From a virus, in IMG/VR virus record IMGVR_UViG_3300031920_000103, positions 47,874-111,873 of that record: 64,000 nt of DNA; one strand, 5' to 3'. Both the position numbers and the translations under genes were made by a program. Below, piece by piece: positions 1 through 64,000 of the stretch. The stretch's first letter is position 1. Every line of letters begins with the position of its first letter. Under the pieces are notes generated by a model. It was given only the letters and a program-made list of their open reading frames with translations, searched no databases and was not told the DNA's origin.

Positions 1-213
1 GTCTGGCGTTTTCGTTTCGTCGGTAACAGCGGGTGCCGTTCCCGCGTCGTCTGTGCCCGGCGTAGTTGCCTCGGTTGGTGCAACGTCAGCGGGTGCGGCC
101 CCTGCGTCGATCGCGGTGACTTCGGGTGCCTCGTTTTGTCCGTACGCTGCGACTGTGAATAGCAGACAGACAGAGGCGGCTGCGGCCATAACCATAGGTT
201 TGGTGTTTCTCAT
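1..213 (-). CDS. Secreted Ala/Pro/Thr-rich protein, N-terminal part only
   Basis: The reading frame is open to the left edge, so only the first 71 residues are visible. It starts at ATG 211-213 after an AAGGGAA ribosome site. Residues 1-25 form a signal peptide: short basic start, hydrophobic core (MAAAASVCLLFTVAAYG), likely cleavage near AYG-QNE. There is no lipobox Cys. The rest is a low-complexity acidic Ala/Pro/Thr stretch that looks like an extended linker. It is the last gene of the leftward series in view and follows two membrane/coiled-coil genes, so an envelope role is likely. Function unknown. Confidence 0.7.
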   Translation of the reverse strand, partial: MRNTKPMVMAAAASVCLLFTVAAYGQNEAPEVTAIDAGAAPADVAPTEATTPGTDDAGTAPAVTDETKTPD

Positions 214-232
214 AAGAGTTCCCTTTCGCGCA

Positions 233-751
233 CTACTCTATCAGCACGGAGTGACCTACGAAACCCACCAAAAGCGCAGCGGCAACACCGGCGACCCCCC
301 ACGATAACGAAGTGCCCCAACGCGGTTTTACCCGCTCTTTCTGGTACTTGAGATCCGTTGCCTCTAGCTCTTTGGTAAGTGTGGTAACTCTTGCATCACC
401 GATCGCCATAGAGGCGGTGAGTGCGCCAACCGCGATCCGGAGGTCGTCGACTTGTTGCGCTTGCACCTTGAGTTTTAGATCGAGGTTGAAACGAGTTTTT
501 CGCGCGGTGAACAACTCCGCGTCAGCCGAGTAGAGTTGTTGCACCTCCGCAAGCGTTGGGTACCCGCAAACCTCAAGCCCCGGCTTTACCTTGTACACTT
601 TGCACTCTGGTACCACGTGCGGCCTGTAGCCCCGGTATACGTCGTCTTCTGCGTGTGCGCTATTCGGCGCTAGGCAGATCAGACCAAACAAGCAAATCAA
701 TAACGCGCTGATCGCCCGCGTGCCGCTCTTCGAGTCTTTTGATATTCGCAT
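233..751 (-). CDS. Exported coiled-coil protein with C-terminal membrane anchor (spanin-like candidate)
   Basis: 172 residues. The ATG at 751 has a close GAGGGA ribosome site; a TTG at 763 is the other possible start. The N-terminus is a signal sequence (LLICLFGLICLAPNSAHA, then EDD). A charged helical middle is probably coiled coil, and the last 25 residues contain a hydrophobic segment (GVAGVAAALLVGFVG). The Cys residues in the signal do not form a good lipobox. It overlaps the end of the upstream TM/coiled-coil gene by 92 bases, as Rz/Rz1 spanin pairs do. Signal plus C-terminal TM also resembles a unimolecular spanin. A lysis role is inferred; no homologue is recognised. Confidence 0.75.
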   Translation of the reverse strand: MRISKDSKSGTRAISALLICLFGLICLAPNSAHAEDDVYRGYRPHVVPECKVYKVKPGLEVCGYPTLAEVQQLYSADAELFTARKTRFNLDLKLKVQAQQVDDLRIAVGALTASMAIGDARVTTLTKELEATDLKYQKERVKPRWGTSLSWGVAGVAAALLVGFVGHSVLIE

Positions 752-1037
752 CGATTCCCTCAATCCTTTTCGCGGCCTTGTCGGCGCGCTCTACGGCCTC
801 CTTAGCGGCCTTTTCGTGCGGGGCACGTTGGGCGTCGGAACGCTCTTGCGCCTCTAAGATCTCAGCCTTGCGCTTCTCGTGGCGCAATTTGGCAAGCTCG
901 CCGCGATTCCTTTTCAGAATCGACGACGCAACGAACAAACCGAACAACAAGACCAAGATTGCCACGGGCCAAAGCCACCATTTCGGTTTCCCGTTGTCAC
1001 CTTTGGTAGATGAGAACACGTTGGCAATTTTGTCCAT
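660..1037 (-). CDS. Single-TM coiled-coil membrane protein (inner-spanin-like candidate)
   Basis: 125 residues. One membrane span at about 20-41 (WWLWPVAILVLLFGLFVASS) is followed by a highly charged Lys/Glu/Ala/Arg helix that should form a coiled coil. A short N-terminal cytoplasmic tail, one TM and a periplasmic coiled coil is the layout of Rz-like inner spanins. The 3-prime end is embedded in the start of the next gene in another frame, also typical of spanin pairs, but the partner is not a clear lipoprotein. A holin candidate lies 1 kb upstream. Spanin function is inference. Confidence 0.75.
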   Translation of the reverse strand: MDKIANVFSSTKGDNGKPKWWLWPVAILVLLFGLFVASSILKRNRGELAKLRHEKRKAEILEAQERSDAQRAPHEKAAKEAVERADKAAKRIEGIDANIKRLEERHAGDQRVIDLLVWSDLPSAE

Positions 1038-1417
1038 TAGCTGAAATCCTCGGTTACTGCGCGGCGCATATCAAGCGCGCTTGGTTTGATCACCGGGTAC
1101 CGCTTGCCGCTCACCAACTCAACCCAAACGTCGTAAACGTAATCGCGCGCGGGGTCGACGCCGATCGTGTCGGTTGGCGTCAGGAAGATTTGCGCCTGAC
1201 CTAGCGTAGCACCCGACTGTGCGAGCAATACGGCCTCTGACGCGTTTGCGGAGGTTTTACGCACGAGCGGATCGGTGTCGTCGATCGTTCGCTTGATGGT
1301 AAAAAAGATCTTGGCGTCGGTCAGATTGACTAGGTTTTTGCCCTTGTCCCTGACGGTTAGCAAAAGTGTTTTCGACGAGCCCCGGAGGATCGTCAGAGGT
1401 CTGCCTTGAATCGCCAC
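1037..1417 (-). CDS. BppU-type N-terminal-domain baseplate/fibre protein (candidate)
   Basis: 126 residues, predicted all-beta. The pattern RGSSKTLLLTVRD, then DAKIFFTIKRT, DPLVRKTS, IFLTPTDT and YVYDVWVELVSGKRYPV follows the family of small phage proteins related to the N-terminal domain of baseplate upper protein BppU (a beta domain around an FTIK.. strand and a YDV(Q/E)L strand). That assignment is from memory of the pattern. It sits at the end of the appendage block, 4 bases after the acidic-repeat protein, and is probably a minor virion part. Confidence 0.8.
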   Translation of the reverse strand: MAIQGRPLTILRGSSKTLLLTVRDKGKNLVNLTDAKIFFTIKRTIDDTDPLVRKTSANASEAVLLAQSGATLGQAQIFLTPTDTIGVDPARDYVYDVWVELVSGKRYPVIKPSALDMRRAVTEDFS

Positions 1418-1421
1418 GGCG

Positions 1422-1868
1422 CTAACTATCGCAGATAATCAACTCGCCTTCTAGCTCTTCCACCTCTTCGATCGTTCCGTCTAACTCGTCGACCGCAACA
1501 AGCTCGCCCTCGATGTTTTCGGCAAACTCGATCGTGCCGTCTAACTCATCAGAAACGATCAACTCACCGGCCAAATCGTCGACCTCATCGATCGTTCCGT
1601 CTAGGATCTCAACCTCCGTCTCTGGCAACACGGGTGTCGTGTCGATGTAGAACGCAACCACCGTGTCGCCGCCTTGCGGTGCAAACCCGAGCGTAACGAC
1701 GCCGGCTGCGGGCGTCGTCTCGGCCCACGGGTTGCCTAGGTTGTGCATCTGCAACTGACCGTTGACGTACACCGCAACAGTGCCGGCCGTGTACGGTGTT
1801 GGCGTCGTGTAAACTGTGTTCGCGCCGTCGATCGATCCGATCAAAGGCTCGAATTGTGGCTGTCCCAT
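1422..1868 (-). CDS. Minor structural protein with three acidic 20-residue repeats
   Basis: 148 residues. The N-terminal 75 residues form a small domain (SIDGANTVYTTPTPY, VAVYVNGQLQ, GDTVVAFYI) that recurs in two other genes here (1886-2098 and 7624-7923). The C-terminal half is three tandem copies of an acidic unit of about 20 residues with the core ELDGTIE, then a GEL(I/V)-type end; Glu and Asp dominate. The repeat is visible in the DNA with a 60-base period. It is probably a virion accessory protein. The acidic array might bind cations or act as a spacer; that part is speculation. Confidence 0.8.
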   Translation of the reverse strand: MGQPQFEPLIGSIDGANTVYTTPTPYTAGTVAVYVNGQLQMHNLGNPWAETTPAAGVVTLGFAPQGGDTVVAFYIDTTPVLPETEVEILDGTIDEVDDLAGELIVSDELDGTIEFAENIEGELVAVDELDGTIEEVEELEGELIICDS

Positions 1869-1885
1869 TGGCCTAGGCTAGCACG

Positions 1886-2098
1886 CTAAATCGGGCGGTA
1901 GTAGACCGTCACAACGTCGCCGATCTGCGGTGCCGGCGAGACTGTAAAATCCTTGCCGCCAAGCTCGGCCGGTTCCGCGTCTGCGAAACCATTGTTGAAC
2001 ACCACAAGCGATCCGGTCTTGTAGTCCCGGTTTGTAGTGTACGCGGTGTTCACGCCGTCGATCGTACCGTTGGCGAGTTCTGTGATTGGGTTAGCCAT
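1886..2098 (-). CDS. Small DG-domain structural protein
   Basis: 70 residues and essentially a single copy of the domain seen at the start of the 1422-1868 product and in 7624-7923: NGTIDGVNTAYTT, GSLVVFNNG, FTVSPAPQIGDVVTVYY. Such single beta domains are common as minor tail or baseplate parts. It lies between the acidic-repeat gene and the holin candidate on the same strand. Exact role unknown. Confidence 0.75.
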   Translation of the reverse strand: MANPITELANGTIDGVNTAYTTNRDYKTGSLVVFNNGFADAEPAELGGKDFTVSPAPQIGDVVTVYYRPI

Positions 2099-2440
2099 TT
2101 ACCACCAAAATCCAACTACCATCGACAACGCAACAACCGCAAGCAACGCGCCGGCAAGCATCAAACGCTTTTGCAACGAGCGCGCTTTAAACGCGGCTTT
2201 TGCGCTAGGGATGCCGGGGTCAGTCGTTTCTTTGTCGTATGGCTTGACGAACCAATGCGTAAGTAAAACACCGAACACCGCAGCGACGGCAAACGGTAGC
2301 CACCGCATCGAGTACGCCCACTCTCGGATCACTTCGCTGTACGTGTTGCCGCGCGTGTCGTCTAGCGCTAAGTAAATGTCGAATCCGCCAAGCGCAAAAA
2401 ACGCTACGAAAACAAACATTGCCGCCGCTCGTTTGCTCAC
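2099..2440 (-). CDS. Three-TM membrane protein, holin candidate
   Basis: 113 residues from a GTG at 2438-2440 that overlaps the upstream stop (GTGA). A longer version would start at 2488 but would overlap more. Three hydrophobic segments are visible: about 5-26 (AAAMFVFVAFFALGGFDIYLA), 50-70 (LPFAVAAVFGVLLTHWFV) and 93-113 (MLAGALLAVVALSMVVGFWW). Size and three-TM topology fit a class I holin. No neighbouring endolysin was found, so the holin label rests on topology and on being the only small multi-TM gene near the spanin-like pair. Confidence 0.75.
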   Translation of the reverse strand: MSKRAAAMFVFVAFFALGGFDIYLALDDTRGNTYSEVIREWAYSMRWLPFAVAAVFGVLLTHWFVKPYDKETTDPGIPSAKAAFKARSLQKRLMLAGALLAVVALSMVVGFWW

Positions 2441-2580
2441 TCGCCCTCGCCCTGCTCTTCGCGTTTTTTGCGTGCGAGTTCTTGCCAATCAACTTCGGGC
2501 GGTAGCTTGTGCTTGTTGATCGGTGCGGTTTCCTCGCCGTTTACGAGAACCTTTTTGTCGCCGTTGTTATTCGTAGGCAA
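2437..2580 (-). CDS. Small charged protein upstream of the holin candidate
   Basis: 47 residues if translation starts at the TTG at 2578-2580, which has GGGG nine bases upstream and overlaps the previous gene by only 14 bases. The frame could extend to 2673, but that would overlap by over 100 bases. The product is polar, with KLPPEVDWQELARKKREE near its end. Coupled to the holin candidate by a GTGA overlap. Function unknown; the start is uncertain. Confidence 0.5.
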   Translation of the reverse strand: MPTNNNGDKKVLVNGEETAPINKHKLPPEVDWQELARKKREEQGEGE

Positions 2581-3043
2581 AAGTTGATACCCCAAGTTTA
2601 AGATCGGTTGCGCCGACAGATTCGTAAATCGTGCGAATGTACAAGCCTGCGTAAACCACCATAGTCGAGTCAACGCGGAACTCTTGCCGCTCTGTTGATC
2701 GCGGGTTGACGTACTCGGTTACGACGTACTTTTTAAGCTCTAGCACGTCGACACCAACGGTCAGCCCGTAGGTCGCAAACAGTCCTAGCGCGTCGTCTTT
2801 GTCTACTACGGCCTCCTCGATGTAATCACCGATCGCCGCGTTAGCGTCGAGCACTTGGTACCAACCGCCGCGCAACTCGCGCTCGGTCGTTACGGGTATG
2901 TCGAAAATGTTTGTAGCACCGGCCGTGATCGAGTAGAGGTTTCCCCTCCACTTGGGATGCAATCCCCCGGTGTCCTCGAAACCGGAGACAACGATCGGCT
3001 GACCCTTGGCGTTAGTCGGCTGTGTTTTTAGGTTCAAGCTCAT
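2567..3043 (-). CDS. Hypothetical virion-associated protein
   Basis: 158 residues with predicted beta strands (LYSITAGATNIFDIPV, WYQVLDANAAIGDYI, RQEFRVDSTMVVYAGLYI). No signal, TM or known catalytic motif. It overlaps the upstream gene by an ATGA and lies in the appendage block, so it is probably a structural or tail-appendage protein. I do not recognise the family. Confidence 0.8.
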   Translation of the reverse strand: MSLNLKTQPTNAKGQPIVVSGFEDTGGLHPKWRGNLYSITAGATNIFDIPVTTERELRGGWYQVLDANAAIGDYIEEAVVDKDDALGLFATYGLTVGVDVLELKKYVVTEYVNPRSTERQEFRVDSTMVVYAGLYIRTIYESVGATDLKLGVSTFAYE

Positions 3044-4041
3044 GGCGTGTCCTCAACCCCAAAGTGTGCATACGCGCGCATCTCGGAGATAACAGATAGG
3101 TCGTCACGGACAACAATCTCTAAAACTGCGTCGTCGGTAACTACCACGGAAGCGTTGCCCGGCTTTACCATGAACCCGACAAGCAATTTGTTATCCGCAA
3201 AGTTGAACGACTCTTGCGGGTGGTACTGCCCGAAAAGTTGTTGGTTGTTCTTTGTCACGAACCGCCACAACACCTCGCCAGTTGAGATTTTCTTGTGCCG
3301 CATGATCAGCCCCTTACCGAGCCCGGCAACAACGTTCGCAAAAGCGGTGCTAGTCCACCCGCTATCGGGTGCGGTGATCATAAGTACCGCCATGGTTAGG
3401 TGGTACGCCTTGCTCGCGGGTGCCGCTAGGCGGAATCGATACGGCCCGCCTCCCGTTGCCGTAACCAACTTGATGTCGTCGAGAAAGTAATGCTGACCCG
3501 CTGCGTTGCCGTAGCGGATCCTTAGTTTCTGCACGTTGCCGGTCAGCCCAAAGTCTGCGATCGGGATCGAGATCTGTTGCCACACACCTAGATCCATATT
3601 CGGCGCGTACTGGTCTAGGCGAAGCTGCACACCTACGACAGCGTTTGTGGCGTCTTGCCAACGGATTTGCATACGCGACGACGCCGGGAACGATTGCGGG
3701 TTTACCCAAACCTTTACCTCGTCGTACAGCGTCGCAACGTCGATCATAGATCCGTTGTCGAAAAGTGTTTTGTCGTTTTGCGCCGTCGATCCTGTGTCCC
3801 ACCCGTTTGTGCCGTTACGATTTGCGCCGGCTGTTTCGGATCCCGTGCCCGAAACAGCCCAGTCTGCGCCAGTGTCCCCCGCGCCGCCGCCGTTCCACAA
3901 AACAACCGCAGCGCCAGACGCCACGCCGTCTACGTTCATAAGCTCGGATCCGTCGTCGGTGCGGGCGAATGGTTCAACGCTCAGAACTAGCTCACGGTCT
4001 GCCGTTACTTGGTTCCCGTTTGCGTCTTTGTTTATAGCCAT
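3040..4041 (-). CDS. Appendage protein with a jelly-roll carbohydrate-binding-like domain
   Basis: 333 residues. Residues about 85-195 read like a carbohydrate-binding or galactose-binding jelly roll: NGSMIDVATLYDEVKVWVN, MQIRWQD, GVWQQISIPIADFGLTG, VQKLRIRYGN and the closing HYFLDDIKLV. The C-terminal third is another beta-rich region. Proteins of this form in phages often decorate tail appendages and bind surface glycans; binding here is inferred from fold-like pattern only. It overlaps its upstream neighbour at TAATG and the downstream gene at ATGA. Confidence 0.8.
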   Translation of the reverse strand: MAINKDANGNQVTADRELVLSVEPFARTDDGSELMNVDGVASGAAVVLWNGGGAGDTGADWAVSGTGSETAGANRNGTNGWDTGSTAQNDKTLFDNGSMIDVATLYDEVKVWVNPQSFPASSRMQIRWQDATNAVVGVQLRLDQYAPNMDLGVWQQISIPIADFGLTGNVQKLRIRYGNAAGQHYFLDDIKLVTATGGGPYRFRLAAPASKAYHLTMAVLMITAPDSGWTSTAFANVVAGLGKGLIMRHKKISTGEVLWRFVTKNNQQLFGQYHPQESFNFADNKLLVGFMVKPGNASVVVTDDAVLEIVVRDDLSVISEMRAYAHFGVEDTP

Positions 4042-4901
4042 TAGGTTGTTTCCTCGAATCCCTTAACGACCGCATCGATTTCTAACGAGCCACCCGACAA
4101 CCTTATTCTGCGCACAATAATTTTCTCCGTGCCTGTGCCCACCATGACTGTACCGTCGCGAGCCTTAAAAGTATCCGGCGAAATCTGATTAGAGAATCCC
4201 GCTACATACTCGCGAGAAACAAGGTGCTCGCTTCCGTTGTCGTAAACGATGTCGATGCGTGAACCGTTCTCGGTGGAGTCACCTTCGGATCCGCCAATCA
4301 AGGTCAGCAAAGTAAAGGTGCTTCCGACCGCGATTATGTAATCAGTATCGTGCGGCGTTATCCCCGCTGTGATTATTAGCGGAGTGTCCGCAGAAATCTG
4401 TATTGCGGTTGCTCCGGGCGGCGGCTGTGCCTCGACTATCGACACCTTGCCCGACACGTCGAGGCGCTTTTTTCCGTCAATAAGATCGTGTGTGATCGTA
4501 GCGTCGTCAACACCATCGGTGATGTAGACCTTGCCAACAATTTCGGTGCCGGCACCGAGACCGATCGGGTCGGTGATCTTCTTAATTCCGTCAGTGTCTT
4601 TGATCGAGTCTAGTACCGCGTCGATCGTTGTCAGCCTTCCGTCAGCCGCTAGTAGCGTTGCCTCTGTTGCGCGTGTGCTAAGCGCAACGTCTAGGTTTGA
4701 GGTGTCCGCGTCGATCGTTGTCAGCAACGCGACCGACGAGTTTGTGTCGACTAGGATTGCGTCTAGTGCCGTGTCGATCGTTGCAAGTTTTGCGTCGAGC
4801 GCTTGTAGCGTTGCCTCGGTGCCTAGGTCGACGGTTGCGCCCGCCGTGTTGAGGGATTTAAAACCCTCGTTGTCTACCTCGACTAAATTAAAACCGCTCA
4901 T
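4041..4901 (-). CDS. Fibre-like protein with heptad repeats
   Basis: 286 residues from the ATG at 4899-4901, which overlaps the upstream stop (ATGA). Residues about 20-105 are repeats of a helical pattern (ATLQALDAKLATIDTALD, ATLLAADGRLTTIDAVLD) with hydrophobic heptads, as in trimeric fibre stalks. The C-terminal part is beta-rich and contains GTGTEKIIVRRIRLSGG, also seen at fibre or head-decoration domain ends. Probable trimeric appendage; receptor unknown. Confidence 0.8.
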   Translation of the reverse strand: MSGFNLVEVDNEGFKSLNTAGATVDLGTEATLQALDAKLATIDTALDAILVDTNSSVALLTTIDADTSNLDVALSTRATEATLLAADGRLTTIDAVLDSIKDTDGIKKITDPIGLGAGTEIVGKVYITDGVDDATITHDLIDGKKRLDVSGKVSIVEAQPPPGATAIQISADTPLIITAGITPHDTDYIIAVGSTFTLLTLIGGSEGDSTENGSRIDIVYDNGSEHLVSREYVAGFSNQISPDTFKARDGTVMVGTGTEKIIVRRIRLSGGSLEIDAVVKGFEETT

Positions 4902-5356
4902 GTCAGCACCCAATCCGTCGATGCGACTTTGCCGCCCGATCGCGTGATCGTTTTCGTTAGCGTTTCGACAAGAGTTCCCGCAACGTCGTATGCCTTTTCT
5001 ACGATCACAGAAACTTTGCCGAATGCCCGCGTTATATTCGTTTCACGAATTTTTACGGTCTTGCCGTTGTCGGTCCACAAAATAACGTCGGTGATATTGT
5101 CGCCCGATCTTATGACCTCTTCCCACGCTGTCTCGGCCGGTACGTGCACTAGCTGATCGAGGTCGCGGTGCCCGCCCTCACTTAGCCCTGAGCCGGTCGT
5201 CAGACTCTTTACGCCGGTCGAGAGCTTTACGACTAGATCGTCGCTGACAAAACGCACCGCGCCGTCGACGGTTGGGGGACCGTCAGCGGTGCGATCTTCG
5301 TACTGGGTTTCCTCTTCGAGCGAGGCCCCCGGTGTTCTGTCTGGGGTGATTCCCAT
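4898..5356 (-). CDS. Hypothetical structural protein
   Basis: 152 residues, acidic, beta-rich in the second half (DVILWTDNGKTVKIRET, FGKVSVIVEKAYDVAGTLVETL). The DTDGKT/T-I type hairpins resemble domains placed in front of fibre stalks. It is translationally coupled to the fibre-like gene by an ATGA overlap and begins one base after the stop of the Lys-rich protein gene. Family not recognised. Confidence 0.75.
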   Translation of the reverse strand: MGITPDRTPGASLEEETQYEDRTADGPPTVDGAVRFVSDDLVVKLSTGVKSLTTGSGLSEGGHRDLDQLVHVPAETAWEEVIRSGDNITDVILWTDNGKTVKIRETNITRAFGKVSVIVEKAYDVAGTLVETLTKTITRSGGKVASTDWVLT

Positions 5357-5923
5357 TTACTTTTTCGTGCGTTTTGCGGCTGCGGCTATCTTAGCGAATC
5401 GCTCTTTGTCTGCGGGTGTTTTCTTTGCGGCCTTTTTCTTGGCGGGTTTCTTTGCAGGCTTTGCCGGCGTTTTCTTTTTGGCGTCTTTTGCCTCTTCGGC
5501 TGCTTTGGCTTCTGCTTCTTTTTCAAGCTCCGCACGGCGCACAGCTTTAGAAATCGCGAGGTCTCCTTTTTTGATCGCGGTGTCGCGCTGCTTTTCGAGC
5601 AACGAGATCTGACCCTCGCAGCGTAGCTTGCTGTTGATCTGATTTTTTGCGTTGTCGAGACACATCGTTTGGAATTGCGCGATCATGTTTTTCGCGTAGA
5701 CGCGCGCAACGTTAGATTCGCTCGGAGACATTTCGGTGTCGGCTGCAATGCGCTCCTCGATGCGCGCGGCAAAGTTCGGCATTTGCTTACCCATTTGCGC
5801 GAGTGCTTGCGCCGCGCCATCGTGCTCGTGCGATTCTCGCTTAGACGTAGCGGCAAGCTCGATCGCATCCCTTGCCTGCTCGTCGTAAACGCCCTTAATT
5901 ATTTCTGCTTTTTCGTATCCCAT
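5357..5923 (-). CDS. Helical protein with a histone H1-like Lys/Ala/Pro tail
   Basis: 188 residues. The first 120 residues are helical with no known motif (NFAARIEERIAADTEMS, then ARVYAKNMIAQFQTMCLDN). From about residue 130 the chain becomes AEAKAAEEAKDAKKK and then a run of KTPAKPAKKPAKKKAAKKTP, closely resembling histone H1/HU-like bacterial DNA-binding tails. It may bind nucleic acid or be packaged. It lies between two appendage genes and just downstream of a strong terminator. Function inferred only from composition. Confidence 0.75.
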   Translation of the reverse strand: MGYEKAEIIKGVYDEQARDAIELAATSKRESHEHDGAAQALAQMGKQMPNFAARIEERIAADTEMSPSESNVARVYAKNMIAQFQTMCLDNAKNQINSKLRCEGQISLLEKQRDTAIKKGDLAISKAVRRAELEKEAEAKAAEEAKDAKKKTPAKPAKKPAKKKAAKKTPADKERFAKIAAAAKRTKK

Positions 5924-5943
5924 CGAGGTGGATCCTAAACTAA

Positions 5944-5973
5944 AAAGGGCACCTCTGGGAAGAGGTGCCCTTT
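5944..5973 (-). terminator. Intrinsic terminator after the 528-aa appendage gene
   Basis: Perfect 13-base-pair stem (AAAGGGCACCTCT and its complement) with a 4-base loop, followed on the minus strand by CCCTTTTTAGTTT. It sits 22 bases after the stop of the gene at 5995-7581 and before the Lys-rich protein gene. Strongest terminator in the window. Confidence 0.9.
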
Positions 5974-5994
5974 GTCAGTGATTAGGCTAGGCTA

Positions 5995-7581
5995 TTAGAC
6001 CCAACTGATCACGCAAATGACATCGCCAACTTTCAGTTTCTTCTCGAATTTTAGTTGGCCAAGTGCCAATGAGGTTCCGGGGTACACGTCCAAGTTCGCG
6101 GCAGCGTCTACACCGTTTACTTGGAACACGCCGTTCAGGTAAATATCGTAGTCTGTGACGAACGTTCCGCCGCTTAGATCGCCAAGTGAGGCGCTCAAGT
6201 TTAAGTCGGATAGTGAAACGTCTGTGTCGGCTGCGGCTGCGACGGTGACGATCGAGTGTACCTTTGTGCGGGCAGCGGCAGACGCGTTCGCCTGCGTGAT
6301 CGCGTTGAGTAGTGACACCTCGCCAAACTCAACCTCGAATGCGTCCCACTCTGCGGTTGTTTCCGAGAGCTTGATTCCGCCCGTCTGTGCCCACGTAGAG
6401 CCAGCTTGGTTTACATCGTCAAGTAGCATCTCGTTTGCTGCAACGAGATTCAGGTCAGCCGCGCCGCCCGATGCAACAGTGAGTGCGCCGCCCGAGTCGA
6501 TCTGATTTGCCGTTACGCCAACGTTGATCGTCGTACCGGCTACGCCGGTGTCAAAGCTCGCGCCATTGTCGAAATCGTTTACGATCGCGTCAACGCGGAA
6601 GGTGTCAACCGCAGCCTCTACGGCAAGCTCTGTCGTGCCGCCTGTGCTCCCTTCGGTAGCAACAAACAAAGGGGCGTTCGCGAGATCACGAATCGACCAA
6701 TCAATACCGGCAGCCAGATCCAGAATTGCGTTTGTCGTAAGCTCGACAGGCGTTGCGCCTTGGTTGTCGTAACCGGCCTGACGAGTAACCGTGGTGCCGG
6801 CGGGAACGTCGATGTTCGCGCCGCCGAGAAAGTCAGCCTCGTTTAGATCTTCCAAACGAACACGCTCGACGTAGCAGTAATCGTAGTTAACCCCGTTCAT
6901 TGCGCCAGCGGTGATCGCAACTAGATCGTTGCCGGTTGCGTTGAGCTTAACGAACGAAATTTGTACGCGGTCAGAAACCGCATCAAGGATCGTGTCGCCA
7001 TCGGCAAGACCTAGCTCGCCTTGCATCAAGCCGTAGATCTTATCGCCGGCGTCGAGGATAGGATCGCGCGTTGCCGCGTTGACAATTTCGACGAGGTTCT
7101 TTGGGCTGATCGCAGTTGTGCCGGCAACCTCGACTAGACTTGCGGTGCCCATCGTGGCACCGGTAGAGACAACGGTGCCTAGCGTGGTCGCAACAACCGC
7201 AGCGATCAAGTTTCCGGGAAGCTCGCCAATTCCGAGAATGTCTACGATGTCGCCGGGTGCGGCGATCGCGATCGAGTTGAGTCCCCAGTAGCACCGCAGA
7301 ACTCGCTTTTTCTCAAGCGCGTGCAGTCCGGTGTTGAGGTCGTTTACGCCGCGTTGCGCGCCAGCCTCAAGCGTTGCGGGGGTGTTTAGATCGATAAACC
7401 AATCACCAGCCTGACCATCAAAAAGGTTTGATACCTGCGAGCGGAGATTGTTTAGATCGTCCTCAAGGCTCGCGGGGTTGGTCTCGTGGTTTGCCTCACT
7501 AGGGGCAACCGTGTCGTCGTAATTCGCGACCGGAAAAGTTTGGCGGATTTGAGTTTCTTGATCTAGTAACGTGATAGCCAT
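5995..7581 (-). CDS. Large appendage/fibre structural protein
   Basis: 528 residues, rich in Ala, Asp, Thr and Gly with repeated beta-strand patterns (VEVAGTTAISPKNLVEIV, TTINVGVTANQIDSGG) and few charged clusters. The end (DYDIYLNGVFQVNG, then KLKVGDVICVISWV) has the compact beta closure seen in phage fibre or decoration proteins. A short N-terminal helical part (LEDDLNNLRSQVSNLFDG) may form a trimer neck. A dedicated strong terminator lies directly downstream, which suggests high expression and a multi-copy virion component. Receptor or decoration role is inferred. Confidence 0.85.
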   Translation of the reverse strand: MAITLLDQETQIRQTFPVANYDDTVAPSEANHETNPASLEDDLNNLRSQVSNLFDGQAGDWFIDLNTPATLEAGAQRGVNDLNTGLHALEKKRVLRCYWGLNSIAIAAPGDIVDILGIGELPGNLIAAVVATTLGTVVSTGATMGTASLVEVAGTTAISPKNLVEIVNAATRDPILDAGDKIYGLMQGELGLADGDTILDAVSDRVQISFVKLNATGNDLVAITAGAMNGVNYDYCYVERVRLEDLNEADFLGGANIDVPAGTTVTRQAGYDNQGATPVELTTNAILDLAAGIDWSIRDLANAPLFVATEGSTGGTTELAVEAAVDTFRVDAIVNDFDNGASFDTGVAGTTINVGVTANQIDSGGALTVASGGAADLNLVAANEMLLDDVNQAGSTWAQTGGIKLSETTAEWDAFEVEFGEVSLLNAITQANASAAARTKVHSIVTVAAAADTDVSLSDLNLSASLGDLSGGTFVTDYDIYLNGVFQVNGVDAAANLDVYPGTSLALGQLKFEKKLKVGDVICVISWV

Positions 7582-7623
7582 GGCTGCGTGTTCCCCTAAT
7601 GCGTTTCGTTGTGTTTGTAACGA

Positions 7624-7923
7624 CTACGCCCGCACGTAGTCAACTCGTATTGTTTCGCCCGTCTTTGGTGTACACGCTGCGGCAAAAGTTATCGTGTCGT
7701 AACCCGTGCCTACTCCACCGCTTTCGCTTGCGGTAAAGTCGTCCCCTAACGTCTGCCTCTGACCGTTACGATAAACTCGAATCGTCGCAACGTCAAAGGC
7801 TTCCGGCGTCGTGTGTACAGGATTCGACCCGTCGACAATCCCACTTGGCTCGATCGAAAAACTCTGCTCGGCCAATATGTCTATTTCGACTAAAAAGCCT
7901 GCGTCAAATTGTAGAACTTTCAT
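7624..7923 (-). CDS. DG-domain structural protein
   Basis: 99 residues: a short N-terminal extension followed by the same domain as in 1422-1868 and 1886-2098 (PSGIVDGSNPVHTTPEAF, IRVYRNGQRQ, DYDTITFAA..., GETIRVDYV). The start codon overlaps the upstream stop as ATGA. Probable minor tail or baseplate part, and one of three dispersed copies of this domain in the window. Confidence 0.8.
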   Translation of the reverse strand: MKVLQFDAGFLVEIDILAEQSFSIEPSGIVDGSNPVHTTPEAFDVATIRVYRNGQRQTLGDDFTASESGGVGTGYDTITFAAACTPKTGETIRVDYVRA

Positions 7924-8384
7924 CCCTTGCGAACCACCGGCAAAAGTTGTGGGGAAACGAGGAAAGTACCTGAATCTAAAGCGGCACCGACCACTTGGAT
8001 CACGGCCTCCGCGCCAACGCCGGGCAATGGTGGCGTGTCTGTGATCTTCGAGTCAGCGCCAACGTAGTACCGCGCGGGTGGCGTCAGACCGCTAGCTAGG
8101 ATCTCGCCAAATATCTGCACGAGGCAAGTTGTCGCGGTTGGCTTTCGCACGAGCAAACCGATCGCCGGCATGGTCGCTCTGTCTGTTATGTCAACCTTAG
8201 TCACTTGCCGCACGCCCGCGATTAGATCGCCGGTGACGTAAACGAAATGCCCTAGCGCGTCGGTTGCTAGGCAGTCCGCTTGGAAGTACCGCCCGCGCGC
8301 AAACTGCTCTTCGTCCGATACAGAATCGAACGTGTCGAGTTCGCGGATCGAATCGAAGCGCAGTAGTGGTCGAGGTGGTGCCAC
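7920..8384 (-). CDS. Hypothetical beta-rich structural protein
   Basis: 154 residues from a GTG start. The pattern ATDALGHFVYVTGD, QVTKVDITDRATMPAIGLLV, LVQIFGEILASGL, ARYYVGADSKIT is a small beta-barrel-like phage protein, similar in style to capsid or tail decoration proteins that carry a metastable V-G-D-x-G core. It is followed by an ATGA-coupled DG-domain gene. Not assigned to a named family. Confidence 0.75.
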   Translation of the reverse strand: MAPPRPLLRFDSIRELDTFDSVSDEEQFARGRYFQADCLATDALGHFVYVTGDLIAGVRQVTKVDITDRATMPAIGLLVRKPTATTCLVQIFGEILASGLTPPARYYVGADSKITDTPPLPGVGAEAVIQVVGAALDSGTFLVSPQLLPVVRKG

Positions 8385-8443
8385 GTCCGCATCCTAACCA
8401 ATTCGATCGAGGGGTACACCCTTAACCGTCATAGGATGAGGCC

Positions 8444-8737
8444 CTAGGCAATTGTGGTGGGGGGTTGCTCGCTCAAAGAGCGAGATCTAGTCGGCACAGT
8501 GTCGCCAATTTTCTTGGCTAGTTGGCGGTGCCGATAGGTGCACTCTTCCATGCCGACATAGCATTGCGCGGTGCGCTCTTCGAGTGCGGCCAATCGTGCT
8601 TCTGCGGCAAGGCCGATCTTTGGTTTGTTGGGGCTGGGAATCGTGCGATCCTCCAACACCTCGCGCCGGGATATTTCGTCCTCGGGCAGCGAGTCAAAGT
8701 CAAGTGCGGGCTGTGCCATGCTCAGAGAACCTTTCAT
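8444..8737 (-). CDS. Small charged protein, partly helical
   Basis: 97 residues if started at 8737 (ATGA overlap with the upstream gene). An internal ATG at 8717-8719 with AAAGG upstream would give 91 residues starting MAQPALDF and is equally good. The sequence holds a helix (AAEARLAALEERTAQ) and a CYVGMEECTYRHRQLAKK segment. Lies just downstream of a TM/coiled-coil gene. Function unknown. Confidence 0.6.
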   Translation of the reverse strand: MKGSLSMAQPALDFDSLPEDEISRREVLEDRTIPSPNKPKIGLAAEARLAALEERTAQCYVGMEECTYRHRQLAKKIGDTVPTRSRSLSEQPPTTIA

Positions 8738-9033
8738 CTACCGTACCGGCGTTCCATCGAGGTAAGAACCTCGTTTTGCGCCCTCGAAAGTTCGTAGTGT
8801 TGTTGCATCCACGTTTCTGCTTTGGTGATGTAGCGCTCTTCGAGTGCCATCATCTCTGACTTGTGCTCACCCGCTAGAGTTGTGAGGCGCGCCGCGTGCT
8901 CTTTGTGTAGCTCGTCTTTTTCGTCGTTAAGAGTTTTGTTCTCGCGGTCTTTGCGCCACGCAACAGCCATCGCCAACAACGCGATTATGCCGAGTACCCC
9001 GTACTCCAAAAACTTCGAGATGATCTCTTGCAT
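8734..9033 (-). CDS. Small single-TM coiled-coil protein
   Basis: 99 residues: N-terminal membrane span at about 10-26 (YGVLGIIALLAMAVAW) and then a long charged helix (KTLNDEKDELHKEHAARL and on) likely to form a coiled coil. This layout recurs in many phages as an i-spanin-like or holin-associated protein. It heads a two-gene set with the downstream charged protein. The 115 bases upstream contain a TATAAA element on the minus strand but no convincing -35. Confidence 0.7.
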   Translation of the reverse strand: MQEIISKFLEYGVLGIIALLAMAVAWRKDRENKTLNDEKDELHKEHAARLTTLAGEHKSEMMALEERYITKAETWMQQHYELSRAQNEVLTSMERRYGR

Positions 9034-9148
9034 GATGCTGTGCCACTTTATACACCTGTCGTAGTAAGTCTACACCAAACAGATAGACTTGCGGGGGGCG
9101 GTAAGTTGTCGCGTTTGGATCAACTTGCAAACGTTGCAAAGCTAGCTA

Positions 9149-10909
9149 TTACCCAATCGCGGGAAGCGTGTACCGAACCACGATGCCGTAAACGTCGTGT
9201 GTGTTGCCGGGCGTGCCCGCTACGTCGGTGTCTTGCGCGTGCACCGTCACGTAATATTGGCGCAATACATTGCTGACCGTTTCGGCCCCGACGTTTGGGG
9301 TCGTCTGTAAAATCGCTCCGATGCCGGTAAACAGCGCGTCTGACCTCAACCGGGTGTTGATAAAGTCGACTAGCTCTGTGCCTACCATGGTGGTGTCTTG
9401 CCGGTGCGATCGAATGCTGATCTGCGTGGCGGAACTGTTGCCGTCTGTAGACGTGCCGAGAACGTACACGCGATTTATCGTCGCGCCTTGCGGCAGCCCG
9501 TTGAGCGCGAACACAAGTGCGTGCGACCTAGTTACGCTGCTCGTTACGCGCCAGAATCTACGCGTGCCGTTTGCGTTCCATGTCCATGAGCCGCCGCCGC
9601 CGCCCGGAGACCCCGAACTTTCTTGGCCCGCGCCCATGTCAGCGCGGAAGTAGCGTTGGCCGCCGCGTACAGTGTTGGCAATACCAGTCAGGGCGAGTCC
9701 TAGGTTAGTGATGCCGCCATAGTCGAGCCCTAGCGAGGTGCCCATGCCTAGTAGACCGACGCCGCCCCAGTTGCTCGCGACCGTCTCCGATGCAAGGTCT
9801 GCTATAATACCATCAGCGCGGCTTTGCACACCCTCGCTAGGGCGTACATGCCCGCCTATTGTTGACTCCCAAGTCGGGGCGGCCGGCAAACCAACCTTGT
9901 TGCCACCGTTTACGCTACCAAGGTCAGCGATTATGCCGTCAACGCGACCCTGCACGCCCTCTGCGGCACGTGTAGCGGCGTCAAACCACGCGGAGGAAAC
10001 CGGCAGCCCAATCTTTGCCGCGCCGCTTGCTGCGGCTAGGTCGGTAATGATCCCGTCCGTTCTCGCCTTTAGGGTTTCGGCGATCCTGCTAGTCGCGTCA
10101 TTCCATGCGGGCGACGCGTCTGCCTTAATTTTTGCGGAGCCCGCGCCCGTTGCTAGGTCCGTGATGATCTTGTCAAGCTGCAACTCGACGCTAGTTGCCC
10201 CGTTAAGAGTTCCATCCGCCCAAGCGCCACCGCCCGCGTAGCCGATTAGACCACTGCCCGAGTTTACGAAATCGTTGATCTGATCTTGGAACGCTTGCAG
10301 CGTCGGCAACACAGTGCCGTTGCGCGAATTGTTCGGTGCTCCGGTGATAACGAAAACGTCTTGCCTACGCGTTAGCGAATCGATGTCAGCGTTTACGATC
10401 ACGCTCTGCCCAAACACAAAAGTGATGTCCGCTAGTAGCAGTTGATCGGGGCGCAGCGCAGTAGCGACCTCAAGACCGGAAACAGCTTCCGCGCCCTGCA
10501 CGACGTTGAACTTGTAAGACTCGGAACGCTCAAAGAAAACTTGCGCGGTGTTGCCGTCAGTGCGTGGGTCGGAAAGAAGACGATCGAACTCGACGAAAAT
10601 GCTGACGATCTTTGCGTTGCCCGGTGTCGTTACCGACGTTGCGTTTGTGAACTCGTCAGCGGAGCAATCCACTGCCTGCTCTGACGCCCACGAAACGCGA
10701 CGCCCTTGCTGATCGTAGCAAAGGCCGGGGCCGGCTACGTCAACGCTTAGCGAAGTTGTAAGCCGCTCGCTAACCTCGCCGCCTTGGAAAACTCCGATAA
10801 GGTTTTGATCAGCTATTAACGCGCGTTGCGCTACCTCCGAATGATCAAACCCCTCATCAAGTTCTGCCTCGGTGAGTAGCTGACGAAAGTAGTAGTCTTT
10901 GCGATCCAT
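9149..10909 (-). CDS. Tail fibre protein, paralogue 1
   Basis: 586 residues. The first 230 residues closely match the gene upstream (10911-12419): DRKDYYFRQLLTEAELDEGF, VDVAGPGLCYDQQGRRVSW, TRRQDVFVITGAPNNSRNGT. Then come four repeats of about 40 residues with the core GIITDLA..GAAKIG..AW, a Gly/Ser linker (GSPGGGGGSWTWNANGT) and a unique C-terminal domain of about 150 residues. A conserved base, repeat shaft and variable tip is the normal design of a receptor-binding fibre. It starts one base after the upstream stop. Confidence 0.85.
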   Translation of the reverse strand: MDRKDYYFRQLLTEAELDEGFDHSEVAQRALIADQNLIGVFQGGEVSERLTTSLSVDVAGPGLCYDQQGRRVSWASEQAVDCSADEFTNATSVTTPGNAKIVSIFVEFDRLLSDPRTDGNTAQVFFERSESYKFNVVQGAEAVSGLEVATALRPDQLLLADITFVFGQSVIVNADIDSLTRRQDVFVITGAPNNSRNGTVLPTLQAFQDQINDFVNSGSGLIGYAGGGAWADGTLNGATSVELQLDKIITDLATGAGSAKIKADASPAWNDATSRIAETLKARTDGIITDLAAASGAAKIGLPVSSAWFDAATRAAEGVQGRVDGIIADLGSVNGGNKVGLPAAPTWESTIGGHVRPSEGVQSRADGIIADLASETVASNWGGVGLLGMGTSLGLDYGGITNLGLALTGIANTVRGGQRYFRADMGAGQESSGSPGGGGGSWTWNANGTRRFWRVTSSVTRSHALVFALNGLPQGATINRVYVLGTSTDGNSSATQISIRSHRQDTTMVGTELVDFINTRLRSDALFTGIGAILQTTPNVGAETVSNVLRQYYVTVHAQDTDVAGTPGNTHDVYGIVVRYTLPAIG

Positions 10910-10910
10910 T

Positions 10911-12419
10911 TTAAGATACCAATTCTTTGTACGAGTACAGACCGTGCGTTATGGTGCACGCCGCACCAGTAGTGTAAACCTCTATGCAGTACCTACGCGT
11001 AAAGCCGTTCACGCTCTGAGACAAGCCAGACTGCGAAAGGCCGAGACCGGCTAGCGACCCCGTTTGTTGGGCACCTACAGTTTCTCGGCCCGTGCCCATC
11101 GCGATAATCCTTGCACTCGCAGAACCGGTACCGACAAGCCGAAACCCGGTAATCACGCAAGGGGACGGCAGCGAGATAGGAATAAACAGCACCGTGCTCC
11201 CAGCGGGTGCGCTCCACCCGGCGATGTCTTGCGTGACCTCCGTATGCACCCACGGGGCGTTGCCCCCGTACGACGCCATTAGCTGATCGCGAGCGGCTTC
11301 TAGTTGTAGTGTTGCGCTAACCTCGCGCCCTAGATGCGTCTCGATCGATTCGAGTGTCTGTTGCACAGATTCGCCGGCTGTGATCAACCCGGTTGCGCCG
11401 GATGCAACGCCGATGCGGGCAGCACCGGCGTTCGCCACAAGGTCAGAGATGATCGAGTCTAGCCGCTGGTCTACTCGCTCTGCGGGATTTGCGGTTGCGT
11501 CGTGCCAAGCCGGCCCGATAGCGGTTAGAATCTTCGCGGCACCCGCACCGGTCGCTAGGTCGGCGACTATCGACTCTACCCGTTGGCCTAGCTGCTCTGC
11601 GGGGTTCGTTGTTCCGTCAGCCCAAGCCGTACCCGCAGCGATTGCGATTTTTGCGGAGCCCGCGCCCGTTGCTAGGTCTGCAATGATTTTATCAAGCTGC
11701 AACTCAACAGTCGTTGCGGGGTTGGTTGTGCCATCCGCCCAAGCGCCACCGCCCGCGTATCCGATGCCGGCGTTAAGAATAGTGTTTACTTGGTCTTGGA
11801 ACGCTTGCAGCGCGTCGTTAGGCGTTCCGGCGCGTTGGTTGTTTGGCGTGCCCGTAAGCACAAACGTGTCCTGCCTCCGCGTGATGTCAATGTCTGCGTC
11901 GAGGATCGCAGCTTGCGCAGTGATCAGCGTGATGTCGCAAAGCAGGATTTGACCGACGCGTAAAGCGGGTGCGACCTCGCCGCCCGCCGCAACCGTAGCG
12001 CCGGCGACCACGTTTATTTTGAATGACTCCGCGCGATCGAAAAAGATCGTTGCGCCGTTCCCGTCAACTCGCGAGTCAGACAGAGTGCGCGTGAACTCCG
12101 CGAACACAGAAATAATACGCGCGTTGCCACCACCGACCACAAAGGTTAGATTGCCGTCCTCGTCCGTTGAGCAATCGAGGCTTTGTGTTGGCGACCAAAA
12201 GATCCGTTGGCCAGCTTGGTCGTAAATCACTGCGGGGCCGGCAACGTCAACCGTCAGGTTTGGCACCGCCGCCTCTGCTACGCCTGCACCCTGAAAAATA
12301 CCGACCAACCTTTGATCGGAAATTGCCAGACGATCGGCGGCTTCCAATTGGTCAAATCCTGCGTCGAGTTCCGACTCAGTTACCAGTTGTTTGAAGTAGT
12401 AATTTTTTCGATCAGCCAT
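10911..12419 (-). CDS. Tail fibre protein, paralogue 2
   Basis: 502 residues. N-terminal 230 residues are paralogous to the gene downstream (MADRKNYYFKQLVTESELDA, then VDVAGPAVIYDQAGQRIFW). Three to four 40-residue repeats follow (KIIADLATGAGSAKI, SIVADLATGAGAAKI, SIISDLVANAGAARI), then a tip domain unlike that of paralogue 1. It follows the tail protein I gene, the usual site for P2/Mu-like fibres. Tandem duplication with different tips suggests dual receptor use; that is inference. Confidence 0.85.
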   Translation of the reverse strand: MADRKNYYFKQLVTESELDAGFDQLEAADRLAISDQRLVGIFQGAGVAEAAVPNLTVDVAGPAVIYDQAGQRIFWSPTQSLDCSTDEDGNLTFVVGGGNARIISVFAEFTRTLSDSRVDGNGATIFFDRAESFKINVVAGATVAAGGEVAPALRVGQILLCDITLITAQAAILDADIDITRRQDTFVLTGTPNNQRAGTPNDALQAFQDQVNTILNAGIGYAGGGAWADGTTNPATTVELQLDKIIADLATGAGSAKIAIAAGTAWADGTTNPAEQLGQRVESIVADLATGAGAAKILTAIGPAWHDATANPAERVDQRLDSIISDLVANAGAARIGVASGATGLITAGESVQQTLESIETHLGREVSATLQLEAARDQLMASYGGNAPWVHTEVTQDIAGWSAPAGSTVLFIPISLPSPCVITGFRLVGTGSASARIIAMGTGRETVGAQQTGSLAGLGLSQSGLSQSVNGFTRRYCIEVYTTGAACTITHGLYSYKELVS

Positions 12420-12434
12420 ATCAGCGCCTTGATG

Positions 12435-13778
12435 TTAGTGGAGTTCCCAAGTATCGCCAAGCCCAGAAGTGCCAAGCTCTAGGTGGTTAGGATCGATCGT
12501 GGGTTCAATGATCGATCCTAGGTGCGTATGCGCCGGTTTCATTAGGTTTGCTAGTTCGGTTATTTGTGTGCGTTGCGTGTCCGTTAGGGCAACCGGGGAT
12601 TGCACTGTGAAGGTGTAGCGCGCCGCCGATGAGCTAGGGGCGAGCACAAAGTCAAACCCTAGCTCGCTCTCGCCTAGCGATCCGCTCGTGCCCAAGTACG
12701 GCACGCAAGTAACCTCGACGCCCACGAAAAAACGTACCGCGTTCTCGACACCCACGCACGTGCCCTTTTGCTTGTACAGCGGTACAAGGATCGAAATCAG
12801 TCTGCGTTGATCGATGTCGGATAGCTCAAAGTTAAACGGGTTGCCTAGGTCGCACAACATGCCGGTCAGCCAAGGCTCGTCGGCTAAATCCGGATCGATG
12901 ATATCTGAGAACGCGTCGATGTCCGCTAGGATCAGATTCACAACGTCTTGCAGGCAAAGAATGAACCTATGCAGATCGCCGGTCGCGTCCTCTTGCCTGT
13001 TTATGCGCGGAAGCATCCGCCACAATTCCCAGTTGCGGCCGGCGGGTATGGTGGGCACAAACGAATCGAAAAGAGCGGTGTGGTCAGGCGGTAAAACTAC
13101 GTTGCCGGAAACATCCGCCGCGTTTACTACAGACACCAAATACGGAACGCCGATACTTAGATCGATGTCAGTCGTAACGTCGACTGACGTTGTTGTTACC
13201 GACTCGACAGAGATCGCGGTTGCCGTTACGGCGGGAAGAGTTTGTGGCGCAAACGAGTAGTTTGCGGGGTTCATTGCGTCGTTTGAATTAGCCCCGAGAA
13301 CTTGCAACATAGCCTCGTTGAAAGTAACGCGAACAACGTTTAGCGATTGCGCTTCTGCGCTCGCAACCTGTGGCGGTGTCGTGTCCTCGACGTTGAACTC
13401 GTAAGTCTCGTCGAGCGATGTTAGGCCGGCAGACGTGCCCGTTGCTCTAACTGCGATCGTCGCATCGCTGGTAAAGTCGATCGTCGGATCGATTGTGACC
13501 TGCAAAGTGTTCGCGTCGACCGCAGCCGTGCCGGATCCGCCTCCGTTCCAACCAACAGCAAAACCGCCCGCGAGTGTCCACGCCGATACGCCGTCAATTA
13601 GAACCCCCGCAGTGTCTAGGGAAAACCCCGAGGCAACAGCGATGTCGAGAACAACAAGCGCGTCTTTCGCTACGTTATCCTCAAGCGGTGCCGGTGCTTG
13701 GTTCATGAGCACAACGTCAGCGGGTGCGCTCAGCGCGAGGTCGTCAAGATAGACGGCGGGTAGTGTTACGAAAGCCAC
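12435..13778 (-). CDS. Baseplate tail protein I (gpI-like) with N-terminal Ig-like domains
   Basis: 447 residues. Residues about 240-365 carry the phage tail protein I pattern: NWELWRMLPRINRQED, HRFILCLQDVVNLILADID, DEPWLTGMLCDLGNPF and RRLISILVPLYKQKGTCVG. The N-terminal 240 residues are beta-rich Ig/cadherin-like domains, an addition not found in P2 gpI. The protein should sit at the baseplate periphery and link it to fibres, as in P2 and Mu; it precedes the two fibre genes. Confidence 0.85.
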   Translation of the reverse strand: MAFVTLPAVYLDDLALSAPADVVLMNQAPAPLEDNVAKDALVVLDIAVASGFSLDTAGVLIDGVSAWTLAGGFAVGWNGGGSGTAAVDANTLQVTIDPTIDFTSDATIAVRATGTSAGLTSLDETYEFNVEDTTPPQVASAEAQSLNVVRVTFNEAMLQVLGANSNDAMNPANYSFAPQTLPAVTATAISVESVTTTSVDVTTDIDLSIGVPYLVSVVNAADVSGNVVLPPDHTALFDSFVPTIPAGRNWELWRMLPRINRQEDATGDLHRFILCLQDVVNLILADIDAFSDIIDPDLADEPWLTGMLCDLGNPFNFELSDIDQRRLISILVPLYKQKGTCVGVENAVRFFVGVEVTCVPYLGTSGSLGESELGFDFVLAPSSSAARYTFTVQSPVALTDTQRTQITELANLMKPAHTHLGSIIEPTIDPNHLELGTSGLGDTWELH

Positions 13779-14231
13779 TTAGACTAGCTCCAATCGGATC
13801 GCAACGGTGTGGTCGCCAACGTAGGCTGACACGTTCGCCGTCAGGGTTGTGTCGATCACTGCGTCGGCACCAAATGTTCTGCTAGCGTGCTCGACCGCGC
13901 CAACGCGTAGCGATATTTTCCACCCGGAAGTTCCCGCCGCGATTTCTGCGGGTCCGCGAATTTGCATGGGCACGTGAAAATAGCTTTCGATATCGAAATC
14001 GCCGATCTGCGTTACCTCGATGTAGTCGCCCACCGCAAGCTCTGCGAGGTGCTCGGGTGCCGCGCCGTCGATACCCAAGCAAAAAGTGTAGTCGCCCTCT
14101 ACGGCCGGCTGACCGTTCGGATCGACGCGCCCTTGTTGCCTGCCGAATAGCATATCCCACGGGGAAACGCCGGGCTCACCACCAACGCCGGTGCCCCAAC
14201 TACTGCCCCACGGTGCGACTGCCCACCCCAC
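13779..14231 (-). CDS. Hypothetical beta-rich virion protein
   Basis: 150 residues from GTG. The N-terminus is Gly/Trp-rich (MGWAVAPWGSSWGTGVGG), followed by beta strands (DYIEVTQIGDFDIESYFHV, GWKISLRVGAVEHASR, DHTVAIRLELV). The Gly/Trp start resembles short attachment tails of appendage proteins. Lies between the long fibre gene and gpI. Family not recognised. Confidence 0.75.
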   Translation of the reverse strand: MGWAVAPWGSSWGTGVGGEPGVSPWDMLFGRQQGRVDPNGQPAVEGDYTFCLGIDGAAPEHLAELAVGDYIEVTQIGDFDIESYFHVPMQIRGPAEIAAGTSGWKISLRVGAVEHASRTFGADAVIDTTLTANVSAYVGDHTVAIRLELV

Positions 14232-14232
14232 C

Positions 14233-16317
14233 TTATGCGATTACCTTAGCCGTGATGTCGGAGCCGGCTAGGATGCCCGCAGCTACGTTGCTCAGGAACA
14301 CGAGGCTAGTCAGGTTCGCTGTAGCGTCGTCGTACACGCCGGCACCCGCTTGGTAGTCCATAACGTCGCCGGCGTCTCGCGACCCGGTGAAGTGATAGCG
14401 ACGCTTCGTACTGACCCCGTTTGTGGTTCTGGCTGCGTGCAGGATCATTTTGAAGTGCAAAGCGTGGTACGTCGCAGCCGCAACAGTCCAGCTAGACAAA
14501 CGCCATGTCGTAGCCTCAGCAATAACCGACGAGCCTTTGTGCTGCGATGATTTTAGGTTGGTGGTTACATTGTTAGGGCGCACAACGATGTTGCCTACAC
14601 CCAACGCCAACAACAGTCGCCCGGTTATTTCGTACACGGAGTCTGCGTCTCCGTCGAGCCCTGTCAGAGTTACACTCGTGGCGGCGGTCCCCACGACTAC
14701 ACTGATCGGGGACGGGCCTCGCAAGTCTGCTACCGTTACTCGCCTCTTACCGAAGGTCGCCGCGCTGTCCTCTAACAAGAGTAGGTCTGCGCCATCTAAC
14801 GGCGCAGCCTTTGGCCCAATACCGTTAAACTCGTTGCTTATGTTTCCGTGAATAGCCGCCGGGTCAGAGGGTGCGGGTAGTGCGCTTATGAGCGCCTTCT
14901 TTTTTAGAAAAGAGTCAGCGCTATCCTCAATTAAGATAATGTCTGAGCCAAGTGGTGATGCCTTAGTTGTTATCGCGTTGATCTCACCGCCCGCAGTATC
15001 GTGAATAGCGGAAGTGTCTACACCGTCGCCGCTTAGCATAGAGCTAAGAGTTGTTCGCTTTTTGGCGAAAGCCGCTGCGCTATCCTCGATCAGAATAACG
15101 TCGGCAGAAACAGCGTTAGGCTTGAGCGCAATAGCATTGATCTCACCAGCAACATCGTCGTGGATCGCTGTGCCCCCACCGCCAGCGATTAGGTCTGCTA
15201 CCGTTACTCGCCTCTTCCCAAATGTAGCTTCGCTGTCCTCTAACAAGAGCAGGTCATCACCTACCGGTACGGCCTTCGGCCCAATACCGTTAAACTCGTT
15301 GCTTATGTTTCCGTGAATAGCCGCCGGGTCAGAGGGTGCGGGTAGTGCGCTTATGAGCGCCTTCTTTTTTAGAAAAGAGTCAGCGCTATCCTCAATTAAG
15401 ATAATGTCTGAGCCAAGTGGTGATGCCTTAGTTGTTATCGCGTTGATCTCACCGCCCGCAGTATCGTGAATAGCGGAAGTGTCTACACCGTCGCCGCTTA
15501 GCATAGAGCTAAGAGTTGTTCGCTTTTTGGCGAAAGCCGCTGCGCTATCCTCGATCAGAATAACGTCGGCAGAAACAGCGTTAGGCTTGAGCGCAATAGC
15601 ATTGATCTCACCAGCAACGTTGTCATGTATAGCGGTAGTGTCTGTGCGGTTATCCGTTAGGCGCGGGTCATTTGTATCAATTAGATCCGCGTCGCTTATT
15701 TTAGAGTTGAGGTTGATCAGCGTATCGGGGTCGTGGTCTGCGCCACCTAGCGCGTGGTTTGCGATCCCTGTGTCCGCTTGCCAAGTTGCGTTCGTTGGGC
15801 TTGTCGCTTTTAGAACTTGCCCCATCGTCGGAGGCACCGCAGCGTTGACAATAACGGGTGCGCCTGTGGTCGATAGTGCGTCAGCCGAGCCGCCCGTAGC
15901 GACCGCATCTAGTGCCCTCATACCCGCCACGAAATCGGGGTGGTACGAATCCTCGTTGCCGCCCTCGTTATAGTCGCCGCTCTGCTCGTTTAGTCCGGGC
16001 AAACGCATACCGGAATTCGGCAACGCAACAGCGACAAGAATTTTTGCGCGGTAGTTATTGTCAACGATAACGTCGACCGTGTACGTGCCTGTTACGTCCA
16101 TCACGAGCGCGGGTGTTGCCGTCAGCGGGTCTGTTAGAACCGCAGCCGATAGCGGGGGTCTGTCTGACAGAAACCAAGCGTGAGACGCCGCCCCGTTCGC
16201 AACCTCAAGGTCAGCAAAAGCGCAAGACTCCCCAATGCCAAAATCTTTGCGGCCCTCGCCCTGCGTGCCTACGCCCGCAATGGATCCTGTGGTCTGAATT
16301 ATCGGTTTTGCTGACAT
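14233..16317 (-). CDS. Tail fibre with long internal duplication
   Basis: 694 residues. An N-terminal beta domain (about 1-110) leads into a repeat array: AIHDDVAGEINAIALKPN, VILIEDSAAAFAKKRT, AIHDTAGGEINAI, IILIEDSADSFLKKK and AIHGNISNEFNGIGPKA, repeated with small changes. Two blocks are identical at DNA level over 341 bases. The C-terminal 130 residues (VYEITGRLLLALG, STKRRYHFTGSRD) form a separate beta tip. It is therefore a repeat-shaft fibre whose length has changed by recent duplication. Confidence 0.85.
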   Translation of the reverse strand: MSAKPIIQTTGSIAGVGTQGEGRKDFGIGESCAFADLEVANGAASHAWFLSDRPPLSAAVLTDPLTATPALVMDVTGTYTVDVIVDNNYRAKILVAVALPNSGMRLPGLNEQSGDYNEGGNEDSYHPDFVAGMRALDAVATGGSADALSTTGAPVIVNAAVPPTMGQVLKATSPTNATWQADTGIANHALGGADHDPDTLINLNSKISDADLIDTNDPRLTDNRTDTTAIHDNVAGEINAIALKPNAVSADVILIEDSAAAFAKKRTTLSSMLSGDGVDTSAIHDTAGGEINAITTKASPLGSDIILIEDSADSFLKKKALISALPAPSDPAAIHGNISNEFNGIGPKAVPVGDDLLLLEDSEATFGKRRVTVADLIAGGGGTAIHDDVAGEINAIALKPNAVSADVILIEDSAAAFAKKRTTLSSMLSGDGVDTSAIHDTAGGEINAITTKASPLGSDIILIEDSADSFLKKKALISALPAPSDPAAIHGNISNEFNGIGPKAAPLDGADLLLLEDSAATFGKRRVTVADLRGPSPISVVVGTAATSVTLTGLDGDADSVYEITGRLLLALGVGNIVVRPNNVTTNLKSSQHKGSSVIAEATTWRLSSWTVAAATYHALHFKMILHAARTTNGVSTKRRYHFTGSRDAGDVMDYQAGAGVYDDATANLTSLVFLSNVAAGILAGSDITAKVIA
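14813..15153. repeat. Perfect 341-base direct repeat, copy 1 (inside fibre gene)
   Basis: Identical base for base with 15278-15618 by direct reading; copies are offset by 465 bases and flanked by further diverged similarity. In frame within the 694-residue fibre gene, so it duplicates 155 codons of shaft. Confidence 0.95.
15278..15618. repeat. Perfect 341-base direct repeat, copy 2 (inside fibre gene)
   Basis: Second copy of 14813-15153. The offset of 465 is a multiple of three, so loss or gain of a unit keeps the frame open. Confidence 0.95.
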
Positions 16318-16339
16318 GGTTCTAGTCCTTAATGATCTA

Positions 16340-17065
16340 TCAGAGCTGACGCGAAACGGTTACGTGGTCGAAAAAGCCGCGCCGCGCTACGTCGGCGGTC
16401 TGGAATGCGTAGCCCGCGCGCCCGTCCGCGTATGGGGCTGACCCGGAGTTGGCCCCGATCGCGTCGTCGATGTACGCGCGCCCGGTGTCGGGTGCCGGTG
16501 TCCACTCCATTCCGGGGATCTCTTCCCAGACCGGAGCCCCAACCGCGTTCGCATCGAGGTCAGAGGCGAACGCTAAGAGCACTACGTCGCCGTTTAGGTT
16601 CGCCACCATGTCTAGGCGCAGATGCAGCCAAGTGCCGGCAGGATAGCTTAGCGTGCCCTTAGCGAGCACGCCGTTTGTGCCGGGGTCGTCGCTTGGGATC
16701 CCGCCGTTGATCGCACCCTTGCGCAGCACGATATGGTGCGGGGCCTCGTCGGACATTCCGAGCGAGTAACCTAGATCGGACACGTCAAACCCTTGCAATC
16801 CGATAAAAAGGAACGGGGAAAATCCGGCGTTGCCGCCACTAACCGCGCGCTGTACCGCGCCGGTGATACGGCCGCCCTTTGCCATGGGTGCAAAGTTTGC
16901 CAAGTTGGTAAATCTCCCAACTGTGCCCGGTGTCGCGGTTATAGAGTTGAACCCAAACACGAAACTGCCGCCTCCGTTTGGTGGGACGAATCCGGCGGAT
17001 GCGCCGCGCAATACGTCGCCCGTGCTTAGTGAGCTTGCTAGCTCGGTCCAATCTGCTTCAGCCAT
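16340..17065 (-). CDS. Lectin-like appendage protein, paralogue A
   Basis: 241 residues, clearly paralogous to the next gene (17085-17831): shared NFAPMAKGGRITGAVQRA, FLFIGLQG, GTWLHLRLDMVANLNGD, RAYIDDAIGANSGSAPY and GRAGYAFQTADVARRGFFD. The closing G-R-A-G-(Y/F)-A-F strand and the LHLRLDMV strand are like concanavalin/LamG jelly rolls. Predicted glycan-contact or structural role at the baseplate; function not established. Confidence 0.8.
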   Translation of the reverse strand: MAEADWTELASSLSTGDVLRGASAGFVPPNGGGSFVFGFNSITATPGTVGRFTNLANFAPMAKGGRITGAVQRAVSGGNAGFSPFLFIGLQGFDVSDLGYSLGMSDEAPHHIVLRKGAINGGIPSDDPGTNGVLAKGTLSYPAGTWLHLRLDMVANLNGDVVLLAFASDLDANAVGAPVWEEIPGMEWTPAPDTGRAYIDDAIGANSGSAPYADGRAGYAFQTADVARRGFFDHVTVSRQL

Positions 17066-17084
17066 TTCTGTCCTCTTTTTCCTA

Positions 17085-17831
17085 TTACGCTAATTGCCTA
17101 AATAAAGTAATGCGTGCGAAGTACGCGCGGCGCGCAACGTCACTGCACTGAAATGCGAAACCGGCACGCCCGTTTATGTACGGCGCGCTCCCGGAATTAA
17201 CGGCGAGAGCGTCGTCTATAAATGCTCTTCCGGGCGACGGGTCGGGCCATTCCATGCCGGGGATCGAAGACCACACGGAATCGGGCATGGTCTCGGAACT
17301 TAGATCGCTTTGGAAGCATAGCAACACTGTGTCGCCGTTCTCGTTAACGACCATATCGATACGCAAGTGGTGCCAAGTCTCGGGCGGAAACACTTGCGAC
17401 CCGCGCGCCAGAACTCCGTCAGTACCTACAGGGGAATCGGGTACGCCATCGCTTAGCTTACCCTTCCTAAGAATAATTCTGTGCGGTGACGAGTCGGATA
17501 GGCCAAGTATGTACCCCGTGTCCTCCGTCATAGTGCCCTGCAAACCTATAAATAGCATAGGCGCAAATCCCGTGGTACCGCCGCTAGGTGCACGTTGCAC
17601 CGCACCGACAATGCGCCCGCCCTTAGCCATAGGGTTAAAGTCGGGACTACCGCTCATCTGGCTTAGGCGATTGCTGTACGAGCCTGCAACGCCGGTAACG
17701 AGTGCGCGTGATGCGAATCCGTAAACAGTGTCGCCGCCGTCAGGATCATTAACGCTACCCGCGTATCCGCGATCGATCTCGTCGGCCTTACTAAGCGAGC
17801 CGGCTAGCTCTATCCAATCAGATTGTGCCAT
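17085..17831 (-). CDS. Lectin-like appendage protein, paralogue B
   Basis: 248 residues from ATG 17829-17831, which overlaps the upstream stop (TGATG). Same fold pattern as 16340-17065 (FNPMAKGGRIVGAVQRAPSG, TWHHLRIDMVVNENGD, GRAFIDDALAVNSGSAPY, GRAGFAFQCSDVARRAYF). The pair is a tandem duplication in the appendage block. ConA-like assignment is from strand pattern only. Confidence 0.8.
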   Translation of the reverse strand: MAQSDWIELAGSLSKADEIDRGYAGSVNDPDGGDTVYGFASRALVTGVAGSYSNRLSQMSGSPDFNPMAKGGRIVGAVQRAPSGGTTGFAPMLFIGLQGTMTEDTGYILGLSDSSPHRIILRKGKLSDGVPDSPVGTDGVLARGSQVFPPETWHHLRIDMVVNENGDTVLLCFQSDLSSETMPDSVWSSIPGMEWPDPSPGRAFIDDALAVNSGSAPYINGRAGFAFQCSDVARRAYFARITLFRQLA

Positions 17832-18685
17832 CAGAGTGTGTCCATTGCATCCCACGCGCCCGTGTCAAACTCTTCGGGGGTGTCTAGGTCGCTAGACGAA
17901 CCGCCATCGAGCACAGCCTGATCCATCGATAGCGCACGGATCGCAGCAATAGTGGTGCCGGGGTTTATCCAAGAGGGTAGCGATACGTCAGATTTAAGCG
18001 TTAGCCCGGTAAGGGTAGTGTAGCCAGACATTCCAGCCGAACCCGGAAAAGCGCTTGCGCCCGGCCGGATCACGAGGTTTCCGGGTTCGCGAAAACCGTA
18101 GTCCTCCCAAGTCTCCGGGCCGGGGAGTACGGCAATACGCCCACCCGCCTGATCCGCGAACTCGATCCCGATCAGAAGTTCGCCGACACCGAAACCGCCC
18201 ACCTCGGGGAGCACCGGCGTGTACGCTACGGAACCCTCCGCAAAAACAAAACTCTCGTTCGCGTTTGCGCCTGCGTCGAACAAACCGGTTTCGATTGCGC
18301 CTAGCGTGCCCGACCAAGTGTTGTTGCTCCAATCGTTCTCAAAGTTTTCGTCGGTGATCGATCCGGCGTCAAACTCTGCGTCGTCGATCGAGCCAAGACC
18401 AAACGCAAACGTTGTGTTGTTCCACCCGTACTCGAAACCATCGGCAACGAGAGGATCAACCGTGCCGCTAGGGAACTGCCCTTGCTGCAAATCTGTCTGC
18501 ACGAACACAAACAGAAAATCAGAATTGCTCCACCCATCCTCCCAAGTGTCGAAAGGCGACGCGGAGGTAAAACCAAAGTTAGCGTGCTCGATAAGAGTCG
18601 ACACGACCGATTGCCCCCACGCAAAAGCGTCGCCGGGGATAGCTTCGGCGGTCTCGAATCCTAAGTTTAGAAACGTGTGGGCCAC
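17831..18685 (-). CDS. Trp/Asn repeat appendage protein
   Basis: 284 residues, GTG start overlapping the J gene stop (TAGTG). Residues about 45-145 carry three copies of a roughly 40-residue unit with the core (E/D)GWSN(S)DFLF, EYGWNNTTFAFGLG and ENDWSNNTWSGTLG, each followed by FDAG or similar and an acidic stretch. The C-terminal half is beta-rich. It directly follows Baseplate_J, so it may take the place of a wedge or connector protein. Family not recognised. Confidence 0.8.
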   Translation of the reverse strand: MAHTFLNLGFETAEAIPGDAFAWGQSVVSTLIEHANFGFTSASPFDTWEDGWSNSDFLFVFVQTDLQQGQFPSGTVDPLVADGFEYGWNNTTFAFGLGSIDDAEFDAGSITDENFENDWSNNTWSGTLGAIETGLFDAGANANESFVFAEGSVAYTPVLPEVGGFGVGELLIGIEFADQAGGRIAVLPGPETWEDYGFREPGNLVIRPGASAFPGSAGMSGYTTLTGLTLKSDVSLPSWINPGTTIAAIRALSMDQAVLDGGSSSDLDTPEEFDTGAWDAMDTL

Positions 18686-20196
18686 TAGAACGCTAGACCT
18701 GTATCCCCGTCGATGAGTGTAATGGTTCCGAGCGCCGGGAACTCAGAAACCAAGATCGGAACGTCGGAGCTTTCGCCGTTGAGTAGCACGCCGGCAGCAC
18801 CGTCAGAAATTTTGCGCACTCCGTCGACATCTCGGATAGCGTTGAAAATATCTGACCACGGAACCTCGCCAGAGGGTAGCCCCGCGTTGTCTTTGTAGTT
18901 GAAACCAAAATCTATGTTTGTGTTTAGCGTTCCGTCTACGTTGTCGAGGCTGAAATACTCGCCAAGCGCAGTCTCGATCTCAACGCGCACCGCCGTAGTG
19001 CTGCGGCCTTGCGCGAGGAAAACGGTTGCCGCAACGTCGATCGGCAAGTACACGGGGTCTTGTACGAAAACAACGAACGTCAGCGTGTTTGGGAACGTTA
19101 CGGTTACTTGCTCAAGCACGGTACTCTTGAGCCCGGAGCTAGGTAATCCGCCGCCGGTGGGGACTATGTAGAGAATCCCTTGGTTTTCCTCGATCGTCGC
19201 GTCCTCGTTTGAGGTCAGCATAAGCGATCGCGATACTTCCGGAAGAAGTAGCGAATTGATCTCGTAGTCCTCGCGAGCAACTGTGCGGTTTAGTACGCGA
19301 AGCGAGGCGGGGGCAAGCTGCCTGATAGACTCAATGCCCTGACGGTCTGCGCCCCCACTCGCGGCCGTTGAGTTGCCAACCGTCACCGTCACCGGGTTAG
19401 ATAGAACGTCTAGGTATGTACCCTCGACAATCGTAATTGATCCGGCCGCTACGTTGCCACGCTCGCCGCCGCCGATTTTGTACAGGATCGTGATCGTGCC
19501 TTGCGGGATTGCGCCGTTCACGCCGTTGCCAAAACGGATCTCGGCTTGGTCTTGCTGATCAACGACGACGATAAAGTGCTTGTCAGTCGATGTTGAGTCT
19601 AGGAAATTTACGACTTCAGTGTACACGCCATCCGTTGCCGAGATGTTTGCTGTGTCGTCGATGTACGGGATCCCGTTTAGCGAGATAACTTGGTTGGGTA
19701 GGCTAGTCGACGGGAAAATGTCTGTCTTGCCTTTTGAGTTTCCGACAAGCGCTGAGACCGTCGGTGGGTTAGACCCGGCAACGATCGTCGCGTTTGCTGG
19801 TAGTTGGAACTCTACCGCGTCGCCAAGATCCGTCGTCCTAACGATTAGGCCAGCCGGTAGGATCACGTCGTTTGCCGGAACCTCTGCGAGAGTCAGATCT
19901 ACGTCTGCGGTAGCGGCTCGCGCGGAGGTCGGTGTGTACGTTAGCAGCTTTGCCAACGCGATCATGTTTTTGCGTTGGGTGACAGAAACTATGCGGCTCT
20001 CGCGCCCTTGGTTGTCTAGGTAAAACCCTAGCGTGTCCCCGACAAACGCGAAAAGCTCAACAAGAATATTCCCAAAGTTGGCGACCTCAAATGCCGTCCA
20101 CGTAGGGAAAACACCTTGCACCAAGTTTTGCATTCGGGCGCGCAGAGAATCAAAGTCTCTGTCGCTGTAGTCTGGATTTGATGGTAGTAGAGCCAT
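18685..20196 (-). CDS. Baseplate wedge protein J (Baseplate_J family, T4 gp6-like)
   Basis: 503 residues. Typical features: N-terminal DYSDRDFDSLRARMQNLV and the FGNILVELFAFVGDTLGFYLD helix, central beta domain (EIRFGNGVNGAIPQGTITI, YKIGGGERGNVAAG) and the signature ASGGADRQGIESIRQLAPAS followed by RTVAREDYE. The C-terminus has the DIFNAIRDVDGVRKI element. It forms the wedge ring of the baseplate and contacts gp25-like protein, which is encoded next to it. Confidence 0.93.
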   Translation of the reverse strand: MALLPSNPDYSDRDFDSLRARMQNLVQGVFPTWTAFEVANFGNILVELFAFVGDTLGFYLDNQGRESRIVSVTQRKNMIALAKLLTYTPTSARAATADVDLTLAEVPANDVILPAGLIVRTTDLGDAVEFQLPANATIVAGSNPPTVSALVGNSKGKTDIFPSTSLPNQVISLNGIPYIDDTANISATDGVYTEVVNFLDSTSTDKHFIVVVDQQDQAEIRFGNGVNGAIPQGTITILYKIGGGERGNVAAGSITIVEGTYLDVLSNPVTVTVGNSTAASGGADRQGIESIRQLAPASLRVLNRTVAREDYEINSLLLPEVSRSLMLTSNEDATIEENQGILYIVPTGGGLPSSGLKSTVLEQVTVTFPNTLTFVVFVQDPVYLPIDVAATVFLAQGRSTTAVRVEIETALGEYFSLDNVDGTLNTNIDFGFNYKDNAGLPSGEVPWSDIFNAIRDVDGVRKISDGAAGVLLNGESSDVPILVSEFPALGTITLIDGDTGLAF

Positions 20197-20203
20197 GGTG
20201 TTT

Positions 20204-20725
20204 TCAGATCGTTATGACGCTCTCTAGGTTCTCGAAAATGATCGCGCCGGTCGCGAGATCTAGGAAGTTGAAACGAACTTTTATGACAAGAGTTTTGTCG
20301 CCCTTTTCCGCCTGCAAGTCTCGCCCAACAGTAGTGCCTGTGACAATGACTCTTCGCTCCCATTTTTGCAGAGCGTCAACAACGTATCGACGTGCGATTT
20401 CGTCGAGCGCCGGTGTGTTGGGCCTGTGCCGTAGCAAGTGCAGCAAAGATCCAAACTCGGGTCGCCACGGCATTTCGCCCTGCGAAAATTCCGAGGATGC
20501 AACCGTGCCTAAAATCTGACCCATAGCGGCGATCACAAGTGCGGGGCCTTGTGAAGTCGCGAAGTCGCCTTTTTGGTCTCGTTGGAACGGACGCACGAGC
20601 CCGAACCCAAAGGGGGCAAAGTCCGTCTTTGTGGCTGGGAGCGCGCTAGGGCCGCTTGGGGGCACCGTAGACGGTGCTGCGGTGTCCCCCTGGATCAGCG
20701 GCCATGTTGTAGTTGGGTGACTCAT
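20204..20725 (-). CDS. gp25-like baseplate wedge protein (GPW/gp25 family)
   Basis: 173 residues. The C-terminal 110 residues carry the gp25 pattern: QILGTVASSEFSQGEMPWRP, EFGSLLHLLRHRPNT, DEIARRYVVDALQKWERRV and a final VRFNFLDLATG strand pair. The N-terminal 60 residues are a Pro/Thr extension with a FAPFGFGLVRPFQRD segment. It is encoded immediately before J, as in P2, Mu and related phages. It works in sheath polymerisation from the baseplate. Confidence 0.9.
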   Translation of the reverse strand: MSHPTTTWPLIQGDTAAPSTVPPSGPSALPATKTDFAPFGFGLVRPFQRDQKGDFATSQGPALVIAAMGQILGTVASSEFSQGEMPWRPEFGSLLHLLRHRPNTPALDEIARRYVVDALQKWERRVIVTGTTVGRDLQAEKGDKTLVIKVRFNFLDLATGAIIFENLESVITI

Positions 20726-21501
20726 GCGACGACCCCAAGATTACCGCTCGAATCGATCGGTAGATACTCGATCGTCGGTGCTTGCAGCCATCCGCCAATG
20801 CGGAGAACTGAATAGCTGAAACCCCCCGCTATTGCTGACCTTGTGTTTGCCCCGCCAACGTATTTTCCCCGGAAGCCGTCGCCGTCGTGGATCATTTCTG
20901 CGGTGCCATCGGCAAAGGATGCAAAGACGGCAACGTGTGCAAGCTCGGTTTCGTCTGTTATGTCGAAAGTGATAACTTGCGTGCTCTCGATACCGGTGCC
21001 CCCGGCTGGCAACACGTTGCCGACAACGGGGGGTAGAACGTCGCCGGTAGCCGCCGCCACGGTAAGCGGCACTGACCCAACGATCGCGCCAACCGTTGCG
21101 GTGATCGTCGTTGTGCCTAGCGCGACCGCAGTAACCAAACCTAGCGCGACCGTAGCGGTTGCCAGTGTAGTGGAGCCCCAAACCGCCTCAACAGTAACCT
21201 CTCGCACAGAGCCGTCATCGTATGTAGCTAGCGCTCTAATCTGCGCGTCTGTGCCGACTACCATCGTTAGAATCGGCGGCACCATTTCGATAGACAAAAC
21301 AACAACCGCCGGTACGTCACCGGCAACACCTGTGATCTCTAGGGTCGCAACGTCGTCGCTGATGTAGAGAAATGGAAGCTCTACTATGTCGACATGGCGG
21401 GAACGCGCGACCTCAAAGTCGGCCCCTTTAGCGAGGTCGTCGGATAGGCACAGCCCACGATCTGCGTGGTCTGTCGCGAGGTCTGCGTCCTTAGTTGCCA
21501 T
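20722..21501 (-). CDS. Baseplate appendage protein with bacterial Ig-like (BIG2) domain
   Basis: 259 residues from the ATG at 21499-21501, which overlaps the upstream stop (TAATG). Residues about 80-160 follow the BIG2 pattern (LTMVVGTDAQIRALATYDDG, VTVEAVWGSTT, LGTTTITATVG). A second beta domain follows (STQVITFDITDETELAHVAV). Ig-like domains often help phages adhere to surfaces. It is coupled to gp25 by ATGA, placing it at the baseplate. Confidence 0.82.
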   Translation of the reverse strand: MATKDADLATDHADRGLCLSDDLAKGADFEVARSRHVDIVELPFLYISDDVATLEITGVAGDVPAVVVLSIEMVPPILTMVVGTDAQIRALATYDDGSVREVTVEAVWGSTTLATATVALGLVTAVALGTTTITATVGAIVGSVPLTVAAATGDVLPPVVGNVLPAGGTGIESTQVITFDITDETELAHVAVFASFADGTAEMIHDGDGFRGKYVGGANTRSAIAGGFSYSVLRIGGWLQAPTIEYLPIDSSGNLGVVA

Positions 21502-22559
21502 TATCTGATTCTCGGCATTGCCTGTGCGCTGTCCCAAGGAACTAGCAAACCACCGCCGCTAAACCAATTCACAGGGCCGCCAACGCTATCGCCGAACCCT
21601 TGCCGAAATTGGTTAATTGGTGCCCAATATATATCCGGAATTCGGCCCCAGAAACCACGGAGGGATACGCTACTTGCGTAAAGCTCGCACGGTCCTACTA
21701 CCGTTTTTCTATCTTCTGGGATTCTGATTTGGCTTTGTATTCCCACGTTATTCCAACCACGACCGCCAACGTAGAAAGCAGACTCGCCCCCGGTCGCCGC
21801 GCCATCCAACGAGAGAGCCCCGTGCCACGAAGCCACGTTGTAGTGGTCTTGGTTGTCCATGACGGTGTTGTCCATATCAATCCCTGAGTCGCCGCTGCGA
21901 ATCGTCCACGCCATTCCGTTTTGTAGCGTCCATCCGGGATTGTCAGCTCTCGCATTTTCGAGTTTAGAGAACGCGAAAAAGTGCGGAGTGCCTCTGTCCT
22001 GGTGCGACATCAAATAGAACTGGCTCAGGTCGGCTGACCAACAAGCGGTTAGTGAAAGCGTGTACGCGCCCAAGTTGTTTAGACCGTTAGGAACGTTGTT
22101 GTACCAAAGGAACTGATCCGGGGCGGTTGGTGCGAGGTTGCCACCAGAACCATCCGTACCGCCGCCAGACAATAAGAACTGCCCTTTATTCGATGTTGCG
22201 GCGGACCAATACTCTGGATTACTGGAAGTCCGTTGCCCGCCCGAACTTATCATCACCTGGATTACCCCCATGATTGGTGGGCACTGCATGACGACCCAAG
22301 GGTAGTAGGTACCCTCGGCTAGCGCTGTGTCGTCCGGGTCTTGCGGCCAATGGTCGGTGCCTGCGACGAGCGGGTTTGGCCCGCCTGTGCCGTCGTTAGA
22401 AAATACGCCGCCGTTAGAACTCGCCAGAACCGTCCAACCCGCAGCCACAAACATTTGTTTAACTTGTGGCTTCCATCGGAGAGGCAGCGACCTGCTACTA
22501 CCGAGGTAAGGAGCTACCCAATGCCGGAAATTATAAATTTGTGAGTGTGCTAGTGCCAT
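21501..22559 (-). CDS. Baseplate-associated appendage protein
   Basis: 352 residues, Trp/Gly/Asn-rich and beta-structured. Its first part resembles the next upstream protein (22570-24252): both have W-T-V then SS, a D-xx-W motif and a Y(P/S)W(I/V)V(M/L)Q strand (GTYYPWVVMQCPP here, GTPYSWIVLQQPG there). The C-terminal part (SVSLRGFWGRIPDIYWAPI) also matches a segment of the longer protein. A tandem paralogue that lacks the C-terminal domain of its neighbour. Function unknown. Confidence 0.8.
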   Translation of the reverse strand: MALAHSQIYNFRHWVAPYLGSSRSLPLRWKPQVKQMFVAAGWTVLASSNGGVFSNDGTGGPNPLVAGTDHWPQDPDDTALAEGTYYPWVVMQCPPIMGVIQVMISSGGQRTSSNPEYWSAATSNKGQFLLSGGGTDGSGGNLAPTAPDQFLWYNNVPNGLNNLGAYTLSLTACWSADLSQFYLMSHQDRGTPHFFAFSKLENARADNPGWTLQNGMAWTIRSGDSGIDMDNTVMDNQDHYNVASWHGALSLDGAATGGESAFYVGGRGWNNVGIQSQIRIPEDRKTVVGPCELYASSVSLRGFWGRIPDIYWAPINQFRQGFGDSVGGPVNWFSGGGLLVPWDSAQAMPRIR

Positions 22560-22569
22560 GGTGTTTTCC

Positions 22570-24252
22570 CTATTGAAGCGATGCCCTGATGCCTAGCGTG
22601 AAGCCTGCACCGTCAGTGTTGATTTGGGTTGTGATCGACTTGCCCGCGTAAAGTCCGGCGACCGCCTGCACCTCTTCGTAGATAGCAAGCTCGCAGTCTG
22701 GCGAACCCTCCGCGCTTCCGTTGATGTCTGCCCGCTGCGTTGCCCCTGCCGGTGGCGTCACCACTGACGACGCCAAACCGCCCGCTCGGCATAGAGAGAA
22801 TGCGGAAAGCATGATCGAATTCGCGTGGGTTGTGGTGGCGTTGGGTAGGGTGTGCGCGGCTGTAGCGGTACCCGTAGCAAGGTTGGCGAGAACCTCAAGC
22901 TGCGTTGCGTGCGCCGGGCGATACGTGAGGCACACAGCAAGCTCTAACCCGTTTGACGGATCAAGCATTGCGATGTCGTAGCTTGCGGGCTCGCTGCTAG
23001 CAAAACGGTGAAACACGTGGTGGTAGGTAACAGTCGATAGCAAAGGCATACTCGCCTTAGAGTCGAGCACCCATCCCGGCGGTGTAGCCGGCGACGTTTG
23101 AGAGGCGTTAAAACCTGTCATGATCAAAACCATCAAGTCGCCATCGACTGTGCCCGCCGGAACGGGAACCGTAACGGTGGCGTCAACGGCAGGGTTAACA
23201 ACCGTCGACGACGCCACAAATATTGGGAGTATTGAGATCGCTTGTGTGAAACTCAAATCCGTTGCGGAGTCGTCGAGCCAACCCCATACGCAATCACCAA
23301 CGCATACAAATGTTCTGTTGCCGGCCAGTGGAAGCGTGTCTAGATCGAGCAAGTGTTGCCCTGTTATATTTCGGCTGCACCAATACCAATCGTAAAGACC
23401 ACCTAGAGGGCCAACGTCAGAGACTACCCGACTGACCAACGTGCCCCCGTACAGGCGTGGGCTGCTCCCCGTTTCCTGCAACTCAATAACTTCGTTTGTG
23501 GTGTACACCGGGGCAACTACTTTGGCGAGAAACCCAACACCGGCCTTGCGGCCCCAGAATGGCTCGGTGCTTTGCATCACCTCCCACCTTAGACAACTCA
23601 AGGCGCTTGCGACCGTTGACTTTAGGAAGTACCAAACGAAGTTCTCAGCCCAGTCCGGATCCGGCAGCCTAGGTCTCTCAAAACCCCACGCAGCGCAAGG
23701 AACTTCCGAGTTTACGTCAGAAATGACAACACGAGTGCACTCGCCATCGGTTGACTGAATGCACGTTAAGATTTTGTCTGTGTAGACCCCGGCTTGGTCG
23801 CCAAGCCAACCGGTAACAGTCCCAAGAAACTCGTCAGGCGCGGTCGGCCTAGCCGTAGCAGACCCACCAGAAAAACTCCCAGAAGGGCTAACAATAGAAA
23901 CGATGTCGTCCCGAGTAAGGTCTAGCGCTAAGAGCCTCTCTAGCGAAATGCAAACCTGAGCACCGGTACCGGGTTGCTGTAGAACGATCCAACTGTATGG
24001 TGTGCCCGCCGTCGTTATGTAAACAAGATCGCCGGTATCGACCCAACGGTCAGACGCATCCATCGCGCCAACAAGCGAGTCGGATGATCCTGCCACCGTC
24101 CACGGCCAAGTATTGAACCCTACGAATGCGTCCCTGATTTTTAGGAGCATTGCCCGTTGCTGATTCGCGCCCACGACGAGCTTATTTACAAACTCAGTTC
24201 CGCCTAGGCTAGAGCCGCCTTGCCAAGTCTTTTGTAGGGCTGGAAGTGCCAT
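22570..24252 (-). CDS. Large appendage protein with added C-terminal phage domain
   Basis: 560 residues. Residues 1-340 are paralogous to the downstream gene (SWIVLQQPGTGAQVCISLER, GGLYDWYWCSRNITGQH). Residues 345-560 form a separate domain of a type often found at the ends of phage tail proteins: VPAGTVDGDLMVLIMTGFN, PPGWVLDSKASMPL, HVFHRFASSEPASYD. It lies between the spike/hub block and gp25. Probably a baseplate appendage. Confidence 0.82.
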   Translation of the reverse strand: MALPALQKTWQGGSSLGGTEFVNKLVVGANQQRAMLLKIRDAFVGFNTWPWTVAGSSDSLVGAMDASDRWVDTGDLVYITTAGTPYSWIVLQQPGTGAQVCISLERLLALDLTRDDIVSIVSPSGSFSGGSATARPTAPDEFLGTVTGWLGDQAGVYTDKILTCIQSTDGECTRVVISDVNSEVPCAAWGFERPRLPDPDWAENFVWYFLKSTVASALSCLRWEVMQSTEPFWGRKAGVGFLAKVVAPVYTTNEVIELQETGSSPRLYGGTLVSRVVSDVGPLGGLYDWYWCSRNITGQHLLDLDTLPLAGNRTFVCVGDCVWGWLDDSATDLSFTQAISILPIFVASSTVVNPAVDATVTVPVPAGTVDGDLMVLIMTGFNASQTSPATPPGWVLDSKASMPLLSTVTYHHVFHRFASSEPASYDIAMLDPSNGLELAVCLTYRPAHATQLEVLANLATGTATAAHTLPNATTTHANSIMLSAFSLCRAGGLASSVVTPPAGATQRADINGSAEGSPDCELAIYEEVQAVAGLYAGKSITTQINTDGAGFTLGIRASLQ

Positions 24253-24256
24253 CAGA

Positions 24257-24526
24257 TTATTGTATTAGTCCCGGCATTGTCTCGTCGGTGTCTGTGCCCA
24301 TGATCCCGCGCAGAACCTCAATCGTCGGCACGTCTTCGATCGAGCCCAGCATCGAGAAAGTGCTCGCTACGATTGGTGTGCGATCTGCGTAGTCTACGCG
24401 CGCGCCGATCGTAGCGTCCCACTTGGCTAGCGCACCCGACTCTGCCGCGCCATGGTCTGCGCCCGTGCCGACTACTGCGGTAGTGCTTCCTAGGCTGTCC
24501 GTTAAATAAAAAATGTAAGAGTTCAT
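24257..24526 (-). CDS. Small hypothetical baseplate-region protein
   Basis: 89 residues. It opens with a hydrophobic/Tyr strand (MNSYIFYLTDSLGSTTAVVG) and ends acidic. Coupled by ATGA to the gene for the short Ala/Thr protein that follows the spike. No family recognised; position suggests a small baseplate part. Confidence 0.7.
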   Translation of the reverse strand: MNSYIFYLTDSLGSTTAVVGTGADHGAAESGALAKWDATIGARVDYADRTPIVASTFSMLGSIEDVPTIEVLRGIMGTDTDETMPGLIQ

Positions 24527-24753
24527 GATATTTTACCAATGCCCGCGCCGGTTCCCGTGCCGGCTTGCGCCGCCGCCGTTCCGGTTGTTGCGACGGCGGT
24601 GTTTACCGTCGTGTTGATTACAGCGGCGGTTTGCAGATGCTCGATCACCGCATCCGCTAGCGCTTCAAAATACGCCTGCTCGTTATCGGTTACACCAACC
24701 GCGTGCACCCTGCTCCGCATGAGCGCGCCTAGTACGTTTTTGTTTAGTGCCAT
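24523..24753 (-). CDS. Small Ala/Thr/Gly protein next to the spike gene
   Basis: 76 residues from the ATG at 24751-24753, two bases after the spike stop. A helical first half (NEQAYFEALADAVIEHLQTA) is followed by an Ala/Thr/Gly tail ending AGTGTGAGIGKIS. Genes in this place in related phages encode spike-tip or PAAR-like partners, but there is no PAAR motif here. Function unknown. Confidence 0.7.
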   Translation of the reverse strand: MALNKNVLGALMRSRVHAVGVTDNEQAYFEALADAVIEHLQTAAVINTTVNTAVATTGTAAAQAGTGTGAGIGKIS

Positions 24754-24754
24754 G

Positions 24755-25408
24755 CTAGATCTTCTTTGCGAATACAACTGTTGATGCTTGGCCGCGTTGG
24801 CCTGCGGTAGTGCCTGAGAAAGTGTCTAGCGTTTGCGCCAGCGCTACGCCCTCGCCGGTGATCGGGTTCTCGTCGAGGTTGTCGCCGCCTAGGTAGATCT
24901 TTGGTGAGTCTACAACGACCTTTGTTGGCGACTCAAGTTTGATCCCGTTGTCGGGGTCCATCGACACGAAATCCCCCGAAACTTTGTCTAGTATTTTGAA
25001 CGTCTCTTTTCCGTCGCGCTCATCCCAAAGCATTTGGTAACGCGCAGTTTCGTAAACCTTAACCTTGTGCTTGTCCCCTTTGCCTAGCCCGCACGCGGCT
25101 GACGGAACTTCGCAACCGTCCGCGTCAGTCAGCCCCCAATGCGCGCATTGATAAAACGGCGAATCGATGTTGCCTTTGTGGAACCAAACCGCAACGTCAG
25201 CCTTTTCGGGGGGTACGTCGTAAAATCCTAGGTTGTTTGTGCCTCCACCCGTGCCGCCTATTGGGAACGCCCAACAGCTAGCTGATGTTACTCCTTGAAT
25301 GTTGACGCGAACGCGCCCCAAGTTCTCGGGATCTTCGTTGGTAACAACGGTCCCGATGTACATGCCGACATAGCGTGTCTCGCCCTCTTCGTCGAATTCG
25401 GTAGGCAT
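24755..25408 (-). CDS. Baseplate central spike (gp5/gpV-like OB-fold)
   Basis: 217 residues. N-terminal OB-fold: RYVGMYIGTVVTNEDPENLG, RVRVNIQGV, then CWAFPIGG and KADVAVWFHKGNIDSPFY. The second half is a beta-helix-like spike (GKETFKILDKVSGDFVSM, NGIKLESPTKVVVDSPKIYLGG). There is no lysozyme domain, unlike T4 gp5. It sits under the hub and pierces the outer envelope. It starts at the hub stop (TAATG). Confidence 0.9.
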   Translation of the reverse strand: MPTEFDEEGETRYVGMYIGTVVTNEDPENLGRVRVNIQGVTSASCWAFPIGGTGGGTNNLGFYDVPPEKADVAVWFHKGNIDSPFYQCAHWGLTDADGCEVPSAACGLGKGDKHKVKVYETARYQMLWDERDGKETFKILDKVSGDFVSMDPDNGIKLESPTKVVVDSPKIYLGGDNLDENPITGEGVALAQTLDTFSGTTAGQRGQASTVVFAKKI

Positions 25409-27237
25409 TATTTTTTCGGCACACTTTCTCTATGCGACGCGCTCCAATCGACGGAATATGCGATCGTTCCGTCGTCCCTTCGGTACGCGTACTCGACGCC
25501 CTTGCGGTTGCCTATCGATACGTTGCGCTGCGACTGTGAAACGCGCGAGTCGTTGATCGCCTTGTCGCCCAATGCTGCGATCAGCTCTTTGTTGCATGTC
25601 TCGGATGCGTTAATGGCTACCGTGCTGAGCATGTCTAGGCGCTGTTTAAGCCGGTTGATCGTGCCGTCGCCTTGCCCCTTAAAGAACTCGTTTATCGCCC
25701 CGATCGTGTCGCTAGCGACACCTGATATTTGGCCCAACCGCTGCGCGTTCGGGTTGTTGTCTACCGCAGCAACAAGCAAACGCAAATCCCTAAACTTGAA
25801 CGCGATCTTTCCTATCTGCGAAACCCCGGCTGCGGCTGACAGAGTTCCGGCCTTTGTCGCCTTGTTGTACTCGACGGCGACTTGCTTGTGCACTGCGACA
25901 ACCTGTTGCACTGCGGGCACGCAGTCGTTGAACTTGACCGCCTTACCGCCACCGCCACCGCCACCACCGCCACCGCCGCCACCTTTGAATAACTGCGACG
26001 ACGACTTGCGGTTTTTTCCGTCGCGAATCATTTTTGCGTCGCACGTGTACCCGCTAGGCCCGTAAACGTGTTTTACAGATTTGCAATAGTAGTTCCCAGA
26101 CAGGCGATCGCCGATCCCATTTATGCGCGCGATCGTCTTTGCGAGAAACTGCGGCTCGCCTACTAGCTTCATATTCAGCTTGACGGTTAGTTGTCGCTTT
26201 CTGCGCAACTTGCCTTTCGCGTTCTTTACCGCGTTGCGCTCTGTGGCCTCTGCGTCAAGCCTTTCGATCGTAGCGCGTGCCTCGTCCATCTCGCCGGGGG
26301 CACGTAGATACCCGACCTCCCCAAGTATGTCACGCGTAGCGAATAGGGTTTCGTTTGCGTCGCCTCGCGCGAAGCCATCTCTGACCGTTCGTGAGAACTC
26401 GTCTCGCGCTTCTTTAGCGCGGGCGATGCCTTTGATCGTCCCCTTTACCAGTAGGTCAGCGGTCTCTCGGAACGCGCGTAGCTGCGCCCTATCGTTGGTC
26501 GGTGCGTCTGCTAGCTGTTGATCTGAAATCACTAGCACGCCGTAGTCTTTCTTTTTCTTGTGGTCGCGCCCTTTTACCGACGTTACATAAGTTCTTACGG
26601 TCAAGTCGTTCTCGATGTCAAACGAGATCATGCTGCCGCGCGAATCGTTGTACCAAGTGTACTCGCGGAATGGTGCTTGCTTCATGTTCCGCTGATGGAA
26701 ATGGAAACCGTCAAAGTCGACAAAGAACTCGAAACCTTCTTTGTTTGCTAGCTTGCGTATAAAATTTGCGTCGGTTACATGCGCTTGCGTAGCGCCCTCG
26801 ATCACCTCTTCGGTGTCCTCGATATGCGAAAGTTGATCGTCGTAACCGTTCTCGGCTGCGATAGTTCGGATCATGTCAGAGCGTGTTTGGTTTACGAACG
26901 TGCGATCACGCGGGATCGTGTCCATGGCGAACGCCTTGTTTGTGCCCTCAACCTTTAGCTGCGTGGAACCCTTAACGCTCTTGATAACCATCGTTCGCGC
27001 CGGCGACATATTGCCGACGTAGCCCCACGAAATTTCCAGCGTATTGCCTTTCGCCCAAACCTCGTGATCGAAATTCGCTAAATCCCAGTTGTCGACAACG
27101 AGAGAAAACTTGTCAGCCTTGCGCTCGTTGTCCTCAAAGGTAAACGACAACACGCGCCCGCTAACGTCGATGCGCGTCTTTACGTTTCGGCCTTTAATTA
27201 GCCGAACGTAAAAAACCATTTCGGTTCTGTTGCTCAC
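25408..27237 (-). CDS. Baseplate hub (gpD/gp27-like) with polyglycine linker and extra domain
   Basis: 609 residues, GTG start overlapping the LysM gene stop (GTGA); an ATG six codons later is possible. Residues 1-410 show the gpD/gp27 pattern: LSFTFEDNERKADKFSLVVD, LEISWGYVGN, TRSDMIRTIAAENGYD, FIRKLANKEGFEFFVD. Residues 419-431 are thirteen glycines. The last 178 residues are a helical domain not normal for the family (AVQQVVAVHKQVAVEYNKA, LKQRLDMLSTVAINASE). The hub joins tube and spike; the role of the extra domain is unknown. Confidence 0.9.
   Translation of the reverse strand: MSNRTEMVFYVRLIKGRNVKTRIDVSGRVLSFTFEDNERKADKFSLVVDNWDLANFDHEVWAKGNTLEISWGYVGNMSPARTMVIKSVKGSTQLKVEGTNKAFAMDTIPRDRTFVNQTRSDMIRTIAAENGYDDQLSHIEDTEEVIEGATQAHVTDANFIRKLANKEGFEFFVDFDGFHFHQRNMKQAPFREYTWYNDSRGSMISFDIENDLTVRTYVTSVKGRDHKKKKDYGVLVISDQQLADAPTNDRAQLRAFRETADLLVKGTIKGIARAKEARDEFSRTVRDGFARGDANETLFATRDILGEVGYLRAPGEMDEARATIERLDAEATERNAVKNAKGKLRRKRQLTVKLNMKLVGEPQFLAKTIARINGIGDRLSGNYYCKSVKHVYGPSGYTCDAKMIRDGKNRKSSSQLFKGGGGGGGGGGGGGKAVKFNDCVPAVQQVVAVHKQVAVEYNKATKAGTLSAAAGVSQIGKIAFKFRDLRLLVAAVDNNPNAQRLGQISGVASDTIGAINEFFKGQGDGTINRLKQRLDMLSTVAINASETCNKELIAALGDKAINDSRVSQSQRNVSIGNRKGVEYAYRRDDGTIAYSVDWSASHRESVPKK
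25945..25983. repeat. GGN microsatellite encoding 13 glycines
   Basis: Thirteen consecutive glycine codons (GGT and GGC mixed) in the hub gene. The 3-base repeat is prone to slippage, which would alter linker length without breaking the frame. Confidence 0.95.
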
Positions 27238-27578
27238 CTAACGCGAGACTCCGCGCGACGGTCGGTAGCAAACACCTCTTCCGTAACCGTTCGCAGTGAG
27301 GGGATAAAGATAGTACGACCGAGCGCAAGCGATAGCGTTGGGTCGATAATTGGGTCGGGTTGGAAGTCCGCGAGCACCCACCAAAGCCCCGCCGGCCGGG
27401 GTGCGCCGGCGTAGAATTTCGCCGCAAGTGTGAAAAGCGTATCGCTCGTTTTAACCGTGTGCAAAATCGTGTCGGGATATTGCGCGTACCTAAAAGGCTC
27501 GCGATCGGTGAGTTGGAAAACGTCGTCTTTGTCGAGCCCGGAAGTAAACGAGTACCGCGATAGTCTGTGCACTGCCAT
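27234..27578 (-). CDS. LysM-domain tail/baseplate protein (gp53/gpX-like)
   Basis: 114 residues. Residues about 38-95 form a LysM-like module: ILHTVKTSDTLFTLAAKFY, then GLWWVLADFQPDP and the closing LALGRTIFIPS. Proteins of this type (T4 gp53, P2 gpX) join the hub, tube end and wedge. It lies between the tube-like adaptor and hub genes, which matches that role. Peptidoglycan binding need not be implied. Confidence 0.88.
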   Translation of the reverse strand: MAVHRLSRYSFTSGLDKDDVFQLTDREPFRYAQYPDTILHTVKTSDTLFTLAAKFYAGAPRPAGLWWVLADFQPDPIIDPTLSLALGRTIFIPSLRTVTEEVFATDRRAESRVR

Positions 27579-27580
27579 GG

Positions 27581-28189
27581 CTACTCGTCCTCGAATACGA
27601 TTTGGCTAGGGTCGGTTGGTGCGAGGCCGGAACGCTCAAGCCCCTGCATGATCACGTCGTCGGATAGTAGCCGCGCGTCGCGCGTTTCTTCCATAGCGAG
27701 CGACAAGGTAAACCCGATCGGTGTGCCGTCCGAGGCAAACTTTGTAAACGTCTCAGTTACGGACGTGATCAACGTAGTGAGCGAAATGAAAGTTGGCCAC
27801 ACGAAAAGAACGCGAGGCGGGCCACCGTCGACGATCGAGTTGACACCGCGCGGATAGCAAAGCGACTCGATAAAACGGCGTGTCGCTAGATTCTGCAAAA
27901 TTTGATCTCGGTTGTCTGCGTCGAAAAACAACTCCATCTCGAAAGCAGAGTTTCCGGTCGAGACGTACTGCATGATTTTGTGTGATAGACCCGGCACGGT
28001 TTGCTTTGCGTACTCGACCTCTAACGTGCGCGAGAACTCGGTAGGGTTGAATTGCACAACGCGCTCGATACCCGTTGCGAGATTTACCAAGTACATTTTG
28101 GCTACGGGCACGCCGCCGAATGGGATCGCTAGGCTACCGTCAGCGAAAGTTCTGACGCCGCCCGGTGGGGCTATGTCTCTTTGCGCCAT
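27581..28189 (-). CDS. Tube-like tail adaptor (CIS_tube-type protein)
   Basis: 202 residues. The motif VQFNPTEFSRTLEVEYAKQ with LSHKIMQYVSTGNSAFEMEL is the core of the contractile-injection-system tube-initiator family (Afp7/PVC7-like N-terminal domain). In extracellular injection systems this domain is fused to LysM; here the LysM protein is a separate gene right after it. It probably forms the first rings between hub and tube. It lies between tape measure and LysM genes. Confidence 0.85.
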   Translation of the reverse strand: MAQRDIAPPGGVRTFADGSLAIPFGGVPVAKMYLVNLATGIERVVQFNPTEFSRTLEVEYAKQTVPGLSHKIMQYVSTGNSAFEMELFFDADNRDQILQNLATRRFIESLCYPRGVNSIVDGGPPRVLFVWPTFISLTTLITSVTETFTKFASDGTPIGFTLSLAMEETRDARLLSDDVIMQGLERSGLAPTDPSQIVFEDE

Positions 28190-28191
28190 GT

Positions 28192-30303
28192 CTAGGTGTC
28201 CTCACCCTTTGCGTTGCCAAAGCTGCGATTCTTCTCGTCTGCCATAAATTTCTTTGTAGCAGACGCGACGATCTCACCGTCTACATTTGTGTTTAGCGTG
28301 AGGTTGATCGGTGTTGCCTTAGAGCCGCCGGCCATAGCGTTAAACACGTTGTTCTGCGACGGGGCTACTTGTGCGGATATGCCCTCTTGCTGCCTCTGTG
28401 CTGATATGGCGTTCTCGATCACGCTGCTATTGCTACCGCCAACGATGTCACCCGCGAAGTCGCCAACCGCGCCGATGCCGTCCATAAAGCCGCCGCCGAT
28501 ATCGCTAAAAACGCCGCCAACCGCTTCCGCCTTGCTGATCACCCACTCTATTTTTCCGATCAGCCAATCGATAAAATCGCCGATACTACTCATTATTCCC
28601 ATCACGAAATCGAACACCGGAGTAAGCGCGCTGACAATACCCTCCCAAACGGTAACGATAAACCCGCCAACCGCGACAAAGCCGTCTCGGATTTTTCCGA
28701 GGATCGCAACAACGATATTGAACGCCGTTATGTATGGCTGTATGAAAATCTTAAATAGGATTTTCCCGATCGTCTTGAACATGCCGACTAGCCACAAAAA
28801 ACCGTCAGCGATTTTGTCCGTTACCCACTCGAAAGCGTCGACCATAAACCCGGAGATAGCTTCCCAGTTATCCCAGATTAGGTAAGCGGCACCGATTATC
28901 AAACCGATGATCGCGAGCCACCAAAACGCGACCATAAAAGACGCGCCGATCGTAGCGCCCGCCGTTGTAGACAGGGCCGCCGCTGACACCATAGCGAGTT
29001 TGTAAAGAGCCAGAACGCCCATGACAACTTTAATTGTGCCGACGACGATCAGCAATATTGGGGCTAGGATCATAAGCGCGCCAATAACTTTTTGCACCGG
29101 GCCTGGTAGCGTCTGAAAAGCGGTGATAAGCCAGTTTATCCCCGCGATCATTTTTTTGATTACCGGCAACAGTGCCGCCGCGATCGGTTTGCCTAGCGTA
29201 ACGCCTAGGGTTTGGATCGACCCTTTGAGCAAAGTAACCTGGCCTTTGAAACCGGCTTGCTGCTTACCGACGAAATCTTTTGTCGTACCCGCTGCGCCCG
29301 ACATTTGATCGCGCATCGCCTTCGCCGCCTCTGCGCCGAAAACCATATTGCCGGCTGCGTCTTTTACGCCGTTAGCTAGCTGACCGCCGATAGCCTGTGC
29401 CGCGCCAAGACCCCTGATGCCGAATAGCTTAGTGAGTAGCGAGGCTTTTTTAGCCTCGTTGCCCATGGTGTCGGTGTGCTTGGTTACGTCGAGCATCACG
29501 TCGATCATTGGCCTGAATTTTCCCGACGCATCCGTAACGTCGACGCCGATCTTTTTGAATGCTTTTGAGTTCTGCGCCATCTTGATAAGCGCGGTCGAGA
29601 CACCGGTAGCGGCTGACGAAACCTCGACGCCGGTGTTTTTGACAAGACCCATTGCGATCAGCATCTCATCCATGTTTTGCCCTGTGACGGACGCACCACG
29701 GGCAACGTTACCTAGGGCAAGTTGCAAGTCGCCTTGCTGCAACGATGTAAGGTTTGAAATCTTGTTTAGCTTGTCGACCGAAAGAGCCGAGTCTTTTAGA
29801 TCGAGGTTGAAAATCTTGGTCGCCGCTGACAGAGTGCCGGTCGCTTGCTCTACCGTAATCATGCCGGCTGCGGCAAGACCTAGCGACGGATCCAAAAGTG
29901 CGATCGATTGGTTCGCGTCGAAACCTACTGACGCGAGTTGTTGCAGACCTAGCACAGCCTCGGTAGGCGAGAACTGTGTAGCTAGCCCTGCCTTGGTTGC
30001 CGCCGCCTCTAGTAGCTTTAGCTCTGCGGGTGTGGACCGCGCGACCGCACCAACACGGGCCAAGCCCTGCTCGAAATCCCCAAAGCTACTCGCGAGGTTT
30101 AGCGATCCGCGCAACGCCTTTGCGCCAACGCCGATCATCACCGCACCGGCCGCGATACTCTTGCCGTGTTGCACAGCGTTGCGCTGATTTGCAGCGCTAA
30201 CGTCGTCGAGTTCTTTTAGGTTGCCCTGCAACTTTTTCATCACCTTTGAGGCCATATCTTTGGCGGTGAAAAGAAAGCCCAAGCCCATGTTGTTTAGCGC
30301 CAT
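28192..30303 (-). CDS. Tail tape measure protein (TP901 type)
   Basis: 703 residues. The N-terminal coiled segment (KDMASKVMKKLQGNLKELDD) leads to a TP901 core domain at about 72-310 (SFGDFEQGLARVGAVAR, TQFSPTEAVLGLQQLASVGF, FGIRGLGAAQAIGGQ). Long hydrophobic stretches follow at about 395-480 and again near 510-600, as expected for a protein that enters the host membrane. At about 1.5 angstrom per residue the tail would be near 100 nm, which is a rule-of-thumb estimate. It begins directly after the chaperone gene stop. Confidence 0.93.
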   Translation of the reverse strand: MALNNMGLGFLFTAKDMASKVMKKLQGNLKELDDVSAANQRNAVQHGKSIAAGAVMIGVGAKALRGSLNLASSFGDFEQGLARVGAVARSTPAELKLLEAAATKAGLATQFSPTEAVLGLQQLASVGFDANQSIALLDPSLGLAAAGMITVEQATGTLSAATKIFNLDLKDSALSVDKLNKISNLTSLQQGDLQLALGNVARGASVTGQNMDEMLIAMGLVKNTGVEVSSAATGVSTALIKMAQNSKAFKKIGVDVTDASGKFRPMIDVMLDVTKHTDTMGNEAKKASLLTKLFGIRGLGAAQAIGGQLANGVKDAAGNMVFGAEAAKAMRDQMSGAAGTTKDFVGKQQAGFKGQVTLLKGSIQTLGVTLGKPIAAALLPVIKKMIAGINWLITAFQTLPGPVQKVIGALMILAPILLIVVGTIKVVMGVLALYKLAMVSAAALSTTAGATIGASFMVAFWWLAIIGLIIGAAYLIWDNWEAISGFMVDAFEWVTDKIADGFLWLVGMFKTIGKILFKIFIQPYITAFNIVVAILGKIRDGFVAVGGFIVTVWEGIVSALTPVFDFVMGIMSSIGDFIDWLIGKIEWVISKAEAVGGVFSDIGGGFMDGIGAVGDFAGDIVGGSNSSVIENAISAQRQQEGISAQVAPSQNNVFNAMAGGSKATPINLTLNTNVDGEIVASATKKFMADEKNRSFGNAKGEDT

Positions 30304-30498
30304 CTATCTATTCGCCTTCCTGATAGCTGCCGCCTCTGCGTTGCGTCGAGTCTGTATCCACTCCACCCATTCGATAAACCTTTTGAAATCGAGAGACCAA
30401 ACATCGGCTAGGGTCAGCGTTGTTCCGCTGCCCTCGTGTTGATGCCAACAGAGATGTCTTATGCCTTCCCATAGATCGTCAGAACTCATCATGGGCAT
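30304..30498 (-). CDS. Tail assembly chaperone, C-terminal part (probable -1 frameshift extension)
   Basis: 64 residues if read from its own ATG (30496-30498), which lacks a convincing ribosome site. The frame is -1 relative to the upstream gene and is open back through five consecutive G bases (30515-30519) before the upstream stop, so it can be reached by -1 slippage there. LWEGIRHLCWHQHEG and KRFIEWVEWIQTRR resemble the short GT-type ORFs found directly before tape measure genes (DUF6760-like). It ends where the tape measure gene starts. Confidence 0.8.
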   Translation of the reverse strand: MPMMSSDDLWEGIRHLCWHQHEGSGTTLTLADVWSLDFKRFIEWVEWIQTRRNAEAAAIRKANR

Positions 30499-30506
30499 AA
30501 GCCCGT

Positions 30507-31268
30507 TTAGACTGCCCCCAAGGAACGTTGCTTCCTCTTCCGACTCGACGACTGAGTAGGGAAGAAGAAGTTTTGGTCGAAAGGGAGCGTCACGTCACTT
30601 AGTGCGTAGCACTCGTTACACTCGATCTCGATCGTGGTCTCGACGCCGCAATCAACCTCATCGAATTTGCCAATCAAATCGTTCGCTACGCCTAGCGGCA
30701 TTTCCTCGATATACTTGCGCATGTCGTTTTTGTTTACGCCTTGGATCTCCTCGATGCGCATCCGCAGCGAGAGCGACACGAGAGAGTCCCTGTGCTGCGA
30801 TTTAAGGGCCAGTGCCCGCTTTTCGTCGGCACCTACGGGCAGATTGAAAAACACCGGTGTACCGTCAAGCAGGGCCGTCTCGTAGCGGTTCGCATTCTTG
30901 TACGCCGCCCGCTGCGCATCGGTCAGGCTACTTACCGGCATGTCGTCTAGGTTGACTTCCCACTCGAAACGGTTGTTGCACCCGCCCGCGCCGCACTGCG
31001 CCTTAAACAGATACTCGGCACCGAGAGTTGCTTTGCGGATCTGTAGTAACAAATACGTTCGATCACCAACTAGAACTCGATCCCAGTCTAGCGGGGCTGA
31101 GTACGGGCCGTGATCTTCCACGGTCTCAACCGCTGCGGTCAGTAGCTTGTTGATCATCGCGGGCATTTTCTTTGCCCCCGATGCGTTGGCCAAAATGTCG
31201 GCCTCTTTTGTTTTTAGTCCGCGCACTGTGCAGACCATCCCCGAGGGGCACGTAACTTGTTCACTCAT
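30507..31268 (-). CDS. Tail assembly chaperone, N-terminal part (T4_baseplate/gp26-like)
   Basis: 253 residues from ATG 31266-31268; the longer frame would run into the terminator. The pattern MVCTVRGLKTKEADILANA, DRTYLLLQIRKATLGAEYLF and FEWEVNLDD matches the T4_baseplate (gp26/gp51) family, which in many non-T4 myophages sits before the tape measure. Four Cys in two pairs (C92/C97 and a CNEC near 217) look like a metal site. The end has TTGGGGGC, the candidate slip site to the next frame. Probably chaperones tape measure during tail assembly. Confidence 0.85.
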   Translation of the reverse strand: MSEQVTCPSGMVCTVRGLKTKEADILANASGAKKMPAMINKLLTAAVETVEDHGPYSAPLDWDRVLVGDRTYLLLQIRKATLGAEYLFKAQCGAGGCNNRFEWEVNLDDMPVSSLTDAQRAAYKNANRYETALLDGTPVFFNLPVGADEKRALALKSQHRDSLVSLSLRMRIEEIQGVNKNDMRKYIEEMPLGVANDLIGKFDEVDCGVETTIEIECNECYALSDVTLPFDQNFFFPTQSSSRKRKQRSLGAV

Positions 31269-31300
31269 GGTTGTTTGGTTCTTTCCCGTCTCGAAAAAAG

Positions 31301-31333
31301 AAAGCACCGAGCCCCTAATTAGGCCGGTGCTTT
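31301..31333 (-). terminator. Intrinsic terminator after tail tube gene
   Basis: Nine-base-pair outer stem (AAAGCACCG with CGGTGCTTT) and a short inner GCC/GGC pairing, followed on the minus strand by CTTTCTTTTTTCG. It lies between the tube gene and the chaperone gene, so the tube can be expressed above the downstream genes. Confidence 0.88.
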
Positions 31334-31401
31334 CGGTAATGTAACTGGCTCAGACCTCGCGATCTTTAGGGCGTGGCCGGCGCACCCGTTTGCTCGGTCT
31401 A

Positions 31402-31893
31402 CTAAGCTGCGATCGGCTCAAAGAAATCGTAGGTGAGAGTCACCATCTCGATCACTTTTTCGTCGGAGTCGTTGTCCCATTCGCCGGCGACAAACTTTTG
31501 CGGCCAAGCGTTGTAGAGACGCCAACGTCGCAACGTTGTGCCGTCGCGGTCTTGTTGGATCACGTCGAGCGTGCGCTTGTACAAAGGATCGGGAAGACCC
31601 GCGCCTTGCCCCGCCGGGACCGCGCCCGCGCCAAAGCTCGCAGCGTTTGCTACGTCGTTGAACCAAGCGTACATGTCGAGATCTTCGGTAGCGCCGCGCT
31701 CAAGCGTTACGTCTGTGAACGTCAAGCGGCCGGGGCTCTTGTGCGGGATAAGGGCACCGCCCTCGCTGTATTCGATTTTAGCGGCCTCGACAGAAAGCTC
31801 TGACATTTTGTTGAAACCGGCCGACTGAATGCCGTCGATCTCAACTATGAATTTGAACTTATCGTGAAAGCTGCGGGGTTGTCCTAGGGTCAT
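31402..31893 (-). CDS. Tail tube protein (T4 gp19-like)
   Basis: 163 residues, the usual size for the family. Typical strands: [47 protein letters not shown], and the closing [20 protein letters not shown] and [19 protein letters not shown] lies nine bases before the ATG. It polymerises inside the sheath. The gene is followed by a terminator and separated from the sheath by an endonuclease gene on the other strand. Confidence 0.93.
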
Positions 31894-31952
31894 TGATCAT
31901 TCCTTACGAGGCAAGCTCTTGCCTGCGAAACTTTTTAGGTATATGGTTACGC

Positions 31953-32459
31953 ATGGCATGTCTTTGTGGTTGCGGTGAAACACCTAGTGCGGATACTCGC
32001 TCGTTTGTGGCGGGGCATTGGAACAGACCGTGCAGATCACCGGATGAGTTCGCGGTGTGGAAGCCGGCGCGGGATGCGCTTAGGCTGGAAAATGGCAGAG
32101 CGCGCAGTCGTGTGAATGCCGCGCAGCGTCGCAAGGATTTCCCGGACGACGCTACTGAGCGCCGCAGGATGCAACTGTGGACACGATACCGCATCACGCC
32201 AGACGAGTACAAAGCCATGTTGGCGTCGCAAGGGGGGGTGTGCGCCGTATGCGGGACAGACGATCCGAAGTCGGGTAAAGGCGGATTCGTAGTTGACCAC
32301 GCGCACGAATCCGGCCCGTACAATGGTGGGCGTACTGGTGACATTCGTGGTGCTTTGTGTGGGCGCTGTAACATGGCGTTGGGGCAGTTAGGTCATGATG
32401 TCGAGGTACTCAGAGCCGCTATCGTGTACTTGAGCAAAGACCCGGCGATTAAACGCTAG
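31953..32459 (+). CDS. Endonuclease VII-like HNH nuclease, free-standing
   Basis: 168 residues from ATG 31953; a longer frame opens at 31893 but would cover the tube gene ribosome site. An N-terminal Cys motif (CLCGCGET with FVAGHW) precedes the endonuclease VII domain: YRITPDEYKAMLASQGGVC, C97/C100, FVVDHAHES (D115, H116), DIRGALCGRCNMALG (C136/C139). It lies on the opposite strand between tube and sheath genes and its stop overlaps the sheath stop by two bases. It looks like a mobile homing-type gene, or a junction resolvase; the location favours the former. Confidence 0.88.
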   Translation: MACLCGCGETPSADTRSFVAGHWNRPCRSPDEFAVWKPARDALRLENGRARSRVNAAQRRKDFPDDATERRRMQLWTRYRITPDEYKAMLASQGGVCAVCGTDDPKSGKGGFVVDHAHESGPYNGGRTGDIRGALCGRCNMALGQLGHDVEVLRAAIVYLSKDPAIKR

Positions 32460-34672
32460 GATGCTAGCTCCTCTTCAAGTGCTCGCGTGTCTTGGCTCAC
32501 TTTCAAAATCACAAAGTCGGTTGGCTTGGCAGTCGCGAGACCGATTTTGATAACCATCTGACGGGCGAAGATAACTGACGGCGGGTTTACCGCCTTCGAG
32601 GTATCGACAAAGAACGCGGACGCTGGATCGTTTGACGCGAAAGCGTTGTTGCGCATCTGGTTAAGCAGGAACAACGTAACCGTGCGGTTGGCAATTGCTC
32701 GCGTCGCTTCGGTGTTCGGTTGGTGCTTTAGAAATTGCAGACCGCGCTTTAGCGATTGCTCAATGAAGATCACGCCGCGCCGCTCTGGGATGCTCGGGAA
32801 GTTCCCGCCCTCTTTGAGCGTCTTGGTTCCATCGAGGTAAATCGGTAGACCCGGCAACGTGGTGATCGGGTTCACCAACTTGGGGTAAAGCAGATCTAGC
32901 TTCGCCTCGTCTAGCGCCTCAAGCGTCTCGAATCCGAGCACGCCAAACAGGCGACCCGTCTCGATACCAGCGGGGGCACGGTAGACGCCGCCCGGAGATG
33001 AGCCGTCAGTGCGCGCGTACGCACCGGCGATATGCCCGGAGGGCGGTACGACAATGTTTGCGTCGGTCCCGAACACAGCTTTGCTCGGGTTAAGGATCTC
33101 AATTCGAGGCCAGTAGATTGCGCCGAACTCGGATATGTTGACGAGTTGCGCGGTACTCGTCACGTAGGTATCCATCTCGGCAGCGCTCTGATCTTCCGGG
33201 GGATCGAGAACCGCAAACACTGCTTTGTCGCGTGTGCTTTCGCAGTACGTGATCATAGCGTTGTGCACAGCGGAGGTTGCGCGACCCGGTACCAACAAAA
33301 GTGTCAGGTCTTGGATCGTGTCGAGTGCGCGGATGCCGGTGTCGCCTGCGTCGCTGCCCACAAAATCGGTGTCGTCGAGCGCGGCTAAACCGTCGTTGCC
33401 GCCAACCATAAAGCCAGACGTTGCGACTGCGGGGCGTGGGTCGGTTGCTGTGTTGAGTTGGTCAACAACAGAAACGTAGATCGATGCGCCGTTGATGATT
33501 GTCTCAACGTAACGAGTCGCCGTTGCAACCATGCTCAGGTTCGGGAACTGCTCGACAATCAAACCGTCGTCAACAACGTTTATGTTGAACTCGTCAGCGG
33601 AACCGGAGGTCGGAGCCGTGCGCTGAATCTTGATCGTGTCTGCGTAGCTTCCGTCAGTCTTGCCGCTAAAGATTAGCGTGGGAGCCGCCGCGCCGGTATC
33701 GCCCGAGTGCAGCGCGTTGTCGAAACCAAGCTCGTCGTCAGCGGTAGATATCGCTTCGGCTTGGATCGAGTTTGCGGGGCCGGCTGCACTTGTCGAGTTG
33801 ATCTGCACTGCGCCGCCAACGTCAGTCACCAGAGTGTTGGCAACGTCAGCCTCGACTACCGCTTTGATCTCCGCAACCGTAACCGCAGAGATGTCGGCAA
33901 CGTCACCGGTGCCGAATACCGGTGTGATCGATAAGCCGAGTGCTACTAGCGCGGTGCCGCCCGTAAACGATGTTTGCGAGCCGGTGCCCTTCGAGTCGGA
34001 GGTTACGCGCACAGCGCCGGCTGACACGTCAGCATTCGCGCCAACGATTTCGGCGTTGATAACTGCGGCAACTTCGAGAGCCGTAGCCGCGCCGATCGAG
34101 ACAAACTCTGCGGTGTTGAAAACGATCGTTTGGACTGCGCCGCCGTCAACCGCGACCGTTAGATCTTGCAGGTCGGCTAGTGCGAAAGGCCCGGCATTAG
34201 TGCCGGTGTCGATCGCTGCGGCTGCGTCGAAAGTAGCAACAAGAGATCCGCCGCCGTCGACTGACATCGATAGCGTATCGGCGGGGCTCATCGCAAACGG
34301 CGCAAGAGTTGTTCCTAGTAGGATGCCAACCGAGGGCGAGCCGGTGGCGGTGTTGAGAGTCACAGCGCCCGGCGCTGATGTCTTCGTGCCTGGTACGGTG
34401 ATATTCGTGTAGTGGACGGTACGCACGATGTACGCTTGTGATCCGCCGTTCTCAAAGAACCCTTGCACTGCGAGGGTTAGATCAGACGCGGAGGTGTACC
34501 CGCCGAACACGCGCACGTATTCCTCGAAAGAAGTTACGAACGTTGCAACACCAAGCGGGCCTCGCTCTGTGATACCGACGAAACCGGCAACGGCAGTCGG
34601 GACGGATGCGATCGTGCGTACGCTAGGCTCCTCCTCAACGACGACGACTTTAGAACTTAGTAGTTGAGCCAT
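32456..34672 (-). CDS. Tail sheath protein with inserted domains
   Basis: 738 residues, longer than a minimal sheath. N-terminal TAVAGFVGITERGPLG and FFENGGSQAYIVRTV, and C-terminal RGVIFIEQSLKRGLQFLKHQ, IANRTVTLFLLNQM and TDFVILKVSQDTR are conserved family features. Residues about 100-335 are an insertion with two related beta-alpha domains (LTVAVDGGAVQTIVF, ALEVAAVINAEIVGAN, VRVTSDSKGTGSQ). Such insertions decorate the outside of the sheath. The contractile layer is built from this protein. Confidence 0.93.
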   Translation of the reverse strand: MAQLLSSKVVVVEEEPSVRTIASVPTAVAGFVGITERGPLGVATFVTSFEEYVRVFGGYTSASDLTLAVQGFFENGGSQAYIVRTVHYTNITVPGTKTSAPGAVTLNTATGSPSVGILLGTTLAPFAMSPADTLSMSVDGGGSLVATFDAAAAIDTGTNAGPFALADLQDLTVAVDGGAVQTIVFNTAEFVSIGAATALEVAAVINAEIVGANADVSAGAVRVTSDSKGTGSQTSFTGGTALVALGLSITPVFGTGDVADISAVTVAEIKAVVEADVANTLVTDVGGAVQINSTSAAGPANSIQAEAISTADDELGFDNALHSGDTGAAAPTLIFSGKTDGSYADTIKIQRTAPTSGSADEFNINVVDDGLIVEQFPNLSMVATATRYVETIINGASIYVSVVDQLNTATDPRPAVATSGFMVGGNDGLAALDDTDFVGSDAGDTGIRALDTIQDLTLLLVPGRATSAVHNAMITYCESTRDKAVFAVLDPPEDQSAAEMDTYVTSTAQLVNISEFGAIYWPRIEILNPSKAVFGTDANIVVPPSGHIAGAYARTDGSSPGGVYRAPAGIETGRLFGVLGFETLEALDEAKLDLLYPKLVNPITTLPGLPIYLDGTKTLKEGGNFPSIPERRGVIFIEQSLKRGLQFLKHQPNTEATRAIANRTVTLFLLNQMRNNAFASNDPASAFFVDTSKAVNPPSVIFARQMVIKIGLATAKPTDFVILKVSQDTRALEEELAS

Positions 34673-34675
34673 TTG

Positions 34676-35023
34676 TTAAGCCTTGCCATTTCGTTTGCCG
34701 CTTGCCTTCGGCGTAGTCGTTGCTTTCGCGTCAACCTTTTCGGCCTCCGCTTTCTGCACAACGATAAGACCCTTGCGAATGGCCTTGCGAATTTCGGGCA
34801 CCGCTGCGATCTGTGGGGGCAGACCTGTGCGCTCTTCGCCTGCTAGCAGGGTTAGAGAACCAACGATGTTGCGGCGCACTTCGCGAGGGTACCGGCTACC
34901 GTCTTTGTGCTCCTCGACGACGATCACGTTGAGTCGCTTAGCGCCCCACTTCTTAGATCGAAAAAAAGGATGGTCGAGATTGAACGTCCTCATCTTCCGG
35001 GTTTTGTTAATGAGTGTAACCAT
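34676..35023 (-). CDS. Basic protein upstream of sheath
   Basis: 115 residues, basic, with FNLDHPFFRSKKWGAKRLN and a Lys/Ala-rich end (VDAKATTTPKASGKRNGKA). Genes of this size and place in related phages are neck or tail-associated. It starts 68 bases after the upstream gene and ends three bases before the sheath gene. Function unknown. Confidence 0.75.
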   Translation of the reverse strand: MVTLINKTRKMRTFNLDHPFFRSKKWGAKRLNVIVVEEHKDGSRYPREVRRNIVGSLTLLAGEERTGLPPQIAAVPEIRKAIRKGLIVVQKAEAEKVDAKATTTPKASGKRNGKA

Positions 35024-35091
35024 CGGCCTTTTCTCCTACCAAGTTTGGTAGAGGTTGCGCAACTAGCCTACCCCATGGTCCGATCAACACG

Positions 35092-36150
35092 CTACTCTTT
35101 CTCTTCTATTGTTATGTCGAATGCACCGATGTTTGGTGCCTCGTCTTGTATCGCGTTGTCGTCGAATGGGTGAATAGGATCGTCGGTAGCAACCTCCACA
35201 ATCGTAAACGGTGGATCAACTACCACCAAAACTTCTTGAACTCGATCAGTTAGCTCAATAACGGTATCGTCTGATACTCCCTCGAAATCTTCAAGATCCA
35301 ATCCGCGAATAAGCATAGTTCCCGAGAACGATCTGACATTACTCTCGCCGATTCGACTTGTCACGTTCGGCTCGCCGCCCTCTTCTACAAAATCCACCTC
35401 GTAGCGAACGTTGCCTAGCTGCGGGTTTGCGGGGTCGCAAAGCACGTTTAGGTACCGGTTGCGGTGGAAATACTGCATTGTCGCGTGCATCAATTCCATG
35501 AGTTGAAAGGTCAACTCCGCGATCCCAATGACCTGAAATTGCAGGTCAATCGTGTATGGCTCGCGCGTTATCTTGACGCCACTAGACGACTCGGATTGCT
35601 TGTATGAGTTGGTCGAGTGAAACCGGTTGCGCACAACGTCGGGACCGACCAAGATCAAGCCCGGCATTTTGCTATCTTGTGCGATGTTGCGATAGTCGCC
35701 AGTTTCGTCGTCGTAGTCGGTGTGCGTCGTCATCGCAACGTTTGCGATCACTTGGCGCTTTAGGTCTCGGATAAGCGCGCGCACTACACGAGTAAAATCA
35801 GACTCGGCTGTTAGGTCAGGGCGCACGTAGGTGTACGCGGCAGGCTTTGTGTACTCCTCGCCCGGAATCGGAACGGCGTTGTCGTCTAGGTTTTTTATCG
35901 TAACGTCAACCGTGCCGTCGCCATTGATCGGCGCGCGGCAAATTACACGACCGCGCGAAATTACCTGCACGTTTGTGCCCTGCTCGTCGCCGAAAAATAC
36001 CTGCACGGTCTCGGGCACGATGCCGTTAGTCTTGCCTAGTGCGGCCGGGGAAGGGGGCACGCGCGCATTGTTGGTCTTGATGTCGACAATAGCGTTGCCC
36101 ATTGTGATGCCCGTATTGGGCGTCAGCGTTAGTATGTATGGAACTGCCAT
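35092..36150 (-). CDS. Tail-terminator/neck candidate with N-terminal IPT/TIG domain
   Basis: 352 residues. Residues 1-112 follow the IPT/TIG Ig-like pattern (LTPNTGITMGNAIVDIKTNN, VQVFFGDEQG, ISRGRVICRAP, GTVDVTIKNLDDN, AAYTYV). The remainder looks like a phage tail-terminator type fold (VRALIRDLKRQVIANV, REPYTIDLQFQVIG, FQLMELMHATMQYFH, VRSFSGTMLIRG). The gene order (neck protein, this gene, then sheath) fits a tail terminator. The joined IPT domain is unusual. Confidence 0.78.
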   Translation of the reverse strand: MAVPYILTLTPNTGITMGNAIVDIKTNNARVPPSPAALGKTNGIVPETVQVFFGDEQGTNVQVISRGRVICRAPINGDGTVDVTIKNLDDNAVPIPGEEYTKPAAYTYVRPDLTAESDFTRVVRALIRDLKRQVIANVAMTTHTDYDDETGDYRNIAQDSKMPGLILVGPDVVRNRFHSTNSYKQSESSSGVKITREPYTIDLQFQVIGIAELTFQLMELMHATMQYFHRNRYLNVLCDPANPQLGNVRYEVDFVEEGGEPNVTSRIGESNVRSFSGTMLIRGLDLEDFEGVSDDTVIELTDRVQEVLVVVDPPFTIVEVATDDPIHPFDDNAIQDEAPNIGAFDITIEEKE

Positions 36151-36764
36151 TATCCGCCGAAATCCTTGCCGAGATTTTTGCTCATGCGTGCCTGCACTCT
36201 TTTTGCGCGACCCTTGCGCAACTTCAATTCGACCGGCCGCATAAACGGTCGCGCCGGAATTTGGATCACCATGAGGGTACCGCCACCCGCTCGCCCTCCG
36301 CTGGCTTTCTGCGCGGCCTTGCTACCCGTCTTGCGAAACATAGCCGCTAGAAGTCTGCGCATCTTTGGCGTTATTTTTATGACGATAGGACGCGACCCAA
36401 ACTCGTGCACGCGCGCGATGTTCACCAAGCTCCGACCGTCTTTGCCTTTGGCGGATCGAGGTACGCCAACAAACACAGCGGCAGACCGCTTAACGACTTG
36501 CACAGAGTTGCGCAGATCGCCGGTACGGATCAGCGGTTTTGTTCCGCCAAACTTTTTGAACTTCCGCCCCTGCTTAGTCGACTTTGCGATCGGCTTAAAT
36601 TTCTTGCCGCCCGGTGCGCCCTTGCGCAAACCCTGCACAATTTCTTTGCGGTATAGATGCGCCTCTTGCAATAACGTCTTGTTGATCGCGCGATCCATCT
36701 TTGCGGGGCCGGCAGCTAGGATGCGCTTTGCAACGCCCCACTCGCCTACTTGTTTAAAGCCCAT
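36150..36764 (-). CDS. Neck/tail completion protein (phage virion morphogenesis, HK97 gp10-like)
   Basis: 204 residues, very basic. The features KTLLQEAHLYRKEIVQGLRK, GGTKPLIRTGDLRNSV, VHEFGSRPIVIKITPKM and IPARPFMRP are the hallmark of the gp10/gpS virion morphogenesis family (I-T-G-x-L-x-x-S and P-A-R-P-F). It joins head to tail during assembly. TAATG overlap with the upstream neck gene. Confidence 0.88.
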   Translation of the reverse strand: MGFKQVGEWGVAKRILAAGPAKMDRAINKTLLQEAHLYRKEIVQGLRKGAPGGKKFKPIAKSTKQGRKFKKFGGTKPLIRTGDLRNSVQVVKRSAAVFVGVPRSAKGKDGRSLVNIARVHEFGSRPIVIKITPKMRRLLAAMFRKTGSKAAQKASGGRAGGGTLMVIQIPARPFMRPVELKLRKGRAKRVQARMSKNLGKDFGG

Positions 36765-37309
36765 TAGCTCGCCGTCCTCGTGCGTACGCCTTGCTCTCGC
36801 TCCTCGAATGACATTAGCAAAAGGTTTCGTGCTAGCCCAATACCGAAAGCCATAGGGCTAACTTGGATCGCGTATAGGCCGGGCGGGTTTGGTATCGTTT
36901 GGATCAGCTTTTTGTTGCAGTCGTAGATCGCACACAACCGATCGTTGTGGTTCAGCGTTGGTAGCCCGGTGTCGTAATCGATGAGCCCTAGACTTTCCAA
37001 ATCCTTGAAATGGAAAACGCACTCAAGTGATGCGTTTCGGTTAGCACCGGAAAAGAATTGTTGCAGATCGTTGAACTGGCGATCCTCGATTTGAGCGGGC
37101 AGGAATATCTGACGCTCGACTCTGTGCACAACTCCGCTAGTCGATCCGGCAGACGTGTCGGTGCTATCGATGATCGCTACCGGCTCGCGGAAATCGTCAT
37201 CATAGCCAGACGTGCGGGGGCCTGCGTCGCCGTCAGGATCCGCCTCTGTTGCCTCCGTGTCTAGTTGCGCTATCTCGACGACGAAAGGATCTATAAGCCG
37301 GCCGCGCAC
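36764..37309 (-). CDS. Head closure / neck protein candidate
   Basis: 181 residues with strands RLIDPFVVEIAQLDTE, RQIFLPAQIEDRQFNDLQQF and KLIQTIPNPPGLYAIQVSP. Its place between the head-tail connector and the gp10-like gene is the usual place of a head-closure (Ne1/stopper) protein. Family assignment is by context. Confidence 0.75.
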   Translation of the reverse strand: MRGRLIDPFVVEIAQLDTEATEADPDGDAGPRTSGYDDDFREPVAIIDSTDTSAGSTSGVVHRVERQIFLPAQIEDRQFNDLQQFFSGANRNASLECVFHFKDLESLGLIDYDTGLPTLNHNDRLCAIYDCNKKLIQTIPNPPGLYAIQVSPMAFGIGLARNLLLMSFEEREQGVRTRTAS

Positions 37310-37312
37310 GAC

Positions 37313-38443
37313 CTAAGCGGCCCCCATTGCGGGCGGGCGTAGATACCCGATCAGAATGTTATCGATAGTTGGATCACCGGATAGGTAGCCCGCAGACGCT
37401 ACGTGCGCGCCGCCGCCGCTACCGGCGATCGGGCTCAGCTTGTAACTCTGGTCTCGCGTCGTTTCTGATAGCAAGCGCCAGCGCTTTTGTGCGTCTTCGC
37501 GCTTGTCGGTGTCGGTCAGCTTGTACAACTCGCGCATAACGAGCAACGCGGTAGCGTGCTCAAGCGCGCGAGGCGTGCGCCCGTATAGCGTGCCGTTTGC
37601 GTCGGTGTACCCGAACACGCCAGAGACTCGCATGTTTTGTGCGCCCATCGGAAATTTCAAATGGTCGTGCCCGTGCGCGCTCGTGTCGGAACTAATGAAA
37701 GATGCGGTCGCGAAAATGTCGCCGCGACCCGCCACAAATTCGACTTTTGGATTGTTGCGATCGTCGGGCGACATTAGCCCGCGCGAGATATGCCGGTTGT
37801 AGACTCGGTACGATTCCGGATCTAGCAACGACTCGTCGCCGTCTTGCGGAGATGCCCCCGCAGCTATCTCGCCGATATAGATTATCGGGTGGTCGAGCAA
37901 AATCTTTTTGCCGCCGCGACCGTCAACAAACAGGTCGAGCCAACGCGGCTCAAAATGTCGTTTAGTCCAGCCCTCTACCATGCGGCTAGCGAGGCCGATG
38001 CGATCTAGCAAACGCGCGTCGCTAGCGTCAGCCGCCGTTACGCCCTCGTCTCGCAGCTTGGCAATGCTGACGTAGTACGGTGCGATCGGATCCTCGATTA
38101 CTCCAACGCCCAACACCTCAAAGCGCACAGTCGTCGTGTGCTCCACTGTGTCGGTCGCCAGTAGCTTCCAATAGAACTTGATCGTGTGTGCTCCTAGCGG
38201 CTCGGTAGCGGGCACTAGGTGGCGCACAGCGTAGCGCCCCGCGCCTAGTCGATCACCCGTTGGGCAATCGGCAACGTCGATAGCATCGCGAGCGGGTTGC
38301 GAGGCGTTTGTAGGGTTCCCGTCCGCGTCGAAAATCTCGTACTCGACAACCTCGCAGTCGACAACGAAACCGCCCACAACGGTAAACACTTCCAAGATCG
38401 GAAGTGTGCAGCCTAGCGAGTGTGAGCGTTCAACGTATTTCAT
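37313..38443 (-). CDS. Head-tail connector (adaptor) protein
   Basis: 376 residues. The N-terminal 110 residues are an Ig-like beta domain (GCTLPILEVFTVVGGFVVD, IKFYWKLLATDTVEHTTTV). The rest has the gp6-like adaptor helices with an inserted strand region: DARLLDRIGLASRMVEGWTK, HFEPRWLDLFVDGRGGKKIL, GRGDIFATAS and ALEHATALLVMRELYKL. It would bind below the portal. The adaptor label follows from pattern and gene order. Confidence 0.8.
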   Translation of the reverse strand: MKYVERSHSLGCTLPILEVFTVVGGFVVDCEVVEYEIFDADGNPTNASQPARDAIDVADCPTGDRLGAGRYAVRHLVPATEPLGAHTIKFYWKLLATDTVEHTTTVRFEVLGVGVIEDPIAPYYVSIAKLRDEGVTAADASDARLLDRIGLASRMVEGWTKRHFEPRWLDLFVDGRGGKKILLDHPIIYIGEIAAGASPQDGDESLLDPESYRVYNRHISRGLMSPDDRNNPKVEFVAGRGDIFATASFISSDTSAHGHDHLKFPMGAQNMRVSGVFGYTDANGTLYGRTPRALEHATALLVMRELYKLTDTDKREDAQKRWRLLSETTRDQSYKLSPIAGSGGGAHVASAGYLSGDPTIDNILIGYLRPPAMGAA

Positions 38444-38461
38444 TGGTGCATCCTAACAAGA

Positions 38462-38490
38462 CAAAAGCCGCCCATATAGGACGGCCTTTG
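38462..38490 (-). terminator. Intrinsic terminator upstream of connector gene
   Basis: Read on the minus strand, CAAAGGCCGTCC pairs with GGGCGGCTTTTG over 12 positions (two G-U), with a UAUAU loop, followed by a T-rich TTTTGTCTTG. It lies after the 125-residue protein gene. Confidence 0.8.
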
Positions 38491-38524
38491 TAGGGTACCG
38501 AGAGGCTGTTAAAGCCCAGCGGGT

Positions 38525-38902
38525 TTACTCCGACCGTCGTGTGCGTCGCGCGCGCTTCGCGGGTTTATCTTCGTCCACCGGCTCGGCCGATGGTAGTGAC
38601 GCGGAGGTCAGGGTTTTGTCGAGTGCCGCGTCGATCGGGTCAGAGGCTTTCGCCTTTTCTTCGAGCTTTTTGGTCTCAACTTTTTCGAGGTTGCGTGCGT
38701 CGGCTTCCGTCATCACGTCAAAAGCCAAAGGCGATTCGAGATCGTTTTGGTCTTGGTGTACAGAGGAAATAACCGCTGCGGTCGCATCGTCGACACGATA
38801 CCAGCCTTTCGTAGCGTCAAATTTGATGCCTCGGTAATTGAGGATGCGTACAAGGTGTCCGCGTCTTTTGTTGTACGGTTTGATCCGTGCGAGCATTGTC
38901 AT
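38525..38902 (-). CDS. Small head-associated protein with basic tail
   Basis: 125 residues from the ATG at 38900-38902 (GGAAGG upstream; a second ATG two codons later is possible). Start MTMLARIKPYNKRRGHLVRI and the segment YRGIKFDATKGWYRVDD are beta-like; the end is acidic and then basic (KRARRTRRSE). Terminators lie on both sides, so it is expressed as its own unit within the capsid block. Function unknown. Confidence 0.75.
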   Translation of the reverse strand: MTMLARIKPYNKRRGHLVRILNYRGIKFDATKGWYRVDDATAAVISSVHQDQNDLESPLAFDVMTEADARNLEKVETKKLEEKAKASDPIDAALDKTLTSASLPSAEPVDEDKPAKRARRTRRSE

Positions 38903-38951
38903 AGTTTTTGCGCCTTCCCGTCGTGGTTTTGGTTCGCCGTGTAATAACACA

Positions 38952-38991
38952 CCCGGCCCCTAGTAGGGTTCGCCGCCCACTAGAGGCCGGG
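38952..38991 (-). terminator. Hairpin after decoration-protein candidate
   Basis: 13-base stem (CCCGGCCTCTAGT with its partner, one G-U) around a 14-base loop between the genes at 39012 and 38902. The following bases on the minus strand (TGTGTTATTAC) are only weakly T-rich, so it might be a terminator or RNA-stabilising hairpin. Confidence 0.6.
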
Positions 38992-39011
38992 TATGGTAGA
39001 CCTGTTGCCGG

Positions 39012-39329
39012 CTACTCGCAGATACAGAGTAGATTGTAGGTGATCGCGGACTGGTCGCCGGGGGCGACTTCGAGGCCGGTAGAGCCTACGATAACCTTGA
39101 GCTTGTCGTTTGCTGCGTCGTAGACCGGGGCGTGCAGCCCGCAATCTTGGGGGACGACGGCAAGGATCGTCAGGTTGCCACGGCCGATCGCAGCCGACAG
39201 GCTAGCGGCAAAGCCGGGCGTGCCACCGGTCGGGTATGCGGCGTCGCCAAGAAAGGAGACGAGCTTGCAAATGACATTGCTGCCGTCTTGCCCGTTCTCG
39301 TTTACGGAAGTGATAATTGCTAGAGCCAT
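39012..39329 (-). CDS. Capsid decoration protein candidate
   Basis: 105 residues, beta-rich (LAIITSVNENGQDGSNVICK, GRGNLTILAVVPQDCG, DKLKVIVGSTGLEVAPGDQS). A small protein immediately after the capsid gene, flanked by hairpin terminators on both sides, is typical for decoration or stabilisation proteins made in capsid-like amounts. No family is recognised. Confidence 0.75.
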   Translation of the reverse strand: MALAIITSVNENGQDGSNVICKLVSFLGDAAYPTGGTPGFAASLSAAIGRGNLTILAVVPQDCGLHAPVYDAANDKLKVIVGSTGLEVAPGDQSAITYNLLCICE

Positions 39330-39370
39330 GATAATTTCTCCTGAAAAATAGTAGCGGTGTGTGGTGAAAA

Positions 39371-39392
39371 GCCAGCCCCCTTAGAGGCCGGC
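39371..39392 (-). terminator. Intrinsic terminator after major capsid gene
   Basis: On the minus strand GCCGGCCTC pairs with GGGGCTGGC (G-U allowed), then TTTTC. It lies 25 bases after the capsid stop. Confidence 0.75.
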
Positions 39393-39416
39393 AACAACTA
39401 GCGTAGCGGTCAGCTA

Positions 39417-40361
39417 CTAGCTGACCCTAACGCCGGTCGTCTTCACGACAGCATCCTCTTGCTGGTACTTGAAATCGAACCGCATCGTCGCGACGATCAG
39501 CAAGACGCCCTCGGAAACCAACTTGTCGGTGTCGATTTTGATCTTGCGCCAAACACCAACGTTGATGTTTTTCGGGTCGGTCAAAATGATGTTGGTCTCG
39601 TTGGTACCACCGCCGAGATTTTCCGGGAAGAGCGGAACGTCAACAAGCGGGATTCCGCTGTAACGAGGATCGTGATCGTTCTCAAGCGCGGTGTCTCCGA
39701 GCGTAGTAGAGCGGTCAGAAACGAGATCTTGGTAGTCGATCCGAGCGTCGACAGACGTGATGTACTTCATCGCCGTCTTGTTGCGTAGGTACTCGCTCGG
39801 CATGGTCTTGAGCATGTTGCGCAAGAATGTCTTGTTGATGGTAGCGGTGCCACCAAGAACAATGTTTGACGTAGCGGCTTTGAGCATACCGTCAAACTGA
39901 GCGAGGAAAGGATCTGCGGAAGCGGTGTCGCCGTTAACGATCACCTCGTCCATATCGCGAGCGATGCTCTCGGACATAAGCTGCATGACCGTGTTGCGAA
40001 GTTGATCGCGCTCGATCGAATCTTCGAGAACTTCGTCAGAGAGTCGGACCTCTGCTTTGAATAGCTTTGCGTCAAGCTCGACCTTGGATAGATCGGGCTT
40101 GCTGCGATCGGCTTTCGGCAACGCGGTTGCCTCTGCGCCGGCGCGCAAAATGCGGCTACCAAAACGGATTTTCTCAAGCAATTGCTTGGGCGACTTCATA
40201 GGGGTGACGGTTGCCATCCCCATCACGACGGATTCCTTGATCAGAATCCGGATGAATCGCTGCGCCTGTGCAGGCTGTAGAACGCCGCCGTCGCTGGTCA
40301 GCTCCCCTAGCGCCAAGTCGGCTTTTTCTAAAATTGATCGGTTGTTTGTAACTTGCGACAT
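39417..40361 (-). CDS. Major capsid protein (HK97 fold)
   Basis: 314 residues. N-terminal arm and helix [20 protein letters not shown] then [18 protein letters not shown], the E-loop/P-domain region [20 protein letters not shown], the spine helix [20 protein letters not shown] with the [20 protein letters not shown] loop, and a C-terminal A-domain ([15 protein letters not shown]). This is the usual pattern of HK97-type capsid proteins in myophages. It follows two scaffold-like genes and is followed by a terminator. The gene has no separate delta domain. Confidence 0.92.
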
Positions 40362-40414
40362 GGTGTTTCTCTGCTCCGTGGTTTGGTGTTATTCGATTCC
40401 GTCCGCGACAAGGG

Positions 40415-41650
40415 CTACTCGTCTACGGTGAACCAATAGCCTTCGGGCGATTCCGCCTTACTGATTGGTTTGTTCATATCGGCGGGCCATGAAACGTTCT
40501 GCGTTTCTGGCGCGGCTATTGTCGGGCTACCCTCATCGGTGCTCGAATTCGGAAGATCGAAAGTTTTTTTGAGCCGCATGATCTCGACGTTCGCTTTTGC
40601 GAGTGCGTCGGTTGTTTCGGTCAGCAACTCTGTCGCCATCACCTCGCCCTTGGCAACAACTGCGGGGGCGTCGGTCTCTGGTTTCTCTGGTTTCTCTGGT
40701 TTCTCTGGATCGGCTGCGGGTGCGGCCTTGTCAGTTTTTGCGCGACGCTCTGCGGCGTCGGCAACAAGTGAGTCGAACTCTTCGGGGGCAATTTCTGCGA
40801 GCAAGTCGATCAGGTCAGTTGCGATCGAACGCAATTTGGTGAGTCGGTCGCCGGCCATTTTGCGGCCTGCCTTGCTCATGGGCTTGATCACTTGCGCGGC
40901 TTTCGCCAACGCCGCAAGCGTGTCGTCGCTCTTGTCGACTGCGGCGGGCTCGCGGCCCCAAGATTTTTTCGCGGGGGTCGGGTCGGCTGTGGGCTCGCTC
41001 TTTGCGGCGGGCTCGGGCTCTACGGTGTAGCGCTCGATCAGACCTGACACGAGGCGGGCAACCGCCATCAATTCTTTGGTGACAACATCGGGCACGCCGT
41101 CGTCGCTTTTCTCGACGCCCTCTGCGCCCTCAACAACTCCGACAAGAGCTACAAGGCGCTCAAGGGATTCGGTTGCCATGCGTACGGTCTGCGCTTTGTC
41201 GACTGGCGCGATTCCTTTTTTTGCCTCGTCGTCAACAGCGCTGTACTTTTCAGAAACAGTAAAGAGAATGTCGCGAGCTACCGATAGCTCTTTTGAGATC
41301 TCGGCGGGTATACCCTCTGCGGTCGAGTCGTCGTCTTCTGCCTTGATCAACTCGGATGCCTTGGTAACAAGTGCTAGTGCTTTCGTTGCGACTGACAAGA
41401 TCTCGGTCTTGTCGTCGTTCTGAATCGAAAGAGAAGCACCTTTGCCAGTGTCGACGATCGTTGTGAGTTTGCCGCTCTCATCTTCGACGACTTCTGCACC
41501 CGTAGTTTTGTCTGACATATCTGCGCCTCTTTTTAGCATCAAAAATTTTTGTTTGTTTGCAGCGCGATCGACTAGAGAAACCTCCTGCACGAGTATGTCG
41601 TGCAAACGGTTTACGTCTGGTCCGTCGATCTTTCCGATTGCGTCACTCAT
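40415..41650 (-). CDS. Scaffold-like capsid assembly protein
   Basis: 411 residues from ATG 41648-41650. It begins with LHDILVQEVSLVDRAANKQKF, a motif typically found at the border of phage prohead proteases and scaffolds. The middle is acidic, helical and Ala/Glu-rich with a four-fold PEKPEKPEKPE stretch. Near the C-terminus stands SWPADMNKPISK, matching a WP-x-DM-x-K motif in the 43318-44106 product. Placed directly before the capsid gene, it is best explained as internal scaffold; no protease triad is seen. Confidence 0.82.
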   Translation of the reverse strand: MSDAIGKIDGPDVNRLHDILVQEVSLVDRAANKQKFLMLKRGADMSDKTTGAEVVEDESGKLTTIVDTGKGASLSIQNDDKTEILSVATKALALVTKASELIKAEDDDSTAEGIPAEISKELSVARDILFTVSEKYSAVDDEAKKGIAPVDKAQTVRMATESLERLVALVGVVEGAEGVEKSDDGVPDVVTKELMAVARLVSGLIERYTVEPEPAAKSEPTADPTPAKKSWGREPAAVDKSDDTLAALAKAAQVIKPMSKAGRKMAGDRLTKLRSIATDLIDLLAEIAPEEFDSLVADAAERRAKTDKAAPAADPEKPEKPEKPETDAPAVVAKGEVMATELLTETTDALAKANVEIMRLKKTFDLPNSSTDEGSPTIAAPETQNVSWPADMNKPISKAESPEGYWFTVDE

Positions 41651-41737
41651 TCTGCTAGTCAAGTCTCTGAGCTTTTCGGCCCGTTGTCAATCGCGACTCT
41701 ATACGCGAGCGCAAAGAGTTACAACAATCGATGCGAC

Positions 41738-43255
41738 TCAGTTTGCTGAAAACTCGGGACGTTCGGGCACGCGTACTGCACTACCGCCAATCGAGAACCC
41801 GGTCAGCCCGCCCTCTTTGACCTCTCCCCAAAGGTCGTCGTCGAGTACGCGCACGGCCAAAAGCCACGTGCCTTTTTTGACGGCAATACCGCCCATCGCG
41901 AAATCTTCGGGCGCAAGATAGCTCTCCAAAATCTTGACCTGATCGTTCACAACTTTGTTGTGCATCAGTCCAATGTTCTGAAATTGCTCCATGAATCTAT
42001 GCGCGGACTGCCTGACCTCTTCCGCAGAATAGATATCGTCTTGCGCGTCGATCACCTCTGGCTCAAGCACGATGCCGAGAACAAAGCGCTCCTCGACTTC
42101 GCCGGCAGCGGGCATGATTGTTTTTGTGATCGCGTGCTCGACGACCTCCGGATCATGCGCGGGCTCTGCCGCCACCTCTGCCGCCACCTCTGCCGCCACC
42201 TCTGCCGCCACCTTGTCAACTATGGCCAAAAAAGAAACGTTCTTAGCCTTGGCTACTGCGCCAGAATAGACCCAAATAATTTCCTCGTCGCCGTCGATCA
42301 GAAACGGCGTGCTTACTTTGGCGAGAGCTTGTGCGCTCTCGGGTGTGTTGCGTACGCCTAAGAGAAAATCGTTTGCAACCTTTGCAACCGCGTCGACTAG
42401 ATCGGCAACGTCTGCATTTTCGCGCGAGTCAGTCACTACGATCGCAACGTCCTTTTCGATGTCGTCTGCGCAGTCTGCGATCGTGTCGCTCCACGTGTCG
42501 TCGCCGTCAGGTGGTGAAACGATCGCAAAGTCTTTTGTGTCGCCAAGCACTATGTCGATGCGCTTGCGTACTTTTGGTCGCGGCTTTGCGTCGACCTCTG
42601 CGCACTCTGCGGGCGGATCGTACAGATATGTTTTTGTAACGACCCGGCATAGGTCGCCGTTGACTAGCCGGATATTGTCCTCGGTGAAAAACTTAGACGT
42701 GAGCAAAGCTGCGTGCGACTTTGCGATTTCGTCTCCCTCTTTTTCCCAGTACCGATGATCCTTGCTAATTACACGCGCGAGAGATTCGGGCAGCATCGAT
42801 TCGCCCTCGACCAAGCTAGCCTCGAAACCGGGTTGCAGGATCGCCGGTAGTAAACTTTTGGTCAGCGTAACGTCGCAAATTTCACCAACGCGCTCGATCC
42901 GTAGGATGCCCGCTAGCTTGTCGCCCTTTACGAAAAACTCTCGGTACGCTTGCGCGTCGGTCTCGTACAGTACGCCGGTCTCGATCGTCATAGAAGCGGC
43001 GACCGCCGCTTTGATCTTCTTGATGTCGCGATCTACTCGCTTGGCTAGAACGCCCTGACGCAACGAGTGCGAACAACGATCGCCGTCAGCGTTGAAAGTC
43101 TCGACCGCCTTTGCGACTCCGATCGACTCGGTGCCGTCACGCGAAAGCGACAAATCCCAGACATCGAGAGAGTCGTGGGATTCGATAACTAGCGACGCCG
43201 TGCGGGCAGCGTCATCGGCCATGACAAGCGCGGCCTTTTTTGGTTCGGTTGGCAT
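41738..43255 (-). CDS. Prohead protease-like protein (XkdF domain at C-terminus)
   Basis: 505 residues. Residues about 385-505 are the XkdF domain (ERFVLGIVLEPEVIDAQDD, YSAEEVRQSAHRFMEQFQ, IGLMHNKVVNDQVKILESY, KKGTWLLAVRVLDD, GGLTGFSIGGSAV), a putative phage serine protease/scaffold module with the conserved H and S. The N-terminal 340 residues are of unknown origin, and a repeat VAAEVAAEVAAEVAAE links the parts. It likely processes or shapes the prohead. Confidence 0.85.
   Translation of the reverse strand: MPTEPKKAALVMADDAARTASLVIESHDSLDVWDLSLSRDGTESIGVAKAVETFNADGDRCSHSLRQGVLAKRVDRDIKKIKAAVAASMTIETGVLYETDAQAYREFFVKGDKLAGILRIERVGEICDVTLTKSLLPAILQPGFEASLVEGESMLPESLARVISKDHRYWEKEGDEIAKSHAALLTSKFFTEDNIRLVNGDLCRVVTKTYLYDPPAECAEVDAKPRPKVRKRIDIVLGDTKDFAIVSPPDGDDTWSDTIADCADDIEKDVAIVVTDSRENADVADLVDAVAKVANDFLLGVRNTPESAQALAKVSTPFLIDGDEEIIWVYSGAVAKAKNVSFLAIVDKVAAEVAAEVAAEVAAEPAHDPEVVEHAITKTIMPAAGEVEERFVLGIVLEPEVIDAQDDIYSAEEVRQSAHRFMEQFQNIGLMHNKVVNDQVKILESYLAPEDFAMGGIAVKKGTWLLAVRVLDDDLWGEVKEGGLTGFSIGGSAVRVPERPEFSAN
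42165..42212. repeat. Four perfect 12-base tandem repeats
   Basis: TCTGCCGCCACC four times in a row (plus strand), encoding four VAAE-type units of a helical linker in the XkdF-domain protein. Copy number can vary in frame. Confidence 0.95.
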
Positions 43256-43285
43256 GGTGTCCCGTCGTTAAAGTCGAACGGAAAA

Positions 43286-43309
43286 GCGGCCACCCGCATG
43301 GATGGTCGC
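43286..43309 (-). terminator. Hairpin terminator between scaffold-like and XkdF genes
   Basis: On the minus strand GCGACCATCC pairs with GGGTGGCCGC (one A-C mismatch, one G-U), 4-base loop, followed by TTTTCC. It lies 9 bases after the 262-residue protein gene. Confidence 0.7.
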
Positions 43310-43317
43310 GATCCGGC

Positions 43318-44106
43318 TTACTCGGCTGCGGCTTCGGCGGCGGGCTCTTTTGGAGAGTCAAAGCCCCACTCGGGCGCGTCGGGCGCGTCGTCGGCGTCAA
43401 CCGATTTCGCCATATCGAGCGGCCAAACGTCGGAGTCGGCAGACTTGGCAACGGTGTCTTTGTCGTCGTCGTCAGCCTTATCCACTGCGCTAGCGTCTGG
43501 TACTGCGTCGTCAGCGGGTGCTGCGCCAGTCTCGCCTGTCGGGGCGTCGTCAGCGGGTGCGGCGTCGTCAGCGGGTGCGGCGTCTGCGGCCGGTGCTGCG
43601 TCGTCAGCGGGTGCTGCGTCTGCGGCCGGTGCTGTGTCGTCATCCTCGCCGCCATCAGCTACCGGTGCTGACTTTGTGACAAGCGGCAACGGCAACGAAA
43701 AGCTGCGTGCTGCGTTGTCACCCTTGAAAAGAATTTGCGCAACGTCGAGCGCGGTGCGGAGTGAGTCAAGCGCGTTGCCCTCGATCCCGTCTTCTGCGGC
43801 CTTGGCAATTTCGCCGGCGGCGTACGTCTCGAATTCGGCTTTGTTCATGGTGCGGTAATCCGCAACATGATCGCCGCTTGCGACAAGCAAAAGCGCGGAT
43901 GCGCTCTTGAGAAGATCGCGCACGTCGTCAACGCTCTTGCCGTCTTGCAGTCCGCAAAAAGCGTCCCACATTCTTTGGCCGGCAACGTCGACTAGCAACG
44001 GTGCGGAATCGGATTTCTCGGTCCCTACAACTGCGGCCAGAGCTTGCGCAACGGGGCTATCACTGTCGAGGGTACGGAGAGCTTCTGAGATTGTGTTTAG
44101 GCTCAT
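43318..44106 (-). CDS. Scaffold-like acidic protein with Ala/Pro/Asp repeat region
   Basis: 262 residues. Residues 1-145 are helical with no named motif (TRGISEALRTLDS-type start, SVDDVRDLLKSASALLLVAS). Residues 150-205 are low-complexity PADDAAPAADAAPADDAAP repeats. DVWPLDMAKSVD near the end matches the WP-x-DM-x-K motif of the scaffold-like protein at 40415-41650. It may be a second scaffold or internal head protein. A hairpin terminator follows. Confidence 0.8.
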   Translation of the reverse strand: MSLNTISEALRTLDSDSPVAQALAAVVGTEKSDSAPLLVDVAGQRMWDAFCGLQDGKSVDDVRDLLKSASALLLVASGDHVADYRTMNKAEFETYAAGEIAKAAEDGIEGNALDSLRTALDVAQILFKGDNAARSFSLPLPLVTKSAPVADGGEDDDTAPAADAAPADDAAPAADAAPADDAAPADDAPTGETGAAPADDAVPDASAVDKADDDDKDTVAKSADSDVWPLDMAKSVDADDAPDAPEWGFDSPKEPAAEAAAE

Positions 44107-44109
44107 GAC

Positions 44110-44712
44110 TTATTCTTTCGTGGCTTTCAAGGATGCGACTACTTCGCGGGCCTTGGCGACCGTTTCCTCGGTATCAAAGTGCAGCGAATTGGTTGCGGGT
44201 AAGTTGGGCGGGGTATCCATGAATCTGGTACTCCACCCGGATTGGTCGGTGATAACCGGCCCGACTTCGGGCGGTAAACTTTTTGACATATCGGCAAGCG
44301 ACGTGTGGTGCCAATGCGTGCCGTCGATCTGCGTCTCAAGCATAACGCCGTCAGCAACAACGATATGCGAGTGCACACCCTCGTACCGATTGTCGCCGGG
44401 CGGGTGCCTGTGCACACCGTCTTCGCGAGTCTCGACAATGGTGCCGTCTGGCAAACGCAAAACGTGTGTGTGCATTCCATCGGTAGGAAGCACGCCCGGT
44501 GCGTTGTCGTCGTAATGTTGGTACGCGTGCAAGTGGCTACCACCAACCTCTGTCGCGACAACTGTGCCGTCTGCGAGTCGGATCAGATGCGAGTGCAATC
44601 CGTGATCGCCCTCGCCTTCTGCGCCCTCGAAATTATCTTTCGCAACGTCAGCGCCTTTAGCCGCGCCGCGCCTTTTCGAGATGTCGTACCGATTGCCCCA
44701 AGTCATGATCAT
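44110..44712 (-). CDS. Head-operon protein with three paired HxH repeats
   Basis: 200 residues from ATG 44710-44712 (starts at 44706 and 44742 are also possible). Residues 36-136 hold three copies of a 33-40 residue unit, each opening with G(L/M/V)H(S/T)H and closing with G(S/V/T)HxH; the pairs are H40/H42 with H60/H62, H81/H83 with H101/H103 and H114/H116 with H133/H135. Between them is a DGT.(V/I).ET hairpin. The regular histidines look like metal sites. The protein is coupled to the scaffold-like gene. Family and role unknown. Confidence 0.8.
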   Translation of the reverse strand: MIMTWGNRYDISKRRGAAKGADVAKDNFEGAEGEGDHGLHSHLIRLADGTVVATEVGGSHLHAYQHYDDNAPGVLPTDGMHTHVLRLPDGTIVETREDGVHRHPPGDNRYEGVHSHIVVADGVMLETQIDGTHWHHTSLADMSKSLPPEVGPVITDQSGWSTRFMDTPPNLPATNSLHFDTEETVAKAREVVASLKATKE

Positions 44713-44815
44713 AGAAATAACACGTCGCGTTTGAAATATCACGCGGTTTGCGTTTCTGATGTTGCCAAGGATAACTCCACAAGTAGATGGGGAGTCAATG
44801 CCCGAAACGCAAAGT

Positions 44816-45124
44816 CTAGTGCCCGTCAGTCGTCTGCCACGTCATGCGCTTGTCGGGCTCCCACGAAACTCCGTCGAGTTCGTAGCGCAAATACTCGGCT
44901 AAGTGATCGATAATTCTCTCGATACCCCAACTCAGGTCGCCGCGCAGTTGCTTAAAAAGACGCTCACAGATCTGAAATCTGCGCTTTACCTCGTCGGTCG
45001 TCATGGTGCTCCCGTCGATCGCAAAGCTCGTCGTGATCGCCATCTCGAAACCTAGCGTCACCTTGCCAACGTTGGCGGGGCTGCCAACCAACTCTTTGAA
45101 TGATCCCGTAAATTCCATCGCCAT
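44816..45124 (-). CDS. Hypothetical head-region protein
   Basis: 102 residues: a beta start (EFTGSFKELVGSPANVGKVT) and a helical second half (EVKRRFQICERLFKQLRGDL, WGIERIIDHLAEYLRYELDG). Located between the HNH gene and the His-repeat gene. No family recognised. Confidence 0.75.
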   Translation of the reverse strand: MAMEFTGSFKELVGSPANVGKVTLGFEMAITTSFAIDGSTMTTDEVKRRFQICERLFKQLRGDLSWGIERIIDHLAEYLRYELDGVSWEPDKRMTWQTTDGH

Positions 45125-45162
45125 AGCGGCACTCTAAGGCGGGTGCGGGTTTGTGGCAAGAC

Positions 45163-45810
45163 TTAGACAACCGGGACAACCGCTTGTTGTGCCCGGTGCG
45201 CGGTGTCCTCATCCGGGTACCGGCCTATGTAGACCTTCTTGCCGTCTTTGCGGCCCCACGCCTCCCAAGCGCCATTCTTGAAACGCACGCCGGGGTACTT
45301 GTTGCGCTTGGGTTTGATCTTTGCCTCTGCGACTTCCGCGTAGTTGTTGCGCCGCTTGGGAAAGTTGAGCGGTGCTGTTGGGTGGTGCTTGCACACGTAC
45401 TCGTCGCGGGCAAGCGCGGCGAGTCGGTCGGTAGGCCACGAGCCTAGGTGCACTTGCTTATTGCCGTAGTTGACGTACGCGCTGAAGTTCCCCCCGTCGA
45501 TCATACGCACGCCGCGAAAACCGAGTGCAGCCTTTGTCGGTTTGGTTTGGTTGTGCGGGTTTTCGGATGCGGTAACGATCCGAAGATTCGAGCGGCGGTT
45601 GTCGAGCTTGTCGCCGTTGATATGGTCGACGTGCTTTGTTGCGGGTGAGCCCATGATCCAGCGGTGCAGATAGACTCGGTGCCCGCCTATGTCTGCCGCC
45701 GCGTACCCGTTCTGTGTGTTCCAGCGCTTCTCCAAGAGCAACAGGGAGCTGAACACGTCTGCGTCTACGAGGGTGAACCCGCGATTTAGCGGCCATTTGT
45801 TTAGTGCCAT
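45163..45810 (-). CDS. HNH homing endonuclease with two AP2 DNA-binding domains
   Basis: 215 residues. HNH core at about 57-81: TKHVDHINGDKLDNRRSNLR (D62, H63, N71). Two AP2-type domains follow: LGFRGVRMIDGGNFSAYV to GSWPTDRLAALARDEYV, and KYPGVRFKNGAWEAWGRKDG to IGRYPDEDTAHRAQQAV. This layout is that of free-standing phage homing endonucleases. It sits between MuF and other head genes and is probably a mobile insertion. It is on the same strand as its neighbours. Confidence 0.92.
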   Translation of the reverse strand: MALNKWPLNRGFTLVDADVFSSLLLLEKRWNTQNGYAAADIGGHRVYLHRWIMGSPATKHVDHINGDKLDNRRSNLRIVTASENPHNQTKPTKAALGFRGVRMIDGGNFSAYVNYGNKQVHLGSWPTDRLAALARDEYVCKHHPTAPLNFPKRRNNYAEVAEAKIKPKRNKYPGVRFKNGAWEAWGRKDGKKVYIGRYPDEDTAHRAQQAVVPVV

Positions 45811-45859
45811 GCCGTAGCGCTAGCACGTGCGCAACACACGGTCAAGGTGCGAATACGCA

Positions 45860-46945
45860 CTAAACTACGGGTACAATGGTTGAGCGGCACATTCCGTGAA
45901 GTGGGGGCATTTGGATCCCGGCCGCCTCAAGTTGTGAATTGTTCAGCCCTTTCGAGTAATCGCCAACCCGATCTTTTCCGCCTAGGCCCGGTTTGTCTAT
46001 CTGCGCGACGCGTTGCTTGTCGCCTTTGTCGTCGCGGTAAACGATCACCTTGTTGCCGTCGTCGTCGGTGGAATCCCAAGACCACGGGGCCTCGGTCTTT
46101 ACTTCTTTGGGCTCGGGTAGCGCATCGAGTTGGTCGTATTTGTTGAGCCCGGATTTTGTCGTGAACTCGCGCCCGTGCATGTAGCGGCAAATCTCGGTTG
46201 TGCGCTCATCAAGCACAGCGTCGAAAGTGTAGGTCTCGATCCCCGCCTCATCGTACGAGGCTAGCTGACCGTAAACTCGCGATCGGTTGGTGTGCGCAGC
46301 GGCAACAACCGTCCAATAACTTTTGTTCCGCCTTATCGCGCCGCCGCCAATTTCCCGTCTAAGATTTTTTCCGATGTCGTCGCGGCTGAGTCCGTTGTTT
46401 AGCCCATCGCCAACAATGCGCCGCGCCTTGACAGAGTAGGCGTCAATGCGCCGCCCGTATTCGTCGGTGACAAAGTTTGTTTGCGACGTAACAAGTTTGT
46501 CGACGATCGCTGCGTCGCGTTCGTTGAACGCCAACCCGATGTCTAGCACGAGCCGCCGCGAGGTTGAAACCTTAGCGCCGTTTACTACTTTCTCGCCGGT
46601 GGCTTGCAGCGTCGTCGATATCTTTGGGAGCGTCTGCGCGGCAATCGGTGCGAGCGATTCACTCGACGCTAGGATCACCTCATCCATTTGCGCGACCGTC
46701 ATGTTTGGCCAATCAACGTCGAGTGCGTCTAGTGCCTCGCGCAATGCCTTTGCCTCGACACCCGCGTTTGTGCGGCGCATCGAGTTAGATAGCGTTGTGA
46801 CGATCTGTTTGTAGTCGTCTGGATCGAGAGGGTCGAGTGCTTTGGCTAGGTGCACGCTGTAGTAGTTTTCGATCAGATCGTCGGCTGCGTCTGCGGCCTC
46901 GCGCAGCAATCCAAGATCTTCGAGCACTGCGTCAGTAGTGCACAC
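45860..46945 (-). CDS. Minor head protein (SPP1 gp7/MuF family)
   Basis: 361 residues, GTG start. Residues about 165-350 fit MuF: RIVGDGLNNGLSRDDIGKNL, AAHTNRSRVYGQLASYDEAG, YTFDAVLDERTTEICRYMHG and the closing PPLHGMCRSTIVPVV. The N-terminal half is helical. It follows the portal gene and is expected to be a minor head protein near the portal, sometimes ejected with DNA. Confidence 0.9.
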   Translation of the reverse strand: MCTTDAVLEDLGLLREAADAADDLIENYYSVHLAKALDPLDPDDYKQIVTTLSNSMRRTNAGVEAKALREALDALDVDWPNMTVAQMDEVILASSESLAPIAAQTLPKISTTLQATGEKVVNGAKVSTSRRLVLDIGLAFNERDAAIVDKLVTSQTNFVTDEYGRRIDAYSVKARRIVGDGLNNGLSRDDIGKNLRREIGGGAIRRNKSYWTVVAAAHTNRSRVYGQLASYDEAGIETYTFDAVLDERTTEICRYMHGREFTTKSGLNKYDQLDALPEPKEVKTEAPWSWDSTDDDGNKVIVYRDDKGDKQRVAQIDKPGLGGKDRVGDYSKGLNNSQLEAAGIQMPPLHGMCRSTIVPVV

Positions 46946-46946
46946 G

Positions 46947-48908
46947 TTAGCCCTCGTTTGCGTCGTCGTCTACGTCTGCCTTTGTTGCCATGAATTCGTC
47001 GCTAGCCATTTGCAACTCGGCCTCGTGTATCGTGTTGCGGAACTGGATCAATTTCTTGGCGCTATCAAACAACTCGTCTTTTTCGATCGGAGGTAGTCGA
47101 CGAAATTTGCGCGGCTGCTTTTTCTTTTTCTTGCCGCCCGCTTTGAGGTCGTCTGTCGAGGTGTCGGCCGCCTCTTTGCCGTCGCTCGCGCCGCCCGTTG
47201 CCTTCGGCGCTTTTGGGTCTTTGGTGTCGCGCTCTGCGGGCGGTGTGTTCGGTTCCGCGCGCGTTGCGGGATCGAAAGCCTCCTCGGGAATGAACCCGGA
47301 AGCGGTCATCACTAGCGGCTGATTTGCCCAGAACTCGTCGATCTGCGGAAACGGTTTGTTGAAAACGTCTTCGGCAAGGTTGCGCGCCTCGCCCGGCAGG
47401 ATGATGCCATCGCGTACCATGCCGCGAATCATCTCAGACAGCCTTGCGGGGTCTTTCGAGATCGGGCCTAGGCTCGTGAACTTCCAAAAGCGTATACCAA
47501 GATCGGTCAGAATCTTGCGATTCATCGTCCAATCAAACTCCTCTCGCTCGGGCTGGAAAACCTGCATCTCGGCAAAAAGTAGTGCGGCCTCTGCGGTCGA
47601 TCTATTGAAATCGCGAATGTCACCGCGAAGCATACGAGGCAAACGAAACGACTGCCCAACCTTGTCGATGTTGCGCTCATCATAATTCTGAAATAGCGCG
47701 TCGCTTTGTTGTGCTTGCGTTAGCGGCTTGATCTCGATCTTCACTTGTCCGGAGTTTGGCGTTGCGTTGCTATCCGCCTCAATAAACAAAATCTTGTGAA
47801 AGTTTTTCTTTCCCTTGATCTCGTTGTCTACAAAATCTTGGATGCGCGTTACAGCCTCGTCGGTCATGCGCCCGCCAGATACGAGAACGGCAAGAGGCGG
47901 CACGCTCTTGTTCTCGAAATACATAAAGTTGACCTCTTCGGCCTGACGGTTTCCGAGCACTGCGAGCAACGCGCCGATCCAACGTGGCACGCCGTACGAC
48001 GATCGCGGTGAATGTATTTTGAAGTGCAACATCTCGGTTGCGGGGCCGGTAAGCCCGAGACCGTCCGGATCCTCTGCGGCCTTCAGCGCGTCTTCGTCTA
48101 CGAACGTCTCGCCGGTTCTGCGAGACATAACGCGTTCGTCGCCTAGCTCTTTGAAGTACACTTTTCCGCTAGTGTTGCCGGCGATGATCTGCACGTACCT
48201 ACGAAACTGTTTTGGGCGCTCGACGACATCAAGCGAAAGCTCTGATACACGCACGCGCTCTTGCACAACAACGCAATCTTTTTTGCGCTGCGGCATTAGC
48301 CGCATTGTGTGCGACGGCACGAAAGTAAACTGCGCGATCTTGCCGCCTTTGTTGCGCACGATTTCCCAGTAGCTATTTCCCGTTACCTCGATGTCTTGCC
48401 GGGTCTTGCGTCGGTGCGTGATAAAGCTGGAATCAGCGCAGCAAAAATCAAAGAACGCGTTTACGCGCGCTTTCTCTTGGCGCATCTCGCGCACAAGTTT
48501 TTCTTTCGCGGCCTCGACTTCTTTGTCAGTCGGCATGGTCGCTTTGTCACTACCTTGCGCTACGCGGTCGACGAAAATTGCGTTTGCGATCCGCTCGTCA
48601 GCGTCCTCTGCCATCGGGTCGATAACAGGCTCTAGCTTGTAGCCAAAGCCGTCGATGTTCGTTTGGTACGCGTCGATGTTTTGGCGTAGCGCGTTCGAGT
48701 GCTCAAGCAACATGCACAGCGTCTCGGGACTGTGCGGCGGTACTAGCGCGCCGGCACTTTCAAAGCTCGCGTGCTTGTCTTCGTACGGCAGCGAATTGGT
48801 CGCCCCGCCTTTCGCAACTGCGGTTTTTTCGGATACGAAATGAACCTTTACGATCTCAGCCCGATCGTCTTCGGCCTTAACGACTGCTAGCTCATGCCCT
48901 TTATCCAC
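46947..48908 (-). CDS. Portal protein (PBSX/XkdE-like)
   Basis: 653 residues. Characteristic segments: NALRQNIDAYQTNIDGFGY, DIEVTGNSYWEIVRNKGGKI, MLHFKIHSPRSSYGVPRWIG, RQAEEVNFMYFENKSVPPLA and QSFRLPRMLRGDIRDFNRST. The C-terminal 100 residues are a charged tail with KKKKKQPRKFRR. It forms the dodecameric DNA gate. Gene order portal, MuF, protease, scaffold, capsid is normal for myophages. Confidence 0.93.
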   Translation of the reverse strand: MDKGHELAVVKAEDDRAEIVKVHFVSEKTAVAKGGATNSLPYEDKHASFESAGALVPPHSPETLCMLLEHSNALRQNIDAYQTNIDGFGYKLEPVIDPMAEDADERIANAIFVDRVAQGSDKATMPTDKEVEAAKEKLVREMRQEKARVNAFFDFCCADSSFITHRRKTRQDIEVTGNSYWEIVRNKGGKIAQFTFVPSHTMRLMPQRKKDCVVVQERVRVSELSLDVVERPKQFRRYVQIIAGNTSGKVYFKELGDERVMSRRTGETFVDEDALKAAEDPDGLGLTGPATEMLHFKIHSPRSSYGVPRWIGALLAVLGNRQAEEVNFMYFENKSVPPLAVLVSGGRMTDEAVTRIQDFVDNEIKGKKNFHKILFIEADSNATPNSGQVKIEIKPLTQAQQSDALFQNYDERNIDKVGQSFRLPRMLRGDIRDFNRSTAEAALLFAEMQVFQPEREEFDWTMNRKILTDLGIRFWKFTSLGPISKDPARLSEMIRGMVRDGIILPGEARNLAEDVFNKPFPQIDEFWANQPLVMTASGFIPEEAFDPATRAEPNTPPAERDTKDPKAPKATGGASDGKEAADTSTDDLKAGGKKKKKQPRKFRRLPPIEKDELFDSAKKLIQFRNTIHEAELQMASDEFMATKADVDDDANEG

Positions 48909-48951
48909 TGCTCGACTCTAGTTGTCTTGTCGTGGTTTGTCTAGGTTGGTC

Positions 48952-49257
48952 CTAGGCGGGGTCGTGCCCAAACAGGTTCGCGAACGGTGCGCCGCCCGCA
49001 ACGTTGGTAACAATGCGCATGAAACCAACAGCTTTGGGGAGTACGTTAGCGCCCGAATCTTCGGTGCTATAGAATTTCTCGACAGAGATGTTTGTGATCA
49101 GATTGATCCAATTTGTGCCGTCAAGAGAAACGTCGATCGAGTAGTTCCCGCCGTCAGGTTTGATATGGATCGACTTGAACGAGTAGCGATCGACCGGTAG
49201 CGCTGTGCCGACTGCGACTGCGCCGTTGATGTTGAAAGTTTCGTGGTTTGCTTGCAT
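48952..49257 (-). CDS. Small beta-rich virion protein
   Basis: 101 residues: FNINGAVAVGTALPVDRYS, KSIHIKPDGGNYSIDVSLDG, NWINLITNISVEKFYS, AVGFMRIVTNVAGG. This strand series is like minor capsid or appendage proteins with a discoidin-type look. It is placed directly before the portal gene in the late region. Not assigned. Confidence 0.8.
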   Translation of the reverse strand: MQANHETFNINGAVAVGTALPVDRYSFKSIHIKPDGGNYSIDVSLDGTNWINLITNISVEKFYSTEDSGANVLPKAVGFMRIVTNVAGGAPFANLFGHDPA

Positions 49258-49260
49258 CGT

Positions 49261-49524
49261 CTAGCCCTGCCTAACACCTAGGTTTGACGCCGCGATCGAT
49301 CGCTTGCGTCGTGTTGGTGCGAGCCCTTCGGTGTACACGAGGATCCGACCGTCTGTGCAAAACGAGACCGTGCGGACGCTGTAGCCTTTGGCCTCAACCG
49401 CCTTGCGCGCCGCCTTGCGCGTGTTGTCGTGGCCGATAGCCCTCACGTACAGATCCTCAAGCCTAGCCGTTGTGCCCTTGGCACGGTCGACTAGGAAAAG
49501 TGACACTGTGTGCTTGGTCGCCAT
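49261..49524 (-). CDS. Hypothetical basic protein, first gene of the late head operon
   Basis: 87 residues from ATG 49522-49524 (a longer frame to 49602 would extend into the control region). Strands HTVSLFLVDRAKGTTARLED and TVSFCTDGRILVYTEG flank a helix (NTRKAARKAVEAKGYSV); the end is basic. No known function. It heads the genes downstream of the 49.7 kb repeat region. Confidence 0.7.
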   Translation of the reverse strand: MATKHTVSLFLVDRAKGTTARLEDLYVRAIGHDNTRKAARKAVEAKGYSVRTVSFCTDGRILVYTEGLAPTRRKRSIAASNLGVRQG

Positions 49525-49770
49525 CGGCCACGACCCTAGCGCATTTCGCCGCGTAGGCCAAGCAACTGATCGAGTCGATGCGAAAGGTAGATCCCGCTTC
49601 ATCTCGATTTTTAGAAAAGAAATTTTCCGGTGGCGAACGCCGCCGTGTCTTTTTCTTTAGAAAAAGAACTTACTGTATAAGCTAAAAGGGGAACGTCTAT
49701 GTAGTCCACTTTGATTAACGCCCCTTATGTAGTCCACTTTGATTAAAATATTAGCAACCTTGGCCAGTTT
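49525..49770 (-). promoter_or_regulatory. Control region upstream of head operon, with 28-base-period repeats
   Basis: No gene is seen in these 246 bases. Two perfect 21-base direct copies start at 49698 and 49726 (minus-strand core AAAGTGGACTACATA), 28 bases apart. A small hairpin (49628-49645, CGGTGGCG with CGCCGCCG) and an AT-rich inverted repeat (49649-49666, TTTTTCT..AGAAAAA) lie downstream. There is no clean sigma70 pair, so a phage-specific promoter or activator site is a likely reading. It lies between the membrane-protein gene and the head operon. Confidence 0.6.
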
Positions 49771-50283
49771 CTACTGGTCTAATCGCGGCAAAGGCGCGCT
49801 CTTGGCCTCGCGCTGCACGGTGTCGTAATCTGGGAGTTTCGGCGATGTAAATGCTTTGCTAGCCGACTTGGTAGCCTTGTCTAGTCGCCTGTTTGCCTTG
49901 CTCGCCCGGATCGATGCTAGCCTCTTTTCGCGTTCCGCGCGCTCTGCTCGGGTGCGTGGTGAGTCGTCTTCGATCGCGTCCTCTACCCACTCCTCAAGCT
50001 CGACTACCCAACCCTCTAGATCGTCGATGCGCTGCAAATGGTTGTCTAGCTCGTTGTCGTACGAGTCGAAAGTTTCTTGTATGCTGTCGTACGCCGCGCG
50101 TGCGCGCGTATCGCTTAGCGCCGTAGACTCAGCCATTGCAACATCAGCAACTTTTGTCGCTTTGCTCGATGCGTCTTGGCCTGTCTCGCGTGCGTCGTAC
50201 CAACCGAGGATCGCGACAACTACCGCCGCCCATGGTATAGAATCTTTTGCAGCCTTGGCCGCTTTGCTTTTAGTCTCCCCCAA
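49771..50283 (-). CDS. Membrane-anchored coiled-coil protein
   Basis: 170 residues from the TTG at 50281-50283, which has GGGGGA seven bases upstream; a GTG at 50325 would overlap the divergent gene. Single TM near residues 19-31 (PWAAVVVAILGWY), then a long charged helical region (DNELDNHLQRIDDLEGWVVE, ERAEREKRLASIRASKANRR). It ends before the 49.7 kb control region. Function unknown. Confidence 0.72.
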   Translation of the reverse strand: MGETKSKAAKAAKDSIPWAAVVVAILGWYDARETGQDASSKATKVADVAMAESTALSDTRARAAYDSIQETFDSYDNELDNHLQRIDDLEGWVVELEEWVEDAIEDDSPRTRAERAEREKRLASIRASKANRRLDKATKSASKAFTSPKLPDYDTVQREAKSAPLPRLDQ

Positions 50284-50312
50284 AATCGTGTCCCCCAGGA
50301 TACTGTACCACC

Positions 50313-50915
50313 ATGCAAACACCACAAGATGCGTTTAACGCGATGATGTCCAAATTGAGATCGGAGGGCGTGCGCGTTTCCGACAAGACCGGTTGGTTTT
50401 GGAACGCGATGCACTACGCGGTCATGCTGATAACGTTCGGCGGGAATCGGAGATTCCGAGAATACTACACCACGATCGGGCCGGTGATCGGCGTGCCGCT
50501 TGGTTGGGAAAAGCGCGGCTATGCCGACCGATACGCAACGCTAAAACACGAGTATCGGCACGTCAGGCAATTCCGAAAAGGCGGGCTCGGGTCTGCGTGG
50601 CTCGGAATTCTTACCACCGGCACCGCGTATCTTTTGCTACCTTTGCCGGTTGGCTTTGCTTGGTGTCGTTGGCGCATGGAGCGCGCCGCATACGCGGAGG
50701 GGATCCGCGCGTACCTATCGCTCAAGCCTAGCGCCTCTGAGCGCGACCGCCGCATTGCTAGCGCCACCGATCAACTTACGGGTGGCGCGTACGCGTGGAC
50801 CGCCGCGCTATGGCCCGGCCGCAAACGCGTAGAGGCTTGGTTTCAGAGCGCTGTGCCCCTCATCCCTAGCGCCAACTCGCCGCGCCTGCATCTCGCGGTC
50901 GCCGATAACGAGTAG
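50313..50915 (+). CDS. Rightward gene: HExxH-motif membrane-associated protein
   Basis: 200 residues. HEYRH at 79-83 in the context YATLKHEYRHVRQFRKG resembles zinc metallopeptidase sites (HExxH), with a possible third ligand Glu at 123 (RMERAAYAEG). Hydrophobic stretches at about 35-42 and 95-115 (LGILTTGTAYLLLPLPVGFAW). It is one of two rightward genes in the window and has its own rightward terminator at 51179-51203. Only the motif suggests a peptidase; other function is possible. The ribosome site is weak (AGGA 12 bases away). Confidence 0.75.
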   Translation: MQTPQDAFNAMMSKLRSEGVRVSDKTGWFWNAMHYAVMLITFGGNRRFREYYTTIGPVIGVPLGWEKRGYADRYATLKHEYRHVRQFRKGGLGSAWLGILTTGTAYLLLPLPVGFAWCRWRMERAAYAEGIRAYLSLKPSASERDRRIASATDQLTGGAYAWTAALWPGRKRVEAWFQSAVPLIPSANSPRLHLAVADNE

Positions 50916-51131
50916 CCCAACAGCGCGCCGCCTGACGATCGTGTCGGGCCGGTGCGGGCCGTTTACGAATTCCAGGCAACGACCGACCATTGCGGTCAGG
51001 TCGCCGTCAGCGAGCGCTGACAAGTCCTTACGGGGTAGCTCGAAAGCACAACCGGCGCAGATTAGGATTTGCGCGCTGTGTTGCCGATTGCAGTTTGCAC
51101 AAGTCTCGAAGGTGTGGATTGTGTTCGTCAT
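50808..51131 (-). CDS. Small zinc-ribbon protein
   Basis: 107 residues from ATG 51129-51131, with GGGGGG seven bases upstream. CANC at 11-14 and CAGC about 14 residues later form a zinc ribbon-like pair (ETCANCNRQHSAQILICAGC). The C-terminal 36 codons are convergent with and antisense to the rightward gene. Unknown function. Confidence 0.7.
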   Translation of the reverse strand: MTNTIHTFETCANCNRQHSAQILICAGCAFELPRKDLSALADGDLTAMVGRCLEFVNGPHRPDTIVRRRAVGLLVIGDREMQARRVGARDEGHSALKPSLYAFAAGP

Positions 51132-51178
51132 GGTTTGACCCCCCACCGCCTGCGAGATTGGATTTCAACGAATCCGAT

Positions 51179-51203
51179 CCCGCCACAAATGGCGGGGTTT
51201 TTC
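51179..51203 (+). terminator. Rightward intrinsic terminator
   Basis: CCCGCC, 6-base loop, GGCGGGG, then TTTTTC. The T-run is on the plus strand, so it should end transcription from the rightward gene at 50313-50915; that transcript would be antisense to the zinc-ribbon gene. Confidence 0.85.
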
Positions 51204-51263
51204 TTGGAGTCTTTGATCGCTGCGGTGCATGTTTCGAGTCAATGGTTGGCCCCCTTTGCAAGT

Positions 51264-51530
51264 TTATTTTTTCTCGGCCAAGCGCGTCTCAGAATCGCAC
51301 CGCAAAATCGTGTTCGCGAGGTCGATCGCTATGGTGGGATCTCCGGGGTCCGCTAACTCGTAGGTAGCCGGGAATCCCGGATCCCCTATTGCGCGCGATA
51401 TGCCTTGCGCGCCAGACCACAAAATCGTCAGGCGTGTGGTGTGTGCGTCTAGCTCGAAATCCTCTGCGAGCCTGTCGGCGTGGTACGGGATCGAAAGCGC
51501 GTCAGCGAGTAGTGCGGTTTTGTGGCTCAT
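51264..51530 (-). CDS. Small hypothetical protein
   Basis: 88 residues from ATG 51528-51530 (AGGAAA nine bases upstream). Mostly mixed alpha/beta with SIPYHADRLAEDFELDAHTT and TRLTILWSGAQGISRAIG. ATGA overlap with the upstream Cys-pair gene. Function unknown. Confidence 0.72.
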   Translation of the reverse strand: MSHKTALLADALSIPYHADRLAEDFELDAHTTRLTILWSGAQGISRAIGDPGFPATYELADPGDPTIAIDLANTILRCDSETRLAEKK

Positions 51531-51799
51531 ACTTTTCGTTTCCTCATGCAAGGTGCGCACTTCTGCGGCTTGCGGTTTACTGCGGGCATTTTGCAGTCTG
51601 TTGTTTTGCACCGGTACGGAATGATCGCGGTGATTCCGCGAGAAGACGGTTTCATAAACTTACCCGCGATCTTTGCCGACATCGATCGCCCGTCGTCTAG
51701 TTGGTTCGCGATCCCGCGATACCCGAGCGCGTAGCATACCGCGCACCGATAGCGTCCCATGCCGCCGCCCGGTTTCCAGTCGTGAGTTTCACAGAGCAT
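51527..51799 (-). CDS. Small Cys-pair protein
   Basis: 90 residues. CAVC at 19-22 and a C-terminal cluster (CKTTDCKMP, CAPC near the end) look like two zinc knuckles. The end is basic (RKRKV). Overlaps its upstream neighbour by 11 bases and its downstream neighbour by ATGA. One of several such proteins in this half of the window. Confidence 0.72.
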   Translation of the reverse strand: MLCETHDWKPGGGMGRYRCAVCYALGYRGIANQLDDGRSMSAKIAGKFMKPSSRGITAIIPYRCKTTDCKMPAVNRKPQKCAPCMRKRKV

Positions 51800-52106
51800 C
51801 AGTAAGAATATTTATTAGTAGTTTGCGGTCGTCGGAATCGTCGAGGCAAAGCGCCTCTGCACCCTCGACCGCAATCGTGATTCGCATCTTTCGGTTTCGT
51901 AGATAGAACGCGTCAAAGCATTGGGCAAGTTTTTGATCTTCGATGTAGAACAATTTTTGTGGCTCCTCGTGCCCCATCAAAACGGGTGGGTGCTTAGCGT
52001 CGATCAACACTTGCCCTAGCCGTAGCTCCGGTGCCGCCGTCCACGCCTTGCGCAACGCGGCTAGTACCGCGTCTATTTCTTGCTCTCGTTTGTTTGCTTC
52101 GCTCAT
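51789..52106 (-). CDS. Small protein of a common phage type (RLGQ-motif)
   Basis: 105 residues. IDAVLAALRKAWTAAPELRL then GQVLIDA matches many short phage and plasmid proteins with an L-R-L-G-Q-(L/V)-L motif, of unknown function. It starts at the end of a 7-base tandem repeat and directly follows terL. ATG 52104-52106. Confidence 0.75.
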   Translation of the reverse strand: MSEANKREQEIDAVLAALRKAWTAAPELRLGQVLIDAKHPPVLMGHEEPQKLFYIEDQKLAQCFDAFYLRNRKMRITIAVEGAEALCLDDSDDRKLLINILTDAL

Positions 52107-52128
52107 CGATCATCGATCATCGATCATA
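52104..52128. repeat. 7-base tandem repeat at a translation start
   Basis: Minus-strand unit ATGATCG repeated about 3.5 times directly in front of and including the start of the 52106 gene. Each unit contains an ATG; 7 is not a multiple of 3, so ATGs fall in all frames. One gives the short ORF MIDDR whose stop overlaps the main start (ATGA). Confidence 0.85.
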
Positions 52129-52157
52129 TACTTGATCGAGAGTTGTGCTTTTGCCAG

Positions 52158-54707
52158 CTACCTGACTAGCGCAAGTTTTGGTTTCGACTTGCCAAAGATG
52201 CGAACACCAACGCCATCCGATCGACGCGAGTTGCGCCTAGCTCCCTCACGCGCCAACCACAACGACATAAGACGATCGCCCGTGTGCGCGTCGGGTTGAT
52301 AGTAGAGCATTTCGGTGATCAGCTTTTCGACTTCCGGATCTAGCTTGCCGCCCTCGTTGGGTAGCACCCATTTGTCGTTTGCGAACTCGGCAGCAAGCGA
52401 CTCGACCCCGAACTCAGGGTGTAGCTTGTTGCGCCCGGTTGTGAACGGTTGCACGGGTACTGCGCTTGTGTCGCGAGTAAACTGCAAAATGAAATCTTGC
52501 GCTGCGTTGTTCTCGACCGTGACGATCGAGTTGTACCGCTCGTGCGTGTCTATGATGCGATCGACGATCTCGGGTCCAGACCAACGCCCGGCCTCTACGC
52601 AAAGCAGCCGCCGATCTTGGTTGGGCATAACCATGATAGTCGAGATCGCCGTGTAGTCAGCGGCAGCGTGCTTTTGCACCGCCATGTCGACCCCAGAAAA
52701 ACACGCATACCCGGAGTCGCCGCCAAGCCTTGTCACCGACGCGTGATACGCCGCCATCTCTTCGGCTACGATGTCCTCGGTCAGTCGGTGGATAACCGGC
52801 CACGAGTCGCCGGCCGATAGCGCCTTGTCGATGTACTCACGTTTAAATCGTGCGTCGCTCTCGTCGCGTGCCTCGCACATCATTGTGCGCGCGAATTCCA
52901 AAGGCCCACGCTCGATCCGCTCTTGCGCGATACGGGCCAGCGGCCAACGGTCTAGCCACGTCGATTCGCCCTCTACGTTTAGCACCGGGAATCTGTGCGA
53001 CTGGTAAAGCGCGTTTGCCTCAAGTCGATGGTACAGATCTTCGGGGTGCCACGGTGTGCCGATCGCAATGACTGTCGCGTCTTTTGTGAGTCGAGATGCA
53101 ACGGTCGACCGGTACCAATCGAAAAGGTCTTGCCGTGCGCGCGGCGTTTGGCAGTTTTCAAAATCGAGAACATCGTCGAGGATCAGGTGATCGATACGGG
53201 CACCAACGACCGCGCCGTGCACGCCGAACGCCTGCAAGCTCGGATCTTTCGACACGTTTGTGCGCTCGATCGAGATAGCGTTTGCGCGCCATAGTTCGCC
53301 CGGCTTTAGGTGCGGGAACACAAGCCGCAACTCTTTAGATTCTGCGATGTACTTACCCACCGCGAGGATGATTTTAGACGCCTGCTCGCGGGTGTTTGAT
53401 ATGACCGCGATCCGCATCTTCGGGTTTCGCCCGAGCAACCAAAGCGTGCGGCCTATGCAGATCTGCGAGGTGTTGTGCGTGACCGTGAAATCGTCCAATA
53501 AGAAACGCCCGTCCCCGTCTAGCGTGAATCCCGCGTACTTGCCCCGCCCAACAGGCTCAACCTTGAATCCCGTACGCAAAGGGTTTTTACCGGTGCCCGA
53601 TTTCTCGGTGGTTGGGCACTTCCGCGCAATACGGATTGGTATGCGGGAGAAGTCCCCCTGCATTCGCACACGCCAGTAGATGCCATAACCCGCAACAGTG
53701 CGCGGTTTGATCGACGTAGACAGACCGAGAGAACGCGCTATGCGTACAATCGCACGTGCCCAATCCTCGCGTTTCTGCGTGATCTCTGCGCCGCTATTTC
53801 CCGCCTCGCCGTCTGTGTCTATGTAGCCGGCGAGGAAATTTGCGCGTGTGTCCCACGGTGCTGTTAGCAGAGCTTGCGGAATCGCAATATCATGCCCAAC
53901 AAGATCGCGCATAGCGTCTAGCAAAGGGTTGTTTCTACCGGGTGCACTCGACGAAATGCGGTACGTCGGGCACTTGTCGGGATTGGTGCTCGTCGTAAAT
54001 TCCAGCCCCCAAGAGATAGCGGTAGCGCGAACGCAATCCGCTATCTCTGCGTCTGGCTTAGACACTGCGACCCCGCGTAGTTTGTCGTTCTCCACGCGCT
54101 TAGTGCCATCGCCGAACCAAACGCCTAGGAAGTACGGGTCGACGCTTAGCGTAGCCTCGCCGTCAAAGCACTCTACGTGGGATCGGAAAAGCTTGTATAG
54201 ATGCTTCCAGTATCCGGATTTTTTTAGGTACTCATCGAGCGGGATATCTATGATCTCACCCGTAGTTGTGTGCACCAGCGTGAGCACGTGCACAGAGTTA
54301 CACTCCCACGCGTCCCCCTTGTTCGGCACGATCCGAAACATCTCGTCTGTGCCGCTTGTCGTGCTTAGAACTGTGCGTGGCCCACCCGGCCCCATAACGC
54401 GATCACCAGCGCTCACGTCTTTGGCTAATATGGTCGATCCGTTTGCACGCAAGATCGCGGTGTCTGGTGCTAGGCATTTCCCGGCCTCGGTGTGCGACCA
54501 CAACACGAGACGCTTGCTACCCTCGCACAGTTGGTGCCAGCGTTCGTGGATCGGTGCCTGCTCGATCGGCTTGCCGGTTTCCTCGTCTTTCAGCACGAGT
54601 TCGCAGAACTCGTTTACGTCCTCGCGTGCGATACGAGCGCGCATTGCTAGGTGCGTTTTCGATCGCTCTAGGATCTCCGCTAGAACCTCGTGCTCGGACT
54701 GAGACAT
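52158..54707 (-). CDS. terL: Terminase large subunit interrupted by an intein
   Basis: 849 residues: N-extein 1-77, intein 78-412, C-extein 413-849 (514-residue mature terminase). The joined Walker A reads SHTEAGK/TSQ, with the intein between K and T. Walker B is LILDD at 508-512, followed by motif III VIAIGTPWH (545-553). The nuclease domain has VDMAVQKHAAADYTAI (D674) and TVENNAAQDF (E731). The enzyme pumps DNA through the portal and cuts it. Without splicing the ATPase would be dead, so splicing should be needed. Nothing else in the gene looks broken. Confidence 0.95.
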   Translation of the reverse strand: MSQSEHEVLAEILERSKTHLAMRARIAREDVNEFCELVLKDEETGKPIEQAPIHERWHQLCEGSKRLVLWSHTEAGKCLAPDTAILRANGSTILAKDVSAGDRVMGPGGPRTVLSTTSGTDEMFRIVPNKGDAWECNSVHVLTLVHTTTGEIIDIPLDEYLKKSGYWKHLYKLFRSHVECFDGEATLSVDPYFLGVWFGDGTKRVENDKLRGVAVSKPDAEIADCVRATAISWGLEFTTSTNPDKCPTYRISSSAPGRNNPLLDAMRDLVGHDIAIPQALLTAPWDTRANFLAGYIDTDGEAGNSGAEITQKREDWARAIVRIARSLGLSTSIKPRTVAGYGIYWRVRMQGDFSRIPIRIARKCPTTEKSGTGKNPLRTGFKVEPVGRGKYAGFTLDGDGRFLLDDFTVTHNTSQICIGRTLWLLGRNPKMRIAVISNTREQASKIILAVGKYIAESKELRLVFPHLKPGELWRANAISIERTNVSKDPSLQAFGVHGAVVGARIDHLILDDVLDFENCQTPRARQDLFDWYRSTVASRLTKDATVIAIGTPWHPEDLYHRLEANALYQSHRFPVLNVEGESTWLDRWPLARIAQERIERGPLEFARTMMCEARDESDARFKREYIDKALSAGDSWPVIHRLTEDIVAEEMAAYHASVTRLGGDSGYACFSGVDMAVQKHAAADYTAISTIMVMPNQDRRLLCVEAGRWSGPEIVDRIIDTHERYNSIVTVENNAAQDFILQFTRDTSAVPVQPFTTGRNKLHPEFGVESLAAEFANDKWVLPNEGGKLDPEVEKLITEMLYYQPDAHTGDRLMSLWLAREGARRNSRRSDGVGVRIFGKSKPKLALVR
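53472..54476 (-). mobile_element. Intein with LAGLIDADG homing endonuclease in terL
   Basis: 335 residues (78-412 of the TerL precursor). Splice motifs: Cys1 with CLAPDTAILRANGS, block B NSVHVLTL (H140), C-terminal block F/G FLLDDFTVTHN with His-Asn, and Thr as first C-extein residue. Two LAGLIDADG motifs: FLGVWFGDG (D200) and FLAGYIDTDG (D297/D299). All residues for splicing and homing appear intact. The site within the GK-T of Walker A is a known kind of insertion point for inteins in ATPases. Confidence 0.95.
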
Positions 54708-54712
54708 CTTTG

Positions 54713-55129
54713 CTAGGTTAGCCGCTTTGTGCTGACTTGTCCAGATGCGCTAAAGTAGTCGCGCTGTGCCGGTGCTGTGCCGAACACTTTGACGTATTCG
54801 GTGTAGCTCTTGATCTCGATAATGTCGTTAGGCTTGTGCAGCCTGCACAGCGACTCGGTGTGCCTGAGAGTGCCCACGACCTCTTCCCACAAATTTGGGT
54901 GCGATACCCGCACAAACTCAAGCACGCGATCCCAGCCGTCTGCGTCGGTAACGTTTCGTTTCTCTTCGCGCAGAATACCAAGCTCGCGCAGTTTGCTAAT
55001 CGCTACACCAAATTGGGAGTTGTAGAAAAGCACCGTGTGGTCGACGCCGGCTTTTTCGCAAAGCTCTTCCAACGTCAGCCAACCCTTTGGCGATTCCGCG
55101 CGCATCCTATCCGTAAAATCCCCACGCAT
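54713..55129 (-). CDS. Possible small terminase or DNA-binding protein
   Basis: 138 residues. WLTLEELCEKAGVDHTVLFY then SKLRELGILREEKRN resembles a winged-helix pattern; the rest is helical. It ends six bases before terL, the usual place for a small terminase subunit, but no classical TerS pattern is recognised. Label is by position and HTH-like look; alternatives are a regulator or unknown protein. Confidence 0.7.
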   Translation of the reverse strand: MRGDFTDRMRAESPKGWLTLEELCEKAGVDHTVLFYNSQFGVAISKLRELGILREEKRNVTDADGWDRVLEFVRVSHPNLWEEVVGTLRHTESLCRLHKPNDIIEIKSYTEYVKVFGTAPAQRDYFSASGQVSTKRLT

Positions 55130-55141
55130 AGCGGGCGATTT

Positions 55142-55702
55142 CTACCACTCGTAGCAAAATTTGTCACGCAAGAATTTTGATTCCGCGTCGCTAAGCACGA
55201 TCCGATTTTCGGGGCAGCGGTGTTGGTTCATGATCCCGATCGATCGTTTGCTCGACGCGTCTTCTAGCCCGAGCGCGTGCCCTAGCTCGTGCGCCACGAT
55301 GCAAACTTGTGTGTGGATATTGCCGGGCTGCTCTACATGCAACTCCCAACGGTACCCGCGAAAATTTGGGGCGTCAGGGCTGCACGCGTACGCCATCGCG
55401 CTGTGCCCTGACTCGATGTTTTCGTGGAACGCAAGCCCGCACGGTTCGCCATCGGTCGACATAACCATAGCCGACTCGCCTTGAATCAAAAACTCGCAAC
55501 CGACAAAACCGTTTATGAGATCCATCGCTGCGCGTGTCGGTTCGCTGTAGTCGCCATCAGACGCGACGCCAAAAGTTGCGCGCGCCTCCGGTAGTTTCAT
55601 GCACGCTGACCTGAAAACCAATCCGCCCATAACGAGCACACCAACGATCGTCAGCACGATGTACGCGTAGTACCGAAATTTTCTGAATCGCTTACCCATC
55701 AT
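55142..55702 (-). CDS. Membrane-anchored metzincin-type zinc protease
   Basis: 186 residues. N-terminal TM at 12-31 (YAYIVLTIVGVLVMGGLVF) puts the rest outside the membrane. The zinc site HELGHALGLED (H138, E139, H142, D148) is the metzincin HExxHxxGxx(H/D) form, with Asp as third ligand as in snapalysin-like M7 peptidases, and a Met-turn follows (SIGIMNQ, M158). Several Cys may pair. Upstream overlap ATGA with a small Cys gene. It might act on host envelope proteins, in virion maturation or after infection; target unknown. Confidence 0.85.
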   Translation of the reverse strand: MMGKRFRKFRYYAYIVLTIVGVLVMGGLVFRSACMKLPEARATFGVASDGDYSEPTRAAMDLINGFVGCEFLIQGESAMVMSTDGEPCGLAFHENIESGHSAMAYACSPDAPNFRGYRWELHVEQPGNIHTQVCIVAHELGHALGLEDASSKRSIGIMNQHRCPENRIVLSDAESKFLRDKFCYEW

Positions 55703-55953
55703 ACTAGCTTCCGCATTCCGCTAAGTTTTTGCAAGCACGGTGTGCAAAACGCAATCGGTAGATCGAACGTTATCGGGCGTAGATCGACAGAGCTAAGCCC
55801 GCAAAGCGTGCGGTTAGGCCCGCCCGAGTAGTGCCGTAAAATCTTGTGAAAAAGGTTCTCCTCATTCTTACCGACGATTTTCGTCAATGTATCGATCGAT
55901 GGAATGCCCGGATCGAAACCGAGCATCAGCATACTCTCAAGCCGTCTGTGCAT
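55699..55953 (-). CDS. Small Cys-pair protein
   Basis: 84 residues. A helical start (TLTKIVGKNEENLFHKILRH) leads to a zinc-hook-like C-terminal part: RTLCGLSS, then IAFCTPCLQKL. The TLCG ... CxxC layout recurs in many phage microproteins. Its stop overlaps the metzincin start (ATGA), so the two are coupled. Role unknown. Confidence 0.7.
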   Translation of the reverse strand: MHRRLESMLMLGFDPGIPSIDTLTKIVGKNEENLFHKILRHYSGGPNRTLCGLSSVDLRPITFDLPIAFCTPCLQKLSGMRKLV

Positions 55954-56212
55954 GGGCCTCGCCCGCCGTCACCGCGCGCACTACAATCGCGGCGCAGTCC
56001 TCACAAACTCGATACCGTGGCAACGACTCGCCCCACGAAAACGGCAACGCGTCGCGGTGCCAGTCATTGCGGCATAAACTAAGCCTTGCCCCGGCTTGGA
56101 ACGCGTGCACGATCTTAGGGTGGTGTTTTACGCGCGTGCTCTTGAGCCAATCGATCCGTTTTACGTTTCCGCCCATACGGTACAACGAGTCTATGTAGAC
56201 CGCCGCGCTCAT
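55937..56212 (-). CDS. Small TRVKH-motif, Cys-pair protein
   Basis: 91 residues from ATG 56210-56212 (ATGA overlap). The segment STRVKHHPKIVHAFQAG matches the start of the 61004-61396 product (TRVKHYPEK), and the end has CEDC. One of a group of short paralogue-like proteins in the right-hand operon. Function unknown. Confidence 0.7.
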   Translation of the reverse strand: MSAAVYIDSLYRMGGNVKRIDWLKSTRVKHHPKIVHAFQAGARLSLCRNDWHRDALPFSWGESLPRYRVCEDCAAIVVRAVTAGEAHAQTA

Positions 56213-56505
56213 CTTCCGCCCGGCAGGAACGTAACGATGTCCCCGATCTCGAAATCGAAAACACACTTGCGCCACTTGTTGCCGATTTGCACTAGGTAGA
56301 TCTTTCGGTTGCCGTTGTTGGTGTCTTTGATGCTCATCGCCTTACCCTCGCGTACTTGCTTTAGCGCTCCGCGTCGTTGCTCGGGTGTGATCGCGCCTTC
56401 GTCGAATCGTTCCGCGTAGCGTTGGTTTGAGTGTCGCTTGGCTTTCAATTTTCCCTTTTTCCTTTTGCGTCGCCGCGCGTCCGCTGCGGGATTAACGACA
56501 GCCAT
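56209..56505 (-). CDS. Small basic hypothetical protein
   Basis: 98 residues from ATG 56503-56505. Very basic start (ARRRKRKKGKLKAKRHSNQR), a middle RYAERFDEGAITPEQRRGAL, and a beta C-terminus (RKIYLVQIGNKWRKCVFDFE then IGDIVTFLP). The H/R-x-x-x-R-F ... I-V-T-F-L-P shape resembles small RelE/DUF4258-like folds, though no catalytic set is clear. RNA or DNA binding is possible. Confidence 0.65.
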   Translation of the reverse strand: MAVVNPAADARRRKRKKGKLKAKRHSNQRYAERFDEGAITPEQRRGALKQVREGKAMSIKDTNNGNRKIYLVQIGNKWRKCVFDFEIGDIVTFLPGGR

Positions 56506-56575
56506 AGTACAGCGCCCCAACGCTTGCGCCCACTATCGAAATAATCGTTGCCAACCGTATAAGAGAAATTTGCAT
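56492..56575 (-). CDS. Possible single-TM microprotein
   Basis: 27 residues from ATG 56573-56575: MQISLIRLATIISIVGASVG then ALYYGCR. It is a complete hydrophobic span between two genes and overlaps the next start by 14 bases. There is no good ribosome site, so it is a low-confidence call; the hydrophobic pattern is the reason to note it. Confidence 0.35.
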   Translation of the reverse strand: MQISLIRLATIISIVGASVGALYYGCR

Positions 56576-56596
56576 GTCGGATAAATTGTGCACGAG

Positions 56597-57454
56597 TTAG
56601 CCCACGTCCAGTCGCCGAACTGAATTCGCAAATTTCAAATCTTCCGCAAGCGCCAAAAGAGGCGAGTACAAAGTACCGACGTTGGGAAAGATTTTGCCTA
56701 GCCGTTGTATCTCCTCGCGACCGCCACCGGGGCACAGAATTCTACCTAGTGCCAAAACGTTAGCACGTAGCTCAACAAGCATAGGAACCTCCCCCCACCG
56801 GTTTGCGATGGGCATGTCTGGTACGCCGTTCATGTTGTCGCAAACCCTTGCGGCGATCACGGCGTCTAGGCGGCAACAATGGCAAGGCTTGATCGCTGTG
56901 GTCATTAGGCTAACCGTAGTCTCTGCGCGACGCGTAGGCGCATGGTAGATCCGTAGGTACTGCGGTGCCCGCGCAACTCGCGCTTCCCAAGCCGCTGCGT
57001 GGTCGTCGTGTTTTTTATCCTGTACCCACCAACCGATCAGCATCTCCTCGATCCGGTCAGCGTGCTCGCGCTGCGGTAGGTGATCAGCCCAAACTAGATC
57101 CGCGTACCACGACTCGTCGTAATCCTCGCCGTACATGCCGCAACGCGACGACTCGACCGACACCAAAATGTAGAACACTTGATCCGGTGCTATGCCTCTG
57201 CGCATACACCAACCCAAGTCGTCGTTGTGCCACTCGTTGTTCTCGTCTTCGCTAAAAAAATCCCAACCCTGATCGTCGGTGTACATCTCGATCCAAGAAT
57301 CTTTTGGCAGGCTAGTTACAGGCGTGATCGTAGCGTCGCCCTCGTCTAGCTCAAGCACGCAAGGCACAAGCCACGAGGTAGAATCACACGCGACAACCGG
57401 GAAGCCCTCACGCGCGAGCACACTGCACAAAGCTCGGTCGTACCAGTCAGGCAA
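56597..57454 (-). CDS. Acidic Trp-rich hypothetical protein
   Basis: 285 residues, TTG start overlapping the upstream stop by 8 bases. Many Trp and acidic residues (DWYDRALCSVLAREGFPV, DDQGWDFFSEDENNEWHND). A CHCC motif lies at about 192-195 (IKPCHCCRLDAVIA), followed by a helical end. It is the largest protein in the early block after terL. No family recognised. Confidence 0.75.
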   Translation of the reverse strand: MPDWYDRALCSVLAREGFPVVACDSTSWLVPCVLELDEGDATITPVTSLPKDSWIEMYTDDQGWDFFSEDENNEWHNDDLGWCMRRGIAPDQVFYILVSVESSRCGMYGEDYDESWYADLVWADHLPQREHADRIEEMLIGWWVQDKKHDDHAAAWEARVARAPQYLRIYHAPTRRAETTVSLMTTAIKPCHCCRLDAVIAARVCDNMNGVPDMPIANRWGEVPMLVELRANVLALGRILCPGGGREEIQRLGKIFPNVGTLYSPLLALAEDLKFANSVRRLDVG

Positions 57455-57659
57455 CTAGCGCCTTGACGTAATCGACGATTTCGCCCTCTGTCATGTCGCG
57501 CGTCCAACACGATTCGTTTATCGCGTAGTACGCAAACGCTGCGCGCGCCTCGTTTATGTTTGACGATTTCGCAACGCACGCCGACCAAAAAATCTCAACG
57601 TCGAGCTTGCGCATTTTCATGCGTCGCGCCCTAAGAAGTTTTCTTAGTATCCGGATCAC
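57447..57659 (-). CDS. Small helical protein
   Basis: 70 residues from the GTG at 57657-57659, whose overlap with the upstream stop is GTGA; ATGs at 57620 and 57614 are alternatives. Basic start (RILRKLLRARRMKMRK) and a helical body (NINEARAAFAYYAINES). The GTGA overlap follows the rule seen across this operon. Function unknown. Confidence 0.6.
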   Translation of the reverse strand: MIRILRKLLRARRMKMRKLDVEIFWSACVAKSSNINEARAAFAYYAINESCWTRDMTEGEIVDYVKALVA

Positions 57660-58153
57660 TTTTCCCCGTTTGCGCCGGCGGTAAGGGGGCTCGGGTTGCT
57701 TCCGCAATTCGGGTGCTGCGGCGGTGTCGACTGCGGCATGGTGTCGGGCTCGCGCTCTGACAAGCGCAATTGTGCCTCGTACGCCTTGCGGCAATCCTCG
57801 GAGCACGTAGCTAGGTGATCACTTTGCTCGGTGTACCCGTCGATCCGCAATTTGCTAGACGATCCGGATTCAATACCCCACGCGAAACCTTGCCCCTGCA
57901 ACAAGCCGCCGCCAAGCGCCGATCGATCACCTTTTTCGATCATCGCCGCAATGCGCGCGGCCTCTACTTTGCGCGCCTCTTCTGCGGCCTCATTGGCTAG
58001 CATTGTTCGATACTCGGATCGAGTTTCGAGTTTCCAACCTGACGGCAAATCAACGGGCACGAATGCCACCGGGCCAACCTGCTCGACCCAACACGAAATC
58101 GGTTTGCGCGAACAAACGTCACACTTGACCCGCCCTTTGATTTGCACACCCAT
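57656..58153 (-). CDS. Zinc-binding type protein with split Cys pairs
   Basis: 165 residues. CDVC at 11-14 and, about 100 residues later, CSEDCRKAYEAQL make two Cys pairs, a pattern of zinc-finger proteins with an inserted helical region (EAAEEARKVEAARIAAMIEK). The C-terminal tail is Pro/Asn-rich. TAATG overlap with the upstream gene. Function unknown. Confidence 0.7.
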   Translation of the reverse strand: MGVQIKGRVKCDVCSRKPISCWVEQVGPVAFVPVDLPSGWKLETRSEYRTMLANEAAEEARKVEAARIAAMIEKGDRSALGGGLLQGQGFAWGIESGSSSKLRIDGYTEQSDHLATCSEDCRKAYEAQLRLSEREPDTMPQSTPPQHPNCGSNPSPLTAGANGEK

Positions 58154-58422
58154 TAGTTTGGCGTTCTGCTACCGCGCACCGGAACCCAAAAGCCCATCTC
58201 GCCGGCTTGGTTCTGCGCGCAATACGCGGCGTAGGCTTGCTGCGCGTCCTCGTGTGCGTGGCGCATGTTGTCTTGTGCGTCTTGCGCGTGGTGCTGTGCA
58301 CACGACTCGGCTAGGCTCGCCTCTACGTCTTCCACGTGCATAAGCGGTCGACCGTCGAAACGAAACGCGACCTCGCGCAAAGCCTCCGCAATTCTACCCC
58401 GCAACTTTTTTATTCTGCTCAT
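58153..58422 (-). CDS. Small helical protein
   Basis: 89 residues. ATG with AGGAG nine bases upstream. A basic start (MSRIKKLRGRIAEALREV) and an Ala/His/Gln-rich helix (SCAQHHAQDAQDNMRHAHED). Overlaps the previous gene by 29 bases. Function unknown. Confidence 0.65.
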   Translation of the reverse strand: MSRIKKLRGRIAEALREVAFRFDGRPLMHVEDVEASLAESCAQHHAQDAQDNMRHAHEDAQQAYAAYCAQNQAGEMGFWVPVRGSRTPN

Positions 58423-58600
58423 CCTGTTTTTCTCCTGCCCCTACGATCGACAACTCGACCGGTACAATCAGCTCTGAGAGCGTCGCCTCGTAGTCCAAAA
58501 CTGCGCGCGCTAGACCTACCGTTATCGGATCAAATATTTTACATCTCGCGATCACTGTGCGCGCATTGCTAACCGCCGCCGCCCGTTGTTTTTCAGTCAC
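58394..58600 (-). CDS. Small hypothetical protein
   Basis: 68 residues, GTG start that shares its G with the upstream stop (TAGTG). Helical N-terminal half (RAAAVSNARTVIARCKIF) with an acidic/hydrophobic middle (GLARAVLDYEATLSELIVPV) and a basic end. Function unknown. Confidence 0.62.
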   Translation of the reverse strand: MTEKQRAAAVSNARTVIARCKIFDPITVGLARAVLDYEATLSELIVPVELSIVGAGEKQDEQNKKVAG

Positions 58601-58902
58601 TATTGGCCCCCACCTAAGCGCTTGATCGACTCGCGCATCTTGTGGTAGTCGATCACACTTTGCACGGTTGCGTCTAGGGAATGAATCCTGACGCGCGGCG
58701 TTTTGCGGATCCCGTCGTTGCGGTACCTAGACCACTCAACGCAAGGAATATTTCGCAGCACGTAAAAAACGCGGGCGGAACTTAACCGCCAACCCTGATC
58801 CCTCGCGCACTTGGCGGCACGCTCTGCGACCAAGTAAGGATCGAAAAACTCCGGTGCCCACTCGTGCCCGCAGTCGGTGCAATGCGTGGTGCCGCTAACC
58901 AA
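58600..58902 (-). CDS. Small protein with N-terminal Cys pair
   Basis: 100 residues, TTG start overlapping the upstream stop by 8 bases. CTDCGHEW near the start is a half zinc ribbon; the rest is helical and basic (AERAAKCARDQGWRLSSARV, YHKMRESIKRLGGG). Function unknown. Confidence 0.65.
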   Translation of the reverse strand: MVSGTTHCTDCGHEWAPEFFDPYLVAERAAKCARDQGWRLSSARVFYVLRNIPCVEWSRYRNDGIRKTPRVRIHSLDATVQSVIDYHKMRESIKRLGGGQ

Positions 58903-59242
58903 GCCGCCTCGCCGCCGCTATGTCTAGCCGGTGCATTGCGATCGTTACGCACGCTTTGCAAACGCCGTGCACGCCGTACCCCCGATCCGCTGTGTTCTGC
59001 TCTCCGTCAAACGGGTTTGTGCGCAGCCGATGCACGCGAGATTCGCGACCGCAAACCGTTGTGTCCATGCCGGAAAAACGCGCGGCCGGTTTGTGCAAGT
59101 GCACTCGGTACCCCTCGCCGCTTACCCTGCCTAGCACCGCTTGCCACTTGTTGACAAACTCGCCCAACCGCCAACGCGTCTCGAATTCCTTACGTCGATC
59201 TCTGCCGCGTCTGCGACGACTTTGCTTTGTCGGCCTAGTCAT
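58895..59242 (-). CDS. Small basic protein with TVCGR and CKAC motifs
   Basis: 115 residues from ATG 59240-59242 (a GTG just before is possible). Basic start (TRPTKQSRRRRGRDRRKEF), then YRVHLHKPAARFSGMDTTVC and, near the end, VCKACVTIAMHRLD. The H-L-H-K ... TVCG ... CxxC arrangement is common to short phage proteins of unknown use and looks like a zinc site. Confidence 0.7.
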   Translation of the reverse strand: MTRPTKQSRRRRGRDRRKEFETRWRLGEFVNKWQAVLGRVSGEGYRVHLHKPAARFSGMDTTVCGRESRVHRLRTNPFDGEQNTADRGYGVHGVCKACVTIAMHRLDIAAARRLG

Positions 59243-59642
59243 CACCCTTTTGGTGTGGCGCGGTTTTTCCAGGTTCTCGCGTCTTGTGACAAGCGAGACA
59301 ACTTGCGCTCAGCCACTTGTTCTCTCCGGAATTGAAAACTGTATATCGCGCCTCGCCATCGCTCGACGTTTCGCCGCACTCCGCGCACTGGATACCATCC
59401 GGCAAAACGAACACGACGCGCCAAAGTTTATTGTCAGCCGTTGGTGGTTTTGGGATCACGCTTCCCGCGACTAAACCTTTAGACTCGAAACCCCCGAGAA
59501 CGGTTTTGCCCCACTCGCGGATCACGTGCGGCAACGCCGCGAGATTTTGCAGCCGGTGCCGCATAAATCTTTTGTCTTTTTTCTTTTGTGCGAGCACGCC
59601 TTTTTTCTTCGCGCGCAACATTTTTCTTGCCGGGTTCGTCAT
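59235..59642 (-). CDS. Small zinc-ribbon protein
   Basis: 135 residues from ATG 59640-59642. Basic helical start (MTNPARKMLRAKKKGVLAQK) and then a zinc-ribbon-like domain: RVVFVLPDGIQCAECGETSS, then SASCLACHKTRE. Function unknown. Confidence 0.7.
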   Translation of the reverse strand: MTNPARKMLRAKKKGVLAQKKKDKRFMRHRLQNLAALPHVIREWGKTVLGGFESKGLVAGSVIPKPPTADNKLWRVVFVLPDGIQCAECGETSSDGEARYTVFNSGENKWLSASCLACHKTREPGKTAPHQKGDD

Positions 59643-59721
59643 AGGTTTACTCTCTTGGTTTGAGGTGCGTAGCACCGAAAAACAACGCGATTTTTTCTCT
59701 CACTTTGGCGTACATGTACGA

Positions 59722-59916
59722 TCATTTTGCGAGCCACGGGGCATAGTCACGCATCGTTATCGCTACGGCGTCTGTCAAGTCGACGCGGGACACCAACACG
59801 CCGACAACGCGCACCCCTTGCGGTGCGCGCGCCTCTGCCTCGCCCCAGTTGTCGGCCTCAATATCGTAGCCAGCCCAAATAGACCCGTCTCGTGTGTAGT
59901 CGGTTAGGAAAATCAT
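59722..59916 (-). CDS. Small hypothetical protein
   Basis: 64 residues: MIFLTDYTRDGSIWAGYDIE, AEARAPQGVRVVGVLVSRVD and TMRDYAPWLAK. ATGA overlap with the upstream gene. Compact alpha/beta; unknown function. The 79 bases after it hold a 10-base palindrome GTACATGTAC (59710-59719) that overlaps no gene. Confidence 0.68.
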   Translation of the reverse strand: MIFLTDYTRDGSIWAGYDIEADNWGEAEARAPQGVRVVGVLVSRVDLTDAVAITMRDYAPWLAK

Positions 59917-60284
59917 CGCGCCGTCACGTCAAAGCGATAGCTCTGCCCTAGTTCTAGCTCTTCGGTAGTCACGAGGTGCAAACGATCGTTCGCATCCGCC
60001 GCCCAAATCTGAAACGAAGTAGCGCGCAACGCCTCAACGTAGACCACGGCGGGGATCATGCGTTTGTCGAGGCGCAAGCTCGGGCCGTCGCAAGTAGCGG
60101 CCGGCATTTTGTCGGAGATTCGCAGCGCCATAGAAAATGTAATTTCGCCCTGCACGTAATCGGATTGATACCGCGCCGTAAACGATTCCGCCGACGCTGA
60201 CAACCGCCTGACCGAATCGCTAAAAGCCCGCTCTTCCGCGCCGTCGCCTAGCGCCTGCATTACCTGTTTGAAAGTGTCGCTCAT
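59913..60284 (-). CDS. Hypothetical protein
   Basis: 123 residues. Helical start (TFKQVMQALGDGAEERAFSD) and a beta second half (EITFSMALRISDKM, TSFQIWAADANDRLHLVTTE, GQSYRFDVTAR). No motif. ATGA-coupled to the following gene. Confidence 0.7.
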   Translation of the reverse strand: MSDTFKQVMQALGDGAEERAFSDSVRRLSASAESFTARYQSDYVQGEITFSMALRISDKMPAATCDGPSLRLDKRMIPAVVYVEALRATSFQIWAADANDRLHLVTTEELELGQSYRFDVTAR

Positions 60285-60317
60285 GCCCTACATCTCAACT
60301 TGCCCGCGAGTTGTCTT

Positions 60318-60443
60318 TTACTGCGACCGAACGCGCGCACTCGCAACTCGTACCGAACGCGCGCACTCGTCGCTAGATCTGCGCCGTGCCGGTAGATCAC
60401 TTGCTGCGGCTCTCGCCGATCGTGCCAACTCGCCAACAATCAC
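60318..60443 (-). CDS. Small basic ORF, GTGA-coupled
   Basis: 41 residues from GTG 60441-60443, which overlaps the upstream stop as GTGA. Ala/Arg/Ser-rich; two 18-base direct repeats (60326-60343 and 60352-60369, ACCGAACGCGCGCACTCG) lie inside it. The coupling supports translation, but composition gives no function. Confidence 0.4.
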   Translation of the reverse strand: MIVGELARSARAAASDLPARRRSSDECARSVRVASARVRSQ

Positions 60444-60547
60444 GTTGTCGCCGTAGGCGGGCAATCGTCAGAGCATGTCGCGTCGTGTGGATTGACCGGC
60501 GAAAGTTTCCACCCCGTCGACCCGTCGATCTGGTAGCCGATCAGCAC
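60440..60547 (-). CDS. Small Cys-pair protein
   Basis: 35 residues from GTG 60545-60547 with AGGAAA six bases upstream, a good ribosome site. LIGYQIDGSTGWKLSPVN followed by CSDDC. It lies 20 bases after the dCMP deaminase stop. Unknown function. Confidence 0.5.
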   Translation of the reverse strand: MLIGYQIDGSTGWKLSPVNPHDATCSDDCPPTATT

Positions 60548-60566
60548 GGTCTTTTCCTGCAACCGA

Positions 60567-61007
60567 CTAGCCCACCGGCCCGCGCAAATCAAGACCCGCA
60601 CGTTTGAGCAACTCGATAGCTAGATCGGTGTTGCGACTGTCGTAATACGCCGCGTACGTCACAACGGATATTCCGGCAGACACGATCCGCTTAGCACACT
60701 CGTAGCACGGCGTGACCGTCACGAAAAGCTGCGCGCCATTCATAGCCGCCCACGGCGCACGATCGATAGCGTTGCTCTCCGCGTGTAGCGAACGCACGCA
60801 AGAATCCTTGCCGCCTACGTTGACCATCTCGCAGCCTACGTCAGCGCAGTGCGGCGTGTGTCTAGCCGCACCGTTGTACCCTGTGCTCACTATGCGATCG
60901 AACGCGTCAACGATCACCGCACCAACGCCCAATCGCGGGCAAGTTGCACGTGCCGAAACTGCGCGTGCTATGTCTAGATAGTATTCTGTTTTGGTTGGTC
61001 TTGTCAT
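60567..61007 (-). CDS. dCMP deaminase
   Basis: 146 residues from ATG 61005-61007 (ATGA overlap). The zinc site and general acid are present: SLHAESNAID (H75, E77) and TVTPCYECAKRIV (C101, C104). The IVSTGYNGAARHTPHC segment is also a family hallmark. The enzyme converts dCMP to dUMP and so feeds dTMP synthesis. It is the only clear metabolic gene in the window. dUMP use by a phage thymidylate synthase cannot be checked here. Confidence 0.93.
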   Translation of the reverse strand: MTRPTKTEYYLDIARAVSARATCPRLGVGAVIVDAFDRIVSTGYNGAARHTPHCADVGCEMVNVGGKDSCVRSLHAESNAIDRAPWAAMNGAQLFVTVTPCYECAKRIVSAGISVVTYAAYYDSRNTDLAIELLKRAGLDLRGPVG

Positions 61008-61396
61008 TTTTCCTCTGGTGGAACCGTCTGCGAAAGCAGTGTGTCGGAAAATGGGATCTCGCCGTGCCATTGGCAACTGATCGCGCCGGTACCGTTCTCA
61101 ATCGGTAGCCAGTGCACGCGCGTTTGACATGACAAGCCGGCCTCCCTCGCGCGCATCTCTCGCGCCGGTTTCATACAAACGCGAGGCTCGCCCATTTGCA
61201 TTCGCGTGTTTTCCTCAACGCTCAAATCAAAGCAAACGTCGGTGTGCGGGTTTGGTAATCCGTTGCCTGCATCTCTCAAAATAAACTCGCTCCCATTTTT
61301 CATTAAAAGTAAAATTGTCGACGCGAATTTTAGCGCCCTGCCGCCCGGTGCCGGTAATAACTTTTCCGGGTAGTGTTTTACACGCGTGCCCCTCAT
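61004..61396 (-). CDS. Small protein of the TRVKH / HGE-SDT group
   Basis: 130 residues. TRVKHYPEKLLPAPGG near the start matches the 55937-56212 product; NTRMQMGEPRVCMKP, then CQWHGEIPFSDTLLSQ near the end, match the following gene upstream (TRMRLGEHRG and CVSHGEVSWSDTFPI). Several Cys. ATGA overlaps on both sides. Unknown function; looks like part of a diverged paralogue group. Confidence 0.72.
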   Translation of the reverse strand: MRGTRVKHYPEKLLPAPGGRALKFASTILLLMKNGSEFILRDAGNGLPNPHTDVCFDLSVEENTRMQMGEPRVCMKPAREMRAREAGLSCQTRVHWLPIENGTGAISCQWHGEIPFSDTLLSQTVPPEEK

Positions 61397-61638
61397 CGGA
61401 AGATCGACGATTGCAAAAACAGCGCTGTGCGCTTCGGCTTTGGCCCTGCGATCGGGAAGGTGTCAGACCATGAAACCTCGCCATGCGATACGCACGCGAT
61501 AATGCCGGCCGTGAATTGTCTAGGCGCAAACATGATAGTACCGCCGCAACACGAATGCCCCCGGTGCTCACCTAGCCGCATTCGCGTGCCCTGCGCATCG
61601 GTCAGGTATAGCGTAGGTTTTCCGTCGCGCTCGCTCAA
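61393..61638 (-). CDS. Small protein of the TRxRxG / HGE-SDT group
   Basis: 81 residues from the TTG at 61636-61638, chosen because it overlaps the upstream micro-ORF stop (TTGA) and has AGGGG seven bases before it. GTRMRLGEHRGHSCCGG then CVSHGEVSWSDTFPI. Paralogue-like to the downstream gene. Two adjacent Cys suggest a metal site. Function unknown. Confidence 0.65.
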   Translation of the reverse strand: MSERDGKPTLYLTDAQGTRMRLGEHRGHSCCGGTIMFAPRQFTAGIIACVSHGEVSWSDTFPIAGPKPKRTALFLQSSIFR

Positions 61639-61688
61639 CCCCAAGCCCCTGCGATGCAACCCCAACAAATGCTTTCGCGGTCGTTCAT
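61635..61688 (-). CDS. 17-residue micro-ORF in the overlap chain
   Basis: ATG 61686-61688 overlaps the upstream stop (ATGA), and its own stop overlaps the next TTG start (TTGA). Product MNDRESICWGCIAGAWG contains CWGC. It may be a real microprotein or only a translational bridge. Confidence 0.45.
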   Translation of the reverse strand: MNDRESICWGCIAGAWG

Positions 61689-61903
61689 TTGTTTAACCGC
61701 CTCACGCTATCAACGCGCCGTGCTACGTCTAACCAATCCTCGTTGAATCGGCACAGCGCGGCCCCACTATGCACGACCCACCCGGCCGGCTCCGCAATGC
61801 CTAGCGCTTGAAGCTCGCCGCGATCGATCGTAGTGATGCCGTACACGTCTAGCCGTACCATTAAAGTCTCGACACGAAGTGTTTTTGGCCAACGCGTGCT
61901 CAC
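61685..61903 (-). CDS. Small hypothetical protein
   Basis: 72 residues from the GTG at 61901-61903 (GTGA overlap with the small TM protein gene). STRWPKTLRVETLMVRLDVY, then GWVVHSGAALCRFNEDWLD and a basic end. ATGA overlap with the micro-ORF downstream. Function unknown. Confidence 0.62.
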   Translation of the reverse strand: MSTRWPKTLRVETLMVRLDVYGITTIDRGELQALGIAEPAGWVVHSGAALCRFNEDWLDVARRVDSVRRLNK

Positions 61904-62073
61904 CGCTCGACAACCTTTGCGACGGGTAGTTGTGTCGATCTGCATGACTTGCGCGTGTGCCTGCAACCAACCGCGCGCCGGTAATTACTCAACCACGATC
62001 GCACAAGCCCGCCCGCGCCTAGCAGTATGAAGCACTGCACGATCGATGGTAGGCGTAGGAACTCGTCGATCAT
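61900..62073 (-). CDS. Small single-TM protein
   Basis: 57 residues from ATG 62071-62073 (ATGA overlap). One span (LPSIVQCFILLGAGGLV) followed by a basic tail (RSWLSNYRRAVGCRHTRKSC). Membrane association expected; function unknown. Confidence 0.6.
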   Translation of the reverse strand: MIDEFLRLPSIVQCFILLGAGGLVRSWLSNYRRAVGCRHTRKSCRSTQLPVAKVVER

Positions 62074-62303
62074 TCTATTGCCTCGATACACGCAACGCAA
62101 AGAAGCGCTTTTAGAGACGGCCATTCGACCACTCCCCGGCAATCTACCCGCAAAATGTCATAGCGCGAAATACGCTCACCGGTGCACAGAAAAGCCGCGT
62201 CGGCACTTAGGCAATGGATCTTGTTGCCGTCATCGATATCGCGGTGTAGCTCCACGCCCGACCACCCGAGCCGTAGCCGCGTATCGAATTCTTGCGGGCT
62301 CAC
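62070..62303 (-). CDS. Small protein of the TRxRxG group with CVAC end
   Basis: 77 residues from the GTG at 62301-62303 (GTGA overlap). FDTRLRLGWSGVELHRD resembles the T-R-(L/M)-x-(L/M)-G segment of three neighbours. The end LLCVACIEAIE has a Cys pair. Function unknown. Confidence 0.65.
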   Translation of the reverse strand: MSPQEFDTRLRLGWSGVELHRDIDDGNKIHCLSADAAFLCTGERISRYDILRVDCRGVVEWPSLKALLCVACIEAIE

Positions 62304-62596
62304 AGAATCGACCTCGCGAACGCAACCCAACAGTGTTGGCAATTGTCGGGCTCGTCAGCGGCCTTGAAACCAAACGGGTGTATGCCCTCGGTCTCGCCAA
62401 ACGTCGTCATTTTACAATACGACTCGCGACCCTTTGCCCTCGATTTGCTGCGGTCGAATAGGTGCACCCAACCAACTTTGTCGTCGCGGCGAAACGAGAA
62501 CTTGCGTTGCATCCGGCCTTTTAGCGGTCGGTCGCCTAGCTGCAATCGCGTCGCCACTAGCGCGATTGCGTCGGAGTCGGTAAGTAGCTCGCTCAA
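62300..62596 (-). CDS. Small protein of the TRxRxG group with CQHC
   Basis: 98 residues from the TTG at 62594-62596, which overlaps the upstream micro-ORF stop (TTGA); GTG 62614 is an alternative. VATRLQLGDRPLKGRMQRKF, then DNCQHCWVAFARSI. Same group as the genes at 62070 and 61393. Function unknown. Confidence 0.65.
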   Translation of the reverse strand: MSELLTDSDAIALVATRLQLGDRPLKGRMQRKFSFRRDDKVGWVHLFDRSKSRAKGRESYCKMTTFGETEGIHPFGFKAADEPDNCQHCWVAFARSIL

Positions 62597-62703
62597 GGCT
62601 TCCACACTTGCCACGCTCTAAGCCCGCGCCCCATGGTTGCTAGCACGCTTTGCCCCTTGGCGGCATTGCCCGGCCTCGACCCACCGCCCGCGTTGTGCAT
62701 CAT
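62593..62703 (-). CDS. 36-residue micro-ORF in the overlap chain
   Basis: ATG 62701-62703 overlaps the stop of the first operon gene (ATGA); its stop overlaps the next start (TTGA). Product: a Gly/Ala/Asn stretch followed by GRGLRAWQVWKP. The coupling fits the operon pattern; composition is not informative. Confidence 0.4.
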   Translation of the reverse strand: MMHNAGGGSRPGNAAKGQSVLATMGRGLRAWQVWKP

Positions 62704-63209
62704 GTTGGCAAGCTCGGTATCAGCCCCAAACTCACGCGACCGAAACCCCCGAGTCGATAGGTAGACTCAATAAATGCAAGTTGTGCCGAACGACTCGACT
62801 TGTTCCACCGATCGACCCTCCCTATTCCGTAGGACGCGCCCGCCCACACAATAAAATTGACGGGGAACGGCAACACAAAGACAAACACAATGCAGGATAG
62901 CGCTAGGGCTGCGAGCACTAAGCCGCGCCGGCAATACCGCTGCAACTCGCGGGTCTTTGCCGTCACAAACCGGTACTCAGTAGCCATCTGCGGATGCGTT
63001 GGCACTGGCCCCGGTTTGTAGGGCAGGAACAACAGCGCGATTAGGTGCGGCGTGCCGTAGCGCTTGCGGTTCGGCGCTTTGACGCGCTTAAAAATCCCGC
63101 CCACGCTCTTGAGGTTCGCACGGGTTAGCTTTGCGCACCGCCGTTCGTAGCGGTGCGCGCCCCACCGGTTGCGCGCCCGCTTTAAAGCGCCGGTGATTCC
63201 CGTCCCCAT
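62700..63209 (-). CDS. Two-TM basic protein, first gene of the right-hand operon
   Basis: 169 residues from ATG 63207-63209. The frame stays open to 63311, but that part contains the promoter. Basic N-terminal third (GALKRARNRWGAHRYERRCA, LKSVGGIFKRVKAPNRKRYG) and a paired hydrophobic region at about 105-140 (GLVLAALALSCIVFVFVLPF, NFIVWAGASYGIG). No ribosome site is seen before the ATG, and the -10 box ends only 7 bases upstream. Function unknown. Confidence 0.68.
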   Translation of the reverse strand: MGTGITGALKRARNRWGAHRYERRCAKLTRANLKSVGGIFKRVKAPNRKRYGTPHLIALLFLPYKPGPVPTHPQMATEYRFVTAKTRELQRYCRRGLVLAALALSCIVFVFVLPFPVNFIVWAGASYGIGRVDRWNKSSRSAQLAFIESTYRLGGFGRVSLGLIPSLPT

Positions 63210-63216
63210 AGCTAAA

Positions 63217-63245
63217 TTTTTACGAGCTTTAAACCGGCATGTCAA
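63217..63245 (-). promoter_or_regulatory. Sigma70-like promoter of the right-hand operon
   Basis: On the minus strand TTGACA (63240-63245), 17-base spacer, TAAAAA (63217-63222). The start of transcription would fall at or next to the ATG of the 62700-63209 gene, so the message would be leaderless. Match to consensus is 6/6 and 4/6. Confidence 0.6.
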
Positions 63246-63247
63246 AA

Positions 63248-63277
63248 GGTATTTTGCAATTTTGGTATTTTTTGCAA
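63248..63277. repeat. Direct repeat GGTATTTT(TT)GCAA, two copies
   Basis: 63248-63259 and 63264-63277, differing by two extra T. Just upstream of the leftward promoter and containing two TTGCAA palindromes 12 bases apart; a possible operator. Confidence 0.65.
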
Positions 63278-63373
63278 CCTTAGTCCTAAGAGGTAAAAAG
63301 TTGTTGCGCAAATTCAGGGCGGCAGAACATCCCGTTTTATAGGCTGAAAACGGCCGATCTTGGGGGGGTAACT

Positions 63374-63475
63374 ACCTTTGCCTACCCCGCTAAGTGCCTG
63401 TAATTACTAGGGTAGGCAAGGTGTGCAAAGGAAGGTGCCTTGTCCCCCAGCGGATACCTTGCGCACCTTGCCTAC
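63374..63475. repeat. Inverted repeat cluster CCTTGCCTAC / GTAGGCAAGG
   Basis: Arms 63412-63431 (GTAGGCAAGGTGTGCAAAGG) and 63456-63475 pair with two small differences; a third partial copy (CCTTTGCCTACCCC) is at 63375-63388. Could be a protein-binding array or a large hairpin in the control region. Confidence 0.7.
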
Positions 63476-64000
63476 ACGCTTTGCGCTTTTTGCCGTGCCA
63501 AGTAGTGCCCTGTGCCGAGCCGCCTTGCTGTGGGGGATCTTCTTTGTCCTACTCGCGGCCACCTTGCGCCCTCTGTGCGCTGTGTGGGTTCGAGCCCTGT
63601 GCGCTCTTTGCGCATGTTGCCCCATGTTGCGCCATTATGAATTGCAAGAGCGACCCCCCCGCCCCCTCACGCGCGCCCCGCTTTATATGCAGCGCGCTAA
63701 AATAAAAATGATCGAGGTGCCCCCGCCCCTGTATAGCGGGGAGATCTGCACGCCTTGCAAGTTATCTCGATCAGCACGACTTTAACCCTTGCGCTCTTCC
63801 CCGTTTATCTGCATAATAGAAAGCATGGAAGGGAACAACACAGGGAACGGGCTTTGAGAGCGTGACTGCTCACCCCCTCGATTGGCTTATGGTCGAGGGG
63901 ATAGCAGCCGAATCAAATAGCAAATGCGACGGTCAGCTACCCGGCCTTAATACGGTAGCCCACGCATAGGTCTAACGCGGATCTCGACACCGGGCAGCGA

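Follow-up and report, generated by a model that had tools for sequence, protein, structure and literature searches.

A predicted LAGLIDADG intein at the Walker A Lys-Thr junction of a phage terminase, and the G-K↓[S/T] sites of its relatives

Inteins in the phage terminase TerL are already known, as an earlier note on this DNA had stated: in the available part of PMC5050341, the TerL1-a inteins of mycobacteriophages are placed in TerL between the invariant Walker A lysine and threonine, and this is called the 'classic' P-loop insertion. The same part of that source describes homing endonuclease activity shown at two further TerL sites (b and c), reports shared ancestry of the DnaB-b and TerL1-c/e inteins and, like the accessible portion of PMC5784728, puts about 70% of inteins in ATP-binding proteins. 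That inteins can move from gene to gene within a genome is proposed in that portion of PMC5784728 for the GLT/CHS and DdRP/ClpP inteins, and the hindrance that a P-loop site poses to clean intein loss is a standard argument, stated in the available part of PMC7765530. The element described here lies in a window of 64,000 nucleotides taken from a virus record of 111,873 bp. Like TerL1-a, it sits between the Walker A Lys and Thr (EAGK↓TSQ, with the arrow at the insertion point; ESGK-TQQ in relatives), but its host is a T7-like phrog_38 TerL of an uncultured phage and its nearest relatives among the viral and genomic inteins collected here occur in prohead proteases and SF2 helicases of other phages. 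A TerL intein at the Lys↓Thr site is a published kind, and the window copy by itself is ordinary. Its best solved relative by both sequence and fold is the PI-SceI/VMA1 intein (1vde, 1ef0, 1lwt), which has the same class 1 residues and LAGLIDADG acids but is longer (454 versus 335 aa) and has a host other than a phage TerL. Bacterial DnaB Walker A inteins (GMGK↓TAF, e.g., L169 of Hymenobacter) belong to the same family and share the K↓T position, although they form a set of their own with one host gene, whereas the phage set of the window intein has many. The GLT/CHS and DdRP/ClpP inteins offer, in the text of PMC5784728 that was available, a precedent for movement between non-homologous genes; those cases are gene pairs, whereas the family of the window intein uses one micro-motif in host genes of at least a dozen families.

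The gene carrying the insert is predicted from profile searches to encode a T7-like phage TerL, with phrog_38, a terminase profile, matching residues 416-829 of the ORF; the NCBIfam model termin_lrg_T7, whose cut-off is 150 bits, scored 89. The window also has genes, recognized by profile, for a portal, a minor head protein, a protease, a tail sheath, and a tape measure, which indicate a phage of the myovirus type; no tRNA genes were found in the window. Plus-strand ORFs within the intein region (e.g., 53848-54702) run antisense to this well-supported gene. Searching IMG/VR with the C-extein yielded 55 TerL loci, identical copies included, and in 41 of them the N- and C-extein matches adjoin at gap 0 at exactly the insertion point, with junctions such as WAHVESGK-TQQLSIGRTL (ESGK-TQQ, EAGK-SQQ, and similar). 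Three loci (L006, L020, L051) hold other inserts there, each ending in HN (142 aa long in L051), one (L028) has a junction off by 3 nt, and the others are truncated or have no N-extein match, L044, L048, L049, L050, and L054 visibly reading through. Because the exteins are contiguous at gap 0 in relatives, the residues at the junction are part of the terminase itself and the insert is an addition to it. The alignment of intein-free TerL to relatives, which the earlier note had proposed as a check, thus agrees with the exact junctions in placing the intein within the TerL Walker A, between Lys and Thr (Table 1).

Table 1. Features of the TerL precursor gene and its intein. Positions are those of the window; conservation was counted over 143 distinct inteins (best 80 of 282 viral and best 80 of 234 genomic relatives).
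Feature	Position	Strand	Basis
TerL precursor ORF	52158..54707	(-)	849 aa = 514-aa extein + 335-aa intein; phrog_38 E=9.3e-63
N-extein of TerL, 77 aa	54477..54707	(-)	C-terminal end ...WSHTEAGK; contiguous with C-extein in 41/55 TerL relatives
Walker A Lys, position -1 of intein	54477-54479	(-)	last residue of N-extein
Intein, 335 aa, class 1, predicted Hint domain + LAGLIDADG homing endonuclease	53472..54476	(-)	ORF residues 78-412; profiles, PI-SceI match, fold model
Cys1, N-terminal splice nucleophile	54474..54476	(-)	sequence; conserved 143/143
Block B N60-S-V-H63	54288..54299	(-)	sequence; H63 142/143 (other = X), N60 137/143
LAGLIDADG motif 1 LGVWFGDG, catalytic Asp123	54105..54128	(-)	aligns with PI-SceI D218; 142/143 (other = E)
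LAGLIDADG motif 2 LAGYIDTDG, catalytic Asp222	53808..53834	(-)	aligns with PI-SceI D326; 141/143 (2 N)
His334-Asn335, C-terminal splice residues (block G)	53472..53477	(-)	sequence; both 143/143
Thr+1, C-extein nucleophile = Thr of Walker A GK-T	53469..53471	(-)	sequence
C-extein of TerL, 437 aa: remaining ATPase + nuclease domain	52158..53471	(-)	phrog_38 E=5.6e-61; T7 gp19 4bij E=3e-11

The junctions read WSHTEAGK↓CLAPDT on the N-side and FTVTHN↓TSQICIG on the C-side. All the splice residues named in the earlier note are present in the sequence, and Cys1, block B His63, and His334-Asn335 followed by Thr, in an in-frame insert that is precisely absent from homologues, are the marks of a class 1 intein; block B reads NSVH (NxxH) rather than TxxH, with Asn60 common in the family. 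The two LAGLIDADG acids that the note had counted are there as well, one in each of two motifs as in a LAGLIDADG homing endonuclease, and they pair with D218 and D326 of PI-SceI, the best PDB sequence match (residue numbers as in the printed alignment). The Pfam comparison that had been suggested placed Hom_end_hint, Hom_end, and LAGLIDADG_3 on the intein, each above its curated cut-off. An AlphaFold2 model built on a 55-row alignment reached a mean pLDDT of 96.3 and a pTM of 0.93, and its top fold matches were PI-SceI entries (E=2.6e-24), followed by archaeal VMA inteins, PI-PfuI, and Prp8 inteins, with a TMt of 0.87 to a Prp8 intein, as for a Hint (Hedgehog/intein) fold. Judged from its sequence, the insert is very probably a mobile class 1 LAGLIDADG intein in TerL, with predicted splicing and cleavage.

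The precursor would be translated straight through the intein, whose Hint domain would carry out an N-S acyl shift at Cys1, aided by His63, then transesterification onto Thr+1, and then cyclization of Asn335, aided by His334, which would release the intein; ligation would restore the EAGK-TSQ segment and the Walker A loop. These splicing steps are the established chemistry of class 1 inteins. It is very plausible that the TerL ATPase is inactive before splicing, because the unspliced protein cannot form the P-loop. The LAGLIDADG domain, through Asp123 and Asp222, may cleave alleles that lack the intein across their GGN-AAR↓ACN codons, and the intein gene would be copied into the cut allele during co-infection. 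The site would be kept because GK-T tolerates hardly any change at its Lys and Thr: an imperfect deletion would kill the motor, and resistant targets would be few.

To place the window intein in its family, relatives were collected with a seed alignment of seven rows that drew on intein-internal motifs only, with the flanks unused. Of the 282 viral and 234 genomic relatives detected in this way, the 80 best from either source were retained; dropping 16 identical rows, 4 truncated ones, and 1 with a frameshift left 143 distinct inteins. Every one of these best-ranked relatives lies at one of two site types, 107 at K↓[S/T] and 36 at G↓[S/T/C]GK, and 105 of the 107 K↓[S/T] sites have Gly at -2. 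The hosts of this same best-80-plus-best-80 set, sorted by clustering and profiles, fall into at least a dozen families: SF2 helicases (57), DnaB (56), prohead protease (8), and TerL (3) are joined by UvrD, SNF2, DEAD_2, deoxynucleoside kinase (dNK), T2SSE, AAA, SMC-like, Cdc6, and unknown hosts with one to three cases each, the labels of some singletons being weak profile matches. Nine of the 143 are clearly outside Walker A, eight of them in the prohead proteases at HPGDGK↓S/T and the ninth at CGGK↓S in the second domain of an SF2 helicase (L101). As a control, 41 inteins matched by PF14890 were drawn from two bacterial classes; 15 occupied the DnaB Walker A, 1 an unclassified GK↓S site, and 25 lay elsewhere, which suggests that the site preference is stronger in the family of the window intein than in inteins generally. 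A deeper search centered on a crAss portal intein added 71 distinct new rows. Of these, a script assigned 59 to the two site types and inspection by eye a further 3 (L356, L372, L389), while L350 is truncated. The remaining 8 are true exceptions, made up of two inteins at other portal sites, three in helicases at points upstream of Walker A, and three other cases. The GK↓[S/T] pattern is strong close to the window intein and weaker with distance.

Prohead proteases and crAss portal proteins are not P-loop ATPases, yet they are hosts at GK↓[S/T]. The earlier note had treated GK-T as a site of the terminase ATPase; the location is right, but that description is too narrow, since close relatives use the GK↓[S/T] position in helicases, DnaB, kinases, AAA, and SMC-like proteins and also in genes of this other kind. 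The inteinated prohead protease matches phrog_207 and T4 gp21 (5jbl), and an intein-free homologue that is 57% identical (L342) reads HPGDGK-S; a search with L090 for further prohead protease relatives returned only L090 itself and its copy. In the crAss-like phage cr118_1, from a phage collection, a relative lies in the portal protein at REGGK↓S, and the intein-free crAss portals that were fetched read REGGK-P in 3/3 cases, which indicates that the invaded cr118_1 lineage has a usable +1 residue. A shorter relative lies at AGKG↓T in the tape measure protein of a Ruegeria phage. In the crAss portal and in every prohead protease tested, 1 of 67-109 C/S/T positions is preceded by GK (3/50 in the L101 helicase). 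Within the open-access literature, which here includes available parts of PMC3868849, PMC3185647, PMC3322345, PMC12363816, and PMC7886860, a description of an intein in a prohead protease or crAss portal was not found, and neither, in the portions of such literature at hand, was a family-wide GK↓[S/T] preference that includes these prohead protease and portal look-alikes.

The DNA around the insertion points was compared over 48 nt at 106 K↓-type sites. With the GK↓T codons excluded, flank identity between host families was ~0.32, and its correlation with intein similarity was slight (rho 0.07; 9/500 permutations as high). A long nuclease target common to the host genes was looked for in these flanks, and none was found beyond the GK↓T codons. 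The low flank identity implies either that the nuclease is tolerant at most positions or that rare insertions survive only in a suitable splice context.

The best reading is that the window element is an ordinary homing intein of a lineage aimed at a local GK↓[S/T] sequence and not at one gene, the family part of this statement being the less certain. At the level of the family, the shared determinant would be the local G-K↓[S/T] sequence instead of ATPase function; it could act as a nuclease target and/or as a splice context (Lys at -1, Ser/Thr at +1), and the lineage would have repeatedly entered non-homologous genes that bear it. We give a probability of roughly 0.45 to the proposal that one phage LAGLIDADG intein lineage is tied to this micro-motif and moves among non-homologous genes in which the motif lies at a conserved position, both in the Walker A loops of terminases, helicases, kinases, and AAA proteins and in the prohead protease and portal look-alikes.

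The trees bear on two other accounts of where the window copy came from. Plain allelic spread, in which its origin would be the TerL intein of another phage and the cross-gene pattern would be irrelevant to it, is rather unlikely, although gene-faithful inheritance does occur in the family, the bacterial DnaB inteins forming one clade, and one tree pairs the window intein with that of L118, the other phrog_38 TerL (SH-aLRT 85). The position of L118 is unstable, however: its branch is long, and in two other trees its partner is the DnaB-like intein of the present phage. In a quick tree of the 143 inteins, the window intein groups with prohead protease inteins and one SF2 intein (support 87), and this group is nested in a set of 42 rows that covers many host families (97), most bacterial DnaB inteins being in a separate set; in a careful tree of 70 inteins, it belongs to a 25-row set (97/91) without any other TerL. 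When eight more TerL inteins were added (seven by terminase profiles, the eighth by record annotation), most TerL inteins fell near the bacterial DnaB inteins and the window intein with the prohead proteases (95). TerL monophyly was not rejected when only 3 TerL rows were used (AU p=0.103), but a single clade of the 11 TerL inteins was rejected in a tree of 42 rows (AU p=1.4e-6), and the inteins nearest to that of the window are those of prohead proteases and SF2 helicases. The other account starts from a second family member in the same record but outside the window (22874-23923, minus strand), which interrupts a DnaB-like helicase (PF03796 at 26.7 bits, just below the cut-off of 27) at GAGDGK↓CLAKGT...TITHN↓SMGL. 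In favor of a recent jump within this genome, the two inteins are 41.9% identical and share the same position at GK↓T/S, and their sisterhood was not rejected at 0.05 (AU p=0.055). We nevertheless regard such a jump as improbable: the best trees put the two inteins in different clades, many inteins from other phages are at least as similar as this 42% (identity up to 52%), and their flanking DNA is just 0.256 identical. Another P-loop of the record, DEGAGKSSAAL in an ORF labeled RecA-like by eye, is uninterrupted. Two full-length members in different genes occurred in 5 of the 46 virus records searched, with pairs 42-52% identical: TerL and DnaB-like in the present phage, prohead protease and deoxynucleoside kinase in two records, prohead protease and SF2 helicase in one, and two AAA-type proteins in one.

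The remaining accounts concern what the intein does. Conditional splicing of TerL in response to redox state, metal, ATP, or late-infection signals could time packaging, with the P-loop selected as an ATPase switch. The concentration of inteins in ATP-binding proteins, for which regulation is proposed as a cause in the available part of PMC5050341, would fit this account, as would the destruction of the P-loop in the precursor that the junctions and empty sites imply. A regulatory role is nonetheless doubtful, because the same motif is used by close relatives whose hosts, prohead proteases and portal proteins, are not ATPases, and the nuclease residues are almost all kept, which fits active homing better than domestication. 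That the insert is a dead relic that no longer splices and leaves TerL inactive seems very improbable: nothing speaks for it directly (the closest relatives for judging selection are ~52% identical), and against it stand a frame open over all 849 aa, a full complement of catalytic residues, the confident fold model (pLDDT 96), and a TerL extein that is normal on both sides.

If the proposal of a lineage tied to the GK↓[S/T] motif is true, the enrichment of this family in ATPases would be a by-product of its target or splice context and not the outcome of selection for ATPase regulation. The family can be regarded as a natural experiment on whether P-loop inteins are there for ATPase regulation or for the local sequence, in which the GK↓[S/T] relatives in non-ATPase virion proteins, together with an intein-free prohead protease that carries the motif, let the two ideas be separated.

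Members of the intein family to which the window intein belongs were found in T4 gp21-like prohead proteases (loci L067, L068, L071, L073, L076, L090, L091, and L105), inserted at HPGDGK^S/T, where the caret marks the insertion point. This motif is a P-loop look-alike within a non-ATPase, and the intein-free prohead protease homologue L342 retains it as an uninterrupted HPGDGK-S, that is, as an empty site. Portal proteins also host inteins, at three sites near one another (L329, L348, L349, L351, and L354); at the REGGK^S portal site, the invaded proteins carry Ser, whereas three intein-free portals carry Pro. The phage record itself holds a second family member, L057, outside the window, whose host is a DnaB-like protein interrupted within its Walker A motif (GDGK^S).

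Features discussed in this part, with their locations
Feature	Location	Strand	Remark
L057, second intein of the phage record	G000:C1:22874-23923 (whole record)	-	
L329, portal protein intein	MT774379.1, crAss-like cr118_1		
Small protein	window 55142-55702	-	N-terminal hydrophobic stretch; HELGHALGLED motif
ORF opposite to gene direction	window 50313-50915	+	HEYRH (HExxH-like) motif

The motif of the small protein is metzincin-like, and the protein's Peptidase_M10 match (E=3e-4) fell below the cut-off. The oppositely oriented ORF yielded no match in a Pfam search.

The TerL site of the window intein is also occupied by inserts in the TerL relatives L006, L020, and L051. The insert in L051, upstream of locus position 3001, comprises 142 aa, ends in VVTHN^S, and is probably a mini-intein of another type. 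For one intein-bearing gene of Klebsiella phage JD001, the annotation is either "putative helicase" or "terminase large subunit", depending on which of the two records of this phage (JX866719.1 and NC_020204.1) is consulted.

The intein was matched by eight Ruegeria phage records. A short relative, L330, lies at AGKG^T in the tape measure protein of Ruegeria phage vB_RpoS-V7 and apparently lacks most of the nuclease. The helicase intein copy L063 is near-identical to L061 and L086 but carries a frameshift in the nuclease region, which could reflect decay or an assembly error. A phage ORF (L106, downstream part; 1,711 aa) seems to combine a family member with additional Intein_splicing/HNH inteins.
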